64,000 nt of DNA from Nitrosospira sp. (GTDB lineage: Bacteria; Pseudomonadota; Gammaproteobacteria; Burkholderiales; Nitrosomonadaceae). Made by a program: the position numbers and the translations under genes. Positions 1 to 64,000 of the stretch are shown here, piece by piece. The notes beneath the pieces are model-generated. The model had not been told where the DNA came from and made no database searches. It worked only from the letters and a program-made list of their open reading frames with translations. The stretch spans positions 1 through 64,000 of the forward strand of contig JACDGV010000003.1 in NCBI GenBank assembly GCA_013821425.1. Direction: 5' to 3'. Within the stretch, counting starts at the first letter, position 1. Every line of letters starts with the position of its first letter.

Positions 1-1
1 C

Positions 2-376
2 CTGGCGGTGGCCACGCACATTGTCGATGGCGCGCGCGAAGTCTACATGGAGTTGACGGAAGACTATTCCACGCTGGAGAAATTCAACGAGCGCAGGCTG
101 ATCATGGCGCACGATGCGCGCATGAACTTGAAGAAGTGGGATAGCGTAACCTGCCGCGAATGCCATCGGGACCCGCAGCCCCCCGGAGCCGACGCCCAGG
201 CCGCGCACAAGAAGATGGAAACCGAAGGGGCCACCTGCATCGACTGCCACCAGAACCTGGTGCACACCGAGGCCCCGGAGACAGACCTCAACGAGAGCCG
301 CAAACAGGGCAAGCTGGTCCTCAAGGAAGATGAGGACGACGAGGACGACGACGACGATGATGAGGATGAGGGTTGA
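2..376 (+). CDS. NapC/NirT-family multihaem cytochrome c, C-terminal part (cM552-like)
   Basis: The gene is cut by the left edge; the frame is open from base 2. About 124 residues remain, with two CxxCH haem sites (CRECH and CIDCH) and a long helix before them, as in the C-terminal half of NapC/NirT tetrahaem quinol dehydrogenases. Ammonia oxidisers encode such a protein (cM552, cycB) beside hydroxylamine oxidoreductase, where it passes electrons between c554 and the quinone pool; that assignment is inferred because the hao genes are outside the window. The last 18 or so residues are nearly all Asp and Glu, an unusual acidic tail that would face the periplasm. The apparent GTG at 8 is an internal Val, not the start. 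Confidence 0.8.
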   Translation: MAVATHIVDGAREVYMELTEDYSTLEKFNERRLIMAHDARMNLKKWDSVTCRECHRDPQPPGADAQAAHKKMETEGATCIDCHQNLVHTEAPETDLNESRKQGKLVLKEDEDDEDDDDDDEDEG

Positions 377-777
377 GCGGGTAGCCTCGGTTTAAGCTGT
401 TCATTTTCGCTACATCAGCCTCCGCATGCTCTACCCCGCGTCGCCTAAGAGGCTTTCCCGCCTGAATTTGCTCCCCACTGCGCGGCTTGGGGGGAAATGT
501 GCGCGGTCACATCACAGCGGAAACTCAATAAATCCTTCCTCCGATGCCAAAATCGGAGCCGATTGCGGCCCGGGCAGGGGCCGTAAAAATGTCGAGGGCG
601 ATTCGGGCGCATCCTGCTAGTGCAGGACCAGCCAGCTCGCGGTGGGGATGATCAGCTAAAAGCTGGATAAGTGTTCAAGGTAACGCCGGGAAGGAATCCA
701 GTCTTTCCTGATTTGACCGATTCCGCCCACTCCTGAACAGGTGGAGAGGGAATAGCGCCTTATCCGCCTATTCCGTT
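377..777. other. Gene-free stretch with several short hairpins
   Basis: No credible gene is seen: the one open frame (426-620) has a composition unlike a protein and no ribosome site. Small perfect hairpins are present: CTCCGAT/ATCGGAG at 539-558, CCTGC/GCAGG at 613-626 and CAGCT/AGCTG at 653-665. None is followed by a T run, so they are not simple terminators. I could not match the region to a riboswitch class. It could be a leader, a small RNA or decayed sequence. Confidence 0.3.
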
Positions 778-811
778 ATGTCACGAGACTGTAACATAGC
801 CATCGTACTAT
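778..811 (+). promoter_or_regulatory. PHO box and -10 element upstream of pstC
   Basis: ATGTCAC (778-784), four spacer bases and CTGTAAC (789-795) fit the PhoB-binding PHO box, two 7-bp direct half-sites of the CTGTCAT type spaced by 4. A -10-like TACTAT lies at 806-811, ten bases downstream, which is the spacing known from E. coli Pho promoters where PhoB replaces the -35 contact. The transport operon that follows is the classic PhoB target. The match is read by eye. Confidence 0.65.
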
Positions 812-841
812 GTAGCCTGTCAAAAAAACGTCCCTCTCATA

Positions 842-1786
842 ATGCACCCGCCTGTGACAGCCCAATCTGCCGACGCACACTCGCGCCCGCGAAGTCTTGG
901 ATATAGCTATCGCCGTCACCTGGGCGAGCGCTTTATTGAGGGATTGCTGTTTCTGATGGCATTTATTTCAGTTGCAATAACTCTCGCTATTGTGGCGATG
1001 CTGGTCAAGGAGTCGGTGGTATTTTTTGAACAGGTTCCACTTTGGGATTTTCTTACCGATACCCAATGGACGCCGCTATTTGATGACGCGCACTATGGGA
1101 TACTTCCGCTGATTTCCGGAACGGTGGTGAGTTCCGCTGTAGCGCTTCTGGTTGCCATCCCGCTCGGAACGATCACGGCAATATATCTTTCCGAATTCGC
1201 ACCATTTGCCGTGCGAGAAGTTGCCAAGCCATTCCTTGAGTTACTAGGTGGCGTGCCAACTGTCGTGTATGGTTATTTTGCGCTATTGTTTGTAACGCCG
1301 CTGTTACAGAAAATTTTCCCCGAATTGCCGGGGTTCAGCCTCCTTTCGGCTGGACTGGTGATGGGAATTATGATTATCCCCTATGTGAGCTCCATGGCTG
1401 AAGACGCGATGCGAGCCGTACCGATGCATTTGCGGGAAGGTTCCTACGCGATGGGCGCAACCCGGTTTCAAACCGCCATCAGGGTTATCATGCCTGCCGC
1501 CTTTTCCGGCATTGCCGCTGCCTACATTCTAGGTATTTCGCGTGCAGTGGGTGAAACGATGGTGGTCGCGATTGCCGCCGGGATGCAGCCAAATCTTACC
1601 TGGAACCCGATGGAACCGGCAGCTACGATTACCGCCTATATCGTACAGGTAAGCCTGGGTGATTTGCCGCATGGCAGCATTGGTTATCAGACGATTTTCG
1701 CCGCCGGGCTTACGTTGCTGCTCCTGACGTTGACGTTCAACATTATCGGACATCTTTTGCGTAAGCGCTATCGTGAAGTATATTGA
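842..1786 (+). CDS. pstC: Phosphate ABC transporter permease PstC
   Basis: This 314-residue inner-membrane permease forms, with PstA, the channel of the high-affinity phosphate importer. About six hydrophobic segments are visible, and the cytoplasmic coupling loop that contacts PstB starts near E187 (EDAMRAVP... followed by EGSYAMGAT). Length matches the family (E. coli 319). No Shine-Dalgarno sequence is obvious before the ATG at 842, but the start fits the family's N-terminal extension. It is the first gene of pstCAB and lies just below a PHO box. The binding-protein gene pstS, normally upstream, is not here. Confidence 0.93.
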   Translation: MHPPVTAQSADAHSRPRSLGYSYRRHLGERFIEGLLFLMAFISVAITLAIVAMLVKESVVFFEQVPLWDFLTDTQWTPLFDDAHYGILPLISGTVVSSAVALLVAIPLGTITAIYLSEFAPFAVREVAKPFLELLGGVPTVVYGYFALLFVTPLLQKIFPELPGFSLLSAGLVMGIMIIPYVSSMAEDAMRAVPMHLREGSYAMGATRFQTAIRVIMPAAFSGIAAAYILGISRAVGETMVVAIAAGMQPNLTWNPMEPAATITAYIVQVSLGDLPHGSIGYQTIFAAGLTLLLLTLTFNIIGHLLRKRYREVY

Positions 1787-1896
1787 GCCGGCCGGACCAT
1801 TCGTCTGTTGATCCAGTAGTTTCCTTTTATCTTTGACTGTTTGATTTGTGATTTTCCGATCAACAGACTTGTTTGTTGTGGGGCCGGGGCCAGTTG

Positions 1897-2823
1897 ATGA
1901 GAGACGATAAAGACCTCAGCGAGATTCGTTCCATCATCGCACGCCACAAGCTGTGGGACCTGATCTTCATGATTATTGGCGTGTTTGCGCTGATGATCGC
2001 GGTACTCACATTCATGGCATTATTCGCTCACATGCTGATCGAAGGCATGCCGCGTTTATCTTGGGATTTTTTCACTTCGTTTCCGTCGCGCCGTCCCGGA
2101 TCGGCAGGAATACTTTCTGCCTGGGTTGGCACCACGCTTGTCATGCTGGTGACGGCAGCGGCGGCGGTGCCGATGGGCATCGGAGCAGGTATCTACCTGG
2201 AAGAATATGCCGCAAAGAATATCATTACGGAGATTATCGAAATCAATGTTACCAATCTTGCGGGAGTTCCATCCATCATCTACGGACTTCTGGCGCTAAG
2301 CCTGTTCGTACATCAATTCGGGTTTGGCCAGAGTATTCTTTCCGCAGGCCTCGCGCTGGCATTATTGATACTGCCCATCGTGATTGTGGCTACGCGGGAG
2401 GCGATACGGGCTATTCCAGTGGTTATTCGCGAAGGGGCGTACGCGCTTGGCGCAACCAGGTGGCAAACCGTATCTGATCATATTCTGCCTTATTCCGCAG
2501 CCGGGATTCTGACTGGCGTTATTATTGGCCTGGCCCGTGCAATAGGCGAAACGGCGCCCGTTATCACCATTGGGGCTTTGACATTCATTGCCTTTTTGCC
2601 TCCATCACCGTTCCAGGATGAATTTCCTTTTCTATCGTTCGAGTGGCTGATGGCCCCATTCACCGTGATGCCGATACAGATGTTCAATTGGGTGTCCCGA
2701 CCCGAAGCGGAGTTTCAAATCAACGCCGCCGCAGCGGGGTTGGTGCTGGTAGTAATGACTCTTACCATGAACGGTCTGGCCATATATTTGCGCTATCGCA
2801 TGCGCAAAAACCTCAAATGGTAA
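1897..2823 (+). CDS. pstA: Phosphate ABC transporter permease PstA
   Basis: This is the second membrane subunit of the phosphate importer, 308 residues from the ATG at 1897. An in-frame TTG at 1873 would add eight residues, but the family gives no reason for them. The coupling loop is clear near E168 (REAIRAIP then [13 protein letters not shown]), and it parallels the loop of PstC. A 110-base gap follows pstC, and the 3' end overlaps pstB. Together with PstC it forms the transmembrane pore fed by a periplasmic phosphate-binding protein that must be encoded elsewhere. Confidence 0.92.
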
Positions 2824-3626
2824 GCGATTTTCCAGCGGATAACCCGCGGGCGGATGCGCCCGACGCCCGGTACAAGTCCGAAGTCAGAAACCTGAGTTTT
2901 TACTACGGCGCGTTCTCTGCGCTGAAGAACATAAACATGATGTTGCCCGAAAAACGGGTTACTGCCTTGATCGGCCCATCCGGATGCGGTAAATCCACTT
3001 TCCTGCGCTGCTTTAACCGGATGCATGATCTCTATCCCGGTAACCGTTACGTGGGAGAGATTATTCTGCACCCGGACGATGTCAATATTCTTTCGCGTGA
3101 CGTCGATCCGATTGAAGTACGCATGCGCATTAGTATGGTTTTTCAGAAACCCAATCCATTCCCAAAGTCGATTTATGAAAATGTTGCGTATGGCTTGAGA
3201 GTGAGAGGCGTAAGACAACGCGCCAAATTGGACGAGAAGGTGGAAGAAGCCTTGCGTGACGCGGCACTATGGGACGAGGTGAAGGATCGCCTGAATCAGC
3301 TTGCCTATAACCTTTCCGGGGGCCAGCAGCAGCGACTGTGCATAGCCCGGGCGCTGGCGACCGATCCTGAAATTCTGTTATTCGATGAACCCACATCTGC
3401 GCTTGATCCCATCGCGACGGCGAGCATTGAGGAACTTATTACCGACCTGAAAGACAAGGTTACCATTCTTATTGTTACCCATAACATGCAGCAGGCGGCA
3501 CGCGTGTCCGATTTTACTGCTTACATGTACCTGGGTGAGCTTATCGAGTTTGATGTTACTGATACCATTTTCATCAAGCCCAAACACAAACAGACGGAAG
3601 ATTACATTACCGGACGGTTTGGGTAG
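2817..3626 (+). CDS. pstB: Phosphate ABC transporter ATP-binding protein PstB
   Basis: This 269-residue ATPase drives phosphate import through PstCA. Walker A is GPSGCGKST at residues 53-61, the ABC signature LSGGQ at 166-170, and Walker B with its glutamate is [11 protein letters not shown]. The motif [15 protein letters not shown] is typical of PstB and separates it from other ABC ATPases. The chosen ATG at 2817 overlaps the pstA stop, pointing to translational coupling; the longer open frame upstream lies within pstA. phoU, which usually follows, is absent; the next gene is tpiA after about 270 bases. Confidence 0.95.
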
Positions 3627-3895
3627 CAAGAACCCGAGCGGCAAAGCTACTATAGCTATGTATTGCTCCAGCCTGTCGCGCTTCCCCTAATGTTAGGGTC
3701 TTCGCCTTTCAGCCTCATGTACTCCCAAGGATCAATGCTGTGCCCGCATTTTTACAGCGACTTTTTTAAAGCGTCCTTGCAGGCCCGTTTGTCTACCTCG
3801 CGTTTTTGGTCCAAACGACATCGCCGGCTTCGTGATTGACCCGGTATTCATTCACAGGTAACATTCGCAGCTTTCAAGTACAAGGCGACTCCTTT

Positions 3896-4657
3896 ATGGC
3901 TATGCGTTCGAAGCTGGTTGCGGGTAACTGGAAAATGCATGGCGAATTGGTACAGAACCAAGATTTGCTGAAAAGGATTATGCTGGAAACAGCAGAACCT
4001 GGAGAGGTAGATATTGCGGTGTGCGTGCCGTATCCTTATCTGCCGCAGGCGCAGTCGGTATTACGCAATTCCCATGTTTTTTGGGGCGCCCAGAACGTGA
4101 GCCAACACGAAAAGGGGGCATATACAGGCGAAATTTCAACGGCTATGTTGGCAGATTTCGGTTGCCGCTTCGTCATTGTGGGGCACTCTGAGCGGCGTGC
4201 ATTGTACGGTGAGGATAATCGTACCGTCGCGCTTAAATTCAAGGCGGCTCAGGCTGCGGGTCTAATGCCTATCCTATGTGTTGGCGAAACCCTTGATCAG
4301 CGCGAGGCTGCCGTTACCGAGCAGGTGGTGGCCGAGCAATTGGACGCAGTAATCGAATTGGCGGGCGCAGAAGCGCTCGGAAAGGCAATCCTGGCTTACG
4401 AGCCTGTATGGGCCATAGGCACCGGTAAAACGGCCACTCCTCAACAGGCTCAGGAAATGCACGGGTTTATCCGCGATAGAATTGCGGTCAGTAATCCTCA
4501 AGTGGCTCGCGAATTGCGGATTCTTTATGGCGGCAGCGTCAAAGCAGGTAATGCAGCCGAACTGTTCGCCATGCCAGATATTGATGGAGGATTGATCGGT
4601 GGCGCGTCACTGATCGCCGATGAATTCATCAGCATTTGCCGGGCGGCAAAAAACTAA
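3896..4657 (+). CDS. tpiA: Triosephosphate isomerase
   Basis: This enzyme interconverts dihydroxyacetone phosphate and glyceraldehyde 3-phosphate in glycolysis and the Calvin cycle. It has 253 residues as a TIM barrel. The substrate-binding Asn-Lys pair is in GNWKMHG (K13), the electrophile is H97 in VGHSERR, the catalytic base is E169 in AYEPVWAIGTGKTAT, and the phosphate loop is YGGSVK near the end. The ATG at 3896 is chosen over 3836 because family proteins start just before the GNWK strand. It begins the conserved tpiA-secG-tRNA-Leu-nuo order. Confidence 0.96.
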   Translation: MAMRSKLVAGNWKMHGELVQNQDLLKRIMLETAEPGEVDIAVCVPYPYLPQAQSVLRNSHVFWGAQNVSQHEKGAYTGEISTAMLADFGCRFVIVGHSERRALYGEDNRTVALKFKAAQAAGLMPILCVGETLDQREAAVTEQVVAEQLDAVIELAGAEALGKAILAYEPVWAIGTGKTATPQQAQEMHGFIRDRIAVSNPQVARELRILYGGSVKAGNAAELFAMPDIDGGLIGGASLIADEFISICRAAKN

Positions 4658-4674
4658 CTCATTCTGGAGCAGCT

Positions 4675-5028
4675 TTGGAAACACTCATCTGGATACTACA
4701 TGTCCTCTCGGCCGTTTGCGTAATTGTTCTGGTCTTGCTGCAGCATGGGAAAGGCGCGGATATGGGCGCCGCCTTCGGTAGCGGCTCATCCGGCAGTTTA
4801 TTTGGGGCCAGCGGTTCCGCAAATTTTCTGAGCAGGAGTACCGGTGCGCTGGCGGCGGTATTTTTCTTCACCAGCCTTGGTCTTACCTATCTCTCCAGTA
4901 ACAGGACCGAAAGCACGGGGGTGATGGATAGGGCGATGCCAGTTCAGTCGGCGAAGCCCGCGGCGGAACCGGTTCCACCCATTCCACCAGCCGGGGAGTC
5001 TTCCAAGGCGACGGAAATACCGAAATAA
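4675..5028 (+). CDS. secG: Protein translocase subunit SecG
   Basis: SecG is the small accessory membrane subunit of the SecYEG export channel. The protein has about 117 residues: an N-terminal membrane helix (ETLIWILHVLSAVCVIVLVLLQ), a Gly/Ser-rich loop with the family signature GKGADMGAAFGSGSSGSLFG, a second helix and a Pro/Ala-rich cytoplasmic tail. A TTG at 4675 preceded by GGAG at 4666-4669 is the likely start, since it puts Leu/Met-Glu-Thr-Leu at the N-terminus as in other SecG proteins; the open frame beginning at 4636 lies inside tpiA. Confidence 0.93.
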   Translation: METLIWILHVLSAVCVIVLVLLQHGKGADMGAAFGSGSSGSLFGASGSANFLSRSTGALAAVFFFTSLGLTYLSSNRTESTGVMDRAMPVQSAKPAAEPVPPIPPAGESSKATEIPK

Positions 5029-5109
5029 TTTAATGATGAGTTGGTTGAACAATTGACCAATGGTGCGTTCTAAATTCATTAAGTTTCAGACTAGAACTCA
5101 AATTTAGCC

Positions 5110-5194
5110 GCCGACGTGGTGAAATTGGTAGACACGCCGTCTTGAGGGGGCGGTGGCGAAAGCTGTGCGAGTTCGAGTCTCGCCGTCGGCACCA
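5110..5194 (+). tRNA. tRNA-Leu (anticodon GAG)
   Basis: A class II tRNA of 85 nt. The acceptor stem is GCCGACG with CGTCGGC, followed by discriminator A and an encoded CCA (5192-5194). The anticodon stem CCGTC/GGCGG holds the loop TTGAGGG, giving anticodon GAG (reads CUC/CUU). A long variable arm and the T-loop GTTCGAGTC are present. The position between secG and nuoA is common in betaproteobacteria. Confidence 0.97.
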
Positions 5195-5281
5195 GTTGGA
5201 ACAGGGCTGAGAGTCAGGGGGAGCAATAAACGCCTCGACGTTGCAGTCTCCAGTCTGTCTATCCTTTATTTTTAACCTGCG

Positions 5282-5638
5282 ATGCTCGAAAACTATTTTC
5301 CGATTCTACTGTTCATTTTGATTGGGCTCGCCGTGGGCGTAGTGCCGATGGCGTTTGGCTGGCTGTTTGGTCCCAACCGTCCTTACAGCGAGAAACTTTC
5401 CCCGTATGAATGCGGTTTCGAAGCATTTGAAGACGCTCGAATGAAATTTGACGTGCGTTACTATCTGGTTGCTATCCTGTTCATTCTTTTCGATCTGGAA
5501 ATCGCCTTCCTGTTTCCGTGGGCAGTGGTCTTGAATGAGATTGGGCTATTCGGGTTCCTCGCAATGGTAGTGTTTCTGGGCATCCTCGTCATTGGTTTTA
5601 TTTACGAATGGACAAAGGGAGCCCTGGAATGGGATTAA
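5282..5638 (+). CDS. nuoA: NADH-quinone oxidoreductase subunit A
   Basis: NuoA is a small membrane subunit of the proton-pumping NADH dehydrogenase (complex I), at the junction with the quinone-reducing arm. It has 118 residues with three predicted membrane helices and the conserved loop [31 protein letters not shown], whose Cys lies near the quinone site. It starts the nuoA-N operon just downstream of tRNA-Leu. In ammonia oxidisers complex I is thought to run in reverse to make NADH; that is known physiology, not something shown here. Confidence 0.96.
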
Positions 5639-5642
5639 GGTT

Positions 5643-6125
5643 ATGAGTGCTAATGCTAATGGTGTGATGGAAAAAGGCTTTATCACCACAAGTCTGGATA
5701 CGGTTATCAACTGGGGGCGTACCGGGTCCATGTGGCCAATGACCTTCGGTCTCGCATGCTGTGCGGTCGAGATGATGCAGGCTGGTGCCTCACGTTACGA
5801 TCTTGACCGGTTTGGCATCGTATTTCGCCCGAGTCCGCGTCAATCGGACGTAATGATCGTGGCAGGCACCCTCTGCAATAAAATGGCGCCCGCACTCCGT
5901 AGGGTTTACGACCAGATGGCCGAGCCCCGCTGGGTGATATCCATGGGTTCGTGCGCCAACGGCGGCGGTTATTACCACTATTCCTATTCCGTTGTTCGTG
6001 GCTGTGATCGCATCGTCCCAGTGGATATTTACGTTCCCGGTTGCCCGCCCACCGCGGAAGCATTGATCTACGGGATTATCCAGTTGCAGAACAAAATCCA
6101 CCGTACCAATACGATCGCCCGTTGA
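5643..6125 (+). CDS. nuoB: NADH-quinone oxidoreductase subunit B
   Basis: This subunit carries the terminal [4Fe-4S] cluster N2 that hands electrons to quinone. The cluster motif is intact: adjacent cysteines in [10 protein letters not shown], then [10 protein letters not shown] and [11 protein letters not shown]. From the ATG at 5643 it is 160 residues, the usual length; the open frame beginning at 5592 is within nuoA. Four bases separate it from the nuoA stop, consistent with coupled translation. Confidence 0.96.
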
Positions 6126-6132
6126 GTTATAT

Positions 6133-6750
6133 ATGACGTCCTCTCGTCTGGAAACGCTCGCCTTTTGTCTTGAGAATGTGTTGGCGGATAAACTCGTCAG
6201 CATGAGCGAGCAGTTGGGTGAGCTCACCATATCTGTTCGTCCCTCCGATTTGTTGGCGGTGATGGGAACCCTGCGTGATCATCGCGACCTGGGCTTCGAA
6301 CTACTGATCGACTTATGCGGCGTGGATTATTCGGCCTACGGTACCGAGTCCGGTTCCGAGAATGGCCGTACCGATAAACGTTTTGCTGTTGTTTATCATT
6401 TGCTTTCTGTCAGTCATAACCATCGGGTGCGGCTCAAGGTGTTTGCCGGGGATGATGAATTTCCCGTTCTGGATTCAGCGATAGATATATGGCCAGCAGC
6501 TAACTGGTTCGAGCGCGAGGCATTCGATCTTTACGGAATCGTTTTCACTGGCCACCCCGATCTGCGCCGCATCCTGACCGACTACGGTTTCATCGGCAAT
6601 CCGTTTCGCAAGGACTTTCCGCTTAGCGGTAATGTCGAGATGCGTTATGACCCCGATCAGCAGCGGGTAATCTACCAGCCGGTCAGTATCGAACCGCGCC
6701 AGATTATACCCCGCGTTATCCGGGAAGAACATTACGGAGATAGTGAATGA
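6133..6750 (+). CDS. nuoC: NADH-quinone oxidoreductase subunit C
   Basis: This is a hydrophilic subunit of the peripheral arm that packs against NuoD. It has 205 residues as a free-standing protein, not fused to NuoD as in E. coli. The family signature is clear: [30 protein letters not shown] followed by HPFRKDFP-like [11 protein letters not shown]. It starts at the ATG 7 bases after nuoB stops, and ends 27 bases before nuoD. Confidence 0.95.
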
Positions 6751-6777
6751 AGTTTCCAGGGCGACGGTCCCCGAAGC

Positions 6778-8031
6778 ATGGCTGAGATACGCAACTATAC
6801 GATGAATTTTGGCCCCCAGCATCCGGCGGCACACGGGGTGCTGCGGCTGGTGCTGGAGCTGGACGGTGAAGTCATTCAACGTGCCGATCCTCATATCGGG
6901 CTGCTGCATCGAGCAACCGAAAAGCTGGCCGAGTACAAGACGTACATACAATCGGTGCCATACATGGATCGGCTGGACTATGTCTCCATGATGTGCAACG
7001 AACATGCGTATGTTATGGCTATCGAGAAGCTGCTACAACTTGAAGTGCCATTGCGCGCTCAATACATTCGCGTCATGTTTGATGAAATCACCCGCGTACT
7101 CAACCACTTGCTGTGGCTGGGCGCGCATGCGCTCGACGTCGGCGCGATGACGGTATTTCTTTATGCTTTCCGCGACCGCGAAGACCTGATGGATTGTTAC
7201 GAGGCAGTGTCGGGAGCCCGGATGCACGCCGCCTACTACCGCCCCGGGGGAGTCTACAGAGATCTGCCGGAATCCATGCCGCAATATCAGGCATCCAAGA
7301 TTCATGATGAAAAAAGTACCGGACTGCGAAATGAAAATCGTGGAGGTTCGCTACTGGATTTCATCGAGGATTTTACCAACCGGTTCCCAGTCTACGTAGA
7401 TGAGTACGAAACGCTGCTGACGGATAACCGTATCTGGAAACAACGCCTGGTCGGTATTGGCGTGGTTTCTCCGGAACGTGCCAAGGCACTTGGCTTTACC
7501 GGACCTATGTTGCGCGGTTCCGGCGTGGAATGGGATTTGCGTAAAAAACAACCTTATGAGATTTATGACCGGGTGGACTTTGATATACCGGTCGGCGTAA
7601 ACGGCGACTGCTATGATCGCTACCTCGTTCGAATCGAGGAATTCCGTCAGTCCAACAGGATCATCAAGCAGTGTATCGAGTGGTTGCGCAAGAACCCCGG
7701 CCCGGTGATAACCGATAATCACAAGATCGCGCCGCCCGCTCGTGTCGACATGAAACAGAATATGGAAGAACTGATTCATCATTTCAAGCTCTTTACGGAA
7801 GGCTTCCATGTGCCTCCCGGCGAAGCGTATGCCGCTGTCGAACATCCCAAGGGCGAATTCGGCATTTACCTCGTATCCGATGGTGCCAATATGCCCTACC
7901 GCCTGAAAATCCGTGCCCCGGGTTTTCCCCATCTGGCCGCCCTGGACGAAATGTCGCGCGGGCATATGATTGCCGATGTGGTTGCGATAATCGGTACACA
8001 GGATATCGTATTTGGCGAAATCGACAGATAG
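6778..8031 (+). CDS. nuoD: NADH-quinone oxidoreductase subunit D
   Basis: This 417-residue subunit is homologous to the large subunit of NiFe hydrogenases and forms most of the quinone pocket. Recognisable parts are the N-terminal [23 protein letters not shown], the [13 protein letters not shown] segment and the C-terminal run through [28 protein letters not shown]. The quinone-site His and Tyr regions (GPQHPAAHG and [10 protein letters not shown]) are intact. It is a typical, unfused NuoD. Confidence 0.96.
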
Positions 8032-8060
8032 CGCCCATTGACAGTTGAACAGTTATCAAG

Positions 8061-8537
8061 ATGCTTAGTGCTGAATCAATAAACAGAATAGAACGCGAGT
8101 TAGCCAAGTATCCGCCCGATCAGAGACAGTCGGCGGTAATGTCGGCGCTTGCTATTGCTCAGGACGAGAAAGGGTGGCTGGACTCAGAAACCATGGATTT
8201 TGTCGCCAGATATCTTGGAATGCCACCGATCGCGGTATATGAAGTGGCAACCTTCTACAATATGTACAACCTGCAGCCGCTGGGCAAATACAAGATTACT
8301 GTCTGCACCAATCTGCCCTGCGCGTTGTCCGGGGCGAATGAGGCGGTGGCTCATATGAAACAGAAACTGGATGTTGGTTTCAACGAAACGAGTGCCGATG
8401 GGAAGTTTACCTTGAAGGAGGGCGAATGCATGGGAGCGTGTGGTGATGCTCCCGTGCTTCTGGTTAATAACAAACGCATGTGCAGCTTCATGTCCAATGA
8501 GAATATCGACTGCTTGCTGGAGGAGTTGAGCAAATGA
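8061..8537 (+). CDS. nuoE: NADH-quinone oxidoreductase subunit E
   Basis: This 158-residue protein of the NADH-oxidising module carries [2Fe-2S] cluster N1a in a thioredoxin-like fold. The four cysteine ligands are visible as [11 protein letters not shown] and [13 protein letters not shown]. An N-terminal helical bundle precedes them. Its stop overlaps the nuoF start by four bases (ATGA), so the two are translationally coupled. Confidence 0.95.
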
Positions 8538-9817
8538 GCCAGCCCGCACAGATACTGTTGGCCGGACTGAATCCTTCAGATCCCGATAACTGGCGCCTCA
8601 GGAACTACGAGCAGCGCGAGGGCTACGCCGCGCTGCGAAAAATTCTGGATGAAAAGATTCCTCCTGAAAAAATCATCGAGGAAGTAAAAAAATCTGCGCT
8701 ACGAGGCCGTGGGGGCGCTGGTTTCCCGACTGGCCTCAAATGGAGCTTCATGCCGAAGCAGTACGACGGCGACAAGTACCTGGTATGCAATTCCGATGAA
8801 GGGGAACCGGGCACGTTCAAGGATCGAGATATCATGCATCACAACCCGCACATCCTGATCGAGGGAATGATGATAGGTGCGTATGCCATGGGAATCAGGA
8901 CGGGCTATAATTACATACATGGCGAGATCTGGAATACCTATGAGCGCATGGAAGAGGCGGTGGACGAAGCGCGAGAGGGGGGACTGTTGGGAAATAACAT
9001 CCTGGGTTCGGATTTCAGTTTCCAGTTATTCAATCATCATGGTTACGGCGCCTATATCTGCGGCGAGGAAACAGCACTGCTGGAGTCATTGGAAGGGAAG
9101 AAGGGCCAGCCCCGCTTCAAGCCGCCTTTCCCTGCAAGCTTTGGCCTCTATGGCAAGCCAACCACCATCAATAACACCGAGACGTTTGCTTCGGTGCCGT
9201 GGATCATCCGCAACGGGGGCGAGAAATTCCTGCAGCTTGGCAAGCCCAACAATGGGGGTACCAAGATTTTCTCGGTTTCCGGCCATGTCAATAAACCCGG
9301 TAATTACGAGATACCGCTAGGTACCCCGTTCATGACGCTGCTGGAAATGGCAGGCGGCATGCGCGGTGGACGGAAACTGAAAGGCTGTATTCCTGGTGGC
9401 TCATCCATGCCGGTCCTGCCGGGCGATATCATGATGCAAACGGATATGGATTACGATTCCATTGCGAAAGCGGGGTCCATGCTGGGATCAGGAGCGGTGA
9501 TTGTAATGGATGACACAACGTGCATGGTGAAAGCGCTGGAGCGGCTTTCATATTTTTATTTCGAGGAATCCTGCGGTCAATGCACGCCTTGCCGCGAAGG
9601 CACTGGCTGGCTCTATCGCGTGATTCATCGCATCGAAACCGGCAAGGGACGGATGGAGGACCTCGATTTGCTCAACAATGTCGCCGACAATATACAGGGG
9701 CGCACGATCTGCGCACTGGGTGACGCCGCAGCCATGCCGGTGCGGGCAATGATCCAGCATTTTCGCAATGAGTTTGCATATCATATCGAGCATAAGCGAT
9801 GCATGGTGAACCACTGA
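8534..9817 (+). CDS. nuoF: NADH-quinone oxidoreductase subunit F
   Basis: This subunit binds NADH and FMN and holds [4Fe-4S] cluster N3. It has 427 residues. The glycine-rich nucleotide site is [14 protein letters not shown], the FMN site includes the [17 protein letters not shown] segment, and the cluster motif is [15 protein letters not shown] with a fourth Cys in [12 protein letters not shown]. It overlaps nuoE by four bases. Confidence 0.96.
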
Positions 9818-9888
9818 CAGGATCATGAAGCCAATGAACCCGTCTTTCTTTGTTCGCGTCCGCCCATTACTCAAAAAGCATATACCCG

Positions 9889-12309
9889 ATGATTAATTTC
9901 GAGATCGACGGTAAACCCGTGTCCGTGCCCAAAAATGGCACAGTCATGGATGGTGCCAACCAGCTGGGTATATACATTCCGCATTTCTGCTATCACAAGA
10001 AGCTGTCCATCGCCGCAAACTGCCGCATGTGCCTGGTGCAAGTGGAAAAAGCGCCCAAGCCCCTGCCTGCCTGTGCTACTCCCGCCATGGAGGGCATGAA
10101 GGTTTCCACCCACTCGGGACAGGCGGTAACGGCGCAAAAAGGCGTGATGGAATTTCTGCTCATCAATCATCCGCTGGATTGCCCCATTTGTGATCAGGGA
10201 GGCGAATGCCAGCTGCAGGACCTGGCCGTCGGCTATGGCGCGAGCTCATCACGTTACACGGAGGCCAAGCGGGTTGTTGCGAACAAGAACCTGGGCCCGC
10301 TTATATCCACCGACATGACACGCTGCATCCATTGCACCCGCTGCGTACGCTTCGGCCAGGAAATCGCGGGTATCATGGAGCTCGGGATGGCGGGCCGCGG
10401 CGAACATGCGGAAATCCTGTCATTTGTCGGCGGCACGGTGGACTCGGAGCTATCGGGAAACATGATCGATCTCTGCCCCGTGGGGGCGCTCGTCAGCAAG
10501 CCATTCCGCTATTCAGCCCGCACATGGGAACTATCGCGCAGGAGATCCATCAGTCCGCACTGCGGCCTGGGTTCCAATCTGGTGATCCAGGTCAAGCAGA
10601 ACCGTGTAATGCGCGTGCTGCCGCGCGAAAACGAGGAAATCAACGAATGCTGGTTATCGGATAAGGATCGTTTCTCCTACGAGGGGTTGAATTCCGAAGA
10701 GCGCCTGAGCAAGCCGATGATACGGCGGGATGGGCAATGGCAGGAATGCGAGTGGCAGACGGCGCTCGAATTCGTGGCTAGCGGATTGAATGCGGTAAAG
10801 GAAAAGTATGGCGCGCAACGTATCGGTGCGTTGGCTTCTCCCCACAGTACGCTGGAGGAGTTGCACTTGCTGAAAAAACTTGTCCATGGCCTCGGCAGCG
10901 CCAATGTTGACCACCGCCTGCGTTATTCCGACTTCCGGCTGGATGGCCACCTGCAGGGCGTCCCATGGCTGGGGATGCGCGTAGCAGATATTTCGGAGTT
11001 GAAGTCTGCGCTAATCATCGGCAGTATCCTGCGCAAGGATCATCCTCTTATCGCGCAGCGTTTGCGTCAGGTGGTGAAGCAGGGCGCGGAACTGAATCTG
11101 ATCAATCCGGTCGATGACAACCTGCTTATCAAGGTGGCAAATCGCGCCATCGTTGCTCCCGATGCCATGGCAGCAACCCTGGCGCAGGTCTTGAAAGCCG
11201 CTGCCGAATCGAAGGGGATGGAGATTCCCCGCAGCGCACAGGATGCGGTGAGTACGATTACCGTCGACGATACCGCGCGTGCAATAGCAGCCAGTCTCAT
11301 CGATCACGCGCCTGCTGCGATCTTTCTCGGCAATCTGGCGCAGCATCACCCGCACTATACGGACATACACGCCCTGGCGCAGCAAATCGCCCAAATTACT
11401 GGCGCTGGATTCGGCGTATTGGGGGAGGCCGCCAATAGCGTCGGCGCCTATATTGCCGGCGCAATCCCCAAATGGGGTGCGCGGGACGAGCCCACGGACG
11501 GTGCGGCGGCAGGCGGATTGCGGGGACTCAACGGACTCAACGCCTCACAAATGCTTGGTATGAACGGCGCGGAGCCCTGCCGGGCCTTTGTGCTGATGAA
11601 CCTGGAACCTGAACTCGACAGTTACGACCCGCGGCAGGCAATACAGGCACTAGACGCGGCGGAGATGGTGGTAATGCTATCCGCATACAAGGGTAATGCC
11701 GTGCTCGAGGGCGATTATGCTGACGTATTGCTCCCCATTACGCCGTTTACCGAAACTTCGGGTACTTTTATCAGTACGGAAGGCCGTGTACAAACCTTCA
11801 ATGGCGTGGTTGCGCCCCTCGGAAACACGCGTCCGGCATGGAAGGTCTTGCGGGTGCTGGGCAATATGCTGCAGCTCGATGGCTTTGATTATGAAACGCC
11901 GGAACAGGTGCGCGTGGATATTCTTCCAGAAGGAAACGATGTCAGCGTCCGCCTGAATAACAATCTTGAGGATTTCGTAATGCGGGAACCCGGCCCGATG
12001 ACCGGCGGAATCCAGCGCATCGGCGAAGTGCCGATCTACCAGGCGGATCCTATCGTGCGCCGGGCCGTATCCCTGCAGCGTACACGTGACGCTGTCGACC
12101 CGGTGGCCTGGATGCCGGGCGGCCTGATGAGCAGGCTCGGCATAAGCCCGGGTAATCGCGTCACCCTGAAACAGGGGGAGGGCCAGGCGCAACTCGCCGT
12201 TGCCCAAGACGACAAGCTGCCTGCCAATTGCGTTCGTGTTGCCACTGCGCATCCCTTGACAGCCGCACTCGGCGGAATGTTCAGCGAAATCATCGTGGAA
12301 GGATTGTGA
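9889..12309 (+). CDS. nuoG: NADH-quinone oxidoreductase subunit G
   Basis: This 806-residue subunit carries the chain of Fe-S clusters from NuoF towards NuoB. The N-terminal ferredoxin-like domain (to about residue 80) has the [2Fe-2S] cysteines; the His-ligated N5 cluster motif is HPLDCPICDQGGECQLQD; a 4Fe-4S motif follows in TRCIHCTRCVRF with LCPVGALVSKP. The C-terminal 550 residues form an inactive molybdopterin-oxidoreductase-like domain. The ATG at 9889 gives the family N-terminus MINFEIDGK; an upstream TTG at 9850 would add 13 unconvincing residues. Confidence 0.95.
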   Translation: MINFEIDGKPVSVPKNGTVMDGANQLGIYIPHFCYHKKLSIAANCRMCLVQVEKAPKPLPACATPAMEGMKVSTHSGQAVTAQKGVMEFLLINHPLDCPICDQGGECQLQDLAVGYGASSSRYTEAKRVVANKNLGPLISTDMTRCIHCTRCVRFGQEIAGIMELGMAGRGEHAEILSFVGGTVDSELSGNMIDLCPVGALVSKPFRYSARTWELSRRRSISPHCGLGSNLVIQVKQNRVMRVLPRENEEINECWLSDKDRFSYEGLNSEERLSKPMIRRDGQWQECEWQTALEFVASGLNAVKEKYGAQRIGALASPHSTLEELHLLKKLVHGLGSANVDHRLRYSDFRLDGHLQGVPWLGMRVADISELKSALIIGSILRKDHPLIAQRLRQVVKQGAELNLINPVDDNLLIKVANRAIVAPDAMAATLAQVLKAAAESKGMEIPRSAQDAVSTITVDDTARAIAASLIDHAPAAIFLGNLAQHHPHYTDIHALAQQIAQITGAGFGVLGEAANSVGAYIAGAIPKWGARDEPTDGAAAGGLRGLNGLNASQMLGMNGAEPCRAFVLMNLEPELDSYDPRQAIQALDAAEMVVMLSAYKGNAVLEGDYADVLLPITPFTETSGTFISTEGRVQTFNGVVAPLGNTRPAWKVLRVLGNMLQLDGFDYETPEQVRVDILPEGNDVSVRLNNNLEDFVMREPGPMTGGIQRIGEVPIYQADPIVRRAVSLQRTRDAVDPVAWMPGGLMSRLGISPGNRVTLKQGEGQAQLAVAQDDKLPANCVRVATAHPLTAALGGMFSEIIVEGL

Positions 12310-12330
12310 CGCAATAAACAGGATGAGTTG

Positions 12331-13431
12331 ATGGAATACGCGCAACAATTATTTGGAGATTTTTTCGGTCCCGAGTGGGGACCGGCTCTTTTCCTCGTAA
12401 CGAAAAACGTACTGTTGATCTTCGCGATCGTGCTGCCGTTAATGCTTGCAGTGGCCTATCTGACTTTCGCCGAACGCAAGATCATCGGTTTCATGCAGAT
12501 GCGTGTCGGTCCCAACCGGGTCACTTTCTTCGGCATCCCCTGGCTCGGCGGGTGGGCGCAACCCATTGCCGACGCGGTGAAGGCGGTGATGAAAGAAATC
12601 ATCATCCCCAGCGGGGCCAATAAATTCCTGTTCGTGCTTGCGCCGGTACTGACGTTCGCACCCGCGCTGGCGGCATGGGCGGTCGTGCCTTTTTCTCCGG
12701 AAGTGGTGTTAGCCGACATTAATGCGGGGCTGCTTTATATCCTCGCGATGACTTCCATGGGGGTCTACGGTGTTATCATCGCAGGCTGGGCCTCCAATTC
12801 CAAATACGCATTCCTTGGGGCCATGCGCTCCGCAGCCCAGGTGGTATCGTACGAGCTGGCGATGGGCTTTGCACTGGTATGTGTGCTGATGATGTCGCAG
12901 AGCCTGAATCTGGGGGATATCGTCAAGGGCCAGCAGGGCGGCAGCCTGCTTAACTGGTACCTCATTCCCTTGTTCCCGATGTTTCTGGTGTATTTCATTT
13001 CCGGCGTCGCGGAGACAAACCGCGCGCCGTTCGATGTGGCCGAGGGCGAGTCCGAGATTGTTGCCGGGTTCCATGTCGAGTATTCGGGCATGGCGTTCAC
13101 GGTGTTCTTCCTCGCGGAATACGCGAACATGATCCTGGTCGCCACGCTTGCCGCCATTATATTCCTGGGCGGCTGGCTTCCTCCGGTTGACGTGGCTCCC
13201 TTTACGCTGATCCCCGGTTTTATCTGGCTGGTCATGAAAGTCGCCTTTTTGCTGTTTTGTTTCTTATGGTTTCGTGCCACCTTTCCACGCTATCGCTATG
13301 ATCAGATCATGCGGCTTGGCTGGAAGGTGTTTATTCCGATCACGCTTGTCTGGATACTGCTGATAGGCTTGGTGATGCAGCTGCCGCAGTCATTCCGGGA
13401 TGCATTTCCGCTCAATCTGTGGTTCCACTGA
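12331..13431 (+). CDS. nuoH: NADH-quinone oxidoreductase subunit H
   Basis: This membrane subunit links the quinone cavity to the proton channels. It has about 366 residues and eight or more hydrophobic helices. Conserved loops are easy to see: [18 protein letters not shown] and, later, [27 protein letters not shown], whose acidic residues belong to the proton path. An in-frame TTG sits one codon before the ATG at 12331; either could be used. Confidence 0.95.
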
Positions 13432-13445
13432 CACAGGAGAAAGCC

Positions 13446-13934
13446 ATGAACCGTATCAAGGATTTTTTCCGCACTTTCCTGCTGTTCGAACTACTCAAGG
13501 GCATGATGCTGACCGGGCGGTATTTGTTCGCTCGCAAAATCACGGTTCATTTTCCTGAAGAAAAAACGCCGCAGTCTCGTCGCTTCCGCGGACTGCACGC
13601 GCTGCGCCGTTATCCGAACGGGGAAGAGCGTTGTATTGCTTGCAAGCTGTGCGAAGCGGTTTGCCCGGCACTTGCCATCACGATTGAATCGGAGCAGCGC
13701 GACGATGGAACGCGCCGCACCACGCGTTACGATATCGACCTTACCAAATGCATATTTTGCGGGTTCTGCGAGGAGTCGTGCCCGGTCGATTCGATTGTCG
13801 AGACCCGTATTCTCGAATACCACGGTGAAAAGCGCGGCGATCTCATGTATACGAAGGAGATGCTGCTGGCGGTAGGAGATCGATATGAGGAACAGATAGC
13901 AAAGGACAGGGCGGAGGATGCGGGCTATCGCTAA
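13446..13934 (+). CDS. nuoI: NADH-quinone oxidoreductase subunit I
   Basis: This 162-residue protein holds two [4Fe-4S] clusters (N6a, N6b) between NuoG and NuoB. The two ferredoxin motifs are [13 protein letters not shown] and [14 protein letters not shown]. An N-terminal amphipathic region anchors it to the membrane arm. The ATG at 13446 has an AGGAGAAAG ribosome site just upstream, which decides against the longer frame from 13419 that overlaps nuoH. Confidence 0.96.
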
Positions 13935-13953
13935 ATCTCGCCATTAATCAAAA

Positions 13954-14559
13954 ATGAGTTTTCAAGATATAATTTTCTATTTTTTTTCCGCAGTGCTGAT
14001 CATGTCCGCTCTGGGGGTCATAACGGCGCGCAACCCCGTGCATGCCGCATTGCTGCTGGTGCTGGCTTTTTTTACCAGCGCGGGACTCTGGTTATTGCTG
14101 GAGGCGGAATTTCTGGCGATCACGCTGGTGTTGGTCTATGTCGGGGCAGTGATGGTGCTGTTTCTTTTCGTCGTTATGATGCTGGATATAAATATTGATC
14201 GTCTACGTGAAGGATTCTGGAAATGGTTTCCTTTCGGAGCTTTACTGGCGCTGGTGATGGCAGCCGAGATGGCCATGGTGCTGATGGGCAGGCAATTTGG
14301 TATCGATGAAATGCCGGCCCCCCCGTCGCGCCCCTCCGATTACAGCAATACCAAGGAACTGGGCCGTTTGATTTACACCGAGTATGTTTACGCGTTCGAA
14401 CTGGCCGCCGTGATTCTGCTCGTCGCCATGGTGGCCGCTATCGCTCTGACTCTGCGCCACCGTACCGGCAGCAAGGCAATTGACGCCTCGGAACAGGTGG
14501 CCGTGAAGCGTGAAGACCGGGTGCGGATGGTGTCCATGCCGTCCGAGAAGAAAGAATAA
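13954..14559 (+). CDS. nuoJ: NADH-quinone oxidoreductase subunit J
   Basis: This 201-residue membrane subunit has five predicted helices. The third carries the flexible pi-bulge region in LVLVYVGAVMVLFLFVVMML, a family hallmark. The C-terminal 30 residues are hydrophilic. The gene lies in the usual place between nuoI and nuoK. Confidence 0.94.
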   Translation: MSFQDIIFYFFSAVLIMSALGVITARNPVHAALLLVLAFFTSAGLWLLLEAEFLAITLVLVYVGAVMVLFLFVVMMLDINIDRLREGFWKWFPFGALLALVMAAEMAMVLMGRQFGIDEMPAPPSRPSDYSNTKELGRLIYTEYVYAFELAAVILLVAMVAAIALTLRHRTGSKAIDASEQVAVKREDRVRMVSMPSEKKE

Positions 14560-14603
14560 AAAGTGACTGCACCGTAATGATGTCCTGTTAAGAAGGCGCT
14601 AGC

Positions 14604-14909
14604 TTGATTTCGTTATCCCATTACCTTGTCCTCGGGGCGATTCTGTTCGCCATCAGTATTGTCGGCATTTTCCTCAACAGGAAGAATGTGATCATCCTGT
14701 TGATGGCGATTGAGCTGATGCTTCTGGCCGTCAACATGAATTTTGTCGCATTCTCGCATTACCTGCAGGACGTGTCCGGCCAAATCTTCGTGTTTTTCAT
14801 TCTTACCGTGGCTGCGGCGGAGTCTGCAATTGGCCTGGCGATATTGGTGGTGTTGTTTCGCAATCTGCGCACCATCAACGTGGATGACCTGGACAAACTC
14901 AAGGGGTAA
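14604..14909 (+). CDS. nuoK: NADH-quinone oxidoreductase subunit K
   Basis: This 101-residue antiporter-like subunit has three membrane helices, with the conserved glutamates of the proton path in [16 protein letters not shown] and [17 protein letters not shown]. The start is a TTG at 14604, giving Met-Ile-Ser-Leu-Ser-His-Tyr; no ATG fits the family length. An AAGAAGG stretch about ten bases upstream can serve as a ribosome site. Confidence 0.94.
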
Positions 14910-14975
14910 CTCGTACGGATCGGGGAACCGAGGGTCGGCTATGGGCAGGTTACAACAGAAAGAGTTGATTATTTT

Positions 14976-16931
14976 ATGACCGAGATGCAAAAACTCTACC
15001 TATTAGTGCCACTCGCGCCGCTGGCGGGAGCGCTTATTGCCGGGCTGTTCGGACGGGTCATCGGTCCAGCCTGGAGTCACCGAATCACTATTGCGTTGAT
15101 GTTCGTATGCCTGGCCGCGTCCGTTGCAGTTTTTCTGGATGTGCTGGAGGGAAATATCTATAACGGTAGTGTTTATACATGGATGACCTCGGGCGATACG
15201 CGGTTTGAGATAGGATTTCTTATTGATCAACTCTCGGCGACCATGATGGTCGTGGTGAGCTTCGTGTCCTTGATGGTCCATGTCTATACCATCGGGTACA
15301 TGCACGGGGACCCCGGTTATCAGCGTTTCTTCAGCTACATCTCGCTTTTCACCTTCTCGATGCTGATGCTGGTGATGTCCAATAACTTTCTCCAGCTTTT
15401 CTTCGGCTGGGAAGCGGTGGGATTGGTTTCCTACCTTCTGATCGGTTTCTGGTATAACCGCCCCACGGCGATTTATGCCAACCTGAAAGCTTTTCTGGTC
15501 AATCGTGTCGGCGATTTCGGCTTCCTCCTTGGCATCGGGCTGGTGCTGATGCATTTTGGCACGCTCGATTACGCGGCTGTGTTCGCCAGGGCTCCGCAGG
15601 CAGCGACTCAGACAATCGAAATCATCCCCGGCGCATCATGGGAGCTGTTATCGGCGATCTGTATCCTGCTGTTCGTCGGCGCGATGGGTAAATCCGCCCA
15701 GTTTCCGTTACATGTATGGCTACCGGACTCCATGGAAGGTCCGACGCCTATCTCGGCGCTGATTCATGCCGCGACAATGGTGACCGCGGGTATTTTCATG
15801 GTTGCGCGAATGTCCCCGTTGTTCGAGTTAACGGAAACGGCGCTGTCGGTAATACTGGTGATCGGCGGCATCACCACGCTCTTCATGGCGCTTGTGGCCA
15901 TTGTGCAGAATGACATCAAACGCGTGGTGGCATATTCCACCCTGTCACAGCTCGGTTACATGACCGTGGCGCTGGGCGCGTCAGCTTATTCCGCTGGCAT
16001 TTTTCATCTCATGACTCACGCGTTTTTCAAGGCGGTGCTGTTTCTCGGCGCGGGTTCCGTAATCATTGCCATGCACCACGAACAGGACATGCGGAAAATG
16101 GGCGGGCTCAAGAAATACATGCCCGTTACCTACTGGACAATGTTCATCGCCGCGCTGGCCAGCGCGGGTGTCCCCGGTTTTTCAGGTTTCTTTTCCAAGG
16201 ATGCCATCATTGAAGCGGTAGGTTTTGCCAGCATTCCCGGCGCAGGTTTTGCCTATTTCTGCGCGGTAACGACTGTATTCGTTACGGCGTTTTATACGTT
16301 CCGTCTGCTGTTCATGACTTTCCATGGCAAGCCGAGAATGGATCACCACACCGAGGAGCACCTGCACGAGTCTCCGTGGGTAGTGACGGTGCCGCTCATT
16401 GCCTTGGCCATACCTTCCATCGCCGCTGGATGGCTCATTGGGCCGATGCTTTTTGGCAACTACTTCGGGGATTCCATACAGATCATGCCGGAGCATGAAG
16501 CGATAGCGAGAATGTCATCCGAATTTACCGGCGTGCTGGGAATGATGACACACGCATTGTCTACCTGGCCGTTCTGGCTTTCGACGGGCGGCATATTCAC
16601 GGCCTGGTATTTATATATGGTGAAACCGGACCTGCCGGGGAAAATAAAGCAAGCCGCCGGTCCTCTTTCCCTGCTGCTCGAGCGGAAGTATTTCATCGAC
16701 GAATTCTATTCCTGGTTCTTCGCCGGCGGCGCGCGTGCACTGGGCCGCGGGTTATGGAAATTCGGGGATGTAAAAATGATTGACGGATTCTTCGTCAATG
16801 GCACGGCGCGGGTGGTGGCGGGAACCTCCATGCTCATGCGGCGGTTCCAGTCCGGCTATATCTATCACTATGCGTTCACCATGATCGTGGGTGTGTTCGT
16901 ATTGATGAGCTTGTGGTTGTTCGTATTGTAG
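14976..16931 (+). CDS. nuoL: NADH-quinone oxidoreductase subunit L
   Basis: This is the distal antiporter-like proton-pumping subunit of complex I, 651 residues with about 16 membrane helices. The proton-channel core is present (LPDSMEGPTPISALIHAATMVTAG and the AFFKAVLFLGAGS segment). The C-terminus has the long lateral amphipathic helix and a last membrane anchor. The ATG at 14976 lies 66 bases after nuoK. Confidence 0.95.
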   Translation: MTEMQKLYLLVPLAPLAGALIAGLFGRVIGPAWSHRITIALMFVCLAASVAVFLDVLEGNIYNGSVYTWMTSGDTRFEIGFLIDQLSATMMVVVSFVSLMVHVYTIGYMHGDPGYQRFFSYISLFTFSMLMLVMSNNFLQLFFGWEAVGLVSYLLIGFWYNRPTAIYANLKAFLVNRVGDFGFLLGIGLVLMHFGTLDYAAVFARAPQAATQTIEIIPGASWELLSAICILLFVGAMGKSAQFPLHVWLPDSMEGPTPISALIHAATMVTAGIFMVARMSPLFELTETALSVILVIGGITTLFMALVAIVQNDIKRVVAYSTLSQLGYMTVALGASAYSAGIFHLMTHAFFKAVLFLGAGSVIIAMHHEQDMRKMGGLKKYMPVTYWTMFIAALASAGVPGFSGFFSKDAIIEAVGFASIPGAGFAYFCAVTTVFVTAFYTFRLLFMTFHGKPRMDHHTEEHLHESPWVVTVPLIALAIPSIAAGWLIGPMLFGNYFGDSIQIMPEHEAIARMSSEFTGVLGMMTHALSTWPFWLSTGGIFTAWYLYMVKPDLPGKIKQAAGPLSLLLERKYFIDEFYSWFFAGGARALGRGLWKFGDVKMIDGFFVNGTARVVAGTSMLMRRFQSGYIYHYAFTMIVGVFVLMSLWLFVL

Positions 16932-17011
16932 TTCGCCAAAAAAACCAAAAAAGATGATCAAGGGATTTGCGAAGGGCATCTCCCGGGCCTAATGAAAAAA
17001 ATGGAATAAAC

Positions 17012-18496
17012 ATGTTGTTTGGCTTTCCCCTGTTAAGTCTGATCATCTGGCTGCCCATTCTCGCCGGAATCTCAGTGCTTGCCACTGGTGGCGACCGAAA
17101 TGCGCAATTGGCGAGATGGATTGCGCTTATCGGCTCACTGGCCGGTTTGCTTGTTGCAATTCCGCTGTATACCCGCTTCGATCCGTTAACGAACGGGATG
17201 CAGTTCGTCGAATACCGGCTCTGGATAGAGCACTTCAACATTCATTATCATCTTGGCGTGGATGGCATCGCCATGCCGCTGATTCTGCTGAACTGTTTTA
17301 CTACGCCACTGGTGGTAATCGCTGGATGGGAGGTGATAAGCAAGCGCGTATCCCAGTACATGGGCGCATTTCTTATCATGTCCGGCATCGTCAACGGGGT
17401 GTTCTCATCACTCGATGCGATCCTGTTTTACGTCTTCTGGGAGGCTTCCCTGATCCCGATGTTTCTCATCATCGGCGTCTGGGGGGGGGCTAACCGCGTT
17501 TATGCCGCGATCAAGTTTTTCCTGTATACGCTGCTCGGTTCACTGCTGATGCTGGTGGCATTCATTTACCTGTATCGTGTCTCGGGTGGAAGTTTTTCGA
17601 TACTCGACTATCATCAGCTTCCACTGCCGCTGGCTCCGCAAATCCTGATATTTATCGCGTTCCTGCTGGCGTTTGCGGTAAAAGTGCCTATGTGGCCGGT
17701 TCACACCTGGTTGCCGGACGCTCACGTTGAGGCGCCCACCGGAGGGTCGGTTGTGCTAGCGGCAATACTGCTGAAAATGGGCGGTTACGGGTTCTTGCGT
17801 TTTTCCCTGCCTATCGTGCCGGACGCAAGCCATCAGCTTTCCGGCATGATGATTGTATTGTCGTTGCTTGCGGTGGTCTATATCGGGCTTGTGGCATTGG
17901 TGCAGGCGGACATGAAAAAGCTCATTGCCTATTCATCGGTGTCCCACATGGGATTCGTCACCCTCGGATTTTTCATGTTCAACGCCTACGGGATCGAAGG
18001 CGCCATGGTGCAAATGATTTCCCATGGTTTTATTTCCGCCGCCATGTTCCTGTGCGTCGGGGTAATGTACGACAGGTTGCATTCGCGCCAGATTGCCGAC
18101 TACGGCGGTGTTGCCAATAAAATGCCGGTATTTGCCGCATTCTTCATGCTGTTTGCCATGGCGAACGCGGGATTGCCCGGCACCAGCGGTTTCGTTGGCG
18201 AATTCATGGTCATCATGAGCGCGATCAAGGTAAATTTCTGGTACGCGTTTCTGGCGGCAACTACGCTTATAACCGGCGCCGCTTATACGCTCTGGATGTA
18301 CAAGCGCGTGATATTCGGCGCCGTGGCGCATCCCGGCGTTGAGGGCCTGAAGGATATTGGCCGACGCGAGACCCTGATATTGGCAGTTCTCGCGGCGGCA
18401 GTACTGGGAATGGGCCTCTATCCGTTGCCGTTGATGGAAGTCATGCACACCACGGTAGACGATTTGCTGACGCATGTTGGCCGCAGCAAATTATAG
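17012..18496 (+). CDS. nuoM: NADH-quinone oxidoreductase subunit M
   Basis: This is the second antiporter-like proton-pumping subunit, 494 residues and about 14 helices. The family core is seen in WPVHTWLPDAHVEAPTGGSVVLAAILLKMGGYG, including channel Lys and His residues. The ATG at 17012 gives the typical start MLFGFPLLSL; the frame open from 16967 would add an unlikely polar extension. Confidence 0.95.
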   Translation: MLFGFPLLSLIIWLPILAGISVLATGGDRNAQLARWIALIGSLAGLLVAIPLYTRFDPLTNGMQFVEYRLWIEHFNIHYHLGVDGIAMPLILLNCFTTPLVVIAGWEVISKRVSQYMGAFLIMSGIVNGVFSSLDAILFYVFWEASLIPMFLIIGVWGGANRVYAAIKFFLYTLLGSLLMLVAFIYLYRVSGGSFSILDYHQLPLPLAPQILIFIAFLLAFAVKVPMWPVHTWLPDAHVEAPTGGSVVLAAILLKMGGYGFLRFSLPIVPDASHQLSGMMIVLSLLAVVYIGLVALVQADMKKLIAYSSVSHMGFVTLGFFMFNAYGIEGAMVQMISHGFISAAMFLCVGVMYDRLHSRQIADYGGVANKMPVFAAFFMLFAMANAGLPGTSGFVGEFMVIMSAIKVNFWYAFLAATTLITGAAYTLWMYKRVIFGAVAHPGVEGLKDIGRRETLILAVLAAAVLGMGLYPLPLMEVMHTTVDDLLTHVGRSKL

Positions 18497-18535
18497 CCTG
18501 TATGAAATGGGCCTTCGCCTGTTCGAGGATGATAA

Positions 18536-19981
18536 ATGAATTTTACGCAACCTGATTTTGCACCCGCCTATCCGGAGATATTTCTCCTGATAATGGTATG
18601 CGTAGGGTTGCTGGCCGATCTTGCGTGGGGCGGGAAAAAGCCCAATATCGCCTACTTGCTGGCACAGCTTTCCTTGTTCGGCTGCGCTGCGATTACTTTC
18701 GCCACTTCCGCACCGGAAGTCGTCTACACATTCTCCGGGATGTTCGTCGACGACCCCATGGCAGACATACTCAAAGTGCTGGTGTATATCACGGTAGCCG
18801 CGGTTCTGATGTATTCGCGCACCTACATTGCGGCGCGTGGCATTCTTGGCGGCGAATTTTCCAGCCTGGCCCTGTTCGCGACCTTGGGCATGATGGTGAT
18901 GATCTCCGCCAGTCATTTCCTTACCCTTTACCTGGGACTGGAACTCCTTTCACTCTCGCTGTATGCCATGGTGGCGCTACGACGCGATTCCATAGGGGCA
19001 ACCGAAGCCGCAATAAAATTTTTCGTTCTTGGGGCGCTGGCTTCCGGTTTCCTGCTCTATGGCATGTCCATGATATACGGTTCAACCGGCTCCCTTGATA
19101 TTGGCCGTGTAACCGAAGTGATTCAGAGCGGAGCGGCTGACCGAATGGTGCTGGTTGTGGGACTGGTATTCGTCGTGGCGGGCATTAGTTTCAAGTTGAC
19201 CGTGGCACCGTTTCATATGTGGGCGCCGGATGTGTATGAGGGGGCGCCCACAGCGGTGGTGCTGTTCATCGGTTCCGCACCCAAGCTGGCGGCGTTCGGC
19301 TTTATCATGCGCCTGTTGGCCGAGGGCCTGGGAGGCATGGCGGCGGATTGGCAGGGCATGCTCATTATACTGGCGGTGATGTCCATGGCAATCGGCAACC
19401 TTGCCGCCATCGCCCAAACCAACATCAAGCGCATGCTGGCATACTCCACCATCTCCCATATGGGATTCATGCTGCTGGGTATAATCGCCGCCGATGGAAA
19501 TGGCTACAGTGCATCCATGTTCTACGTTGTCGTTTATGTGCTTATGACGCTGGGCACCTTCGGCATCATCATATTATTGTCTCGCACCGGCTTCGAGGCG
19601 GAAACGCTCAATGACTTCAAAGGGCTCAACCGGCGTAATTCATGGTACGCGTTTATTATGTTGTTGCTGATGTTCTCGATGGCGGGCATCCCCCCCACGG
19701 TGGGCATCTATGCCAAACTCTCGGTGCTGCAGGCGGTATTGAATGCGGGCCACGTCTGGCTCACGGTGGTTGCGGTGCTGCTCTCGCTGATCGGCGTGTT
19801 TTACTACCTGCGCATCGTTAAACTGATGTACTTTGACGAACCCGAAACCGATGAGGCTATCCTGCCGCAGGGTGATGTCAAGGTATTGCTGAGCGCCAAC
19901 GGTCTGGCAATACTCGCCTTCGGGCTTTTTCCCCAGGCGCTGATCGCAATGTGCGCTTACGCCATTCAGCAATCCGTATAG
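18536..19981 (+). CDS. nuoN: NADH-quinone oxidoreductase subunit N
   Basis: This is the third antiporter-like subunit, 481 residues with about 14 helices. It shows the conserved segment [32 protein letters not shown] and later [21 protein letters not shown]. It closes the nuo operon. The hairpin CCTGTC/GACAGG at 20002-20018 shortly downstream lacks a T run, so termination there is uncertain. Confidence 0.95.
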
Positions 19982-20657
19982 CGCGATGCATCCAGCAGCC
20001 TCCTGTCCATCCGACAGGGCGGGGTAAAGTGATGAGGGGCACGCCCTTGGCATATCAAACCCTCACGAAGCGTCTTTGTTCCCTCAATCTCAAGTAGTTT
20101 CGGCGGATTCAGGAAATCAATAAAAGAGCGGAGCAACTGAAAAATTCAGAGACGTGCGACAGGGCTTTCGTTCCGCATCACCCCAGGTTGGAACGCAGGC
20201 GAAAGCGGGGCCGCGGCTCCTTGCGTAGACAAGTGAGGAACCTGCAAGCTTCAGGGCTTCCTTAGCTGCAAAGTAACCGCCGTCTTCTATTTTGCCATTC
20301 ATCATCTCAACAGTTCAAATATCAACGGTTCAAATTGATTTAACTCGAGCTGTGTTATAAACTGGCATACGTTCCCTGTTGTTCCCTGTTCCCTCGTGGG
20401 TCCTCGGGTCCTCGTATCGTATCCTCGATGGTCTCCTGTTTTTTGCAACTTTTCCGCGATCTGCGGCCTTCATCTGATTACATTGGTAACCCTTCGTCGC
20501 GGGTGGTCAATCGGTAGCGCTGTTCATTGCAGTTTCCGTGTGAGAAATACAATCCGCGGTTGTGACAATCGATACGGCACTCCTAATACTTAAGCAGCGG
20601 CATGTCCTCAACGTGTTAGCAACATGCTTATATCGACCGATTGCTGATATTCTTCCT
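19982..20657. other. Gene-poor interval before the KaiC island
   Basis: About 676 bases with no gene I can support. It holds a short hairpin (20002-20018), one copy of a TTCAGGGCTTCCTTA motif (20250-20264) that recurs elsewhere in the window, and a low-complexity run at about 20371-20430 built from GTTCCCT and TCCTCG repeats. The promoter of the signalling operon is probably in the last part, but no clear element is seen. Confidence 0.4.
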
Positions 20658-21080
20658 ATGGAAACCCATAACCTCCTCCGACATCAGTTGATTAAAAGTC
20701 TAATGGTGCCGCCCCCTGAGAGACCTGCCGACGCCGCCATCGCCGTGTGGGAGCAAATGGCGACCCAAATCATTTCGATTGTCGGAGAAGATGGATTCAA
20801 TGCGCTGTTCGCAAGAACCCTATTCCTGAATCAGGCGGCATTTCCCTGGCTCGCCTCCAGCCTACAGGCACCCCGGACTGAGTACCGCTTTGCCGACCTG
20901 CAAACGAGCCTTGAAGCACAAACCCCCGCGCAAGCCAGCGAAGCAAGCAGTCTGCTGCTGATCACTTTCACCGACGTCCTGGCCTCGTTAATTGGCGAGC
21001 AGTTAACGACCCGTATTTTACGTTTGGCTTGGAGCAACAACATTTCGAATAAGGCCGAAAAGGAGTTCAAAAATGAGTGA
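20658..21080 (+). CDS. Small helical protein of unknown family, upstream of KaiC-like ATPase
   Basis: I do not recognise a named family. From the ATG at 20658 it has 140 residues, mostly helical and soluble, with a motif QMATQIISIVGEDGFN, then ARTLFL and FPWLA. A paralogue at 24532 shares these motifs and aligns from this same Met, which supports the start; a GTG at 20562 would add 32 residues. No strong ribosome site is visible for either. Its 3' end overlaps the start of the kaiC-like gene by eight bases, so it is almost surely made together with the ATPase and may be its partner or regulator. That role is inference from position. Confidence 0.65.
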   Translation: METHNLLRHQLIKSLMVPPPERPADAAIAVWEQMATQIISIVGEDGFNALFARTLFLNQAAFPWLASSLQAPRTEYRFADLQTSLEAQTPAQASEASSLLLITFTDVLASLIGEQLTTRILRLAWSNNISNKAEKEFKNE

Positions 21081-22575
21081 AAAGGTAAGCATACGTTGCC
21101 TGCCATCCGGCGTACCGGGTTTGGACAACCTGTTGGGCGGAGGCGTGCCGGAATTCTCGTTCAACCTGATCGCGGGTACGCCGGGAAGCGGCAAAACCAC
21201 GCTCGCTCACCAGATCATGTTCTCGCTGGCGAAGCCGGATAATCGGGCGCTGTTCCTCACGGTACTTGGGGAACCCCCTTTGAAGATGCTGCGTTATCAA
21301 CAGCAATTTGAGTTTTTTGACATCAATAAAATCAATGAATCGATCCGCTTCGTCAACCTGTCCGCGGACCTCCTGAAGGGAGACTTTGACGGTGTAATGT
21401 CACGCATTGCCGAAGAAGTGAAAGGCTATGCGCCGACCCTTGTATTTGTTGATTCGTTTCGATCCGTCGTGCAGTCAGCGAATCAAGGGAGGGAGGATGT
21501 GCCTGAACTGCAGCGGTTCATCCAGCAACTGGGCATGCAAATGACGAGCTGGCAGGCAACAACATTTTTAATCGGTGAGTATCTGACGGCGGAAGCAGCG
21601 TCAAGCCCTATCTTTACCGTGGCGGATGGCATCCTGTGGCTTTCACAAAATTTGCATCGCAACTCCGTGGTGCGCAAGATACAAGTGGTCAAAATGCGTG
21701 GTCAAGCGCAGGTACCAGGTTTGCATACATTCCGTGTTAGTGATGAAGGAATTCACGTTTTTCCGCGTGCGATTGTCCAATCGGGCACAGCGGCTGAGTT
21801 GGCAACTCAGTTGGCAACCGAGGCAGCCACTGGCCAGAAACGTGTTTCTATGGGAATACCTGGCCTGGATGAAATGCTGGGTGGCGGCTTGCCGGTTGGA
21901 TATTCGCTACTCGTGGTGGGACCATCCGGTTCCGGAAAAACCATAATGGCGACGCAATTTCTCGCCGAAGGTGCACGCAGGGACGAACCCGGCGTGATTG
22001 CCGCGTTTGAGAAGAGCCCCAGCCAACTGCTGAATAATAAGCTGCATGCGCTGGTCGAAGCAGGACAAGTGGGGGTGATCAACACGCGTGCCTTGGATCT
22101 GTCGATTGATGAAACCTTGCATGATTTAATCAAGACGATTGATCGATTGCAGGCAAAGCGCGTTGTTATCGACTCCTTGTCTGGATTTGAGCTGGCACTG
22201 GCGCCCGAATTCAGCGAAGATTTTCGCGGATCGCTTTACAGGATGATTGCCGAGCTTACTGCCAAAGGCATGACCATACTAATGATCGCGGAACTGGAAG
22301 ACCGCTACACCGATTTGCGCTTTAGTCCCTATGGGAGCGCTTTTCTCGCTGACGCAATTATCGTGCAGCGCTATATCGAAATCGCAGGCCAACTCAGACG
22401 CGCCTTCTCGGTCGTGAAAGTCCGCGGCAGCGAGCACAGCAAGGACATTCGATTGCTTAAGATTACAGACGAAGGCATCAGTGTCGGCGAGGCTTTGTCT
22501 GGTTATGCCGGAATCCTGTCGGGCCGACCCATGGGTAGTTGCCGGCTGGAAGTACCGGGTGAGGGAAGGCCGTAA
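21073..22575 (+). CDS. KaiC-like double-domain RecA-fold ATPase
   Basis: This 500-residue protein has two KaiC/RadA-type ATPase domains. Domain 1 opens with GVPGLDNLLGGG and Walker A GTPGSGKTT (35-43); domain 2 with GIPGLDEMLGGG and GPSGSGKT. By my recollection of cyanobacterial KaiC, the catalytic Glu pair reads Gly-Glu in domain 1 (VLGEPP) and Glu-Lys in domain 2 (AFEKSP), and the Ser/Thr phosphorylation pair before TDTII is replaced by Ala-Phe in AFLADAII. It therefore resembles the non-clock KaiC group of bacteria. It is coupled to the small gene upstream (8-base overlap) and to the kinase downstream (1-base overlap), which suggests a three-protein signalling unit. Confidence 0.9.
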   Translation: MSEKVSIRCLPSGVPGLDNLLGGGVPEFSFNLIAGTPGSGKTTLAHQIMFSLAKPDNRALFLTVLGEPPLKMLRYQQQFEFFDINKINESIRFVNLSADLLKGDFDGVMSRIAEEVKGYAPTLVFVDSFRSVVQSANQGREDVPELQRFIQQLGMQMTSWQATTFLIGEYLTAEAASSPIFTVADGILWLSQNLHRNSVVRKIQVVKMRGQAQVPGLHTFRVSDEGIHVFPRAIVQSGTAAELATQLATEAATGQKRVSMGIPGLDEMLGGGLPVGYSLLVVGPSGSGKTIMATQFLAEGARRDEPGVIAAFEKSPSQLLNNKLHALVEAGQVGVINTRALDLSIDETLHDLIKTIDRLQAKRVVIDSLSGFELALAPEFSEDFRGSLYRMIAELTAKGMTILMIAELEDRYTDLRFSPYGSAFLADAIIVQRYIEIAGQLRRAFSVVKVRGSEHSKDIRLLKITDEGISVGEALSGYAGILSGRPMGSCRLEVPGEGRP

Positions 22576-24110
22576 TGAACAAAAATGACAATGATGGCGC
22601 CTCCGATACGGATAATCCGGTTATCGATGAGCCAGATCAAGCGGGCTTGTCAAGTCAGCGCAAAGATGGGCTGCCAGCTTTACGGGAAAAAGATATTACA
22701 CGCAGGGAAAGAGCTGTCGTTGACGATAAAGCGGCTGTCCGGCGGCGCGAGAAATTGGTCTTGCGAAGAGAAGACGCGGTAGAGCTTCGTGAACAAGCTG
22801 CCGGCTCTCGTCAAGACACTGTCAATTGGCGCGAAATCCCAGCCGCGAGCGAGCGGATACTTCTCGAGATAGAGACGGGACAGGCAGCCTCCGAAGATCG
22901 GCTGGTTATGATGCGGCAAGCGAATTCACAGCTGATCGTCTCTGGAATTGAGGCTGGGCGAGCCAGTCAGTTGAAGGACGAGTTTCTAGCACTCGTCTCC
23001 CATGAACTCAGGACTCCCTTAAATGCCATCCTGGGATGGTCGCAGCTCATCCTGGGGGGAAAGATGGGGCAAGAGGATATTCATAAAGGCATGCAAATCA
23101 TCGAGCGTAGCGCTCGCGCCCAGAACAAACTCATTGAAGATATTCTCGAAATCAGCAGCATGATTGCTGGCAAAGTACGGCTCGACATGCAGCAACTGGA
23201 TATAGCCAGTCTGGTGAGCGCAACGGTTCAGTCAGTGAAACCAATGGCGGAAACCAAAGGAATTATTCTGCAAGAAACGATTGATCGCGGAGCCGGGTGG
23301 ATATCGGGTGATGTCAACAGGCTGCAGCAGGTTTTCTGGAACCTTCTTTCCAACGCAATAAAATTCACGTCCCCGAGCGGAAGAATAGACATTGTTATGA
23401 AGCAGTCAGGTTCGTTTCTCGAAATCAGGATCAATGATTCGGGCTTGGGTATATCAGCCGACTTTCTGCCCTATGTGTTCGATCGCTTCCGGCAAGCTGA
23501 AACTTCACTTTCGCGACAGCACGGAGGACTCGGCTTAGGCCTTGCCCTCGTCAAGCAGTTAGTGGAACTGCATGGCGGAACGGTCCGGGCAGAAAGTGCA
23601 GGGCTGAATAAAGGAGCTTCATTTATTGTACAACTGTCGCTTGCCGCCGCTAGCGATGAAAAGACACAAGAAAAATTGTCTTCTGTGCACAGTTCCTTCG
23701 ACGGAGAAAAATTTTCACTCTCAGGAATAACGGTGTTAGTGGTTGACGACGACTTGGACGGATGTGAACTCGTCAAACAAATGCTAAGTCATTGTCAAGT
23801 CAGTGTGATCACATCCGCGAGTGCGATGGAAGGATTGCAGCTTTTGAAGATGGAGAGCCCGGATGTTCTCATCAGCGACATTGAAATGCCAGGCAAGAAT
23901 GGGTATCAATTCGTTCGGGAGGTGAGGGAGCTTCCTGCCGAGAACGGCGGCAAAACCCCTGCCATCGCACTCACGGCATGTGCTCGCCCGGAAGATAAAA
24001 TTAGTGCCATGAATGCCGGTTTCCAAGAGTACCTAACCAAGCCGGTGGAAGCATCGGCCTTGGTTGCAACCATTCGAAGTCTGGTTGGACAACACCGTAA
24101 ATCGAGTTAG
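22575..24110 (+). CDS. Hybrid histidine kinase with coiled-coil N-terminus and receiver domain
   Basis: This is a soluble 511-residue kinase. Residues 1-30 are acidic and polar; about 35-95 form heptads that mostly begin with Arg-Glu (REKLVLR, REDAVEL), a likely coiled coil; a MMRQANSQLIVSGIEAGR linker follows. The HisKA domain has its phospho-acceptor at H143 (VSHELRTPLN), then HATPase N box NLLSNAIKF and G boxes DSGLGIS and GLGLGLAL. The C-terminal receiver has DDD, phospho-acceptor D435 (ISDIEMPG) and the Lys in YLTKPV. No membrane or PAS segment is seen, so the input may come from the KaiC-like ATPase, whose stop codon overlaps this start. The first 30 residues and the stalk are paralogous to the protein at 24866. 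Confidence 0.9.
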   Translation: MNKNDNDGASDTDNPVIDEPDQAGLSSQRKDGLPALREKDITRRERAVVDDKAAVRRREKLVLRREDAVELREQAAGSRQDTVNWREIPAASERILLEIETGQAASEDRLVMMRQANSQLIVSGIEAGRASQLKDEFLALVSHELRTPLNAILGWSQLILGGKMGQEDIHKGMQIIERSARAQNKLIEDILEISSMIAGKVRLDMQQLDIASLVSATVQSVKPMAETKGIILQETIDRGAGWISGDVNRLQQVFWNLLSNAIKFTSPSGRIDIVMKQSGSFLEIRINDSGLGISADFLPYVFDRFRQAETSLSRQHGGLGLGLALVKQLVELHGGTVRAESAGLNKGASFIVQLSLAAASDEKTQEKLSSVHSSFDGEKFSLSGITVLVVDDDLDGCELVKQMLSHCQVSVITSASAMEGLQLLKMESPDVLISDIEMPGKNGYQFVREVRELPAENGGKTPAIALTACARPEDKISAMNAGFQEYLTKPVEASALVATIRSLVGQHRKSS

Positions 24111-24531
24111 CCGCCGTGATGCGCAAACAACGCTACTGTGCTCTGTCCCTGCTGTCACTCCTATTCCCTTCATTTGATCTAGTGCAATGTCGCATTAGCT
24201 TTCCTGCGGAGTTTCGATGGAATGAGAGAACCGTCACAACCGACGCCGAAATAATGCTCCACAAAGGGACGTTCATTTGATTGGGTCCGGGTTAAGCACA
24301 AGATCAATCCTTCATGACGTTATTTTCCAATCGGTGGAGTAAGCAAATGAATTTACAGCTGCAGGGATCTCTATAGTGCGAGTGACTGGCTTCGGGCAAC
24401 AAAATGTTATCGCCCCACACCTGTAAAATTCTACAGCTATTCAGAGAGCTAACTGCATGATGTAATGAGATTGCTGCCATCTCACATCTCAAGTGGATAG
24501 TGGCGATTCTGAAAGACTCTCGGCACTCTCT
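24111..24531. other. Gene-free interval between the two signalling modules
   Basis: About 420 bases without a supported gene. The final bases before 24532 resemble those before 20658 (CTCTCTATG against CTTCCTATG), so the left limit of the duplicated segment is close to the start codon. A GTG at 24493 could extend the next gene by 13 residues, but the first copy does not share that extension. Confidence 0.4.
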
Positions 24532-24879
24532 ATGAAAACCAGCCACCTGCCACGACACCAGATAATTAAAAGTCTCATGGCACCGCACACTGAGAACGTT
24601 GCGGATGTCTCGATTAATTTATGGGCACAGATGGCGACCCAGGTCATTTCGATCGTCGGTGACGATGGTTTCAATTCACTTTACGCGAGAAGCATATTCC
24701 TGAGCCGGTCAACATTTCCCTGGCTCGCGCCCAGCCCATTGGCACCGCAGACTGATCACCGGTTCGCGGGATTAAAAATGAGCTTCGAAGAACAAACCCC
24801 CGCGCAAGCCAGCGAAGCAAACAGTCTGCTGCTGATCACTTTCATCCGGGTGATGGAAGGCCGAAATGAACAAAAATGA
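24532..24879 (+). CDS. Truncated second copy of the small helical protein
   Basis: This 115-residue protein aligns with the one at 20658 over its first hundred or so residues: HQIIKSLM, QMATQVISIVGDDGFN, FPWLA, QTPAQASEA and SLLLITF. After that Phe the match stops: the last 36 residues of the first copy are replaced by IRVMEGRNEQK. These come from the tail of the kaiC-like gene read in another frame, because kaiC has been removed. The gene runs 14 bases into the next one. Whether the shortened protein works is unknown. Confidence 0.6.
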   Translation: MKTSHLPRHQIIKSLMAPHTENVADVSINLWAQMATQVISIVGDDGFNSLYARSIFLSRSTFPWLAPSPLAPQTDHRFAGLKMSFEEQTPAQASEANSLLLITFIRVMEGRNEQK

Positions 24880-26050
24880 CAATGATGGCGCTTCCGGTAC
24901 CGATGACTCTGATATTAATACGTCAGGTCAACCGGACTCGCCGGGCCAGCACAAAGATGGGCTGCCAGCTTTAAAGAAAAAGGATTTTACACGCAGGGAA
25001 AGCACTGTCGCTGACGATGAGGCGGCTCTTTTGCGCCGCGAGAAGTCCGTTACTGCACGAGAAGATGCCGTGCATTTGCGTGAGAAGGCTATCGTCGCGT
25101 GCGACAATGCTGCCGCCGGGCGTGAACATGCTTCCCATCTGCGCGAGGCAGCGGTGCTGGCACGGGAAGAACAAGCCCATGGGCGTGAAGGGAAAGCCGC
25201 GGGGCACGCGGGGGAAATTCACACGGCAGGTACGATAGAGGCCGCCTCGAGCGATCCGCTGACGATGATGCGGGCGGCGAACGCTCAGCTGGTCATCTCG
25301 GCAATTGAAGCACACAGGCTGACCGAGCAAGTGGAAGCAGCCAAAACCCAGCTGCATCATCTGGCCCATCACGATGTTCTCACCGGTTTACCTAATCGGT
25401 TGCTTCTACAAGACCGGCTTGGCCAGGGGATCGAGCTGGCCCGTCGTCAGGGCAAACGTCTTGCAATACTATTCTTTGACCTGGATCGATTCAAACACAT
25501 CAACGACTCCCTGGGCCATACCGTTGGCGACCAGCTACTGCGATCGGTTGCACAACGGGTGGCAGCTTGCGTGCGTCACTCGGATACCGTCAGCCGCCAG
25601 GGCGGCGATGAATTTGTAGTGTTGCTTTCCCATATGCAGCAAACGGAAAACGCGGCACTCATTGCACAAAAAATACTGGCTGCGGTGGCTGTGCCACACT
25701 TCTTCGATGAGCACGAGCTCCACGTGTCGGCGAGCATGGGCATCAGCACGTATCCTGACGACGGTCAGGATGCGGAAACGCTGATCAAGAACGCGGACAC
25801 CGCCATGTACTGCGTCAAGGAAAATGGAGGCAGTAATTACAAATTCTTCGTGCAGGAGATGAATGTTCGGGCCGTCCGGCGTTTGTCCACGGAGAGCAGC
25901 CTGCGTACCGCACTGGAACGACGGGAATTCGTGCTGCATTACCAGCCGAAAATCGATCTTCACACCAATATGATCATCGGGGCCGAGGCGCTCATTCGCT
26001 GGCAGCATCCGGAACTAGGGCTGTGCCGCCCTCTCAGTTCGTGCCCATAG
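24866..26050 (+). CDS. GGDEF-EAL protein, N-terminal part (frame broken in the EAL domain)
   Basis: The N-terminus copies that of the kinase at 22575 (MNKNDNDGAS, DGLPAL, FTRRES) and continues as about ten heptads starting with Arg-Glu, three more than the kinase, then MMRAANAQLVISAIEAHR. The diguanylate cyclase domain is intact: LTGLPNRLLLQDRL, FDLDRFKHINDSLGH and RQGGDEFVVLL. The EAL phosphodiesterase domain starts (GAEALIRWQHPELGL) but the frame leaves the family after that Leu and stops 8 residues later. The rest of the EAL domain is in the next frame from 26023. Restoring one base near 26022 (CTG-GTG-CCG instead of CTGTGCCG) would give one 600-residue protein. Confidence 0.85.
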   Translation: MNKNDNDGASGTDDSDINTSGQPDSPGQHKDGLPALKKKDFTRRESTVADDEAALLRREKSVTAREDAVHLREKAIVACDNAAAGREHASHLREAAVLAREEQAHGREGKAAGHAGEIHTAGTIEAASSDPLTMMRAANAQLVISAIEAHRLTEQVEAAKTQLHHLAHHDVLTGLPNRLLLQDRLGQGIELARRQGKRLAILFFDLDRFKHINDSLGHTVGDQLLRSVAQRVAACVRHSDTVSRQGGDEFVVLLSHMQQTENAALIAQKILAAVAVPHFFDEHELHVSASMGISTYPDDGQDAETLIKNADTAMYCVKENGGSNYKFFVQEMNVRAVRRLSTESSLRTALERREFVLHYQPKIDLHTNMIIGAEALIRWQHPELGLCRPLSSCP

Positions 26051-26664
26051 CCGAGGACTGTGGCCTCATCCTGCCGATCGGCCGCTGGGTTCTGCGCGGG
26101 GCCTGTTTGCAGGCCCGCGCCTGGCGGGAGGCCGGCTTGTTGCCAATTACCGTCGCGGTGAACACATCCGCCCGCGAGTTCGGCGCGACAGACTTTCTGG
26201 AGAACGTGCGCGCGACACTGAAGGAAACCGGCCTTGAGCCGTGTCGCCTGGAACTCGAACTGACAGAAAGTATTCTTATGCACGACGCGGCATTGAAAGA
26301 TTCAGTACTGCACGCGTTGGCAGACCTGGGTGTAAAGCTGGCAATCGATGACTTTGGTACCGGCTATTCCAGCCTGAGTTATTTGCGGCAATTTCCGATC
26401 CATACCCTGAAGATCGATCAATCGTTCGTGAGCCGAATGAGCAGCAATCCCGACGATGCCACTATTGTCAGTGCCATTATCGGCATGGGCAGGAGCCTCA
26501 AGCTCCGCGTCATTGCGGAGGGAGTGGAAACACCAGAGCAATCCGCATTTCTCTTGGCCCAGCACTGCGATGAAGGCCAGGGCTACTATTTTAGCCGTCC
26601 GGTGGGGGCGGAGGCCTTCGCCACTTTGCTTCAAACTGGCATTTCATCCACCCTCTGCATTTGA
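26023..26664 (+). CDS. EAL domain, C-terminal fragment of the frameshifted GGDEF-EAL protein
   Basis: Read from a GTG at 26023, this 213-residue fragment has the rest of the cyclic-di-GMP phosphodiesterase: [51 protein letters not shown] and AEGVETPEQ. The EAL Glu itself is in the upstream fragment, so this piece alone should not be active. No ribosome site is evident. It is best read as the tail of a gene broken by a one-base deletion, or as a sequencing error. Confidence 0.8.
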   Translation: MPPSQFVPIAEDCGLILPIGRWVLRGACLQARAWREAGLLPITVAVNTSAREFGATDFLENVRATLKETGLEPCRLELELTESILMHDAALKDSVLHALADLGVKLAIDDFGTGYSSLSYLRQFPIHTLKIDQSFVSRMSSNPDDATIVSAIIGMGRSLKLRVIAEGVETPEQSAFLLAQHCDEGQGYYFSRPVGAEAFATLLQTGISSTLCI

Positions 26665-26810
26665 AGATCAAGCCTTTTTCGCTTCGGACCCACCCACCAG
26701 GCATTAGACATGTTTAGCCCCTATCTTGACTGCCTTATGTCTTATGTATAGTAGCAGCATTCGATTCAGACTCGATTGTCGGAAAAAAGGCTCAATAGCA
26801 TAGTGCCTGG

Positions 26811-26830
26811 CCCGACCCGACCCGACCCGA
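26811..26830. repeat. CCCGA x4 tandem repeat
   Basis: Four perfect tandem copies of CCCGA lie in the gap between the EAL fragment and the convergent sorbosone dehydrogenase gene. A TTCAGGGCTTTCCTAA element follows at 26847-26862. No function is apparent. Confidence 0.7.
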
Positions 26831-26936
26831 TCAGAGCTGAGGGTACTTCAGGGCTTTCCTAAACTATTCCAATTAACGTCAGCATGTCCCCCTTGACTCG
26901 CAGCAGATTCGTCCCTAGTGCCGCTGTTCGCAGTTT

Positions 26937-28046
26937 CTAAGGTTTCTTGTAGCTGATGCGATAAATTACGCCGGCATGATCGTCGGAAACGAGTAATGCC
27001 CCATCGGGCATAACCAGCACATCCACGGGTCTTCCCCAGGCATTCTCGTTTTCCAGCCAGCCCTCTGCGAACACGTCCTGTTTTACCACCTTATTGTTCT
27101 TTAACTGTACCCGGTTAAGTCGGTAGCCGATCTTGTTCCGGCGGTTCCAGGAGCCATGTTCGGCAACAAAAATACTGTTGCGATATTCCGGGGGAAACAT
27201 CGTGCCCGTATAGAAGCGCATGCCTAGCGCCGCAACATGCGCCCCGAACTTGGCCGCGGGCGGAGTAAGCTTGCCACAGTCCCGCTTCGCACCGAATTTG
27301 GGATCAGGAATGTCACCCCCATGGCAATAGGGGTACCCGAAATGCATGCCTTTACGCGGGGCATGGTTAAGTTCGTCGGGTGGCAGATTGTCGCCCATCC
27401 AGTCGCGGCCATTATCGGTGAACCACAATTCCCTGGTATCAGGATGCCAATCGAAACCTACGGTATTTCGCACGCCATATGCGTAGACCTCATAGCCCGT
27501 ACCGTCCGGCTTGATGCGCGCAATCAATGAAAAACGCTCGGGATCGGTTTCGCAGATATTGCAGGGAGCGCCGACAGCCACATACAGGAAGTCATCCGGG
27601 CCTAAGGCGAGGTACTTTCCACCATGATGCTTTTCGCTCGGAAACGTATCGGTTACCACCACCGGCTTTCCCGGTTGACCGAGATTTTTTTCGATATCAT
27701 CGAAGCGCAAAATGCGATCGATTGCCGATACATAAAGTGCGCCAGCCCGGAATGCCACACCGAGGGGAGTGTTGAGCCCGTTGGCGATGATCTTTACCTC
27801 GCGTTTTCCGCCGGCTTCCGTAATGCCGTAAACTTTACCTTCAGACATGGAACCGGCAAATACGGTGCCATTTTTCCCCAGCGTCAATCCGCGTGCGTTC
27901 GGCACATCGGCCCACACCTCAATGGAAAATCCGGGGGGCAATTTGATTTTGTCCAGCGGCAACGCACGGGATTGCGCCGCGGCAGGCAAGGCGCAGCAGA
28001 AAATACAAAAGCTTATGAAACGAATGAGCGTTTTCTCGATAGGCAT
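26937..28046 (-). CDS. Secreted PQQ-type glucose/sorbosone dehydrogenase-like protein
   Basis: This 369-residue beta-propeller has a signal peptide (PIEKTLIRFISFCIFCCALPAAAQS) and so is periplasmic. Family marks include LPPGFSIEVWADVPNARGL, the HHGGKYLALGPDDFLYVAVG segment, YAYGVRNTVGFDWHP, ELWFTDNGRDWMGDNLPPDELN and VAEHGSWNRRNKIGYR. Relatives oxidise sugars with pyrroloquinoline quinone, but the substrate cannot be told from sequence, and many bacteria lack PQQ synthesis. The ATG at 28046 is preceded by CAGGAG, which decides the start over the longer frame to 28115. It stands alone, convergent with the EAL fragment. Confidence 0.85.
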   Translation of the reverse strand: MPIEKTLIRFISFCIFCCALPAAAQSRALPLDKIKLPPGFSIEVWADVPNARGLTLGKNGTVFAGSMSEGKVYGITEAGGKREVKIIANGLNTPLGVAFRAGALYVSAIDRILRFDDIEKNLGQPGKPVVVTDTFPSEKHHGGKYLALGPDDFLYVAVGAPCNICETDPERFSLIARIKPDGTGYEVYAYGVRNTVGFDWHPDTRELWFTDNGRDWMGDNLPPDELNHAPRKGMHFGYPYCHGGDIPDPKFGAKRDCGKLTPPAAKFGAHVAALGMRFYTGTMFPPEYRNSIFVAEHGSWNRRNKIGYRLNRVQLKNNKVVKQDVFAEGWLENENAWGRPVDVLVMPDGALLVSDDHAGVIYRISYKKP

Positions 28047-28135
28047 AGGGTAGACTCCTGTTGTTATGGGCATCCATGAATTAAAATGGATAAGAGCCGA
28101 ACAGCGCATCGGCATGGCTTGATCGAACTGCTTAA

Positions 28136-28163
28136 CTTGAAAATTCCCGGATCGCCCTCATAA
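28136..28163 (+). promoter_or_regulatory. Sigma-32 (heat-shock) promoter of htpG
   Basis: CTTGAA at 28136-28141 and CCTCATAA at 28156-28163 are spaced by 14 bases, close to the RpoH consensus CTTGAA-(13-15)-CCCCATNT. The htpG start codon lies 30 bases downstream. This fits the heat-shock control of htpG in proteobacteria. Confidence 0.7.
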
Positions 28164-28193
28164 TCCTGTTGCATTTTTTATTGGAGAGAAACC

Positions 28194-30113
28194 ATGGAAG
28201 CCACAGCTACAAAAGAACATTTAAGTTTCCAGACTGAAGTCAAGCAATTACTCAAGCTGATGATTCATTCCTTGTATAGTAACAAGGAAATATTTTTGCG
28301 CGAACTGATTTCGAATGCATCCGACGCGGCCGACAAGCTTCGTTTCGAAGGACTGACCGATGGCGCCTTGTATGAATCGGATTCAGACCTCAAGATCCGT
28401 GTGAGCTACGACGCCGCGGCCCGCACCATTACGGTGGCCGACAACGGAATCGGCATGTCCCGGCAAGAGGTGATAGACCATATAGGCACTATCGCCAAAT
28501 CAGGTACTCGCGAGTTTTTCGGTTCCCTGACGGGTGACCAGACGAAGGATGCGCATTTGATCGGGCAGTTCGGCGTTGGATTCTATTCGGCGTTCATCGT
28601 CGCGGACAAGGTGACGCTTATTACCCGGCGCGCCGGTTTGACCCGGGAACATGGTGTCCGCTGGGAATCCGGCGGCGAAGGTGATTATACGCTTGAGACA
28701 GTGGAGAAAGCGGATCGCGGAACTGAGGTCATCCTGCATTTGCGAGAGGACGAGGAGGATCTGGCTAATGGCTGGCGCCTGCGCTCGATTATCCGGAAGT
28801 ATTCGGACCACATCACCCTCCCCATTGTGATGAAAAAAGAGCAGTGGTCGCAGGAAAAGAATGAAAACGAGATCACTGACGAGGACGAAACGGTAAATCA
28901 GGCGAGCGCGCTGTGGGCCCGTCCGAAAAACGAGATTACCTCGGAGCAATATAATGAATTCTATAAACATGTGGCGCATGATTTCGAAGCTCCGCTGGCG
29001 TATGTTCACGCCAGGGTGGAGGGTAAACAGGAATATACGCAACTGCTCTACATTCCCTCCCGTGCCCCATTCGATCTGTTCGAACGTGAGCCGCGCCATG
29101 GGATAAAGCTATACGTGCGGCGGGTGTTTATCATGGATGACGCCAAGCAGTTGCTGCCCAATTATTTGCGTTTCGTGCGCGGAGTGATCGATTCCAACGA
29201 CCTTCCGCTGAATATTTCACGGGAAATACTGCAGGAATCAAAGGACATCGAAGCAATACGCGCCGGATCAGTAAAAAAAATCCTCGGGCTCCTCGAAGAC
29301 CTGGCGCAAAGCGAGCAGGAAGAGGAAAAAGCCAAATTTAGGACCTTCTGGAAGGAGTTCGGGCAGGTTATCAAGGAGGGAGTGGCGGAAGATTACGCTA
29401 ATCGCGAACGCATCGCCAAGCTATTGCGTTTCGTTACGACCCATGTCGATTCCGATGAGCAAACCGTCTCATTCGCGGATTATGTCAGCCGCATGAAAGA
29501 AGGGCAGGAAAGCATTTATTACGTGACTGCCGATAGTCTCAAGGCTGCCAGAAACAGCCCTCATCTGGAAGTTTTTCGCAAGAAAGGCATTGAAGTTCTA
29601 TTGCTGTCCGATCGCGTGGACGAATGGCTGGCTGCCAATTTGACCGAATTCGAGGGCAAGCGCCTGCTTTCCGTGGCAAAAGGAAGCCTGGACCTGGGTA
29701 AACTGGAGGATGAGGCGGAGAAGAAGGAGCGGGAGAAAGAAGCTGATGAGTTCAAGGATCTTACCGAGAAGATAAAACACGTTCTCACCGAACAGGTGAA
29801 GGACGTGCGCGTTACGCTGCGTCTGACCGAGTCCCCGGCATGTCTTGTTGCAGAGACCCATGACATGGGAGGAAATCTGGAGCGTTTGCTGCAGTCAGCC
29901 GGACAAAAAGTAACTCATGCCAAGCCTATCCTGGAAATCAACCCTTATCATCCCATGATACAACGCTTGAAATCGGACCCGGCCCGTTTCGACGACTGGA
30001 GTCACGTCCTGTTCGACCAGGCATTATTGGCGGAAGGCGGCCAGCTTGATGATCCCGCAAGTTTCGTAAAGCGGGTCAACGAACTATTTCTTATCAATTC
30101 AAGCGGGCAATAG
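28194..30113 (+). CDS. htpG: Molecular chaperone HtpG (Hsp90)
   Basis: This cytosolic ATP-dependent chaperone has 639 residues. The GHKL ATPase domain is complete: [28 protein letters not shown] and [12 protein letters not shown]. The middle domain includes the catalytic-loop Arg region [19 protein letters not shown], and the C-terminal dimerisation domain ends with [11 protein letters not shown]. Family length is typical. A TTGGAGAG ribosome site precedes the ATG. Confidence 0.97.
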
Positions 30114-30123
30114 TATCGTCGAG

Positions 30124-30145
30124 GTGAGCCGGAATTTTGGCTCAC
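30124..30145. terminator. Hairpin between convergent htpG and nhaR-like genes
   Basis: GTGAGCC and GGCTCAC form a perfect 7-bp stem with an 8-base loop, 10 bases after the htpG stop. The following bases are only partly T-rich (GCTTTGCTCTC), so it is a modest terminator candidate serving either strand. Confidence 0.5.
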
Positions 30146-30155
30146 GCTTTGCTCT

Positions 30156-31064
30156 CTAGCGAGGATACAGGTTTGCGAACAGTTCTCTATGGGCAGTGTC
30201 GTTAATGGCAACGACGGCAGGGTGCGTTAGCCGTCGTTCCAGCGAAATTGCGTAAAACTGCTCGGTGACCTCGTCGGTCTGGCCGACAATGGCAACGCCG
30301 TGTTCACGCTGTACCTCGTCGGCCATAACGGAGGGGGCGATAAAAATACCAATACCGGCCTGGCCGAAAGCCTGCATTAGCGCGCTGTCATCGAACTCTC
30401 CAACGATGCGCGGCCGGAGTTGATGAACATCGAACCAGCGCATTAGCGGGATACGCACCGCAGCTTCCTTGCCGGGAATCAGCAACGGGGCTGCGTCAAG
30501 AACGCGAGGCCATGTTTTCGGCAGCCTCGCTGCAAGCCGAGGCTCCGCAAAAAATGTAATGCCGCAGTCTCCAAGTTTATGGCTGTAGCCTTTTATATTC
30601 GTCTCGGCCGGCATGGGCCGGTCCGCAAGGACCAGATCCAGGCGCTGGATTGCGAGTTCCACCATTAGCCGCACAAGCTTGTCTTCACGGCAGACCAGGC
30701 GAACCGGTTCAGCGAGCGTCGTCGCCGGGCTCAGCAGTCTATAGGCAATCGACTTGGGAACCGCATCATCGACCCCTACGCGCAACTGAATGGATGGGCT
30801 CGCGGGGCCGCTTCGCAAAGCATCTACCAATTCGTTTCCGATCTGGAAGATTTCATCCGCGTAAGAAAGTGCAAGCTGGCCCGTCTCTGTCAATTCGAGG
30901 CGTCGTCCCACGCGCAAAAACAGCGGCGTTCCGAGCGCCTCTTCCAGTAGCGCGATTTGGCCACTCAAGGTCTGGGGCGCAAGATTCAGTCGCTCACTCG
31001 CCCGGACAATGCTGCCGGCCTTTGCGACCGCCCAAAAATAGTGCAACTGCTTATAGTTGAGCAT
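30156..31064 (-). CDS. nhaR: LysR-family regulator, NhaR-like
   Basis: This 302-residue regulator has an N-terminal helix-turn-helix (LNYKQLHYFWAVAKAGSIVRASERLNLAPQTLSGQI) that closely follows E. coli NhaR in order and length, then an effector-binding domain. NhaR senses sodium and turns on the nhaA antiporter in enteric bacteria. No antiporter gene is in the window; the divergent neighbour is the metal efflux operon 275 bases away. It could control that operon instead, as LysR genes often control the divergent gene. The ATG at 31064 is chosen over 31091 because NhaR proteins start near this Met. Confidence 0.8.
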   Translation of the reverse strand: MLNYKQLHYFWAVAKAGSIVRASERLNLAPQTLSGQIALLEEALGTPLFLRVGRRLELTETGQLALSYADEIFQIGNELVDALRSGPASPSIQLRVGVDDAVPKSIAYRLLSPATTLAEPVRLVCREDKLVRLMVELAIQRLDLVLADRPMPAETNIKGYSHKLGDCGITFFAEPRLAARLPKTWPRVLDAAPLLIPGKEAAVRIPLMRWFDVHQLRPRIVGEFDDSALMQAFGQAGIGIFIAPSVMADEVQREHGVAIVGQTDEVTEQFYAISLERRLTHPAVVAINDTAHRELFANLYPR

Positions 31065-31338
31065 CGAACGCAGTAGGCCCGTAGCGATCATTCGTAAAAA
31101 CCGATTATATCATCAGAAAGATACTACTTTTCTTGATGTAAATTCTCATTTAAAATAGATTTATAGAATCCCCATCGGAGGGTTTGGCTGGTATAGGGGT
31201 ATGGGTGCCCTTTAAATAGTTGGATCTCTGTAACTGAGGCTAAGCTACCGGCTGCGATGTTCGGATCCTGCCTTGAGCTGAGGTCATTAACAGCAATTGA
31301 ACAGGCATTCTTCAGAACAGAACAACTAAAGGCAGTGC

Positions 31339-32859
31339 ATGCGTATTTCATTATTTTGTCCGTTATTTTGTCATGCTTTACCGAGTTTGATCCTTGTTTT
31401 GCCACTTACCCCCGCCTTGGCTCAAGGATCTGCAACCATACCTGAGATTACCGTACCAGCCGTTCGACCTGCGCCAGCCCCAGCATCCCCACCTACGTTC
31501 GCACCCGCACCACCTGCACCATCCGCGCCCGCACCAACGTTTGCGCCTGCACCTGCGCCTTTGCTTCGGCCCCTACCTGGTGCCGCCGTACCCGCGATGC
31601 CGCCTTCTGCCACCGTACCTTCCGCCATCCCTTCGCTCATCATACCTTCCGCTACCCCATCTTCCGCGATTCAGCCCGGGGCGCTGTCCATCGGGGACTT
31701 GCAACGGCTGGGTCTGGAAGCCAACGGGCTGGTGCGTGCGGCACAATCGCAGGTGGACGTCGCAAAGGCTGGGGTAATCGGCGCCGCCGCCTATCCCAAT
31801 CCGCAAGTGAGCGTGATAGGCGGGCCTCAGCACCCTCGTATCCAGGCGGCAAATCCGGCAACGAACACCCGACAGGTGACCATCAGCCAGACCATTGAGA
31901 ATCCATTTGTGCGCAGTGCGCGCATCGATTCGGCCGAGGCAGGCGTAGAGGCGAACCGTGCCAGCTTCGACCAGGTCCGCGCAGACTTGGCGGCGCAATT
32001 GAGGGTGAGCGCATATGAACTGCTGCTGCGTCAGGAAGTGGCGCTCATGGAGGGCGGTGTTCACGATCTGATGGAGGAGGTGCGGCGGCGCATCGCAGTG
32101 GGCGTGAATGTGGGTGAAACGGCGCGCTTCGAGCTGATCAGAGCCGAGGCCGAGGTGCTGAATGCAGCCAGCCGCCAAGAGGCGGCTGAATTGAACGCGC
32201 AGCGTGCGCGGGTTGCACTGATGCAGTTGACCGCGGGCGCTTTGAAGCCGAATTTTGCAATCAACGCATCCTTGTTCGATCCGGTCAATCTACCCCCGCT
32301 GGAGGACCTACGCCAGGAAGTGCCGGCTGTCAATCCGGATGTGTTGCGTTTGCAGGCGGAATCGGAACGGACGCGCCGAAGAATTGACCTGGAACGTGCT
32401 ATGGTGCTGCCCTCGCTGGACGTCATATACAGCAATTACCAGGATGCGCAATACACTGATAACAGGGGCGGGTTGATAGTGACGGTCCCCCTGTTCTACC
32501 GTCGTCGCGGAGAGATCGACGCAGCCGTAGCGGACTCGGCGCGGGTGCGGGAAACGCTGGAATACCGCCGTTTCGAAATTTCCCAGCTACTCGAATCTGC
32601 GTGGCAGGCGCTGCAGATCGCGCGCCGAAGGGTGGAGATGTTCGAGGGCGGAATAATCAAGCAAGCCGAGAATGCATTGCAGATCGCCCAAGCGGCTTAC
32701 CGCTTTGGCGAGAGGCCCCTGATTGAAGTGCTAGACACCCAGCGCGTGTTGCGAGGAATACTTATGGACTCATTGCAGGCACGCTTTGATCTGCAGGCCG
32801 CCGCCGCTGAGATTGACCGGTTGCGCGCTTATTATCCCAGGGAGCAAGTGTTCGAATGA
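31339..32859 (+). CDS. czcC: Outer-membrane efflux protein, TolC/CzcC family
   Basis: This is the outer-membrane channel of a three-part metal efflux pump. The 506 residues begin with a signal peptide ending near ALAQG, then about 75 residues (roughly 40-115) made almost only of Pro, Ala, Ser and Thr, then two outer-membrane efflux repeats (LGLEANGLVRAAQSQVDVAKAGV ... and the second from NPDVLRLQAESERTRRRI). The Pro/Ala-rich spacer is unusual for the family. Its stop overlaps the adaptor gene's start (ATGA), so the operon is tightly coupled. The metal exported cannot be told from this subunit. Confidence 0.88.
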   Translation: MRISLFCPLFCHALPSLILVLPLTPALAQGSATIPEITVPAVRPAPAPASPPTFAPAPPAPSAPAPTFAPAPAPLLRPLPGAAVPAMPPSATVPSAIPSLIIPSATPSSAIQPGALSIGDLQRLGLEANGLVRAAQSQVDVAKAGVIGAAAYPNPQVSVIGGPQHPRIQAANPATNTRQVTISQTIENPFVRSARIDSAEAGVEANRASFDQVRADLAAQLRVSAYELLLRQEVALMEGGVHDLMEEVRRRIAVGVNVGETARFELIRAEAEVLNAASRQEAAELNAQRARVALMQLTAGALKPNFAINASLFDPVNLPPLEDLRQEVPAVNPDVLRLQAESERTRRRIDLERAMVLPSLDVIYSNYQDAQYTDNRGGLIVTVPLFYRRRGEIDAAVADSARVRETLEYRRFEISQLLESAWQALQIARRRVEMFEGGIIKQAENALQIAQAAYRFGERPLIEVLDTQRVLRGILMDSLQARFDLQAAAAEIDRLRAYYPREQVFE

Positions 32860-34019
32860 AAAGCATAATGCGGATGACCAGTGCCGTTGCAGTGGTAGCC
32901 CTTTTGGCGGCGGGATGCGGCGGCAAGGAGGAGGCCGCCTCCCCCGGCAAGGAAGCGGCGCAACATGAGCCGGAGGATGTCAACGCCATAGCGATCAGGC
33001 CGGAATTAGCCCAACGTATCACAGTCGGCCAGCCTGCGATGGTCGATCTCGCCGACAAATTGCAGGTGCCGAGCCAGGTCGAGGTGGATGAGGAGAGGCT
33101 CGTCCGTATCGGGTCCTATGTGACCGGGCGCATTATCAAGCTCTATGTCATGCTGGGCGATAGCGTGGAGGCCGGAGCTCCCTTGGCGCGTATCACCAGC
33201 CCTGAGCTGACCCAGGCGCAGCTAGCCTATTTGCGGGCCTCTTCGCGGAGCGTGCTGGCGGATAAAGCGGCCGAACGCGCTCACCATTTACTGGCTGCCG
33301 ACGTGATAGCTATCGCCGAAGTAGAGCGGCGCGAATCGGAGCTGGAGGTTGCCCGTGCGGAACTGGGCGCGGCGGCCGATCACTTGCGATTACTGGGCGT
33401 AGACAAGGAAGTATTGAAGGAACTGTCAGAGGAAGGCCATATCATTCCCTCCGTTGATGTCAGGGCGACGAAGAGCGGCATCATTATCGATCGGAGTGTC
33501 ATCATCGGGCAGGTGGTGCAACCGGCCGATCAGCTGTTTCAGATAGCCGATCTATCCTCTGTCTGGGTAGTGGGCGATGTGCCGGAGCAGATAGCCCGTA
33601 ATGTGCAGGTCGGTCAACACGTTGAGATCAACGTGCCCGCACTGGGTGATATAAGCTTTGACGGCGTTATCATATTCGTGGCTGACACGGTTAATCCGAT
33701 GACTCGCACGGTAATGGTGCGCACGATGGTGGAGAACCCTGAGCGCAGGCTCAAGCCCGAGATGCTCGCGGCGATGCGCATCACCGATAATCCGCACAAA
33801 AGCCTGGTGGTGCCGGAAACGGCGGTGGTCCGCGAGGCCAACCGCGATTACGTGTTCCTGGCTAAAGGCAACGGCCAGTTCCTGCGTGTTCCCGTTGAAC
33901 TGGGGTCTGAAGTTGCCGACATGCGCCCCGTGCTGGAGGGACTCACCGCCGAGCAGAACATCGTCCTCGACGGTGCCTTTCATGTAGAAAACGAGCGCAA
34001 GCTCGCCGAGTTGGAATAG
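32856..34019 (+). CDS. czcB: RND efflux periplasmic adaptor, CzcB-like lipoprotein
   Basis: This 387-residue membrane-fusion protein connects the inner-membrane pump to the outer-membrane channel. A lipobox AAGCGG (Cys near residue 21) suggests lipid anchoring. The lipoyl/hairpin half follows (VTGRIIKLYVMLGDSVEAGAPLARITSPELTQAQLAYL), then the beta-barrel part (DLSSVWVVGDVPEQIARNVQVGQHVEINVPA) and a C-terminal membrane-proximal domain. It has no long His-rich metal-binding N-terminus as some CzcB proteins do. Confidence 0.88.
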   Translation: MKSIMRMTSAVAVVALLAAGCGGKEEAASPGKEAAQHEPEDVNAIAIRPELAQRITVGQPAMVDLADKLQVPSQVEVDEERLVRIGSYVTGRIIKLYVMLGDSVEAGAPLARITSPELTQAQLAYLRASSRSVLADKAAERAHHLLAADVIAIAEVERRESELEVARAELGAAADHLRLLGVDKEVLKELSEEGHIIPSVDVRATKSGIIIDRSVIIGQVVQPADQLFQIADLSSVWVVGDVPEQIARNVQVGQHVEINVPALGDISFDGVIIFVADTVNPMTRTVMVRTMVENPERRLKPEMLAAMRITDNPHKSLVVPETAVVREANRDYVFLAKGNGQFLRVPVELGSEVADMRPVLEGLTAEQNIVLDGAFHVENERKLAELE

Positions 34020-34022
34020 GCC

Positions 34023-37000
34023 ATGCTTGCTTCGATCGTGCGCGCCATGCTTAAGCAGCGCCTGATAGTGGTGGTGATCGCGCTGGTCCTGTGTGGAGCG
34101 GGTATCCGGGCTGCTACGCAGTTATCAGTCGATGCTTTCCCGGATGTGACCAACATACAGGTACAGGTTGCCACCGAGGCGGCGGGCCGCAGCCCGGAGG
34201 AGATCGAGCGGCTCGTGACAGTACCGGTGGAAATTGCGATGACGGGACTGCCGGGACTGGTGGAGATGCGCTCCTTGAACAGGAGCGGAATATCTCTCAT
34301 CACTCTGGTGTTTACCGACGACACTGATGTTTACTTCGCCCGCCAGTTGGTGATGGAGCGCTTGATCGGAGTCGCGCCCAACATGCCGCCGGGCATTACG
34401 CCAGTGCTAGGCCCTGTGTCGACCGGGCTGGGGGAAGTATATCAATACACGCTCGATCACCCGGACGATGGCACGCGCCCGCTCACGGTGGCGGAGCTGA
34501 CGGAACGGCGCACCATACAGGATTGGGTGGTGCGGCCGCTCCTGCGCTCGATACCCGGCGTGGCTGAGATCAATTCCATGGGTGGGTACGTCAAGCAATA
34601 CCATGTGCTGGTGGATCCTGACCGGTTACGCCACTACGATCTGACGCTGGCGCAGGTCGACCGGGCCATCGCGAGCAACAATGCCAACGCCAGTGGCAAT
34701 ATACTCCCGCTGCATTCAGAGCAGTACCTGATCCGTGGCATTGGCCTGATTCAGTCGCTGGAAGACGTCAGAAACATCGTGCTTAAAGAGCTGGACGGCG
34801 TGCCGGTGTTTGTTCGGGACGTCGCCCAGGTTGAGTTTGGTGCCGAGGTGCGCCAGGGTGCCAGTATCAAGGGGGGCTACACGGAATCGGTAACGGGCAT
34901 TGTCATGATGCTGCGTGGTGGCAACGCCAAGGAAATCGTGGAGCGAATAAAGGGCAAGGTGGCGGAAATCAACGACCTCAACCTTCTGCCGGGCGGACTG
35001 CAGATCGTGCCTTTTTATGACCGCACCGACCTCGTCGATTCAGCACTGTGGACAGTGAGCAAGGTACTGATGGAAGGTATCTTCCTCGTGGTGGTAATTC
35101 TGTTTGTCTTTCTGGGGGACGTGCGTTCCAGTCTGATAGTGGTGGCAACACTCATCATTACGCCTTTGATAACCTTTATGGTGATGAATGGGCAGGGGAT
35201 TTCCGCCAACCTGATGTCCCTGGGAGGGATGGCAATCGCCATAGGCCTGATGGTGGACTCTACTGTGGTGGTGGTGGAGAACGTCTACCACCGGTTGGGG
35301 CATGCCGACAGCACACGCGAATCGAAGCTGCAAACTATTGTAGATGCCGTGGTGGAGGTGGGAACCCCGGTCATCTTTGGTATCTGCATCATTATTCTTG
35401 TGTTCCTGCCGCTGATGGCGCTTCAAGGCATGGAGGGCAAGATGTTTAGTCCACTTGCATTCACCATCGCAATTGCCCTGGCGGTTTCGCTGATAGTTTC
35501 GCTGACCTTGTCGCCGGTGCTCTGCGCCTATGTTCTCAAAGGCGGCGCCGACCACGACACCAGGATCATTGCTTTCCTCAAATCAGGTTACCGTCGCCTG
35601 CTCAAGTCGGCGCTGGCTCGTGAGAAAACCACTATCATCGTGGCGCTTGGTCTGCTGGCGTTCTCCATTTTCCTGTTCCCGTTTTTGGGCAAATCCTTCA
35701 TTCCGACCATGCAGGAAGGCGCGGTGACGCCCGTCATCATACGAGTGCCGTCGATTTCTCTGGATAAAGCCATAGAGATCGAATCAGAGGCGATGAAACT
35801 CATCGCGGCGGTGCCGGGAGTCAAGATGGTGGTGTCCAAGCTTGGCCGTGGTGAATCACCCGCCGATCCTGCAGCGCAGAATGAGTCCGACCCCATTGCT
35901 GCGCTGGATCCGGAATCCGGTCGCACCCAGGGGGAGGTCGAGGAGGATATTCGCAAAGCTCTGGCGGTCCTGCCCGGTGTGTCTATCGTCCTGTCGCAGC
36001 CGATTGAACAGCGGGTGGACGAGATGGTGACCGGGGTACGCTCGCAGGTTGCAGTCAAAATCTTCGGCGATGATCTGGAAAAGCTGCGCGCGTTATCAGA
36101 GCAGGTGGCACGTATCCTCAGGTCCGTACGCGGCGCGCGTGATATCCGCATCGAACGCTTGTCGGGCCAGCAATCGCTGACCATCGATATTGACCGCCGC
36201 GCCATCGCGCGTCACGGTATCAACGTTGCCGATGTGAACGAGCTGATTGAAACGGCCATAGGCGGCAAGGCTGTCACAACCGTATTTGAGGGAGAACGCC
36301 GCATTACGCTGCTTTTGCGCTTCCCTGAGCGGATTCGTGATGACGTCGAGGCGATCCGCGGGCTTCTTCTGCGTCCGCCGGGAAAGGCAGGACCTACAGG
36401 CGCCGTGATTAACGGGGGGGTCCTGGTGCCGCTAAGCGCTGTTGCAGACATTCGGGTTGTCGACGGCCCATCGCTGGTTTCCCGGGAATATGCCAAACGC
36501 CGCGTAGTCGTGGGCGCGAACGTGCACGAACGGGATCTCGGCAGTTTTGTTGCGGAAGTACAGGAACGAGTCGCCAAGGAGGTCAACCTGCCTCCCGGCT
36601 ATTACTTCGTTTGGGGCGGACAGTTCGAGAACATGGAACGTGCCATGGCGACACTGTCGGTGATCGTTCCACTTACGATCGCGGCAATCTTTTTCCTGCT
36701 GTTCGTCCTGTTCAACTCAGTCAAGCTCGCCGGCCTCATCATTCTCGTGCTGCCATTCGCTTCCATCGGGGGCGTTGTTGGTCTTTTCATTACCGGAGAG
36801 TATCTTTCGGTACCGGCCTCGGTGGGTTTCATTGCTTTATGGGGCATCGCGGTATTGAACGGCGTGGTGCTGATTTCCTATGTGCGGAAGCTGCGTGACG
36901 AAGGGGCAAGCGTGGCCGATTCGGTAATCAAGGGTTGCGAACAGCGTTTCCGTCCGGTGCTGATGACCGCGACCGTGGCCATGCTCGGTCTGGTGCCATT

Positions 37001-37145
37001 TCTTTTTGCCACCGGTCCTGGCTCGGAGGTGCAACGTCCGCTTGCTGTCGTGGTGATCGGCGGATTAATCACCTCGACTTTGCTTACACTGGTTGTGTTG
37101 CCAACGTTGTACCGCTGGTTCGACGAGAAGCCCGTGGAAGCCTGA
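34023..37145 (+). CDS. czcA: Heavy-metal RND efflux pump, CzcA/CusA family
   Basis: This 1040-residue proton-driven inner-membrane pump has twelve predicted helices and two large periplasmic loops. Heavy-metal RND marks are DVTNIQVQVATEAAGRSPEEIERLVTVPVE near the N-terminus and the membrane helix AIAIGLMVDSTVVVVENVYHRL, with one Asp in the proton relay position. Helix 4 thus has a single acidic residue. The exported ion (Zn/Co/Cd/Ni or Cu/Ag) cannot be fixed by eye. The gene lies three bases after czcB. Confidence 0.9.
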   Translation: MLASIVRAMLKQRLIVVVIALVLCGAGIRAATQLSVDAFPDVTNIQVQVATEAAGRSPEEIERLVTVPVEIAMTGLPGLVEMRSLNRSGISLITLVFTDDTDVYFARQLVMERLIGVAPNMPPGITPVLGPVSTGLGEVYQYTLDHPDDGTRPLTVAELTERRTIQDWVVRPLLRSIPGVAEINSMGGYVKQYHVLVDPDRLRHYDLTLAQVDRAIASNNANASGNILPLHSEQYLIRGIGLIQSLEDVRNIVLKELDGVPVFVRDVAQVEFGAEVRQGASIKGGYTESVTGIVMMLRGGNAKEIVERIKGKVAEINDLNLLPGGLQIVPFYDRTDLVDSALWTVSKVLMEGIFLVVVILFVFLGDVRSSLIVVATLIITPLITFMVMNGQGISANLMSLGGMAIAIGLMVDSTVVVVENVYHRLGHADSTRESKLQTIVDAVVEVGTPVIFGICIIILVFLPLMALQGMEGKMFSPLAFTIAIALAVSLIVSLTLSPVLCAYVLKGGADHDTRIIAFLKSGYRRLLKSALAREKTTIIVALGLLAFSIFLFPFLGKSFIPTMQEGAVTPVIIRVPSISLDKAIEIESEAMKLIAAVPGVKMVVSKLGRGESPADPAAQNESDPIAALDPESGRTQGEVEEDIRKALAVLPGVSIVLSQPIEQRVDEMVTGVRSQVAVKIFGDDLEKLRALSEQVARILRSVRGARDIRIERLSGQQSLTIDIDRRAIARHGINVADVNELIETAIGGKAVTTVFEGERRITLLLRFPERIRDDVEAIRGLLLRPPGKAGPTGAVINGGVLVPLSAVADIRVVDGPSLVSREYAKRRVVVGANVHERDLGSFVAEVQERVAKEVNLPPGYYFVWGGQFENMERAMATLSVIVPLTIAAIFFLLFVLFNSVKLAGLIILVLPFASIGGVVGLFITGEYLSVPASVGFIALWGIAVLNGVVLISYVRKLRDEGASVADSVIKGCEQRFRPVLMTATVAMLGLVPFLFATGPGSEVQRPLAVVVIGGLITSTLLTLVVLPTLYRWFDEKPVEA

Positions 37146-37155
37146 GGGGAATATT

Positions 37156-37482
37156 ATGAAAGAGATACGCGCAATATGCCGACCCAACCGGCTACATGCC
37201 CTGCGTCAGGCATTGCGTGGAATTCCCGGTTGCCCCGGGGTGACTGTGTTACAGGCAAAGGGATTTTCCGCACCTGCTCTCATATATAATCGCACCCTGG
37301 AAGAAGATTTGACCGATTTCACCGAGAAAGTCATGGTTTGCATAGTCGTTACCGATAATATGGTCGATACCATTGTCGATGTGATTATGCGTGAGTGCCG
37401 GACTGGCCGGATTGGGGACGGTATTGTCTGGTTGGTGCCTGTCGAAGGGGCTTTCCGCATACAGGATAGCAGCCCGCTCTGA
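37156..37482 (+). CDS. PII-like protein in a metal efflux operon (PII-NG type)
   Basis: This 108-residue protein has the ferredoxin-like fold of PII signal proteins: KEIRAICRPNRLHALRQALRGIPGCPGVTVLQAKGF, then a short loop, then VMVCIVVTDNMVDTIVDVIMRECRTGRIGDGIVWLVPVE, which holds the PII nucleotide-site motif TGxxGDGxxxxxPV. The T-loop lacks the Tyr uridylylated in GlnB. PII-NG proteins, described as coded beside CusA/CzcA efflux genes, are the best match. It lies 10 bases after czcA and is probably co-transcribed. Sensing ATP/ADP or metal to set pump activity is inference. Confidence 0.8.
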   Translation: MKEIRAICRPNRLHALRQALRGIPGCPGVTVLQAKGFSAPALIYNRTLEEDLTDFTEKVMVCIVVTDNMVDTIVDVIMRECRTGRIGDGIVWLVPVEGAFRIQDSSPL

Positions 37483-37540
37483 CTCCCTGTTTCTCAAGTG
37501 ATGGAAGACGTCCGGGGTGGATAAATGCCCCCGTTTCTGA

Positions 37541-38482
<942 letters not shown>

Positions 38483-38631
38483 TAAGACACGGTTTCGGAG
38501 AGGTAAGCGGTTGCATCCGCGCGTTCGCACATCGGCTTTCATGCCACATGCGGGGCATCCAACCCCATGCTGGCAAGCCGGCGTAGGGACAATCGCGTAA
38601 TTGAACCAGGCTTTATCGAATCGAGGGTTGC

Positions 38632-39243
38632 ATGTCCGCCAGACCGGGTGAAAGAAAAGATCAAATCCTGCAGGTCCTCGCCCAAATGCTTGAGGAGCCC
38701 CGCGCGGTAAAAATTACCACAGCAGCTCTGGCAGCCCATCTGCGCGTTTCGGAGGCTGCGCTCTACCGGCATTTTGCCAGCAAGGCTCAAATGTTCGAGG
38801 GCCTGATCGAGTTCATCGAGGCGACTTTGTTTGGCCTTATCAATAAACTGACGGAAGAAGAGAAAAGCGCTATCCGCCAGATCGAGGGGATATTATCGCT
38901 GTTGCTGGGCTTCGCGAAGAAGAATCCAGGTCTGACGCGAGTGTTGATAGGCGATGCGCTGACAAATGAGAATGACCGGCTGCAAACACGTATCAATCAA
39001 TTGCACGACCGCCTCGAAGCGACATTGAGACAGGCACTGCGCTTCGGGGTCAGCGAGGGTGAAATTGCCAGAGATGCCGATACATCGGCTCACGCAAACA
39101 TGCTCATGTGTTATGTTACCGGTCGCTGGCACCAGTTTGCCAAAAGCGGCTACAAGCATGACCCGATGGAATATTGGGAGGCGCAGCGCAGGGAACTCCT
39201 CTCAAGCGAGGCTTTCATCGTAAGGGTTCCAGCCACCGACTGA
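38632..39243 (+). CDS. slmA: TetR-family nucleoid occlusion factor SlmA
   Basis: SlmA binds chromosomal DNA sites and blocks FtsZ rings over the nucleoid. The 203 residues follow E. coli SlmA throughout: KITTAALAAHLRVSEAALYRHFASKAQMFEGLIEFIE (helix-turn-helix) and LLLGFAKKNPGLTRVLIGDALTNENDRLQTRINQL. The C-terminal helices match the dimer domain. The pairing of slmA and argB in one neighbourhood is ordinary for betaproteobacteria. Confidence 0.9.
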   Translation: MSARPGERKDQILQVLAQMLEEPRAVKITTAALAAHLRVSEAALYRHFASKAQMFEGLIEFIEATLFGLINKLTEEEKSAIRQIEGILSLLLGFAKKNPGLTRVLIGDALTNENDRLQTRINQLHDRLEATLRQALRFGVSEGEIARDADTSAHANMLMCYVTGRWHQFAKSGYKHDPMEYWEAQRRELLSSEAFIVRVPATD

Positions 39244-39368
39244 TTCCAGACTTCGCAGAGGACTTGTTCAGGGCTTCCTTAACCGCCCAGACCGGGGCTC
39301 GGATACCTGCCGCTATGGGCTGTAATCGTTATTTATCGCTATTCGCGTTTTAGCGTTGCTCAAGTTAG

Positions 39369-40136
39369 TCATACTTCTCTTCGGCTCTCATTGCGGCCGC
39401 AGACCTTGCAAGATGGATCCTTGGTCAGCTTTATGGAGCGCCATTCCATAGACAAGCCGTCGAGCAACAGCAATCGACCATTCAAGGTTTGTCCGATCTT
39501 GAGCAGAATCTTTAGCGTTTCAGCTGCCTGCACGCAACCAATAATACCCACGAGTGGCGCGAACACGCCCATCAATGCGCAGCGCATATCCTCGTTTTCC
39601 CCGGTCGCGGGAAACAGGCAGTGATAACAAGGACTGTGCGTGCCCCGCAAATCAAATACGGCAACTTGCCCGGCAAAACGCACCACTGCACCTGAAACGA
39701 GCGGCTTTTCAAGGATGACACAGACGCGATTTATCGTATTCCGCGTGGGGAAATTGTCACTCGCATCCACCACCACGTCGGCATCCGACGCCAGATGCAG
39801 CAGCCTCTTCTCGTCCACGCGTTCAGGCAGCGCGATCACACTGATGTCCGGATTGATGCCCGCGAGCGTCTGTTTGGCGGAATTGGCCTTGGCGGCGCCG
39901 ATGCGATCCGTACTATGAACGATTTGCCGCTGGAGATTGGTCAGGTCAACCTTGTCGCTGTCGCAAATGGTAAGCTTGCCAATACCACTAGCCGCAAGGT
40001 ACATCGCGATGGGCGAACCAAGACCCCCGGCGCCGATCACAAGCACGTGCGATCGCATTAAAGCTTCCTGCCCCTGTACGCCGATTTGCGGCAATAGGAT
40101 GTGCCGGCTGTAGCGCAGCAGTTGGTCGTCGTTCAT
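39369..40136 (-). CDS. MoeB/ThiF-family adenylyltransferase
   Basis: This 255-residue E1-like enzyme adenylates the C-terminal Gly of a small sulphur carrier (MoaD or ThiS). It has the ATP motif GAGGLGSPIAMYLAASGIGKLTICDSDKVDLTNLQRQ, the catalytic R-x-I region, ASDNFPTRNTIN, and zinc-binding cysteines in SPCYHCLFP and CKVC. The family members for molybdopterin and thiamine are hard to separate; no moa or thi gene is adjacent. It overlaps no gene and may be the last gene of a minus-strand run with ctpA and envC. Confidence 0.88.
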   Translation of the reverse strand: MNDDQLLRYSRHILLPQIGVQGQEALMRSHVLVIGAGGLGSPIAMYLAASGIGKLTICDSDKVDLTNLQRQIVHSTDRIGAAKANSAKQTLAGINPDISVIALPERVDEKRLLHLASDADVVVDASDNFPTRNTINRVCVILEKPLVSGAVVRFAGQVAVFDLRGTHSPCYHCLFPATGENEDMRCALMGVFAPLVGIIGCVQAAETLKILLKIGQTLNGRLLLLDGLSMEWRSIKLTKDPSCKVCGRNESRREV

Positions 40137-40264
40137 TGAGCACAGCGGCGCGCGAGGGCCGTCAGGGAGGCTTTGAGCAAGGCACGGCTTTTTCCCGCAA
40201 GTGGTCTGGCGGAGAGATATTTCGGGATTCCGGGCTCTCCGCTTCCAGCAGTCGGCGAGGAAAG

Positions 40265-41686
40265 CTAATTAACGATTTTTGCCGCGTTGGTTGCCGCTGC
40301 GCCATTCTTGAAATAGTCTAGTGCCTGGGTAAGCAATAAATCCTCGCTTGAGCCAAATTCCGCAGGCGGCCCCTCTTTTGTCGTTTTGTCCTCACCGTTC
40401 TCCACGCCCGGTATTCTGACGGGCTTGGGCGCTGCCTTCGCCTCCGGTTCGGGTTTGACCTCTTCCTTTTTTCCATTGGAGAGATGGCGGGTCAGGTCGG
40501 CTTCCCGTAAACGCTCGGATTCGTCCTTCGCGGATTCGTCCAGTATGTCCGGGGTGATTCCCTTGGCCTGGATCGACTGCCCATTAGGGGTGTAGTAGCG
40601 CGCGGTCGTGAGCTTGATGGCCGTATTGTTGCCCAGAGGCAGTATTGTTTGCACCGATCCTTTTCCGAAAGTCTGCGTCCCCATCACAATAGAGCGCTTG
40701 TGATCCTGCAAGGCGCCTGCGACGATCTCCGAAGCCGAAGCCGAGCCGCCATTGACAAGCGTAACCATCGGTACTGTCTTTATCTCCGGCGGCAATCCCT
40801 TCAGATAATCGTTTCGTGTATCCCGCAGATAGAATTCCGGACTGGCATGGAGTCTCATCTTGGCGTCATCGGTACGCCCGTCGGTATACACGACCAGCGA
40901 ATTAGCCGGCAGAAAGGCGGCGGATACCGCTACCGCGCCGTTCAGCAATCCCCCCGGGTCGTTGCGGAGGTCGAGCACCAGCCCCTTCATCGGCACCGTG
41001 CTCTCCTTGAACAGTTTATCGATGGCCTTGGTGAGGTTTTCGCCGGTCTGCTCCTGAAACTGGGTAATGCGAATGTATGCGTAACCCGGCTCAATCAGCT
41101 TCGATTTGACGCTTTGGATCTTGATAACGGCCCTGACCAGCGTGAATATCAGGGGCTTGGTCTCACCCTTGCGCAGTATGGTGATTGTAATGGGTGTATC
41201 GGGCTTGCCACGCATGCGCTTGATCGCATCGGTCAGGGACAGGCCCTTTACCGCGGCATCGTCCAGTTTGATTATAAGATCGCCCGGCTGGATTCCTGCC
41301 CGAAAGGCGGGCGTATCCTCGATGGGCGAAATGACTTTGACAAATCCGTCTTCCATGCTGACCTCGATACCCAATCCGCCAAACTCTCCCTGGGTACCGA
41401 TTTGCAGTTCCTTGAAGCCATCCGCATCCAGATAAGCAGAATGGGGATCCAGGCCGGTCAACATTCCGTTGATCGCTTCGGTAATCAGCTTCTTGTCTTG
41501 CACCGGTTCGACATAGTCACTTTTGATCCGCCCGAATACCTCGCTGAACGCACGGAGCTCCTCTACCGGAAGCGGATGCAGGACTTCCGTTTCCTTATTC
41601 GCGATAGCTGAAAAATTAAGGCTCAGCATCACCCCAACCACCACGCCGGAAACGACCAGGCCGAATTGCCGCATCTTTTCAACCAT
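40265..41686 (-). CDS. ctpA: Carboxyl-terminal processing protease (S41 family)
   Basis: This periplasmic serine protease has 473 residues from the ATG at 41686, which has a GGAG ribosome site. An N-terminal membrane anchor or signal (VEKMRQFGLVVSGVVVGVMLSLNFSAIA) is followed by a PDZ domain (GLGIEVSMEDGFVKVISPIEDTPAFRAGIQPGD) and the catalytic domain with the Ser/Lys dyad in GGSASASEIVAGALQ and TFGKGSVQT. The C-terminal tail is rich in charged residues. It lies 34 bases after envC on the same strand, in the common envC-ctpA pairing; such proteases trim cell-wall enzymes or lipoproteins. Confidence 0.93.
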   Translation of the reverse strand: MVEKMRQFGLVVSGVVVGVMLSLNFSAIANKETEVLHPLPVEELRAFSEVFGRIKSDYVEPVQDKKLITEAINGMLTGLDPHSAYLDADGFKELQIGTQGEFGGLGIEVSMEDGFVKVISPIEDTPAFRAGIQPGDLIIKLDDAAVKGLSLTDAIKRMRGKPDTPITITILRKGETKPLIFTLVRAVIKIQSVKSKLIEPGYAYIRITQFQEQTGENLTKAIDKLFKESTVPMKGLVLDLRNDPGGLLNGAVAVSAAFLPANSLVVYTDGRTDDAKMRLHASPEFYLRDTRNDYLKGLPPEIKTVPMVTLVNGGSASASEIVAGALQDHKRSIVMGTQTFGKGSVQTILPLGNNTAIKLTTARYYTPNGQSIQAKGITPDILDESAKDESERLREADLTRHLSNGKKEEVKPEPEAKAAPKPVRIPGVENGEDKTTKEGPPAEFGSSEDLLLTQALDYFKNGAAATNAAKIVN

Positions 41687-41719
41687 TAAATATCTCCACA
41701 CTTGTGAATGTTGCATCGC

Positions 41720-42925
41720 TCATTTTATTCTCACCCACTTCAAAGGGTCAAACGGTTTGCCCTGATGGCGCAATTCAAAGTATAAGCCGGGATCCGGGTT
41801 GCCGCCGCTGTTGCCCACCGACGCGATGGTATCGCCTCCGCGCACGGGATCTCCCACCTGCTTGTAGATAGTTTCGTTATTGCCGTAGAGACTCATATAG
41901 CTGCCGCCGTGATCGACAATCATCAGATTGCCAAATCCTCTTAGCCAGTCCGCGAAGACGACCCGTCCTCCGGCGACGGCTTTCACGTCCTCCCCGGCAG
42001 CCGAGCGGATAAACAGCCCCTTCCACGTAACTCCTCCATCCGCACGTGGACCACCAAAGCGGTTGGCAAGTTCCCCTATTACTGGCAAACTCAGGCGGCC
42101 TTTCAAAGACGAGAATGGGCTTCCCTCCGTGGAGGAGTCGGGTATCCGGTTATTGCTTAAGGTACCCTTTGCGCCAGGGGGAGCGGCACGTTTTTGACGC
42201 TCAAGAAGCTGGGCGAGTCTTTCGACCAATTGCGAAAGCCGTTTCTCGTCGCGTTTGAGTTTGGTGATTTCGCGCCGCTGCTGGTCAACCTGTACAGAAA
42301 TACGCTGGAGCAGCTTTGCATGAGCGGTTTTTTCCTGTTCGAGAGATTCCTTTTGCTCGGCTTGCCGGGCCTGAATCCTGGTAATTTCCGCGCTTTTTTC
42401 ACTGCTTTCGCGGGTGAGCGAATCCAACTGCAAAAGATTTTTACGTAGAGTGTCAATCTCTTCCATTCGCGCGCGGGAGAGATGGCCGTAGTAATGCAGA
42501 TCGCGTGAAATCTCGTTCGGATCCTGGCTGTTAAGCAATAGACCGAGGTATTCGCCTTGTGCACCCCCGCCAATATACTGGCGATGGACCAGTTTGCCCA
42601 GCCGCATCTGCTGGGCTTCGATTTCCCTGGCAACCTCCCCGGACCGAGCCTGTAATTGATCGAGCCTAATGCTGGCTTCATGTTGCTCGCGTCCAAGTGT
42701 CGCCAGTTTCCGATTGGCGGCACTGATCGCCCGCTCGGACTCCTGAAGCGCATCCGCCGCCTCTGATCTTGATTCTTCCTTATCGGCTAGTTCCTTCTGT
42801 AATGTTTCGATTCGGCCGCGCAGTTGTTTCAGGTCTTCCTTATCGACTTTCGGTGCCGCAAAAAGCGGGTGCGACAGTATCAGCACAAAAACTGGAATGA
42901 GCTTGCGAATTACATTCGCCAACAC
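41720..42925 (-). CDS. envC: EnvC-like murein hydrolase activator (degenerate M23 domain)
   Basis: This periplasmic protein activates amidases at the septum. After a hydrophobic signal region (VIRKLIPVFVLILSHPLFAA), a long coiled coil (residues about 30-260) leads to a LytM domain. As in E. coli EnvC, the zinc ligands of active M23 peptidases are missing: the usual His-Lys-Gly-x-Asp is TWKGLFI and the final HxH is LYFELRH. So it should be a regulator, not an enzyme. No ATG fits; the GTG at 42925 is chosen because it puts the signal at the N-terminus, but TTG starts (42922, 43009) remain possible. Confidence 0.85.
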   Translation of the reverse strand: MLANVIRKLIPVFVLILSHPLFAAPKVDKEDLKQLRGRIETLQKELADKEESRSEAADALQESERAISAANRKLATLGREQHEASIRLDQLQARSGEVAREIEAQQMRLGKLVHRQYIGGGAQGEYLGLLLNSQDPNEISRDLHYYGHLSRARMEEIDTLRKNLLQLDSLTRESSEKSAEITRIQARQAEQKESLEQEKTAHAKLLQRISVQVDQQRREITKLKRDEKRLSQLVERLAQLLERQKRAAPPGAKGTLSNNRIPDSSTEGSPFSSLKGRLSLPVIGELANRFGGPRADGGVTWKGLFIRSAAGEDVKAVAGGRVVFADWLRGFGNLMIVDHGGSYMSLYGNNETIYKQVGDPVRGGDTIASVGNSGGNPDPGLYFELRHQGKPFDPLKWVRIK

Positions 42926-43073
42926 AATTCCGTTCAAGGGCGAGTTTTCAAGAACAGACCATGCGCTGTCACGGAGATCAATTCTTCCTCGCGAACTTTC
43001 GAATTGCAACAGATGCTTCTCGTATATCTATCATCTTAACGGAGCAATTTCGTGCTCATTGAGCTATTTGCGC

Positions 43074-43829
43074 TCACGGCTGAGGGGTAATCTTCGCCTG
43101 GTTCGCCACCACCTGCATGGCCTGTTCTATCTTTGCCTGATCGCCAAGATAGTAGCTTCGAATAGGTTCAAGGTTCTCCTCAAGCTCGTACACAAGCGGA
43201 ACTCCCGTGGGTATATTCAGTTCCATTACCTCTTCCTCGGAGAGTTTGTCAAGATACATGACCAGCGCTCGCAGCGAGTTACCATGGGCAGTAATAAGCA
43301 CGCGTTGTCCCAATTGGACCTGTGGCGCGATTGTTTCGTTCCAGTACGGCAAAAATCTCAGTACCGTATCCTGGAGGCACTCGGTTAGCGGAATATCCTC
43401 TCTGGATAAATTCCGGTAGCGCGGGTCAAGTCCCGGGTAGCGTGCATCTTCTGGAGTAAGCGCCGGCGGGCGGGTGTTGTAGCTTCGCCGCCAGATTAGT
43501 ACCTGTTCCTCGCCATATTCGAGCGCAGTCTCCATCTTGTTCAAGCCTTGCAGGGCGCCGTAATGGCGTTCATTCAATCTCCAGGACAGACTGATAGGAA
43601 GCCACATGCGATCCAGTTCATCCAGGACAATCCACAGGGTGCGAATGGAGCGTTTTAATACCGAGGTGTGCGCAATATCGAAGGTAAACCCATTTTCACG
43701 CAGCTGCCGTCCGGAATTTCTCGCTTCCTCCACGCCCTTTGCCGTCAAATCGACGTCTGTCCAGCCGGTGAAACGGTTCGCCTTGTTCCAGGTGCTTTCT
43801 CCGTGACGCAGGAGAACGAGTTTTTTCAT
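43074..43829 (-). CDS. gpmA: 2,3-bisphosphoglycerate-dependent phosphoglycerate mutase
   Basis: This glycolytic enzyme interconverts 3- and 2-phosphoglycerate. The 251 residues hold the phospho-His motif [23 protein letters not shown], the [15 protein letters not shown] segment with the catalytic Glu, and [16 protein letters not shown] with the second His. The C-terminal tail is typical of the dPGM group. It reads away from the rhodanese gene, and a small 3 x ACTAAAG repeat lies in the gap. Confidence 0.96.
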
Positions 43830-43845
43830 ATTTTTCTTTATCGTT

Positions 43846-43866
43846 ACTAAAGACTAAAGACTAAAG
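43846..43866. repeat. ACTAAAG x3 tandem repeat
   Basis: Three perfect 7-base tandem copies lie 17 bases upstream of gpmA in the gpmA/rhodanese divergent gap. They may be in the gpmA promoter or leader. No role is known to me. Confidence 0.75.
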
Positions 43867-44094
43867 GATGAGATTTCGATGAGGCGTTTCGGTAAGGCGG
43901 CGGGAAACCCTGCATTTTAATGCATTTTGAACCTGGCCGCAGCACGGCGGCTAGGTTGCCGTGCGTTGCGGTTCCGTAAATGACACTTAAACCGCCGCTG
44001 GCGACTGCAAGCAGTCTCTATTACTCCGGGGAACGAGAGAATCCCGCAATGTTCCTGTCTCTGATAAAATTGACGCTCAGGAAAACCAGGGAGC

Positions 44095-44511
44095 ATGGAC
44101 GTGTCATTCTTACAGAATAATATTGCGTTGGTAGCGGCCGCGGTCGTGAGCGGGGGATTGCTGTTGTGGCCGTTGGTGTCGCGCCGGTCATCGAGCGAGG
44201 TTGACACGCTGGTAGCGGTTCAGCTCATAAATTACAAGGATGCGCTAGTGCTGGATGTTCGGGAGGCAAGCGAATATGAGGCAGGGCACCTTCCAAATTC
44301 CAGGCATATTCCCGCGGATAAACTTGAACAGCGAATGCAGGAGCTGGAGAAATTCAAGAAGAGGCCGATTCTGCTGATACACCGCAGTGGTGTTACTTCA
44401 TCGGGGAAAACCAGCAAGCTTTTGCGCGACCATGGATTCCCGCACGTGCATAACCTGGCAGGCGGAATCGATACCTGGCGGCAAGCGAATCTGCCGATAG
44501 TGAAGAAATAA
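44095..44511 (+). CDS. Rhodanese-like membrane protein lacking the catalytic Cys
   Basis: This 138-residue protein has an N-terminal membrane helix (LVAAAVVSGGLLLWPLV) and a rhodanese domain (DVREASEYEAGHLPNSRHIP, then LAGGIDTWRQANLPI). It takes the YibN place next to grxC and secB. The active-site loop, normally Cys-Arg-Ser-Gly, reads HRSGVTSS, so the thiol that carries sulphur is His (codon CAC at about 44383). It is probably not a sulphurtransferase as such; a binding or scaffolding role is inferred. Confidence 0.85.
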   Translation: MDVSFLQNNIALVAAAVVSGGLLLWPLVSRRSSSEVDTLVAVQLINYKDALVLDVREASEYEAGHLPNSRHIPADKLEQRMQELEKFKKRPILLIHRSGVTSSGKTSKLLRDHGFPHVHNLAGGIDTWRQANLPIVKK

Positions 44512-44524
44512 AGGGAGGAGGTAA

Positions 44525-44782
44525 ATGACAAGGGTAGTCATGTACTCCACTGCGTTTTGTCCGTATTGCATAATGGCGGAGCGAATGTTGCGTGCCAAAG
44601 GAGTGGCGGAGATAGAGAAAATCCGTATCGATCTGGAACCGGCCCGCCGTACCGAGATGATCGAAAAAACGGGGCGGCGCACCGTTCCGCAGATCTACAT
44701 CGGCGACACCCTCGTTGGGGGTTATGACGATCTCGCAAAACTGGATCGCAGCAATGGGTTGATGAAGCTCCTTACTGCCTGA
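44525..44782 (+). CDS. grxC: Glutaredoxin 3
   Basis: This 85-residue glutathione-dependent thiol oxidoreductase has the active site CPYC in YSTAFCPYCIMAE, the GSH-binding TVPQIYIG with cis-Pro, and GGYDDLAKLDRSNGL. A strong GGGAGGAGG ribosome site precedes the ATG. It sits between the rhodanese-like gene and secB, as in many proteobacteria. Confidence 0.96.
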   Translation: MTRVVMYSTAFCPYCIMAERMLRAKGVAEIEKIRIDLEPARRTEMIEKTGRRTVPQIYIGDTLVGGYDDLAKLDRSNGLMKLLTA

Positions 44783-44986
44783 TAACCTGAAGCCTGAAAC
44801 TTTACGCCGATTCAGGCGCGTGCGGGTAGGTTCGCACGGTAGTGCGTAGGGGGGTACGTAGTGGCAACATGAATGGTGCATCGCGGAAAATTGATTTTCC
44901 TTCCGGATAAGCATTCTGCCTTCGGCAGGACGTGTTCGCAATGCAGATGGAACCGGGTTTTTTGATTACTTCTTTTGGAATCTGAT

Positions 44987-45481
44987 ATGAGCGACGAGCA
45001 GCAGCAGCCGGTTTTCAGTATTGAAAAAATCTATGTAAAGGATCTCTCGCTGGAGATACCTAATGCCCCAAGGATTTTTCTCGAAAGGGAAACCCCGGAG
45101 GTGAACATACAACTTCATACCAAGGGTGAGCGCGTTGATGAAGGCATGTATGAGGTCGTTTTGACGGCCACCGTCACCGCGAAAGTAAAGGAGAAGACGC
45201 TGTTTCTGGTGGAGGTACAGCAGGCAGGGATTTTCCAGATTCGCCATGTGCCCGAAGCTGACATGGATCCGATACTCGGTATCGCAGGCCCAACCATTCT
45301 TTTTCCCTACCTGCGCGAAACCGTTTCTGACGTCGTTACGCGGGCCGGGTTTCATGCAGTGATTTTAAATCCGGTAAATTTCGAGGCCCTCTACCATCAG
45401 GGAAGGCAGCAGGCGGAGGAGAAAGCGAAAGCGGCAGCAGTAGCGGAGAAGACGGAAGATACACAAAAAGTAACGCACTGA
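44987..45481 (+). CDS. secB: Protein-export chaperone SecB
   Basis: SecB holds preproteins unfolded and delivers them to SecA. The 164 residues match the family: FSIEKIYVKDLSLEIPNAPRIF, then ILGIAGPTILFPYLRETVSDVVTRAGFHAVILNPVNFEALY, and an Ala/Glu/Lys-rich tail. The ATG at 44987 gives MSDEQQQ, the typical start; the ATG at 44975 would add four residues. Confidence 0.96.
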   Translation: MSDEQQQPVFSIEKIYVKDLSLEIPNAPRIFLERETPEVNIQLHTKGERVDEGMYEVVLTATVTAKVKEKTLFLVEVQQAGIFQIRHVPEADMDPILGIAGPTILFPYLRETVSDVVTRAGFHAVILNPVNFEALYHQGRQQAEEKAKAAAVAEKTEDTQKVTH

Positions 45482-45843
45482 GAATGAAGCCTGAGGATGC
45501 CCTATCCGAAGTACTTCTGAATAAGCCTCGTGAGTGCGCACCCGGTGTTTGGGGTGTTTTGTGGGCAGCCCGGTGGCGCGGGATCCAAGCTGTTGCAACG
45601 GCCTGTTTCCATCGCCATCTTTCGCCCATCCTGTCCCGAATAAACGCGTTCCCGGCCACCCTGGATCGCGTCAAATTTTGGCGTCCACTTTCCTTTGCTC
45701 CCTGGTATTACCAGCCTCAAGGCAATCTACGAACCTGCTTCCCTCCCCGGAGTTACCCCGGTTTTACCCGCAACCCGCTCAGGGGAAGACTTGTTCCGGA
45801 ACCCCCCGGTACTCTGTTCATTCCTGTTCGGCAGCACTTCGTT
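45482..45843. other. Open but unconvincing stretch before the SH3 gene
   Basis: The frame of the SH3-domain gene is open back to an ATG at 45484, right after secB, but the encoded 120 residues are rich in Pro, Arg, Trp and Cys with no recognisable domain, and look like translated non-coding sequence. No ribosome site supports that ATG. I treat this as intergenic; a true long leader is possible. Confidence 0.4.
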
Positions 45844-46278
45844 GTGGTGGCACTCTCGATCGCGTTGCTTGTGGCGACCGGCCCTGCTTTTGCGGCGTTC
45901 GAGCTATTTTCCATCAATGATGATGCCGTCATTATGTATGACGCACCGTCCCTCAAGGCCAGCAAATTGTATGTCGCGACTCGCAATCTGCCGGTAGAGG
46001 CAGTGGTGAAAGTCGAAGGCTGGGTCAAGATCCGCGATAGTACGGGCAGCCTCGCCTGGATGGAAGAAAAAGCCTTGAGCGAAAAACGCTACGTCGTGGT
46101 GACGGTGCCTCTGGCGGAAGCGCATCAGGGGCCGAATGAAAGCTCGCCCCTTGTATTCGAGGCTGAGCAAGAAGTTATTCTGGAATGGCTTGAGCCTGCC
46201 GAGAATGGGTGGGTCAAGGTGCGCCATCGGGACGGGCAAAATGGTTACGTCAGGATAAATCAGGTGTGGGGTTCATGA
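45844..46278 (+). CDS. SH3-domain protein, probably exported
   Basis: The clear part is a signal-like hydrophobic stretch (VVALSIALLVATGPAFAAF) followed by two SH3-type repeats: DAPSLKASKLYVATRNLPVEAVVKVEGWVKIRDSTGSLAWM and LAEAHQGPNESSPLVFEAEQEVILEWLEPAENGWVKVRHRDGQNGYVRINQVWG. Such domains bind cell-wall peptides. The start is uncertain: GTG at 45844 or 45847, or a longer form from 45484 in the same frame. Its stop overlaps the gpsA start (ATGA), so it is co-translated with gpsA. Confidence 0.7.
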   Translation: MVALSIALLVATGPAFAAFELFSINDDAVIMYDAPSLKASKLYVATRNLPVEAVVKVEGWVKIRDSTGSLAWMEEKALSEKRYVVVTVPLAEAHQGPNESSPLVFEAEQEVILEWLEPAENGWVKVRHRDGQNGYVRINQVWGS

Positions 46279-47276
46279 GAATAGCGGTTCTGGGCGCCGG
46301 GGCATGGGGCACGGGGCTGGCAATCAGTCTCAGCACGAACTCCAACGCTTCCCATCAGGTGACATTGTGGACCCGCGACCCCAACCATCTTGCCGAGCTT
46401 GCTTCTCAACGGGTCAACCGGCGCTATTTTCCTGCTTTCCGCCTGCCCGATACGTTGCGGCTGACCTCGGCTCTGGGGGAGGCAATTGAGGCTGCGGAAC
46501 TTGCTTTGATCGTTGTGCCGGTTTCCGGATTGCGCGAGACATTGCGCGGGATCGCAGCCTGTGGAAAATTTGTGCCAGTGGTGTGGGGTTGCAAGGGATT
46601 CGAGGCTGGATCCGCAAGGCTGCCTCATCAGGTGGCGGAGGAGGAATATGCCGGTGTGGCGCCTTGTGGCGTATTGTCGGGCCCCAGTTTTGCGCAAGAA
46701 GTAGCGCGGGGACTTCCTACCGCCCTGACCTTGGCATCGAATGACGAGGAATTTGCACGAAGCGTCGCCGCTGAATTGCATACCACCCGCCTGCGGGTCT
46801 ACTCAAGTAAAGATATTACAGGTGTAGAAACCGGCGGGGCGATCAAGAATGTCATCTCGATTGCCGCAGGCATTAGCGACGGCATGGAGTTTGGCCATAA
46901 CGCTCGCGCAGCGTTGATCACACGGGGTCTGGCGGAAATTACCCGGCTGGGTTTAAAACTCGGCGGCAAGTTGGAGACCTTCATGGGATTAACCGGAGTG
47001 GGCGATCTGATACTCACCTGCACTGGCGATCTCTCACGCAACCGGCAAGTTGGGCTTCGGTTAGCGGCGGGAGATCCGCTGCCCGGCATACTCCACGAAC
47101 TGGGGCATACCGCGGAAGGCGTCCATACGGCGCTGGAAGTGTTGCGGCTGGGTCAGCAATTTGAAGTCGAAATGCCCATCACGGCCGCAGTAAGCAGCAT
47201 CCTCCATGATGGCGTGCCGGCCAGACAGGCCGTGGAAGCGCTGCTTAACCGTGAACCCAAGACCGAAACTTATTAA
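46275..47276 (+). CDS. gpsA: Glycerol-3-phosphate dehydrogenase [NAD(P)+]
   Basis: This enzyme reduces dihydroxyacetone phosphate to make the glycerol backbone of phospholipids. The 333 residues have the N-terminal Rossmann motif AVLGAGAWGTGLAISL, the GVLSGPSFAQEVARGLPTALTLAS stretch, and the catalytic Lys in GGAIKNVISIAAGISDGMEFGHNARAALITRGL. The ATG at 46275 is fixed by its four-base overlap with the SH3 gene stop and by the family start MRIAVLG; the frame open from 46209 lies within that gene. Confidence 0.96.
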   Translation: MRIAVLGAGAWGTGLAISLSTNSNASHQVTLWTRDPNHLAELASQRVNRRYFPAFRLPDTLRLTSALGEAIEAAELALIVVPVSGLRETLRGIAACGKFVPVVWGCKGFEAGSARLPHQVAEEEYAGVAPCGVLSGPSFAQEVARGLPTALTLASNDEEFARSVAAELHTTRLRVYSSKDITGVETGGAIKNVISIAAGISDGMEFGHNARAALITRGLAEITRLGLKLGGKLETFMGLTGVGDLILTCTGDLSRNRQVGLRLAAGDPLPGILHELGHTAEGVHTALEVLRLGQQFEVEMPITAAVSSILHDGVPARQAVEALLNREPKTETY

Positions 47277-47354
47277 TGAGCCGCATGAGCAAGTGCGCTG
47301 CGGGGTGCCCCCCTGAATATGTACTTTGGGACAAGCAGAAAGAGAAAATTGCTC

Positions 47355-47819
47355 TCATGGGCCTTTCTCGAAGCCCATTTGCCGCCATGCTTCATACACA
47401 ACAATGGCAACGGTATTAGACAAGTTGAGGCTGCGACTCCCCGATGTCATAGGGATACGGATGCGGTGCTGTTCAGGAAGACTCTCTAATATTTCGCGCG
47501 GCAGCCCGCGGCTTTCGGCGCCGAAAAGAAATATGTCTCCATTCGCATACGCCGCCGTGTCGTAACGTTGTTTCCCCTTGGTTGAGGCAGCGAACACGCG
47601 GCGTCCTTGCAGATGCCGGGCGCATTCCTCCCAGTCTGCATGGACGGTAATGCCGACAAACTCGTGGTAATCCAAACCAGCGCGGAGCAGCTGCTTGTCT
47701 TCCAGGGTAAAGCCCAACGGCTTTACCAGATGCAGTTTTGCGCCGGTATTGGCGCACAGCCGTATGATATTGCCGGTATTGGGTGGAATTTCAGGCTGGT
47801 ACAGGATTACCTCGATCAT
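47355..47819 (-). CDS. trmL: tRNA (cytidine(34)-2'-O)-methyltransferase
   Basis: TrmL methylates the wobble base of two tRNA-Leu species. The 154-residue SPOUT protein shows [48 protein letters not shown] and the knot segment [19 protein letters not shown]. Length matches TrmL (157 in E. coli), with no extra RNA-binding domain. It lies 12 bases after comF on the minus strand and probably shares its transcript. Confidence 0.93.
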
Positions 47820-47831
47820 CGGTTTCGAGGG

Positions 47832-48515
47832 TCAGGAAGTACCGGAATGTGTGCCGGGTAACGTCCGGGCGACCATCCACGCGCTGACATGATTAGCGCC
47901 GCATTTGCGCAAAACCTTCGCCAGTTCATTCAACGTGGCGCCTGTCGTCATGACATCATCCACTATTGCGATGCGCTTGCCCAACAGGTTGGTCTCGCAG
48001 GTGAACGCCCCACGAATATTTTTCTCGCGTGCTTTCCAGGGGAGCCCGGTCTGAGAGGGAGTATTCCTGATGCGGCGACAAACGTCAGGCAGTAACGGCA
48101 CACCGGAGGTTTTGGATACGCGGCGGGCGATTTCCAATGCCTGATTAAAACCCCGCTCACGCAACCGCGCCGAATGCAGCGGCATCGGAACGATAAAATC
48201 CGGTAACGCGCCGCCGTCGAGCCGCCGGGTCAGCAGATGTGCCAGCACGGGCGCTATTGCAAGGTTTGCCCGGTATTTTAGCGATTGAAGCAGGGCATCT
48301 ATCGGAAAGGCATAATTCACCGCGGCGACGCTACGGTCGAACGCGGGTGGATTCGCGAGGCAAGCGCCACAGACACTGGTCGTCGCCAAGGGCAGGGCGC
48401 ACACAACACAATGATGAGATGTCAGATGAGGCAGGCTATCATGACAGGGTGCACAAAAGTCACCCTCGCTTGCGACGCCGCAGAGCAGGCATTGTTTCTT
48501 GAACAACGCCTGCAT
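47832..48515 (-). CDS. comF: ComF-family phosphoribosyltransferase-like protein
   Basis: These about 227 residues have an N-terminal zinc-finger-like part with four Cys pairs (CLLCG, CAPC, CVVC, CGAC) and a phosphoribosyltransferase fold with the PRPP loop RIAIVDDVMTTGATLNEL. ComF proteins help DNA uptake in competent bacteria, perhaps as ATPase partners. The ATG at 48515 with AAGAG upstream is preferred; 48542 or 48560 could also be used. It is divergent from bioB. Confidence 0.85.
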   Translation of the reverse strand: MQALFKKQCLLCGVASEGDFCAPCHDSLPHLTSHHCVVCALPLATTSVCGACLANPPAFDRSVAAVNYAFPIDALLQSLKYRANLAIAPVLAHLLTRRLDGGALPDFIVPMPLHSARLRERGFNQALEIARRVSKTSGVPLLPDVCRRIRNTPSQTGLPWKAREKNIRGAFTCETNLLGKRIAIVDDVMTTGATLNELAKVLRKCGANHVSAWMVARTLPGTHSGTS

Positions 48516-48677
48516 AATAATCGATCTCTTGTTTAATTCCATAGGGTAAAAAATTGACAACCGATTACTAATCCCCGATGATGACGCTCATCCGCGCACG
48601 AACCGTGCCGCCCTCATGCATTGTAGCGCAGGGGCGCGGACAATCTCTCCCAAGAACATAGCAAACAAGGTTACCCC

Positions 48678-49700
48678 ATGAGTAATTTGATTGCCGATCC
48701 AACCGCCAATGGCATTGAAGGGCGCCCAGCCAGCGCACTTGGCAAGCTTGCTGGCACGGTTACGGAATCGCTGGGCTGGGGTGCACGGGAGGTTGAGGCG
48801 CTGCTCGATTTGCCATTCAGCGACCTGATGTACCGCGCACAAAATGTGCACCGGCAATACCACGACCCCAATGCGGTGCAGCTTTCCACGCTGATTTCAG
48901 TAAAGACCGGCGGTTGTCCCGAAGACTGCGGTTATTGCCCCCAGGCAGCGCGCTATCATACCGCCGTCGAAAACCAGGAAATGCTGACGCTCGAGGAGGT
49001 GGTTGCAGCGGCAGCTGCCGCAAAGGCCCAGGGCGCATCGCGCTTTTGCATGGGTGCAGCATGGCGTGGACCCAAGCAACGGGAAATTGGAAAAATGACG
49101 GAAATGGTCAAGGCGGTTAAAGCCATGGGACTGGAAACCTGCGCTACGCTGGGTATGCTGAAGCCGGGGCAGGCGGAGCAGCTGCGGGAATCCGGGTTGG
49201 ACTACTACAACCACAATCTCGACACGGCACCTGAATTTTATGAAGAAGTAATCACGACGCGCAATTATCAGGACAGGCTCGATACATTGGAGAAAGTCCG
49301 CAGCGCAGGTATTCACGTTTGCTGCGGCGGCATTGTTGGCATGGGGGAGTCGCGTCGTGCCCGCGCCGGATTGATCGCCCAGCTCGCCAGTCTCGATCCT
49401 TATCCGGAATCTGTTCCCATCAACCACCTGGTGCAGGTGGAAGGCACGCCGCTTCACGGTACTGCGGCGCTTGATCCGCTGGAGTTTGTACGAACGATTG
49501 CGGCCGCGCGAATCACCATGCCAAAAGCAATGGTAAGGCTATCCGCCGGCAGGCGGGAGATGTCGGATGCAGTCCAAGCCCTGTGTTTTCTCGCGGGTGC
49601 GAACTCCATTTTTTATGGCGAAAAACTGCTTACCACCGGCAACCCGGAAACAGAACGCGACAAGGCACTGCTGAACAGGCTGGGACTTCGTCCGGCGTAA
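48678..49700 (+). CDS. bioB: Biotin synthase
   Basis: This radical-SAM enzyme inserts sulphur into dethiobiotin, the last step of biotin synthesis. The 340 residues carry the radical-SAM Cys motif [12 protein letters not shown], the [2Fe-2S] ligands in the barrel (C in [18 protein letters not shown]), and the C-terminal Arg ligand in AMVRLSAGR. It begins the bio operon with the rest downstream. Confidence 0.96.
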
Positions 49701-49756
49701 TCTGCGCACCCGATTCAATCCCGCCGGGCTGCCTACCAATTTGTCCTTCCGCCGAT

Positions 49757-50926
49757 ATGCCTAGCGACCCTCGCTCGCTCCTGAACGAGCAGCTGCGCGG
49801 CCGGAAGGTAAAAAAGCTTTACCGCCGCCGGCTGACGCTGGAAACCCCCCAAAGCACAAGGGTTTCAGTGGCGGGACGTGAATATCTCGCATTTTGCAGC
49901 AATGACTATCTCGCGCTTGCCAACCATCCGGGGTTGATTGAAGCAGCTTGTGAAGGCGCGATGCGATACGGAGTTGGGGCCGGCGCCTCGCATCTCATCA
50001 GCGGGCATTCTTCAGCTCATCATGAACTGGAAGACGCGCTGGCACGCTTCGTTGGGTTCCCACGCGCTTTACTGTTCTCCACTGGATACATGGCGAACGC
50101 GGGAGTAGTAACGGCGCTTGCGGGACGCACCGACGCCATATTCGCGGATAAGCTCAATCATGCGTCGCTCAACGATGCCGCGCTTGCATCACGGGCGAAG
50201 TTTTTGCGGTATCCGCATCTTGATCTGCCTGTACTGGAACGGCAACTGACGGCATCGCAAGCCAGACGCAAGCTCGTGATAACCGATGCGGTATTCAGTA
50301 TGGATGGGGATATTGCGCCGGTCGCCAGTCTGCTGGCCCTGTGCGACAAATACGATGCCTGGCTGGTGCTCGACGATGCGCATGGCTTTGGCGTGCTTGG
50401 GGGACAGGGGAGGGGAACCCTGGCTCATTTCAATATCCGGTCGCAGCGCATTATCTACATGGCCACGCTGGGTAAGGCGGCCGGCGTGTTCGGCGCTTTC
50501 GTCGCCGCTTCGGCGGATGTTGTCGAAACCCTCATCCAGGAGGCGCGCAGCTACATCTATACTACCGCGGCTCCGCCGCTGCTTTCCCATGTCTTGCTGA
50601 AAAGCCTGGACCTGATCAAATCCGAAGCCTGGAGGCGCCAGAAGCTGACACAACATACCATCGCGCTCAAACAGGAATTGCAATCATTGCGCTGGAAGCT
50701 CCTGCCATCCGAAACGCCCGTACAGCCCTTGATCATAGGGGAGAACGACAAAGCCTTGCGGATCAGCGAAGCGTTGCGCCAGCAGGGTATTCTTGTTCCC
50801 GCCATTCGCCCGCCCACGGTGCGGCAAGGCACGGCGCGGCTGCGGATTTCGCTGTCCGCGGCGCATACCGCGGAAGATATTATACGTTTGGGGTCGGCGC
50901 TGAGGGGGCTCGGTAGCGTTCCTTGA
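49757..50926 (+). CDS. bioF: 8-amino-7-oxononanoate synthase
   Basis: This PLP enzyme condenses pimeloyl-ACP with alanine. The 389 residues show the fold-type I signature: FCSNDYLALANHPGLIEAACEGAMRYGVGAGASHLISGHS, DAVFSMDGDIAP, DDAHGFGVLG, and the Lys that binds PLP in MATLGKAAGVFGAFV. The ATG at 49757 gives the usual N-terminus; the frame is open further back within bioB. The stop codon lies at the left end of a 5 x 9-base tandem repeat. Confidence 0.95.
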   Translation: MPSDPRSLLNEQLRGRKVKKLYRRRLTLETPQSTRVSVAGREYLAFCSNDYLALANHPGLIEAACEGAMRYGVGAGASHLISGHSSAHHELEDALARFVGFPRALLFSTGYMANAGVVTALAGRTDAIFADKLNHASLNDAALASRAKFLRYPHLDLPVLERQLTASQARRKLVITDAVFSMDGDIAPVASLLALCDKYDAWLVLDDAHGFGVLGGQGRGTLAHFNIRSQRIIYMATLGKAAGVFGAFVAASADVVETLIQEARSYIYTTAAPPLLSHVLLKSLDLIKSEAWRRQKLTQHTIALKQELQSLRWKLLPSETPVQPLIIGENDKALRISEALRQQGILVPAIRPPTVRQGTARLRISLSAAHTAEDIIRLGSALRGLGSVP

Positions 50927-50969
50927 AAACCCCGAAAACCCCGAAAACCCCGAAAACCCCGAAAACCCC
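50925..50969. repeat. Five perfect 9-bp tandem repeats between bioF and bioH
   Basis: GAAAACCCC is repeated five times without change (50925-50933 through 50961-50969). The first copy shares its first two bases with the bioF stop TGA. The array lies 25 bases before bioH. Perfect short tandem arrays slip easily, so copy number may vary among strains and could change the spacing before bioH; that is inference. Confidence 0.97.
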
Positions 50970-50994
50970 TTGAAGATATGTCCCTGAATAACTG

Positions 50995-51783
50995 ATGAGG
51001 CTCCACGTTGAATCCAGCGGCGCAGGCCCCGCCCTTGTTCTGCTGCACGGATGGGCCATGCACGGCGGAATCTGGAGCGGAGTGCGCGAGCGGCTGGCAC
51101 GGCAGTTCCGCTTGTACCTGGTGGATTTGCCAGGGCATGGATTCAGCCCACCTTGTGTACCGGGCTCGCGCCGGGGGACACTGGATTGCATGGTTGACCG
51201 GGTGGCGGAAATCCTCCCCGCCGACTGCATTGTATGCGGCTGGTCGCTGGGTGGCCTAATCGCAATGGAACTTGCGTTGCGCGAATCATTGACTGTCAGG
51301 AAACTTGCCTTGATTTCCACAACGCCCTCGTTTGTGAAGCATCGAGACTGGCAATGGGGGATGGAAGCCGCAACGTTGCAATTATTCGCGGAAAATCTGA
51401 AACGGGACTACAGGAAAACCCTGTACCGGTTTCTTGCCCTGCAGATGGACGGCGGAAGCGACACAACCACCAAGACCATGCTGGCCCGGATGCGCAAGAG
51501 CGTATTTGAACGCGGGCAGCCGGATGAGACCGCATTGGAGGAAGGCTTGCAGATTCTGCTATGCAGCGATATGCGCGGAAAAATAATGCAAATCAGACAG
51601 CGCGTGCTGCTTTTCCAGGGCGAGAATGATGTAATAACCCATCCCAAGGCGGCTAGCTGGATGAACCGGCAGTTTCACAATTCGACATTGATTATGCTGC
51701 CGGCTTGCGGCCATGCGCCATTTTTATCATACCCTGATCAGTTTACGGACCATATGATCGGACTACTGGATTCCATCAATTAA
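50995..51783 (+). CDS. bioH: Pimeloyl-ACP methyl ester carboxylesterase
   Basis: BioH removes the methyl group from pimeloyl-ACP methyl ester, ending the disguise pathway of pimelate. The 262-residue alpha/beta hydrolase has the oxyanion segment LLHGWAMHGGIWSG, nucleophile Ser in CGWSLGGLIA, the Asp region QGENDVITHPK and the His in ACGHAPFLSYPDQF. Its stop abuts the bioC start with no gap. Its place between bioF and bioC supports the name. Confidence 0.93.
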   Translation: MRLHVESSGAGPALVLLHGWAMHGGIWSGVRERLARQFRLYLVDLPGHGFSPPCVPGSRRGTLDCMVDRVAEILPADCIVCGWSLGGLIAMELALRESLTVRKLALISTTPSFVKHRDWQWGMEAATLQLFAENLKRDYRKTLYRFLALQMDGGSDTTTKTMLARMRKSVFERGQPDETALEEGLQILLCSDMRGKIMQIRQRVLLFQGENDVITHPKAASWMNRQFHNSTLIMLPACGHAPFLSYPDQFTDHMIGLLDSIN

Positions 51784-52659
51784 GTGTACGACCACATCAT
51801 CGACAAGCGGCAGGTGCGCAGCGCGTTCGAGCGGGCAGCAGCGGGTTATGACCAGGCGGCGATTCTCCAGCGTGAGGTCTGCGATCGCATGTTGTCGCGG
51901 CTCGAATACATCAAGCATGCGCCCGAGGTAATTCTTGATGCTGGCAGCGGCACCGGCTACGGTACTCGTAAGCTGCTCGTGCGCTACCCGACCGCACGCA
52001 TGCTGCTGGCAATCGATGTTGCGCGGGCAATGCATTTGCGCGCCCGACCCCCGGTTCCCTGGTGGCAGCAATTATGGACGCGCGAACACAAGACGAGCTA
52101 TGTGACCGGCGACATGGAGCAGATGCCGTTCAGGGATTCCTGCGTCAACCTGGTCTGGTCCAACTTGACATTGCAGTGGTGCAATGACATCAAGCAGACG
52201 TTTGCCGAGGTGCACCGGGTGATGCAACCCGGGGGGTTGTTCATGTTCAGCACCTTCGGGCCGGATACACTGAAAGAGTTGCGCCAGGCCTTTCGCAAAA
52301 GCGACGACTACAGCCATGTCAACCGCTTCACGGACATGCACGACATTGGCGACGTGCTGGTGCATAGCGGCTTTGCGACTCCTGTCATGGATATGGAGTA
52401 CATCACGCTCACCTATGACGATGTTATCGGCGTGATGCGCGATCTCAAGGCCATTGGCGCACACAACGTTACCCAGGGGCGTCGGCGCGGCTTAACCGGA
52501 AAAGCCGGCTGGCAGAGAGCGGCAAGCCATTACGAAGCCATGCGGACAGAAGGAAAGCTGCCGGCGACTTTTGAGGTGGTTTACGGCCATGCCTGGAAGC
52601 CGCAGCCACGGCAATCCGTCCTCACGTCCGAAACCAGACGCAAGCTGGGGCTGGCTTGA
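51784..52659 (+). CDS. bioC: Malonyl-ACP O-methyltransferase
   Basis: BioC methylates malonyl-ACP (or CoA) to start pimelate synthesis through the fatty-acid pathway. The 291-residue SAM methyltransferase has motif I VILDAGSGTGYGTRKLL, then MEQMPFRDSCVNLVWSNLTLQWCNDIKQTFAEVHRVMQPGGLFMFSTFG. The start is a GTG at 51784, immediately after the bioH stop TAA. It ends just before bioD. Confidence 0.94.
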   Translation: MYDHIIDKRQVRSAFERAAAGYDQAAILQREVCDRMLSRLEYIKHAPEVILDAGSGTGYGTRKLLVRYPTARMLLAIDVARAMHLRARPPVPWWQQLWTREHKTSYVTGDMEQMPFRDSCVNLVWSNLTLQWCNDIKQTFAEVHRVMQPGGLFMFSTFGPDTLKELRQAFRKSDDYSHVNRFTDMHDIGDVLVHSGFATPVMDMEYITLTYDDVIGVMRDLKAIGAHNVTQGRRRGLTGKAGWQRAASHYEAMRTEGKLPATFEVVYGHAWKPQPRQSVLTSETRRKLGLA

Positions 52660-52678
52660 TACCTGTTCTTCACCGGTT

Positions 52679-53356
52679 ATGACCCTCGGTTATTTCGTCA
52701 CCGGAACCGGAACGGACGTTGGCAAAACCCGGGTATCTTGCGCGTTATTGCATGCGTTTGGCGCATTGGGCAAGACTGTCGCTGGCATGAAACCGGTGGC
52801 AGCGGGCCGGGAGAACGGTAAATGGAGGGATGTGGAATTGCTCGCCGCCGCGAGCAGCATTACCGCTCCGTATGAGCAGATGAATCCCTACGCGCTTTTG
52901 CCGCCGATTGCGCCGCACATCGCAGCGGAACAATCGGGTGTTGATATCGATATCGCCGTCATTCGCCAGGCATATCTCGAATTGCGGAAAATTGCCGAAG
53001 TCGTGATCGTGGAAGGCATCGGTGGTTTTCTCGTTCCGCTGAACGACCATCAGGACAGCGGCGATATGGCCCGGGCTTTGGGTCTGCCGGTTATCCTGGT
53101 GGTGGGGATGCAGCTTGGCTGTCTCAACCATGCGCTGCTGACCGCCCGGGCGGTGCGTGCAACCGGGTTGCCCCTTGCGGGATGGGTGGCGAACCGCATC
53201 GATCCGCAAATGATCGCCTTTGAGGAGAATGTACTCGCGTTGCAATACCGGCTGGAGTGCCCGTTGCTTGGGGTGCTGCCGTTCGAGCGGGTTCCTGATA
53301 TTAAAAGGTTGTCGACGTTTATAAGCCTCTCCGATATTGTGCCCGGTTATCGTTGA
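52679..53356 (+). CDS. bioD: Dethiobiotin synthetase
   Basis: BioD closes the ureido ring of dethiobiotin with ATP and CO2. The 225 residues hold the P-loop FVTGTGTDVGKTRVSCALL, the substrate Lys in GMKPVAAG, and VEGIGGFLVPLND. The ATG at 52679 is fixed by the family start MTLGYFVTGTG; earlier codons lie inside bioC. It is the last gene of bioBFHCD; no bioA is present in this window. Confidence 0.95.
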   Translation: MTLGYFVTGTGTDVGKTRVSCALLHAFGALGKTVAGMKPVAAGRENGKWRDVELLAAASSITAPYEQMNPYALLPPIAPHIAAEQSGVDIDIAVIRQAYLELRKIAEVVIVEGIGGFLVPLNDHQDSGDMARALGLPVILVVGMQLGCLNHALLTARAVRATGLPLAGWVANRIDPQMIAFEENVLALQYRLECPLLGVLPFERVPDIKRLSTFISLSDIVPGYR

Positions 53357-53381
53357 ACTGCTTCAACCCTGACTTCCATTA

Positions 53382-53783
53382 CTAGACCATTACGCCTTCC
53401 TGTGTAGGAATATTGAAGAGGCTATCCTGGGGTGGAAATATGACCATGCCGACAAATATACTGATAAGGGTTACGACAATGCTTGCAAAAAAGGCTGTCC
53501 AGAACCCGGAAATCCTGAATCCCGGTACGAGTGCCGATACCAGGAGCATCATCAGGGCATTGATGACAAGCAAAAAAAACCCGAAAGTGATCAGTGTTAG
53601 CGGAATCGTCAGTATGATCACAATGGGTCTTATAACGGCATTAGCAAGACCCAATAGTAACGCTGAAATGAAGAGGGATTTTTTATTGGAGAATGAGATG
53701 CCGTGAAAAATAAAACTGGTAAACCATAGCGAGATGGCAATTATTCCCCAGTGCGCCAGGAATTCCCTCAGGTTGTCTAACAT
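53382..53783 (-). CDS. Four-helix membrane protein, phage-holin-family/YvlD-like
   Basis: This 133-residue inner-membrane protein has four strong hydrophobic segments with a Asn/Arg/Pro motif GLANAVIRPIVIILTIPLTLITFGFFLLVINALMM in the middle. This is the pattern of the phage holin family 4 superfamily, most members of which are chromosomal and of unknown role. No phage genes are nearby, so lysis is unlikely to be its job. It is convergent with bioD. Confidence 0.85.
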   Translation of the reverse strand: MLDNLREFLAHWGIIAISLWFTSFIFHGISFSNKKSLFISALLLGLANAVIRPIVIILTIPLTLITFGFFLLVINALMMLLVSALVPGFRISGFWTAFFASIVVTLISIFVGMVIFPPQDSLFNIPTQEGVMV

Positions 53784-54272
53784 TGCCCAGCTCTGGAGTT
53801 ATTCTATTCTTCGATATTGTAGATCTGTGTGGGGCTTCCCTAATCCTAAGGGTAGGCAAGGTGCTTGGATAAGGTTTTTCGCTGTGGCTGGGCGAAGGCC
53901 TGGACGCCACGTTGCCAAGCGCAGGGAGCGGTGCGAGGGATACGTTGCCCTGGCTCTTATCGATTAATTTTACAATAGATATTGCCGTCTTTGACGGCAA
54001 AGACGGCAAATGGCGGCTAACCGGGCTTCTAATTCCATGGCACAGTTTATGCTTATTCTCAAGGGAAGCCAGGACTGTAGAAAAAGCGCAGTCTGATGTG
54101 GAGCGGCTGTTGAGCACATACTGCGATGGTTGCTGCTTTTGCTGAACAGGACTATGATGCGTTCGCCCCATGGCAAAGGCTCAGCTATTGAGGGCTGCTG
54201 TTAATACTTCCTGGCCTGGACAAGGCCGCGAAGCGAGAAAAGTAGACCGGGGCACTATTAAACCAGGAACCA
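53784..54272. other. Divergent gene-free gap with a strong hairpin
   Basis: About 490 bases between the holin-like gene (minus) and the GGDEF-EAL gene (plus). Short overlapping open frames here have no protein character. The main feature is the perfect hairpin at 53982-54009. A GGGCTTCCCTAA element (53832-53843) resembles the motif at 20250, 26847 and 39267. Confidence 0.4.
53982..54009. repeat. 12-bp perfect inverted repeat
   Basis: TTGCCGTCTTTG (53982-53993) and CAAAGACGGCAA (53998-54009) pair exactly around the 4-base loop ACGG. No T run follows on either strand, so it is not a standard terminator. It lies 264 bases before the GGDEF-EAL gene and may be a protein-binding site or an RNA stem in a leader. 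Confidence 0.9.
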
Positions 54273-56525
54273 ATGACCTCTTTCGATATTTTTAATGCCA
54301 AAATTCTAATCGTCGACGATAGGGAAGATAATGTTCGACTGATGCGCGGCGTGCTATCGGGGGCCGGCTACACTTCTGTTGAATCTACCATGGAGCCACA
54401 GGAAGTTTGCGACCTTCATCGCGCTACCAGATACGATCTTATTCTTCTCGATCTGATGATGCCGTTTATGGATGGATTCCAGGTAATGGAAGGCCTCAAG
54501 GCCATTGAATCGGAAACCGTGCTCGAATCCGGGCTGGGCGCAGGTTCGCAAGGTTGCCTTCCGGTCCTTGTCATTACCGCCCAGCCGGAGCATAAGGAAC
54601 GCGCCATGAAGGCTGGGGCAAAAGGCTTTATTACCAAGCCCTTTGATCGCCTTGGGGTATTGACACATATACGCAACGTGCTGGAAATCGTGTTTTTGCA
54701 GAAAGAGCTGCAGCAGTCCATCGCCGCAAGGGACATCACTTTCAGCGATTGCCAGGCTCCGCTGCGGGAAAGGGAAGACTTGCTTGATCAGCTTGCGGGT
54801 AGCCTTCCGCAGGTATTCTGGATCTGGGATGTCCATGATAAGACGTTTCGCTACATCACTTCGGCCTGGGAGAAATTAACCGGCCGCAGTGTCGTTCGTG
54901 GCGACAAACTGGAAAAATTTTTTGAAGCAGTTCACCCGGAAGATATGCAGCGCGTAATTCGCGAAGTAGGCGAGTTATCGCATGGCGGAGTTGACCATGA
55001 TTATCGGCTGCTACTGCCGGACAACAGTGTCCGCTGGGTACATTCGCGTACCTTCCCGATAAGGGACTCCGTTGGGGTGTGCCGGGTTGCGGGAATCATG
55101 GAGGACATCACACATCGCAAGGAGACCGACGAGCGGTTATTTCAGCTTTCCCATTACGATGCGCTTACCAGTCTTCCGAACCGGACGCTATTTGATGAGT
55201 CGCTACGGAAACTGGTGAAGCAAGCCGAGGTGAACCATCGCAGTATCTCGGTGCTGTTTCTCGATATCGATAATTTCAGGAATATAAATGCCAGGCTGGG
55301 TCACGCTTTCGGAGACGAGTTGCTGTGTCAGTTCAGTCTTCGTTTGTCGGAGTGCTTGCGTGTCACCGATATGGTTGCCCGGCTGGGAGGTGATAAATTC
55401 GGGTGTATTATGGTGACTACTGACGGATCGAGGAATGCCGAGGTCGTGGCAAGCAAGATCCGGGAAGCATTACGCCAGCCGTTCGATTTGCGCGGCCACC
55501 AGGCAACAGTGACAGCCAGCATTGGAATCAGCGTTTATCCGACGGACTCGCTTGATGCGAATACACTGATTAAGAATAGCGACATGGCCATGTACCGCTC
55601 CAAAGAGGCGGGGAGGGATACGTACCGTTTCTTCACGGCGGAAATGAACGCACGTGCCATGGAGAAGCTGGATCAGGAAAATGCGTTGCGCCAGGCGCTC
55701 GATCGAAACGAATTCGTCTTGCATTATCAGCCCAAGGTGGAACTCTCCGGGGGTCGGATCACGGGGATGGAAGCGCTGATAAGATGGAAGCGGCCGGGAT
55801 ATGGAGTCGTCGCGCCTCTGGAATTCATATCGGTCCTCGAGCAAACGGGCCTGATCAACCGGGTGGGCGCCTGGGTTATAGAAACTGCGTGCAAACAGAT
55901 TGCGGAATGGAGACGTCTGGGAATAGGCGAGATTCCGGTGTCTGTGAATGTCTCGGGAAGGCAGTTTTCACATAGCACGTTAAACCTCGATGTTATGCGG
56001 GCTACCGAGGAAAGTGGGGTACACCCAAAATTGCTTGAATTCGAGTTGCAAACGGAAAGGGCGTTGAGAGAAAATAGTATTGATTCCGATTTGCTGGAAT
56101 TGGAGTTGACGGAAAGCTCCTTGATGACGCATGCGCGAAAGACGGCCAGTATCCTCAAGAGGCTTAAATTGCTGGGGATTCGTATTTCAATCGATGATTT
56201 CGGAACCGGCTATTCGAGCCTGGTGTATGTAAAGCGGTTCCCTATCGATGTGCTGAAGATTGACCGTGCTTTTATCAGTGAAATTACTACCAATGCGGCA
56301 GACGCTGCTATTACAACAGCGATCATCGCCATGGCGCACAGCCTGGATGTGAAGGTAGTGGCCGAGGGTGTGGAAACAGTGGAGCAGCTGGATTTTTTAC
56401 GAGAACGCGGGTGCGATGAAATTCAGGGCTACTATTTTGCGCGGCCGCTTCCCGCAAACGAAATATCCAGATTACTGTCGAGCGGTAACAGTCTGCTAAA
56501 ATCGGCGCAGCCGCTCGCCCTGTAG
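54273..56525 (+). CDS. Response regulator with PAS, degenerate GGDEF and EAL domains
   Basis: A 750-residue soluble protein. Receiver (about 1-130): DDREDN, phospho-Asp in LILLDLMMP, Lys in FITKPFD. PAS domain with PAC-like [12 protein letters not shown] (about 170-290). GGDEF domain: signature reads GGDKF (372-376), Glu replaced by Lys, so cyclase activity is doubtful. EAL domain: [51 protein letters not shown] are all present, so phosphodiesterase activity is likely. A 20-residue tandem duplication lies at 576-595 and 596-615 just before ELTES. It may join a phosphorelay to cyclic-di-GMP breakdown. Confidence 0.92.
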
Positions 56526-56876
56526 ACCCTGCAGACGATGCCGTGTCCTCTTTTGATGCGGCGACGAGCAGATATTCATGTCCTTCCGGGGCCAGTCGCT
56601 ATACGGTCGCGTTTGGGGAGGTTTGAAGTGCTACTGTTGGTTGAGCTGGACTCCGGGTTAAGCGAGGAACAACGAAATTCATAGGATTCTCGCCGAACCA
56701 TCAGTGTCGGTCGGGTTGCCGGTTTTATAACAATTGCCGGTGCGCTAGGCTTGCCGCCTTTTAAAGAGGAAGCTGATAATGTGCGAAGGGCGCTCGCCTT
56801 TCAGGCCAGAGGGGCACCATCTGCCTTCAGCAACTCCGAACACAGGATTTTCCCCAATGTTTTCTTCTCTCCAAGC
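56526..56876. other. Gap before the MBL-fold gene
   Basis: About 350 bases in which I see no gene or clear signal. The frame of the next gene is open back to 56751, but the extra 42 residues are not supported by the family. Confidence 0.4.
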
Positions 56877-57650
56877 ATGCGCTTTGCCTGTCTAGGTAGT
56901 GGTTCACAAGGCAATGGTCTTGTGGTCGAGGTAGCAAACACCAGACTGCTGCTGGATTGCGGCTTCACCCTGAAAGACACCGTTTTTCGCCTTTCCCGGC
57001 TTGGCCTTGAGCCCGGCATGATTGACGGAATCGTGGTTACTCACGAGCACGACGATCATATCGGGGGGGTGGCGCGATTTGCGCGCAAATTCGGCACAAA
57101 GGTGTGGTTGACCCATGGGACACTGCGTTGTGTGGAAAAGGCATTTGATCTGTTGCCCTCGGTTAATATCATAGACGGCTATCAGCGGTTCTCCATCGGT
57201 GGTATCGAGGTCGAGCCTTATCCCGTTCCTCATGATGCCCAGGAACCCGCACAATTCGTGTTCGGGGATGGCGCATTCCGGTTAGGCGTCCTGACCGATA
57301 CCGGATGTTCGACACCCCACATCGAAGCGGTCTTGAGCCACTGCCACGCATTGGTCCTGGAATGTAATCATGATTCCCGCTTGCTGGCGAGCAGCGACTA
57401 CCCGTATAGCCTTAAGCGACGTGTGGGGGGGCGGTTGGGCCATCTAGAGAATGCGGCGTCCGCGAAACTGCTTGCCAGCCTGGATGGAAGCCGCCTTCAA
57501 CATGTTATTGCCGCTCATTTGAGCCAGAAAAATAATACCCCGCTGCTGGCAAAAACCATTCTGAGCGATGTTTTGAATTGCGGACTCGACTGGATCGGAG
57601 TGGCTGACCAGAACGACGGCTTTGGCTGGCGTCAGCTGAGTCATTTCTGA
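56877..57650 (+). CDS. MBL-fold metallohydrolase, YycJ/WalJ-like
   Basis: This 257-residue protein has the metallo-beta-lactamase fold: MRFACLGSGSQGNGLVVEV, metal motif THEHDDHIGG (HxHxDH), a His in PYPVPHDAQEP, Asp in GVLTDTGCST, and HLSQKNNTPLLAK. Relatives are single-strand or 5'-directed nucleases or phosphodiesterases, but the substrate is not settled. The ATG at 56877 matches the family start MRFxxLGSGSxGN. Confidence 0.9.
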   Translation: MRFACLGSGSQGNGLVVEVANTRLLLDCGFTLKDTVFRLSRLGLEPGMIDGIVVTHEHDDHIGGVARFARKFGTKVWLTHGTLRCVEKAFDLLPSVNIIDGYQRFSIGGIEVEPYPVPHDAQEPAQFVFGDGAFRLGVLTDTGCSTPHIEAVLSHCHALVLECNHDSRLLASSDYPYSLKRRVGGRLGHLENAASAKLLASLDGSRLQHVIAAHLSQKNNTPLLAKTILSDVLNCGLDWIGVADQNDGFGWRQLSHF

Positions 57651-57800
57651 ATCATCCCGTTTTGTGAGCAGAAGAGGAGAGCCTTGCGGGATGGGATGTG
57701 TATGTGTAAGTGGTCTCGTTAGTCAGAAAACTGCCGGATAAGCTGCATTGGGACACCACACACTTTTCGGCTTTGCCGGATGGGTTTCATGAATCGAAAC

Positions 57801-57842
57801 AAAAAAAGCCGCCCTAAGGCTTCCTTCCTCCTTAGGGCCGCT
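57801..57842 (-). terminator. Rho-independent terminator after lipoprotein gene 1
   Basis: On the minus strand, AAGCGGCCCTAAGG pairs with CCTTAGGGCGGCTT (14 positions, one mismatch) around a 14-base loop, followed by a run of T. It lies 73 bases past the lipoprotein gene at 57915-58109. Confidence 0.85.
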
Positions 57843-57914
57843 TAATTGCAAATTACGGTTCTTAACGTCTGCTCCAGCTTTTTCGCAGGACCAGCTTCAA
57901 TCTTCAGATCGGCC

Positions 57915-58109
57915 TTATTCCTCGTCCGCAGCACTGCCAGCAGCGGTGTCCGTGCCAGACGTTGCGTCAGAAGCTGGTGCACCTGCGGAAGGTTGCGAGG
58001 TAATTCTCTCGAAGTTTTCCCTTTCCTGTTCGGGAAGCGCTTGGTTCGGTCTACCGCAGGCAGTCAGCATCATTGCCGCCAGGGTAGCAGCGAGGAGCGT
58101 AAGTCTCAT
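57915..58109 (-). CDS. Small lipoprotein 1 (64 residues)
   Basis: The signal LTLLAATLAAMMLTACGRPNQ ends in a lipobox LTAC, with the lipid-bearing Cys at about residue 18. The rest is short and low in complexity, rich in Ala, Ser, Thr, Gly and Asp. It has no known domain. It belongs to a run of four similar genes (57915, 58273, 58696, 59131), all with the signal MK/MR-x-x-LLA-A-A and Thr/Ser-Ala-Cys, which looks like a duplicated family. Role unknown. Confidence 0.75.
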   Translation of the reverse strand: MRLTLLAATLAAMMLTACGRPNQALPEQERENFERITSQPSAGAPASDATSGTDTAAGSAADEE

Positions 58110-58206
58110 TATTTAATTTCCTCTACATGGTTACGATAAAAACAGGATTATATGATAGACCACCCGAATTCCTCAAGTTCCAGACCTTCGGAGAACAGTC
58201 ATGGTT

Positions 58207-58236
58207 AAAAAAGCCATCCTAAAGGATGGCTTTTTT
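58207..58236. terminator. Strong bidirectional terminator after lipoprotein gene 2
   Basis: AAAAAAGCCATCC (58207-58219) and GGATGGCTTTTTT (58224-58236) pair without mismatch around the loop TAAA. It has A and T runs on both sides, so it works in both directions. It lies 36 bases past the gene at 58273-58575. Confidence 0.95.
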
Positions 58237-58272
58237 AGTTGAATACAATAGCTGAACACAGCCATTGCGAAA

Positions 58273-58575
58273 TTACTTTTCGTGACCCGGCATATGCTCC
58301 TTGGGGATGCCGTCGTGGCCAGGGCGCAATGGATTACCATTCGCGTCAAGCGCATGGCCCGGCAGCACGGCAGGGCCAGAGAGATCATCGTCATCCTCTT
58401 CTCCGCTTGTAACTGGGGGCACGTAGGCATCGCCACGCTCCTGAGCCAACGTCGAGCCTTCCTCAAGTCTTGTTCCGTAGGTATCCGCACCCTCGGGCGA
58501 GGCTTGTTTCGGTCTATCACACGCTGTCAGGCTAAACGCCACCAAAGCGGCAGCGAGGAATGAAAGTTTCATCAT
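58273..58575 (-). CDS. Small lipoprotein 2 (100 residues)
   Basis: Signal MMKLSFLAAALVAFSLTACDRPKQ with lipobox LTAC. The mature part is acidic (EEDDDDLSG) and ends with a His-rich tail (RPGHDGIPKEHMPGHEK) that might bind metal, which is speculation. The ATG at 58575 follows GAGGA; 58572 differs by one codon. Member of the four-gene lipoprotein group. Confidence 0.8.
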   Translation of the reverse strand: MMKLSFLAAALVAFSLTACDRPKQASPEGADTYGTRLEEGSTLAQERGDAYVPPVTSGEEDDDDLSGPAVLPGHALDANGNPLRPGHDGIPKEHMPGHEK

Positions 58576-58695
58576 AGGGGCATCCTCATTAAAATATAGA
58601 TGGGGGTGTAACAACAAATATTATATCGTAAAAATCCCCGAACCAACCGAAATTTGCGCAGAACTGGCGAGGCCCGGATTTGCCGGCCCGGACGC

Positions 58696-58938
58696 TTAGT
58701 TTTGAGGATGAAGGCTGTGATCTTCCGGCTGACCTTTGCTACCAGCACCGCTGTCGTATGCTTGAGCGCTTGAATCCGCTTTAGCGCCCGTATCCTCATT
58801 ATCAAGTTCATCGAAATTCGGGGCCGAATCCCGTTCCACCATAGCGGAAGGGGGCGGTTTGTCCATAGGATGTTTCTTACTATCACAAGCGCTTAGCAAT
58901 AGCGTTGTCATGGCAATAGCGAGCAGCGTGTATTTCAT
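58696..58938 (-). CDS. Small lipoprotein 3 (80 residues)
   Basis: Signal MKYTLLAIAMTTLLLSACDSKKHP with lipobox LSAC. The mature part is short, acidic and Ser/Ala-rich and ends HPQN. Alternative starts exist upstream (58950 and beyond) but the family pattern begins with this Met. I see no T-tailed hairpin right after this gene, unlike the other three. Role unknown. Confidence 0.7.
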   Translation of the reverse strand: MKYTLLAIAMTTLLLSACDSKKHPMDKPPPSAMVERDSAPNFDELDNEDTGAKADSSAQAYDSGAGSKGQPEDHSLHPQN

Positions 58939-59077
58939 AAATGTAACCATCCTGTTGTTCAAAAACCGTAGTGTAACAAAAGCGTGGAGGCCGTTCAAAT
59001 CCGGGAACCCATCGGTTATTGAAAAATCGCGAAAGCTTGTTCCAGGGTTCCCGGCTTCCACGGCACGGATCCAGGTT

Positions 59078-59104
59078 AAAAAAAGGCCGCCCCGAAGGAC
59101 GGCC
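59078..59104 (-). terminator. Terminator after lipoprotein gene 4
   Basis: On the minus strand, GGCCGTCC and GGGCGGCC pair around the loop TTCG (a stable UUCG tetraloop), followed by seven T. It lies 27 bases past the gene at 59131-59385. Confidence 0.92.
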
Positions 59105-59130
59105 CCTCGTAAAGCCTGCCTTTACTCGTG

Positions 59131-59385
59131 TTAAAACTCAGGGCTGGATGGTCTATCGTATGCTTTTTCCGGCGGCACACTATCAACAGCCCCTTTCTTC
59201 GATTCAGCTTCGGCTTCCCTCTGGGCGGCTTCAATTTCGGCGTCACTGACTTGTCCTTCACGTTTCTCCCAGAGGCTGGGAGGATATTGCCCGGGTTTCC
59301 CCTCCCCGGGTTGTTTCTCTCTCATTTGGTCACATGCGGTAAGCGTTAGCGTTACCACGGCAGCAGCGAGGAGCGAGTACTTCAT
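59131..59385 (-). CDS. Small lipoprotein 4 (84 residues)
   Basis: Signal MKYSLLAAAVVTLTLTACDQMREK with lipobox LTAC. The mature part is charged, with a helix-like stretch VSDAEIEAAQREAEAESKKG, and ends in DRPSSPEF. A GGAG ribosome site (AAAGGAGATTAAAAAAATG on the minus strand) precedes the start. It is the first of the tandem group in the direction of transcription. Confidence 0.8.
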   Translation of the reverse strand: MKYSLLAAAVVTLTLTACDQMREKQPGEGKPGQYPPSLWEKREGQVSDAEIEAAQREAEAESKKGAVDSVPPEKAYDRPSSPEF

Positions 59386-59732
59386 TTTTTTAATCTCCTT
59401 TAAGGTTTATAACAGTCACGGGTGATATAAGTGTTCCGGCCATTCAAATCTCTGAGGACCATATCTTAATAGCCACTATCTTAATAGCAGAATTCAGAAA
59501 TGTTGTCTAGTCGTTGTATTCCGCAGCGACAAGCAATAGCTATTTCCGGGACGATCTAACCTCCAGGTACACGCTGCTCTGGCACTTCCGCCCCAACGCC
59601 TTTGGTAGTCCACGGGCAGGATCGGAGACCCGGCCAGAGCTTGCAGGGAAGGGTCGTGTGCTGTGCCTGACCGGCAGGTTTAATTAGGGTTTGAAAACAA
59701 GACAACATTCATCTGCCGCCAGGATTTGATGG
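59386..59732. other. Gap between lipoprotein group and roxA
   Basis: About 350 bases without a gene. It must hold the promoter of the lipoprotein gene at 59385; I could not define its elements. No terminator for roxA is obvious. Confidence 0.4.
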
Positions 59733-60872
59733 TCAGGGCTTCGAGCCCGCAACCAGTTCTATCTCGACATGATCATAAAGATACCATTGGTACAGCAGAG
59801 CAAGCGCTTCCTCATCAAGTTCTTCCATATCAGGCAACGCCAGGCGATCGGCGAGTTTCTCCAGTACTCTGAGGGCGGAAGGGCCGGCGGTGTATACTTC
59901 GCCATTCAAAAATATGCTTTTTCCCCGGTATAGCATGCGGCTTTTCAGGTTCAGCCTTAGCTTGCCTTTCCTTACCTCATTTGCAAATTCCTCACGGGGC
60001 ATGGGATGCGAGGGCGGCGTAAAGAAAACATGGGGTTTCGGTTCGGTAAGATACATGCCGGTAAAACGCTTCACATCATCACGGCCCCATTTGATGTTGG
60101 TGAGCGCTGCGTTGACCTGGGACAACATCTCGCGGCTAATGCGCCCCGGGTTGGAATGCAGGCGGATATCGGGGTCCCGATACATGCCCTTGATTACGGT
60201 ATGGTCCTGCAGATAAACCAGAAACTGGGTGACCAACTCCTGATAGCTTGGCGCCCTGAAGCCAATTGAATAGGTCATGCAGGGGTCTTTTGCTACTCCG
60301 TAATGAGCATAGCCGGGAGGCAGATACAGCATATCGCCCGGTTCCAGTAACCATTCCTGTTCCGGCCTGAAATCCCGCAGGAGCTTTAGCGGCGCCTCCG
60401 CAACGAGGGTTTTATCCCGCTGTGCGGAAATCTGCCAGTATCTGCACCCCATGCCCTGTAGTAAAAAAACGTCGTACGAATCAAAATGCGGCCCCACTCC
60501 TCCTCCCTGAGGAGCGTAGCTGATCATCAGGTCATCCAGCCTCGAATGCGGAATGAAACGGAATTTCAGAAGCAAGTTCCGGGCTGAAGGCAGGAAATGA
60601 TTGACGTCCTGTACCAGCAGTGTCCATTGCCTCTCAGGCAGGCGCGAAAAAGCGCGAGCAGCGAAGGGGCCGGCTCTGACCCGCCATTCTCCATTCTTTT
60701 GCGTAATCAGTCGCGATTGTGCATCGTCTCGACAGGCGAGACCGATAAGTTCGTCGCGGGTCAGCAGCGGCACGAAATCCCGCAGCGCTTTGCGTACCAG
60801 TAAAGGTTTTTTTTGCCAGTAATCGCGGAGAAATTTTCTGGCTGAAATACCTCCCAACAATTCGGTTTTCAT
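59733..60872 (-). CDS. roxA: Ribosomal protein L16 arginine hydroxylase, RoxA/YcfD-like
   Basis: This 2-oxoglutarate/Fe(II) dioxygenase of the JmjC cupin group hydroxylates an Arg of ribosomal protein L16 in E. coli. The 379 residues have the iron triad: PHFDSYDVFLLQ (His-x-Asp) and GYAHYGV (second His), followed by a C-terminal winged-helix-like part. The ATG at 60872 has AAGGAAG before it, which decides the start over 60902. It stands alone upstream of the lipoprotein group and downstream of mutL. Confidence 0.87.
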   Translation of the reverse strand: MKTELLGGISARKFLRDYWQKKPLLVRKALRDFVPLLTRDELIGLACRDDAQSRLITQKNGEWRVRAGPFAARAFSRLPERQWTLLVQDVNHFLPSARNLLLKFRFIPHSRLDDLMISYAPQGGGVGPHFDSYDVFLLQGMGCRYWQISAQRDKTLVAEAPLKLLRDFRPEQEWLLEPGDMLYLPPGYAHYGVAKDPCMTYSIGFRAPSYQELVTQFLVYLQDHTVIKGMYRDPDIRLHSNPGRISREMLSQVNAALTNIKWGRDDVKRFTGMYLTEPKPHVFFTPPSHPMPREEFANEVRKGKLRLNLKSRMLYRGKSIFLNGEVYTAGPSALRVLEKLADRLALPDMEELDEEALALLYQWYLYDHVEIELVAGSKP

Positions 60873-60981
60873 TGCTTCCTTATGCGTGAGATCTTCCTGC
60901 AAGAATTGAAACTCTCAAAGATTGGGGGCGAGGGGGAAGGCGAGGTAACACGTTCCCGCCCGTTTTCGCTCCAATCAGGGC

Positions 60982-62799
60982 CTACCTGCCGCGCATGAAC
61001 ATCTTGTCAAGGTCCGAAGAATTGATTTCAAACCAAGTCGGCCTGCCGTGGTTGCACTGGCTGCCGCGTTCGGTTGTTTCTATTTCGCGTAGCAGTGCGT
61101 TCATTTCGGGAAGCGCCAGTCTGCGGTTCGCTCGGATCGCGCCATGACAAGCCATGGTTGAAAGAAGCTCATTCCGGCGAGTGGTCAATGCCTGGCTGGC
61201 GCCGAATTCGCGGATATCGCTCAGCACCTCTCGAGCTACTCTTACGACATCCGCATCCTTGAGAGTGCCGGGCACGGCGCGTATCACTAGCGTGCTCAGG
61301 GAGAACACAGAGATTTCAAAGCCGAGTTCACGCAGGGCCGCGGGGTTTTCCTCGACGATGGCAATATCCAGGCCGGTCGCTTGGAATATGGCCGGAATCA
61401 GCAGAGGCTGCACTGCGAGGTCACGATTATCCAGCGCCAATTTCAGTTTTTCGTAGAGAATACGCTCGTGCGCGGCATGCATGTCTACAATAACCAGGCC
61501 CCGGTTATTCTGGGACAGGATATAGGTTCCTAAGAGTTGGCCCAGGGCAAAACCCAATGCCGGAACGCACTGGTTCTCGTCGCCTCCCGCCGGTAACGGT
61601 GGATCCACGGATTTTTCACCGGGGCTGTCGGGATTGAAGGGACTGAACAGAGCGTTATACATCGCCTGTGATTGGGCTATTCCGGCAGGTGGAACAAGTT
61701 GCATGGTGTTTTGCCGCGAATAGGGGAAAGGGGGGACTACCTGGCCGGTTTCAGCTTGAATTGCCGTTTGCTCCTGATTCGAGATCGCGGGCATCAAGGC
61801 TGAGGTTGTTCGCTTCGGCGCTGCGAGCGCTTTATTGATTGCATGAAAAATGAATTGATGGAGTGCGCGCGGGTCACGAAATCTTACTTCGGTTTTGGTT
61901 GGATGAACATTCACGTCCACGCCGCCAGGATTCATTTCGAGAAACAATACAAAAGCCGGGTGCCGGTCCAGATGGAGCACATCGCGATAGGCTTCACGTA
62001 GCGCATGTGCTATCAGTTTGTCGCGCACGAAACGGCCATTGACAAAAAAATACTGGGCATCGCGCGCAGACCGCGAGTATGCGGGCAACGCCGCCAAGCC
62101 GGAGAGCCGTAAATCCGCTGCCTGCTCGTCAATGGATACGGACGATTGGCTGAATTCTTCTCCTAATATCGCCGCGATCCGCGTCCCTGTATCAGCGGCA
62201 CGCAAATGACTCCGTACGGTTCCGTTGTGTTGCAACGTGAAAGCGATATCCGCGCGCCCCAGAGCGATTCGTCTGAATGCTTCCTCGCAATGCGAGAATT
62301 CAGTGGCTTCACTTTTTAAAAATTTACGTCGGGCGGGGGTGTTGAAGTAGAGATCATGCATTTCCACCGTGGTGCCGTTGTTACGTGCCATGGGTTCCGG
62401 CCGTGAAAAGCGGGTTCCTTCTGTTTCTATCCGCCAGGCGTGTTTCTCCTCCGCGTTACGGCTTGCCAGTATCAGCCGGGAAACCGCCGCGATACTGGCA
62501 AGCGCCTCGCCCCGGAAACCAAGACTGGCCACGTTCTGCAAATCTTCCAGGGAACTGATCTTGCTGGTCGCATGCCGGGAAAGCGCAAGAACCATATCAT
62601 CCAACGAAATACCTGTTCCGTTATCCGCGACACGGATCAGCTTGGTTCCGCCCTGAAAAAGTTGTGCCGATATTTCGGTTGCGGCGGCATCGACGCTATT
62701 CTCCAGCATTTCCTTAAGCGCCGCGGCTGGCCGCTCGATCACTTCGCCAGCGGCGATCTGGCTGATGAGCAGGTCGGGTAAGAGCTTGATCGCGTTCAT
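60982..62799 (-). CDS. mutL: DNA mismatch repair protein MutL
   Basis: MutL couples mismatch recognition by MutS to strand removal. The 605 residues have the GHKL ATPase motifs LKEMLENSVDA, DNGTGI, and GFRGEALASIAAVS. The C-terminal domain has DMHAAHERILYE, close to the endonuclease motif DQHA(X)2E(X)4E, plus ACHGAI and QCNHGRP, the zinc-site motifs; so this MutL may be a nicking enzyme, unlike E. coli MutL which needs MutH. It is a full-length family member. Confidence 0.95.
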   Translation of the reverse strand: MNAIKLLPDLLISQIAAGEVIERPAAALKEMLENSVDAAATEISAQLFQGGTKLIRVADNGTGISLDDMVLALSRHATSKISSLEDLQNVASLGFRGEALASIAAVSRLILASRNAEEKHAWRIETEGTRFSRPEPMARNNGTTVEMHDLYFNTPARRKFLKSEATEFSHCEEAFRRIALGRADIAFTLQHNGTVRSHLRAADTGTRIAAILGEEFSQSSVSIDEQAADLRLSGLAALPAYSRSARDAQYFFVNGRFVRDKLIAHALREAYRDVLHLDRHPAFVLFLEMNPGGVDVNVHPTKTEVRFRDPRALHQFIFHAINKALAAPKRTTSALMPAISNQEQTAIQAETGQVVPPFPYSRQNTMQLVPPAGIAQSQAMYNALFSPFNPDSPGEKSVDPPLPAGGDENQCVPALGFALGQLLGTYILSQNNRGLVIVDMHAAHERILYEKLKLALDNRDLAVQPLLIPAIFQATGLDIAIVEENPAALRELGFEISVFSLSTLVIRAVPGTLKDADVVRVAREVLSDIREFGASQALTTRRNELLSTMACHGAIRANRRLALPEMNALLREIETTERGSQCNHGRPTWFEINSSDLDKMFMRGR

Positions 62800-62915
62800 G
62801 AGTGTATCAGCAAGGATATGCGTGAATCATACAGCCGGGAATACTCGTGCTGTGCCAAGCACCGGGTGGCGGGAAAAGCCGTCCTTTGATGCGGCTGTTC
62901 TTCATGTGACTCCAG

Positions 62916-63842
62916 TCATGTACGTTCTTTCATTGCGGCGGTAACGACGCCATGGTCAAGATGAGGGGCGAATATTTCGATGAAATCATAAATATACCCA
63001 CGCAAATAACTGTTGCGGCTAATACCGATGCGGGTCATGCTCGGCTCGAACAGATGGCTTGCATCTATCGATCTCAAGTGCTTGTCTCGCTTGGGGTCAA
63101 ACGCCATTTGCGCCAGAATGCCAATGCCCAGCCCCAGTTCCACGTACGTCTTTATGACATCAGCATCAATGGCTGTTAATACGACGTTCGGAATCAGGCC
63201 TTTTGCATCGAATGCCTGGTTAATCTTGGAGCGGCCGGTAAAAGCGAAATCATACGTGATGATCGGGTATCGGGCGATATCTTCCAGCGTCAGTTTCCCG
63301 AGTTTAAGCAGCGGATGCCGTGGCGGGACGACGACGCAGCGGTTCCATTGGTAGCAAGGCAGCATCACGAGTTCTGCAAATAGTTCGATCGCCTCGGTAG
63401 CGATGGCGATATCCGCCACACCCGATGTCACCAGTTGGGATATCTGGGTGGGGTTGCCCTGACGCAAAATTAATTTCACCTTAGGGTAGCGCGCGGTAAA
63501 ATGCTTGATTGCGGGGGGCAGCGCGTACCTCGCCTGGGTGTGGGTTGTGGCAATAGTAAGAGAGCCGCTGGCTTCATTGGCAAATTCCTGCCCGACCTGC
63601 TTCAGGTTCTTGGCGTCGCGGAGCATTCTTTCGGCAATCTCGAGAATAGCTCGTCCTGGCGCCGTGACCTGAACAACGCGCTTGCCATTACGCACAAAAA
63701 TATCTATGCCCAGCTCGCTTTCCAGGAGACGAATCTGCTTGCTGATTCCCGGCTGGGAGGTATGCAGGGTTTCTGCCGCTTTTGACAAGTTCAAGCCCTG
63801 ATGGGCCACTTCGGTTAAATATCGCAACTGTTGCAATTTCAT
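62916..63842 (-). CDS. cysB: LysR-family sulphur regulator CysB
   Basis: CysB activates sulphate assimilation genes with N-acetylserine as inducer. The 308 residues follow CysB: MKLQQLRYLTEVAHQGLNLSKAAETLHTSQPGISKQIRLLESELGIDIFVRNGKRVVQVT in the helix-turn-helix part, then TIATTHTQARYALPPAIKHFTARYPKV in the effector domain, with Thr residues of the sulphate-binding site. The divergent gene beyond the window is probably a cys gene; that is a guess. Confidence 0.93.
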   Translation of the reverse strand: MKLQQLRYLTEVAHQGLNLSKAAETLHTSQPGISKQIRLLESELGIDIFVRNGKRVVQVTAPGRAILEIAERMLRDAKNLKQVGQEFANEASGSLTIATTHTQARYALPPAIKHFTARYPKVKLILRQGNPTQISQLVTSGVADIAIATEAIELFAELVMLPCYQWNRCVVVPPRHPLLKLGKLTLEDIARYPIITYDFAFTGRSKINQAFDAKGLIPNVVLTAIDADVIKTYVELGLGIGILAQMAFDPKRDKHLRSIDASHLFEPSMTRIGISRNSYLRGYIYDFIEIFAPHLDHGVVTAAMKERT

Positions 63843-63869
63843 GGTTCCACCGATCTAAATAATAAAAGG

Positions 63870-63888
63870 TTATGTTAATCTAACATAA
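63870..63888. promoter_or_regulatory. Dyad upstream of cysB, possible LysR-type operator
   Basis: TTATGTTA and TAACATAA form a perfect 8-bp inverted repeat with the spacer ATC, 28 bases upstream of the cysB start. The core fits the T-N11-A LysR-type pattern and is suitable for autoregulation. Binding by CysB is inferred. Confidence 0.6.
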
Positions 63889-64000
63889 TATTCTTTCATG
63901 ATATATATGTTCGTTGCTATTATGCCAACTTCGAGGCAACATACGCGGTTGTCCGCCATCGGTGGGGATGGGGGTGTTGTGGTAGACGGGACCTTGAATT

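Follow-up and report, generated by a model that had tools for sequence, protein, structure and literature searches.

The closest described systems to the locus considered here are built around KaiC proteins. One is the cyanobacterial KaiABC clock, the KaiC of which carries a residue pair that is numbered S431/T432 in the excerpted texts of PMC5520375 and PMC3164672. Another is the third, or 'black', kaiC context which, in its excerpted portion, the Ramlibacter tataouinensis paper (PMC3164672) describes from Proteobacteria, i.e., a KaiC encoded beside histidine-kinase or GGDEF/EAL genes. A legend within that same excerpt gives 'AF' among the residue pairs of this third group.

The present locus is from Nitrosospira sp. 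(Nitrosomonadaceae), contig JACDGV010000003.1 of GenBank assembly GCA_013821425.1. The term 'window' is used here to mean the whole stretch of DNA that was analysed, that is, 64,000 nucleotides, contig positions 1 to 64,000. Two related modules are found within the window, termed copy 1 and copy 2. Copy 1 consists, in order, of a small gene, kaiC, and a kinase-receiver gene:

20658-21080, forward strand: copy 1 small gene, encoding a 140-amino-acid, predicted all-helical protein
21073-22575, forward strand: copy 1 kaiC, encoding two KaiC domains, with both Walker A motifs present
22575-24110, forward strand: copy 1 output gene, encoding an N-terminal shared segment plus HisKA, HATPase_c, and receiver domains (Pfam)

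The end of the small gene is overlapped by the start of kaiC at 21073. No Pfam or NCBIfam family is matched by the copy 1 small-gene product, and the structure model from which the all-helical prediction derives (mean pLDDT 81.6) has 26 Foldseek matches up to E 10 but none up to 0.001. In the copy 1 KaiC, the counterparts of cyanobacterial S431/T432 are A-F, and AF is seen at this phosphorylation pair in 60 of 63 aligned rows, among which six repeat a locus already listed. The nearest solved structures to this KaiC are cyanobacterial and other clock KaiCs. A search of its own genome for KaiB (PF07689) gave 0 matches, the control being positive in 6 of the 14 genomes, including Synechococcus elongatus. 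Other matches to the KaiC family model in its own genome reach 41 bits at most, far below the 138 bits of this KaiC. The copy 1 output gene, 22575-24110, looks like the shared N-terminal segment fused to a resident Nitrosospira-type hybrid kinase. Resident hybrid kinases that resemble its kinase part (about residue 121 onward) are present in 23 of 23 searched genomes, at 70% at best among the matches listed of that reach. For the kinases which follow KaiC in most other loci, identity with this gene is 28-36% only.

Copy 2 consists of a truncated small gene (24532-24879) and then a GGDEF-EAL gene (24866-26664, in two frames):

24532-24844, forward strand: copy 2 small-gene remnant, i.e., the first 104 codons, with the frame staying open to 24879 via foreign sequence (115 amino acids)
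24844-24846, forward strand: deletion join, the T at 24845 having no partner on either side of copy 1
24846-24863, forward strand: kept kaiC end, 17 of 18 bases identical to 22555-22572, with purine-rich GGAAGG before the next gene
24866-26050, forward strand: 5' part of the copy 2 output gene, encoding the shared N-terminal segment, a complete GGDEF domain (RHSDTVSRQGGDEF), and the EAL start, in a 394-amino-acid frame
26023-26664, forward strand: remainder of the EAL domain, read in a different frame, with one base fewer than six relatives near 26,020

Copy 2 is very probably a deletion derivative of an intact small gene–KaiC–GGDEF-EAL module, most likely a redundant one in decay. That copy 2 carries a deletion scar of about 1.58 kb was proposed in an earlier note on this DNA, and indeed both flanks match copy 1 while the middle is missing. 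To the left, 20656-20970 corresponds to 24530-24844 (242 of 314 aligned bases identical; local alignment), confirming that the small-gene match ends at 24844 and 20970. To the right, homology restarts at 22555 in copy 1 and at 24846 in copy 2, with 163 of 205 bases identical over 22555-22759 and 24846-25050. The pairwise alignment thus does find the kaiC 3' end in copy 2, matching 22555-22572 as had been said, though at 24846-24863 rather than one base earlier (24845-24862); the remaining coordinates of the earlier note are correct. Together with the bases which follow, this kaiC end is identical to copy 1 at 44 of 46 positions, which excludes a chance match. Elsewhere in the window, on both strands, the 18-mer recurs at 14 or more of 18 bases at two places only, 52215 (14) and 54479 (15). 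In copy 1 these 18 bases are the end of kaiC in frame; among relatives kaiC often stops earlier, their place then being partly spacer.

With copy 1 as the ruler, the missing length is 1,583-1,584 bases. Equivalently, the third-gene ATG is reached 1,604 bases on from 20971 in copy 1 but after 21 bases in copy 2, and from the break point to the third-gene start it is 1,579-1,593 bases in six relatives. Lost, as the earlier note had it, are the small-gene tail and nearly all of kaiC, with the kept kaiC end and the relatives in agreement on this. The remnant small-gene frame adds 11 foreign residues and comes to its stop 14 bases beyond where the start codon of the next gene begins. In terms of predicted structure, the copy 2 small protein keeps residues 1-104, is cut inside the helix spanning 90-112, and is missing the helix spanning 114-129. 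It loses 5 of the 15 columns which are invariant in 35 relatives, i.e., in an alignment (A2) that used 35 of the 47 rows initially given.

The microhomology that had been suggested for the join, ACCG, is rejected. ACCG is present at both of the corresponding positions of copy 1, but had the join passed through a shared ACCG it would be TTTCACCGGG, whereas copy 2 has TTTCATCCGGG, within a join sequence that reads CATCCGGG. Among relatives the left side of the break is CACC, TACC, CATT, or AACY, and on the right there is little conservation (in relative G003, GATCTGGG). Zero to two shared bases at the join is at most possible, a figure that rests on guessed ancestral ends. The deletion, of about 1.58 kb, would then have come about by end-joining or replication slippage involving little or no homology. 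It would have removed small-gene codons 105-140 along with nearly all of kaiC, fused the small-gene stump to the last approximately 18 bases of kaiC, and spared both the ribosome-binding sequence and the start codon of the GGDEF-EAL gene.

The earlier note had the copy 2 match continuing into a kinase start. What is matched is the third gene's N-terminal segment, and the copy 2 gene is not a kinase, with Pfam finding GGDEF plus EAL. The outputs of the two copies share this N-terminal segment only (43% identity over 194 aligned positions). The EAL domain of copy 2 is split by a one-base frameshift (within 26000-26050) relative to six of six intact relatives, such that the disabling lesions in copy 2 are a truncated small gene, an absent kaiC, and a frameshifted EAL domain. 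The GGDEF and RxxD motifs nevertheless are intact, and the GGDEF-EAL gene retains its start codon and reading frame along with GGAAGG. Against the six relatives, pN/pS for the copy 2 GGDEF domain is 0.23-0.31 versus 0.15-0.25 for well-separated relatives among themselves, and for its EAL domain is 0.21-0.22 versus 0.23-0.33. In a quick tree the end branch of the copy 2 GGDEF domain is 0.24, like those of G003 (0.26) and G014 (0.19). As the GGDEF part shows no clear release from constraint, either decay may be recent or the GGDEF part may still be in use.

The frameshift in the GGDEF-EAL gene, as a second lesion within the module, is what makes decay of a redundant module the likeliest reading. 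The ancestor of copy 2 would have encoded a small helical protein, a KaiC ATPase, and a GGDEF-EAL protein bearing the shared N-terminal segment. Presumably this module was redundant beside copy 1, which would still have been supplying KaiC and the small protein, and perhaps for that reason the deletion was tolerated. The one-base frameshift in the EAL part would have come afterward, probably with loss of function. The species is represented by one genome.

The two modules had been described as a duplicated module, which is apt so far as they are a related pair but not in the sense of a recent, like-for-like duplication, as their outputs differ and their small genes are only about 76% identical, arguing against fresh tandem duplication. 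At the DNA level the copy 2 small gene is closer to those of G003 (83%) and G020 (81%) than to that of copy 1 (76%). Given this, along with the differing outputs, the two modules are an old paralogous or instead separately acquired pair.

Sequence homology shared with relatives breaks off at about 19995 and is picked up again at about 26913. At 20 relative sites, drawn from the 22 other genus genomes (G009 left out and G015 without a nuoN match), nuoN is followed by a sugar dehydrogenase and htpG, with no small gene or KaiC there, so both modules are an addition at this place. Two of the 20 sites have an unrelated-looking GGDEF-EAL match (43-47%). Downstream of nuoN in G012 and G013 there is also a second, partial nuoN-like stretch (L085 1466-2065 and L086 1457-2056; 73-78% identity). 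Upstream of copy 2 one further feature is seen:

24420-24445, forward strand: copy 2 upstream element, its 26 bases recurring unchanged upstream of the G003 small gene

Included is a CTGT-N8-ACAG dyad (CTGTAAAATTCTACAG, 24421-24436), which is found as well 5' of the G003 small gene and, as a variant, in G001. This dyad we take to resemble a LexA box. Exact matches in the window number 1 versus 0.46 expected, with 2 of 64 upstream regions having it, and an SOS-like dyad upstream of copy 2 is thus a lead only.

The small gene was found in 8 of 23 genus genomes, its own included, by DNA search, and in 9 of 125 family genomes by protein search. Nine modules could be read in seven relatives, and in nine of nine KaiC follows the small gene. 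Three of these consist of the small gene and KaiC alone, behind apparent sensor and regulator genes. The other six (G003, G020, G001, G014, G013b, G012b) run from the small gene through KaiC to GGDEF-EAL without a break. The earlier note had proposed checking related genomes for a full second kaiC; within these six same-genus modules KaiC does lie between small gene and GGDEF-EAL gene. It is with these six that the copy 2 GGDEF piece groups (SH-aLRT 99; quick tree of 34 rows, excluding second listings L099, L111, and L133 as well as L101 and L147). The small-protein tree, from which L099, L100, L106, L111, L133, L055, L149, and L152 were left out, is poorly resolved. It places copies 1 and 2 within a nine-row genus group (support 90/86, not starred), outside of which fall genus rows G012b and G013b. 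Rows nearest to copy 2 by path include L119 and L102, which are not from Nitrosospira, and no starred set holds copy 2.

More broadly, in 57 of 61 loci the small gene is immediately followed by KaiC (52 of 55 from named genomes, plus G003, G001, G013a, G013b, and copy 1). The four without a full KaiC there are copy 2, L136 (kaiC cut after about 50 codons), L152 (contig end), and L149. At L149 (3117-4272) the small gene is interrupted after about 96 codons by an apparent IS5-like transposase gene, and no KaiC is found downstream. The 55 loci, from one scan of named genomes, are mainly of Beta- and Gammaproteobacteria (Nitrosospira, Nitrosomonas, Methylobacter, Thiobacillus, Gallionella, Nitrotoga, Rhodoferax, and others), with one bin named Rhizobium. 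After KaiC, among 52 loci of which several are cut by contig ends, the output is GGDEF-EAL only in 21, kinase only in 15, both in 8, and neither seen in 8. Across L098-L152 a conserved unit can be recognized, consisting of a small helical protein, a KaiC without the phosphorylation residues of the clock, and outputs with one N-terminal segment in common, with kinase and GGDEF-EAL outputs alternating or co-occurring. The two-output operons were considered as older cases of the same kaiC loss, an idea rejected as a search for a second small gene between the outputs of these 8 one-KaiC operons gave nothing at E below 1e-3 (weak hits there have E 0.37-0.38).

Among alternatives the best placed, though improbable, is that the join arose between different modules of a longer array, or through exchange with copy 1, with more or other DNA having been lost and with gene conversion from copy 1 perhaps touching both flanks. 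Copy 2 is in fact most like copy 1 right beside the join (53 of 55 bases to the left, the above-noted 44 of 46 to the right), with identity lower further out (185 of 258 left, 119 of 159 right), and discriminating sites near the join lean to copy 1 on both sides for G003, G020, and G001. The 55- and 46-base limits were picked after looking, however, and column shuffling gives p of 0.017 to the left and 0.21 to the right. The left stretch, moreover, is equally unusual versus G003 and G012b (p of 0.004 each), so that its likeness may in part be general conservation, and for G014 on the right there is no significant lean (p of 0.42).

A somewhat more doubtful idea is that a two-output KaiC system has been oppositely resolved among Nitrosospira lineages, with the kaiC deletion then a rewiring that left behind a KaiC-free cyclase. 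Among the 23 genomes searched, matches to the copy 1 kinase that reach into the shared segment are found in G020 and G001 only, covering residues 38-39 to 360-362 at 70-71% with one stop. At the DNA level these fragments are 84% (over 842 bases; G020) and 86% (over 775 bases; G001) identical to the window. They are without a receiver, have neither small gene nor KaiC nearby, and are about 8 kb (G020) and 6 kb (G001) from intact KaiC–GGDEF-EAL modules. Their positions are L171 4677-5615 (G020) and the reverse strand of L172 (G001). These fragments fit such an opposite resolution, two lineages being few. If true, then this strain would have kept KaiC plus kinase while cutting off the GGDEF-EAL arm, and G001 and G020, in which the same kinase type survives as a fragment only, would have kept KaiC plus GGDEF-EAL.

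Slightly less probable again is functional rewiring of copy 2 as such, i.e., a deletion kept because it freed the GGDEF protein with its shared segment from KaiC. Translation may then stay coupled given that the small frame ends 14 bases inside the GGDEF start, and the frameshift would yield a GGDEF-only diguanylate cyclase. Consistent with rewiring are the preserved start codon, GGAAGG, and frame, the intact GGDEF and RxxD motifs, and a protein branch length that is not raised. Removal of most of the EAL domain by the frameshift nonetheless argues against it, as does a slightly raised GGDEF pN/pS and the lack, among 61 loci, of any other such kaiC-less case, and a recent loss would look alike.

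An assembly error, with two similar kaiC copies collapsed, is very unlikely. In its favour, the assembly comprises 66 contigs and likeness between the copies peaks next to the join, but a collapse needs a shared word at the break and 0 of 12 12-base words across the join recur in the window, while the second lesion in copy 2 better fits real decay. The opposite history, in which the ancestor was a kaiC-less small gene–output pair and kaiC came into copy 1 later, has nothing for it beyond the bare difference between the copies and can be given next to no credence, with a full-length small gene directly followed by KaiC in those 57 of 61 loci, copy 2 itself carrying a kaiC end, and the copy 2 small protein lacking conserved residues. 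The direction thus is one of loss, for which one event suffices where gain would need many. The earlier note had likewise thought kaiC insertion in copy 1 the less likely, and to the kept kaiC end the relatives now add independent evidence.

Copy 2 is useful also as a natural experiment. That is, copy 1 and the intact relatives show the usual partners of a KaiC without phosphosites, and copy 2 is the output arm without KaiC, so that what the shared segment and small protein contribute to coupling can be tested.

With the KaiABC clock this locus thus has in common the KaiC fold and two ATPase domains. It differs in having no KaiB match, A-F at the S431/T432 positions, and another kind of output, and membership in a KaiABC circadian clock is rejected as both KaiB and the Ser/Thr pair of the CII domain are missing. 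In its residue pattern and neighbourhood, by which it is placed, the copy 1 KaiC agrees instead with the third kaiC context of PMC3164672 as excerpted. Common to both are the lack of the usual phosphorylation pair, no KaiB found, and a kinase, receiver, or GGDEF/EAL gene nearby; the excerpted description has no small helical gene, no N-terminal segment common to both outputs, and no loss of kaiC. From ordinary bacterial deletion and pseudogene formation, i.e., the same low-homology join and then a frameshift in the same unit, copy 2 does not differ in kind. The scar itself is ordinary, and the interest lies in the surrounding, little-studied KaiC family.
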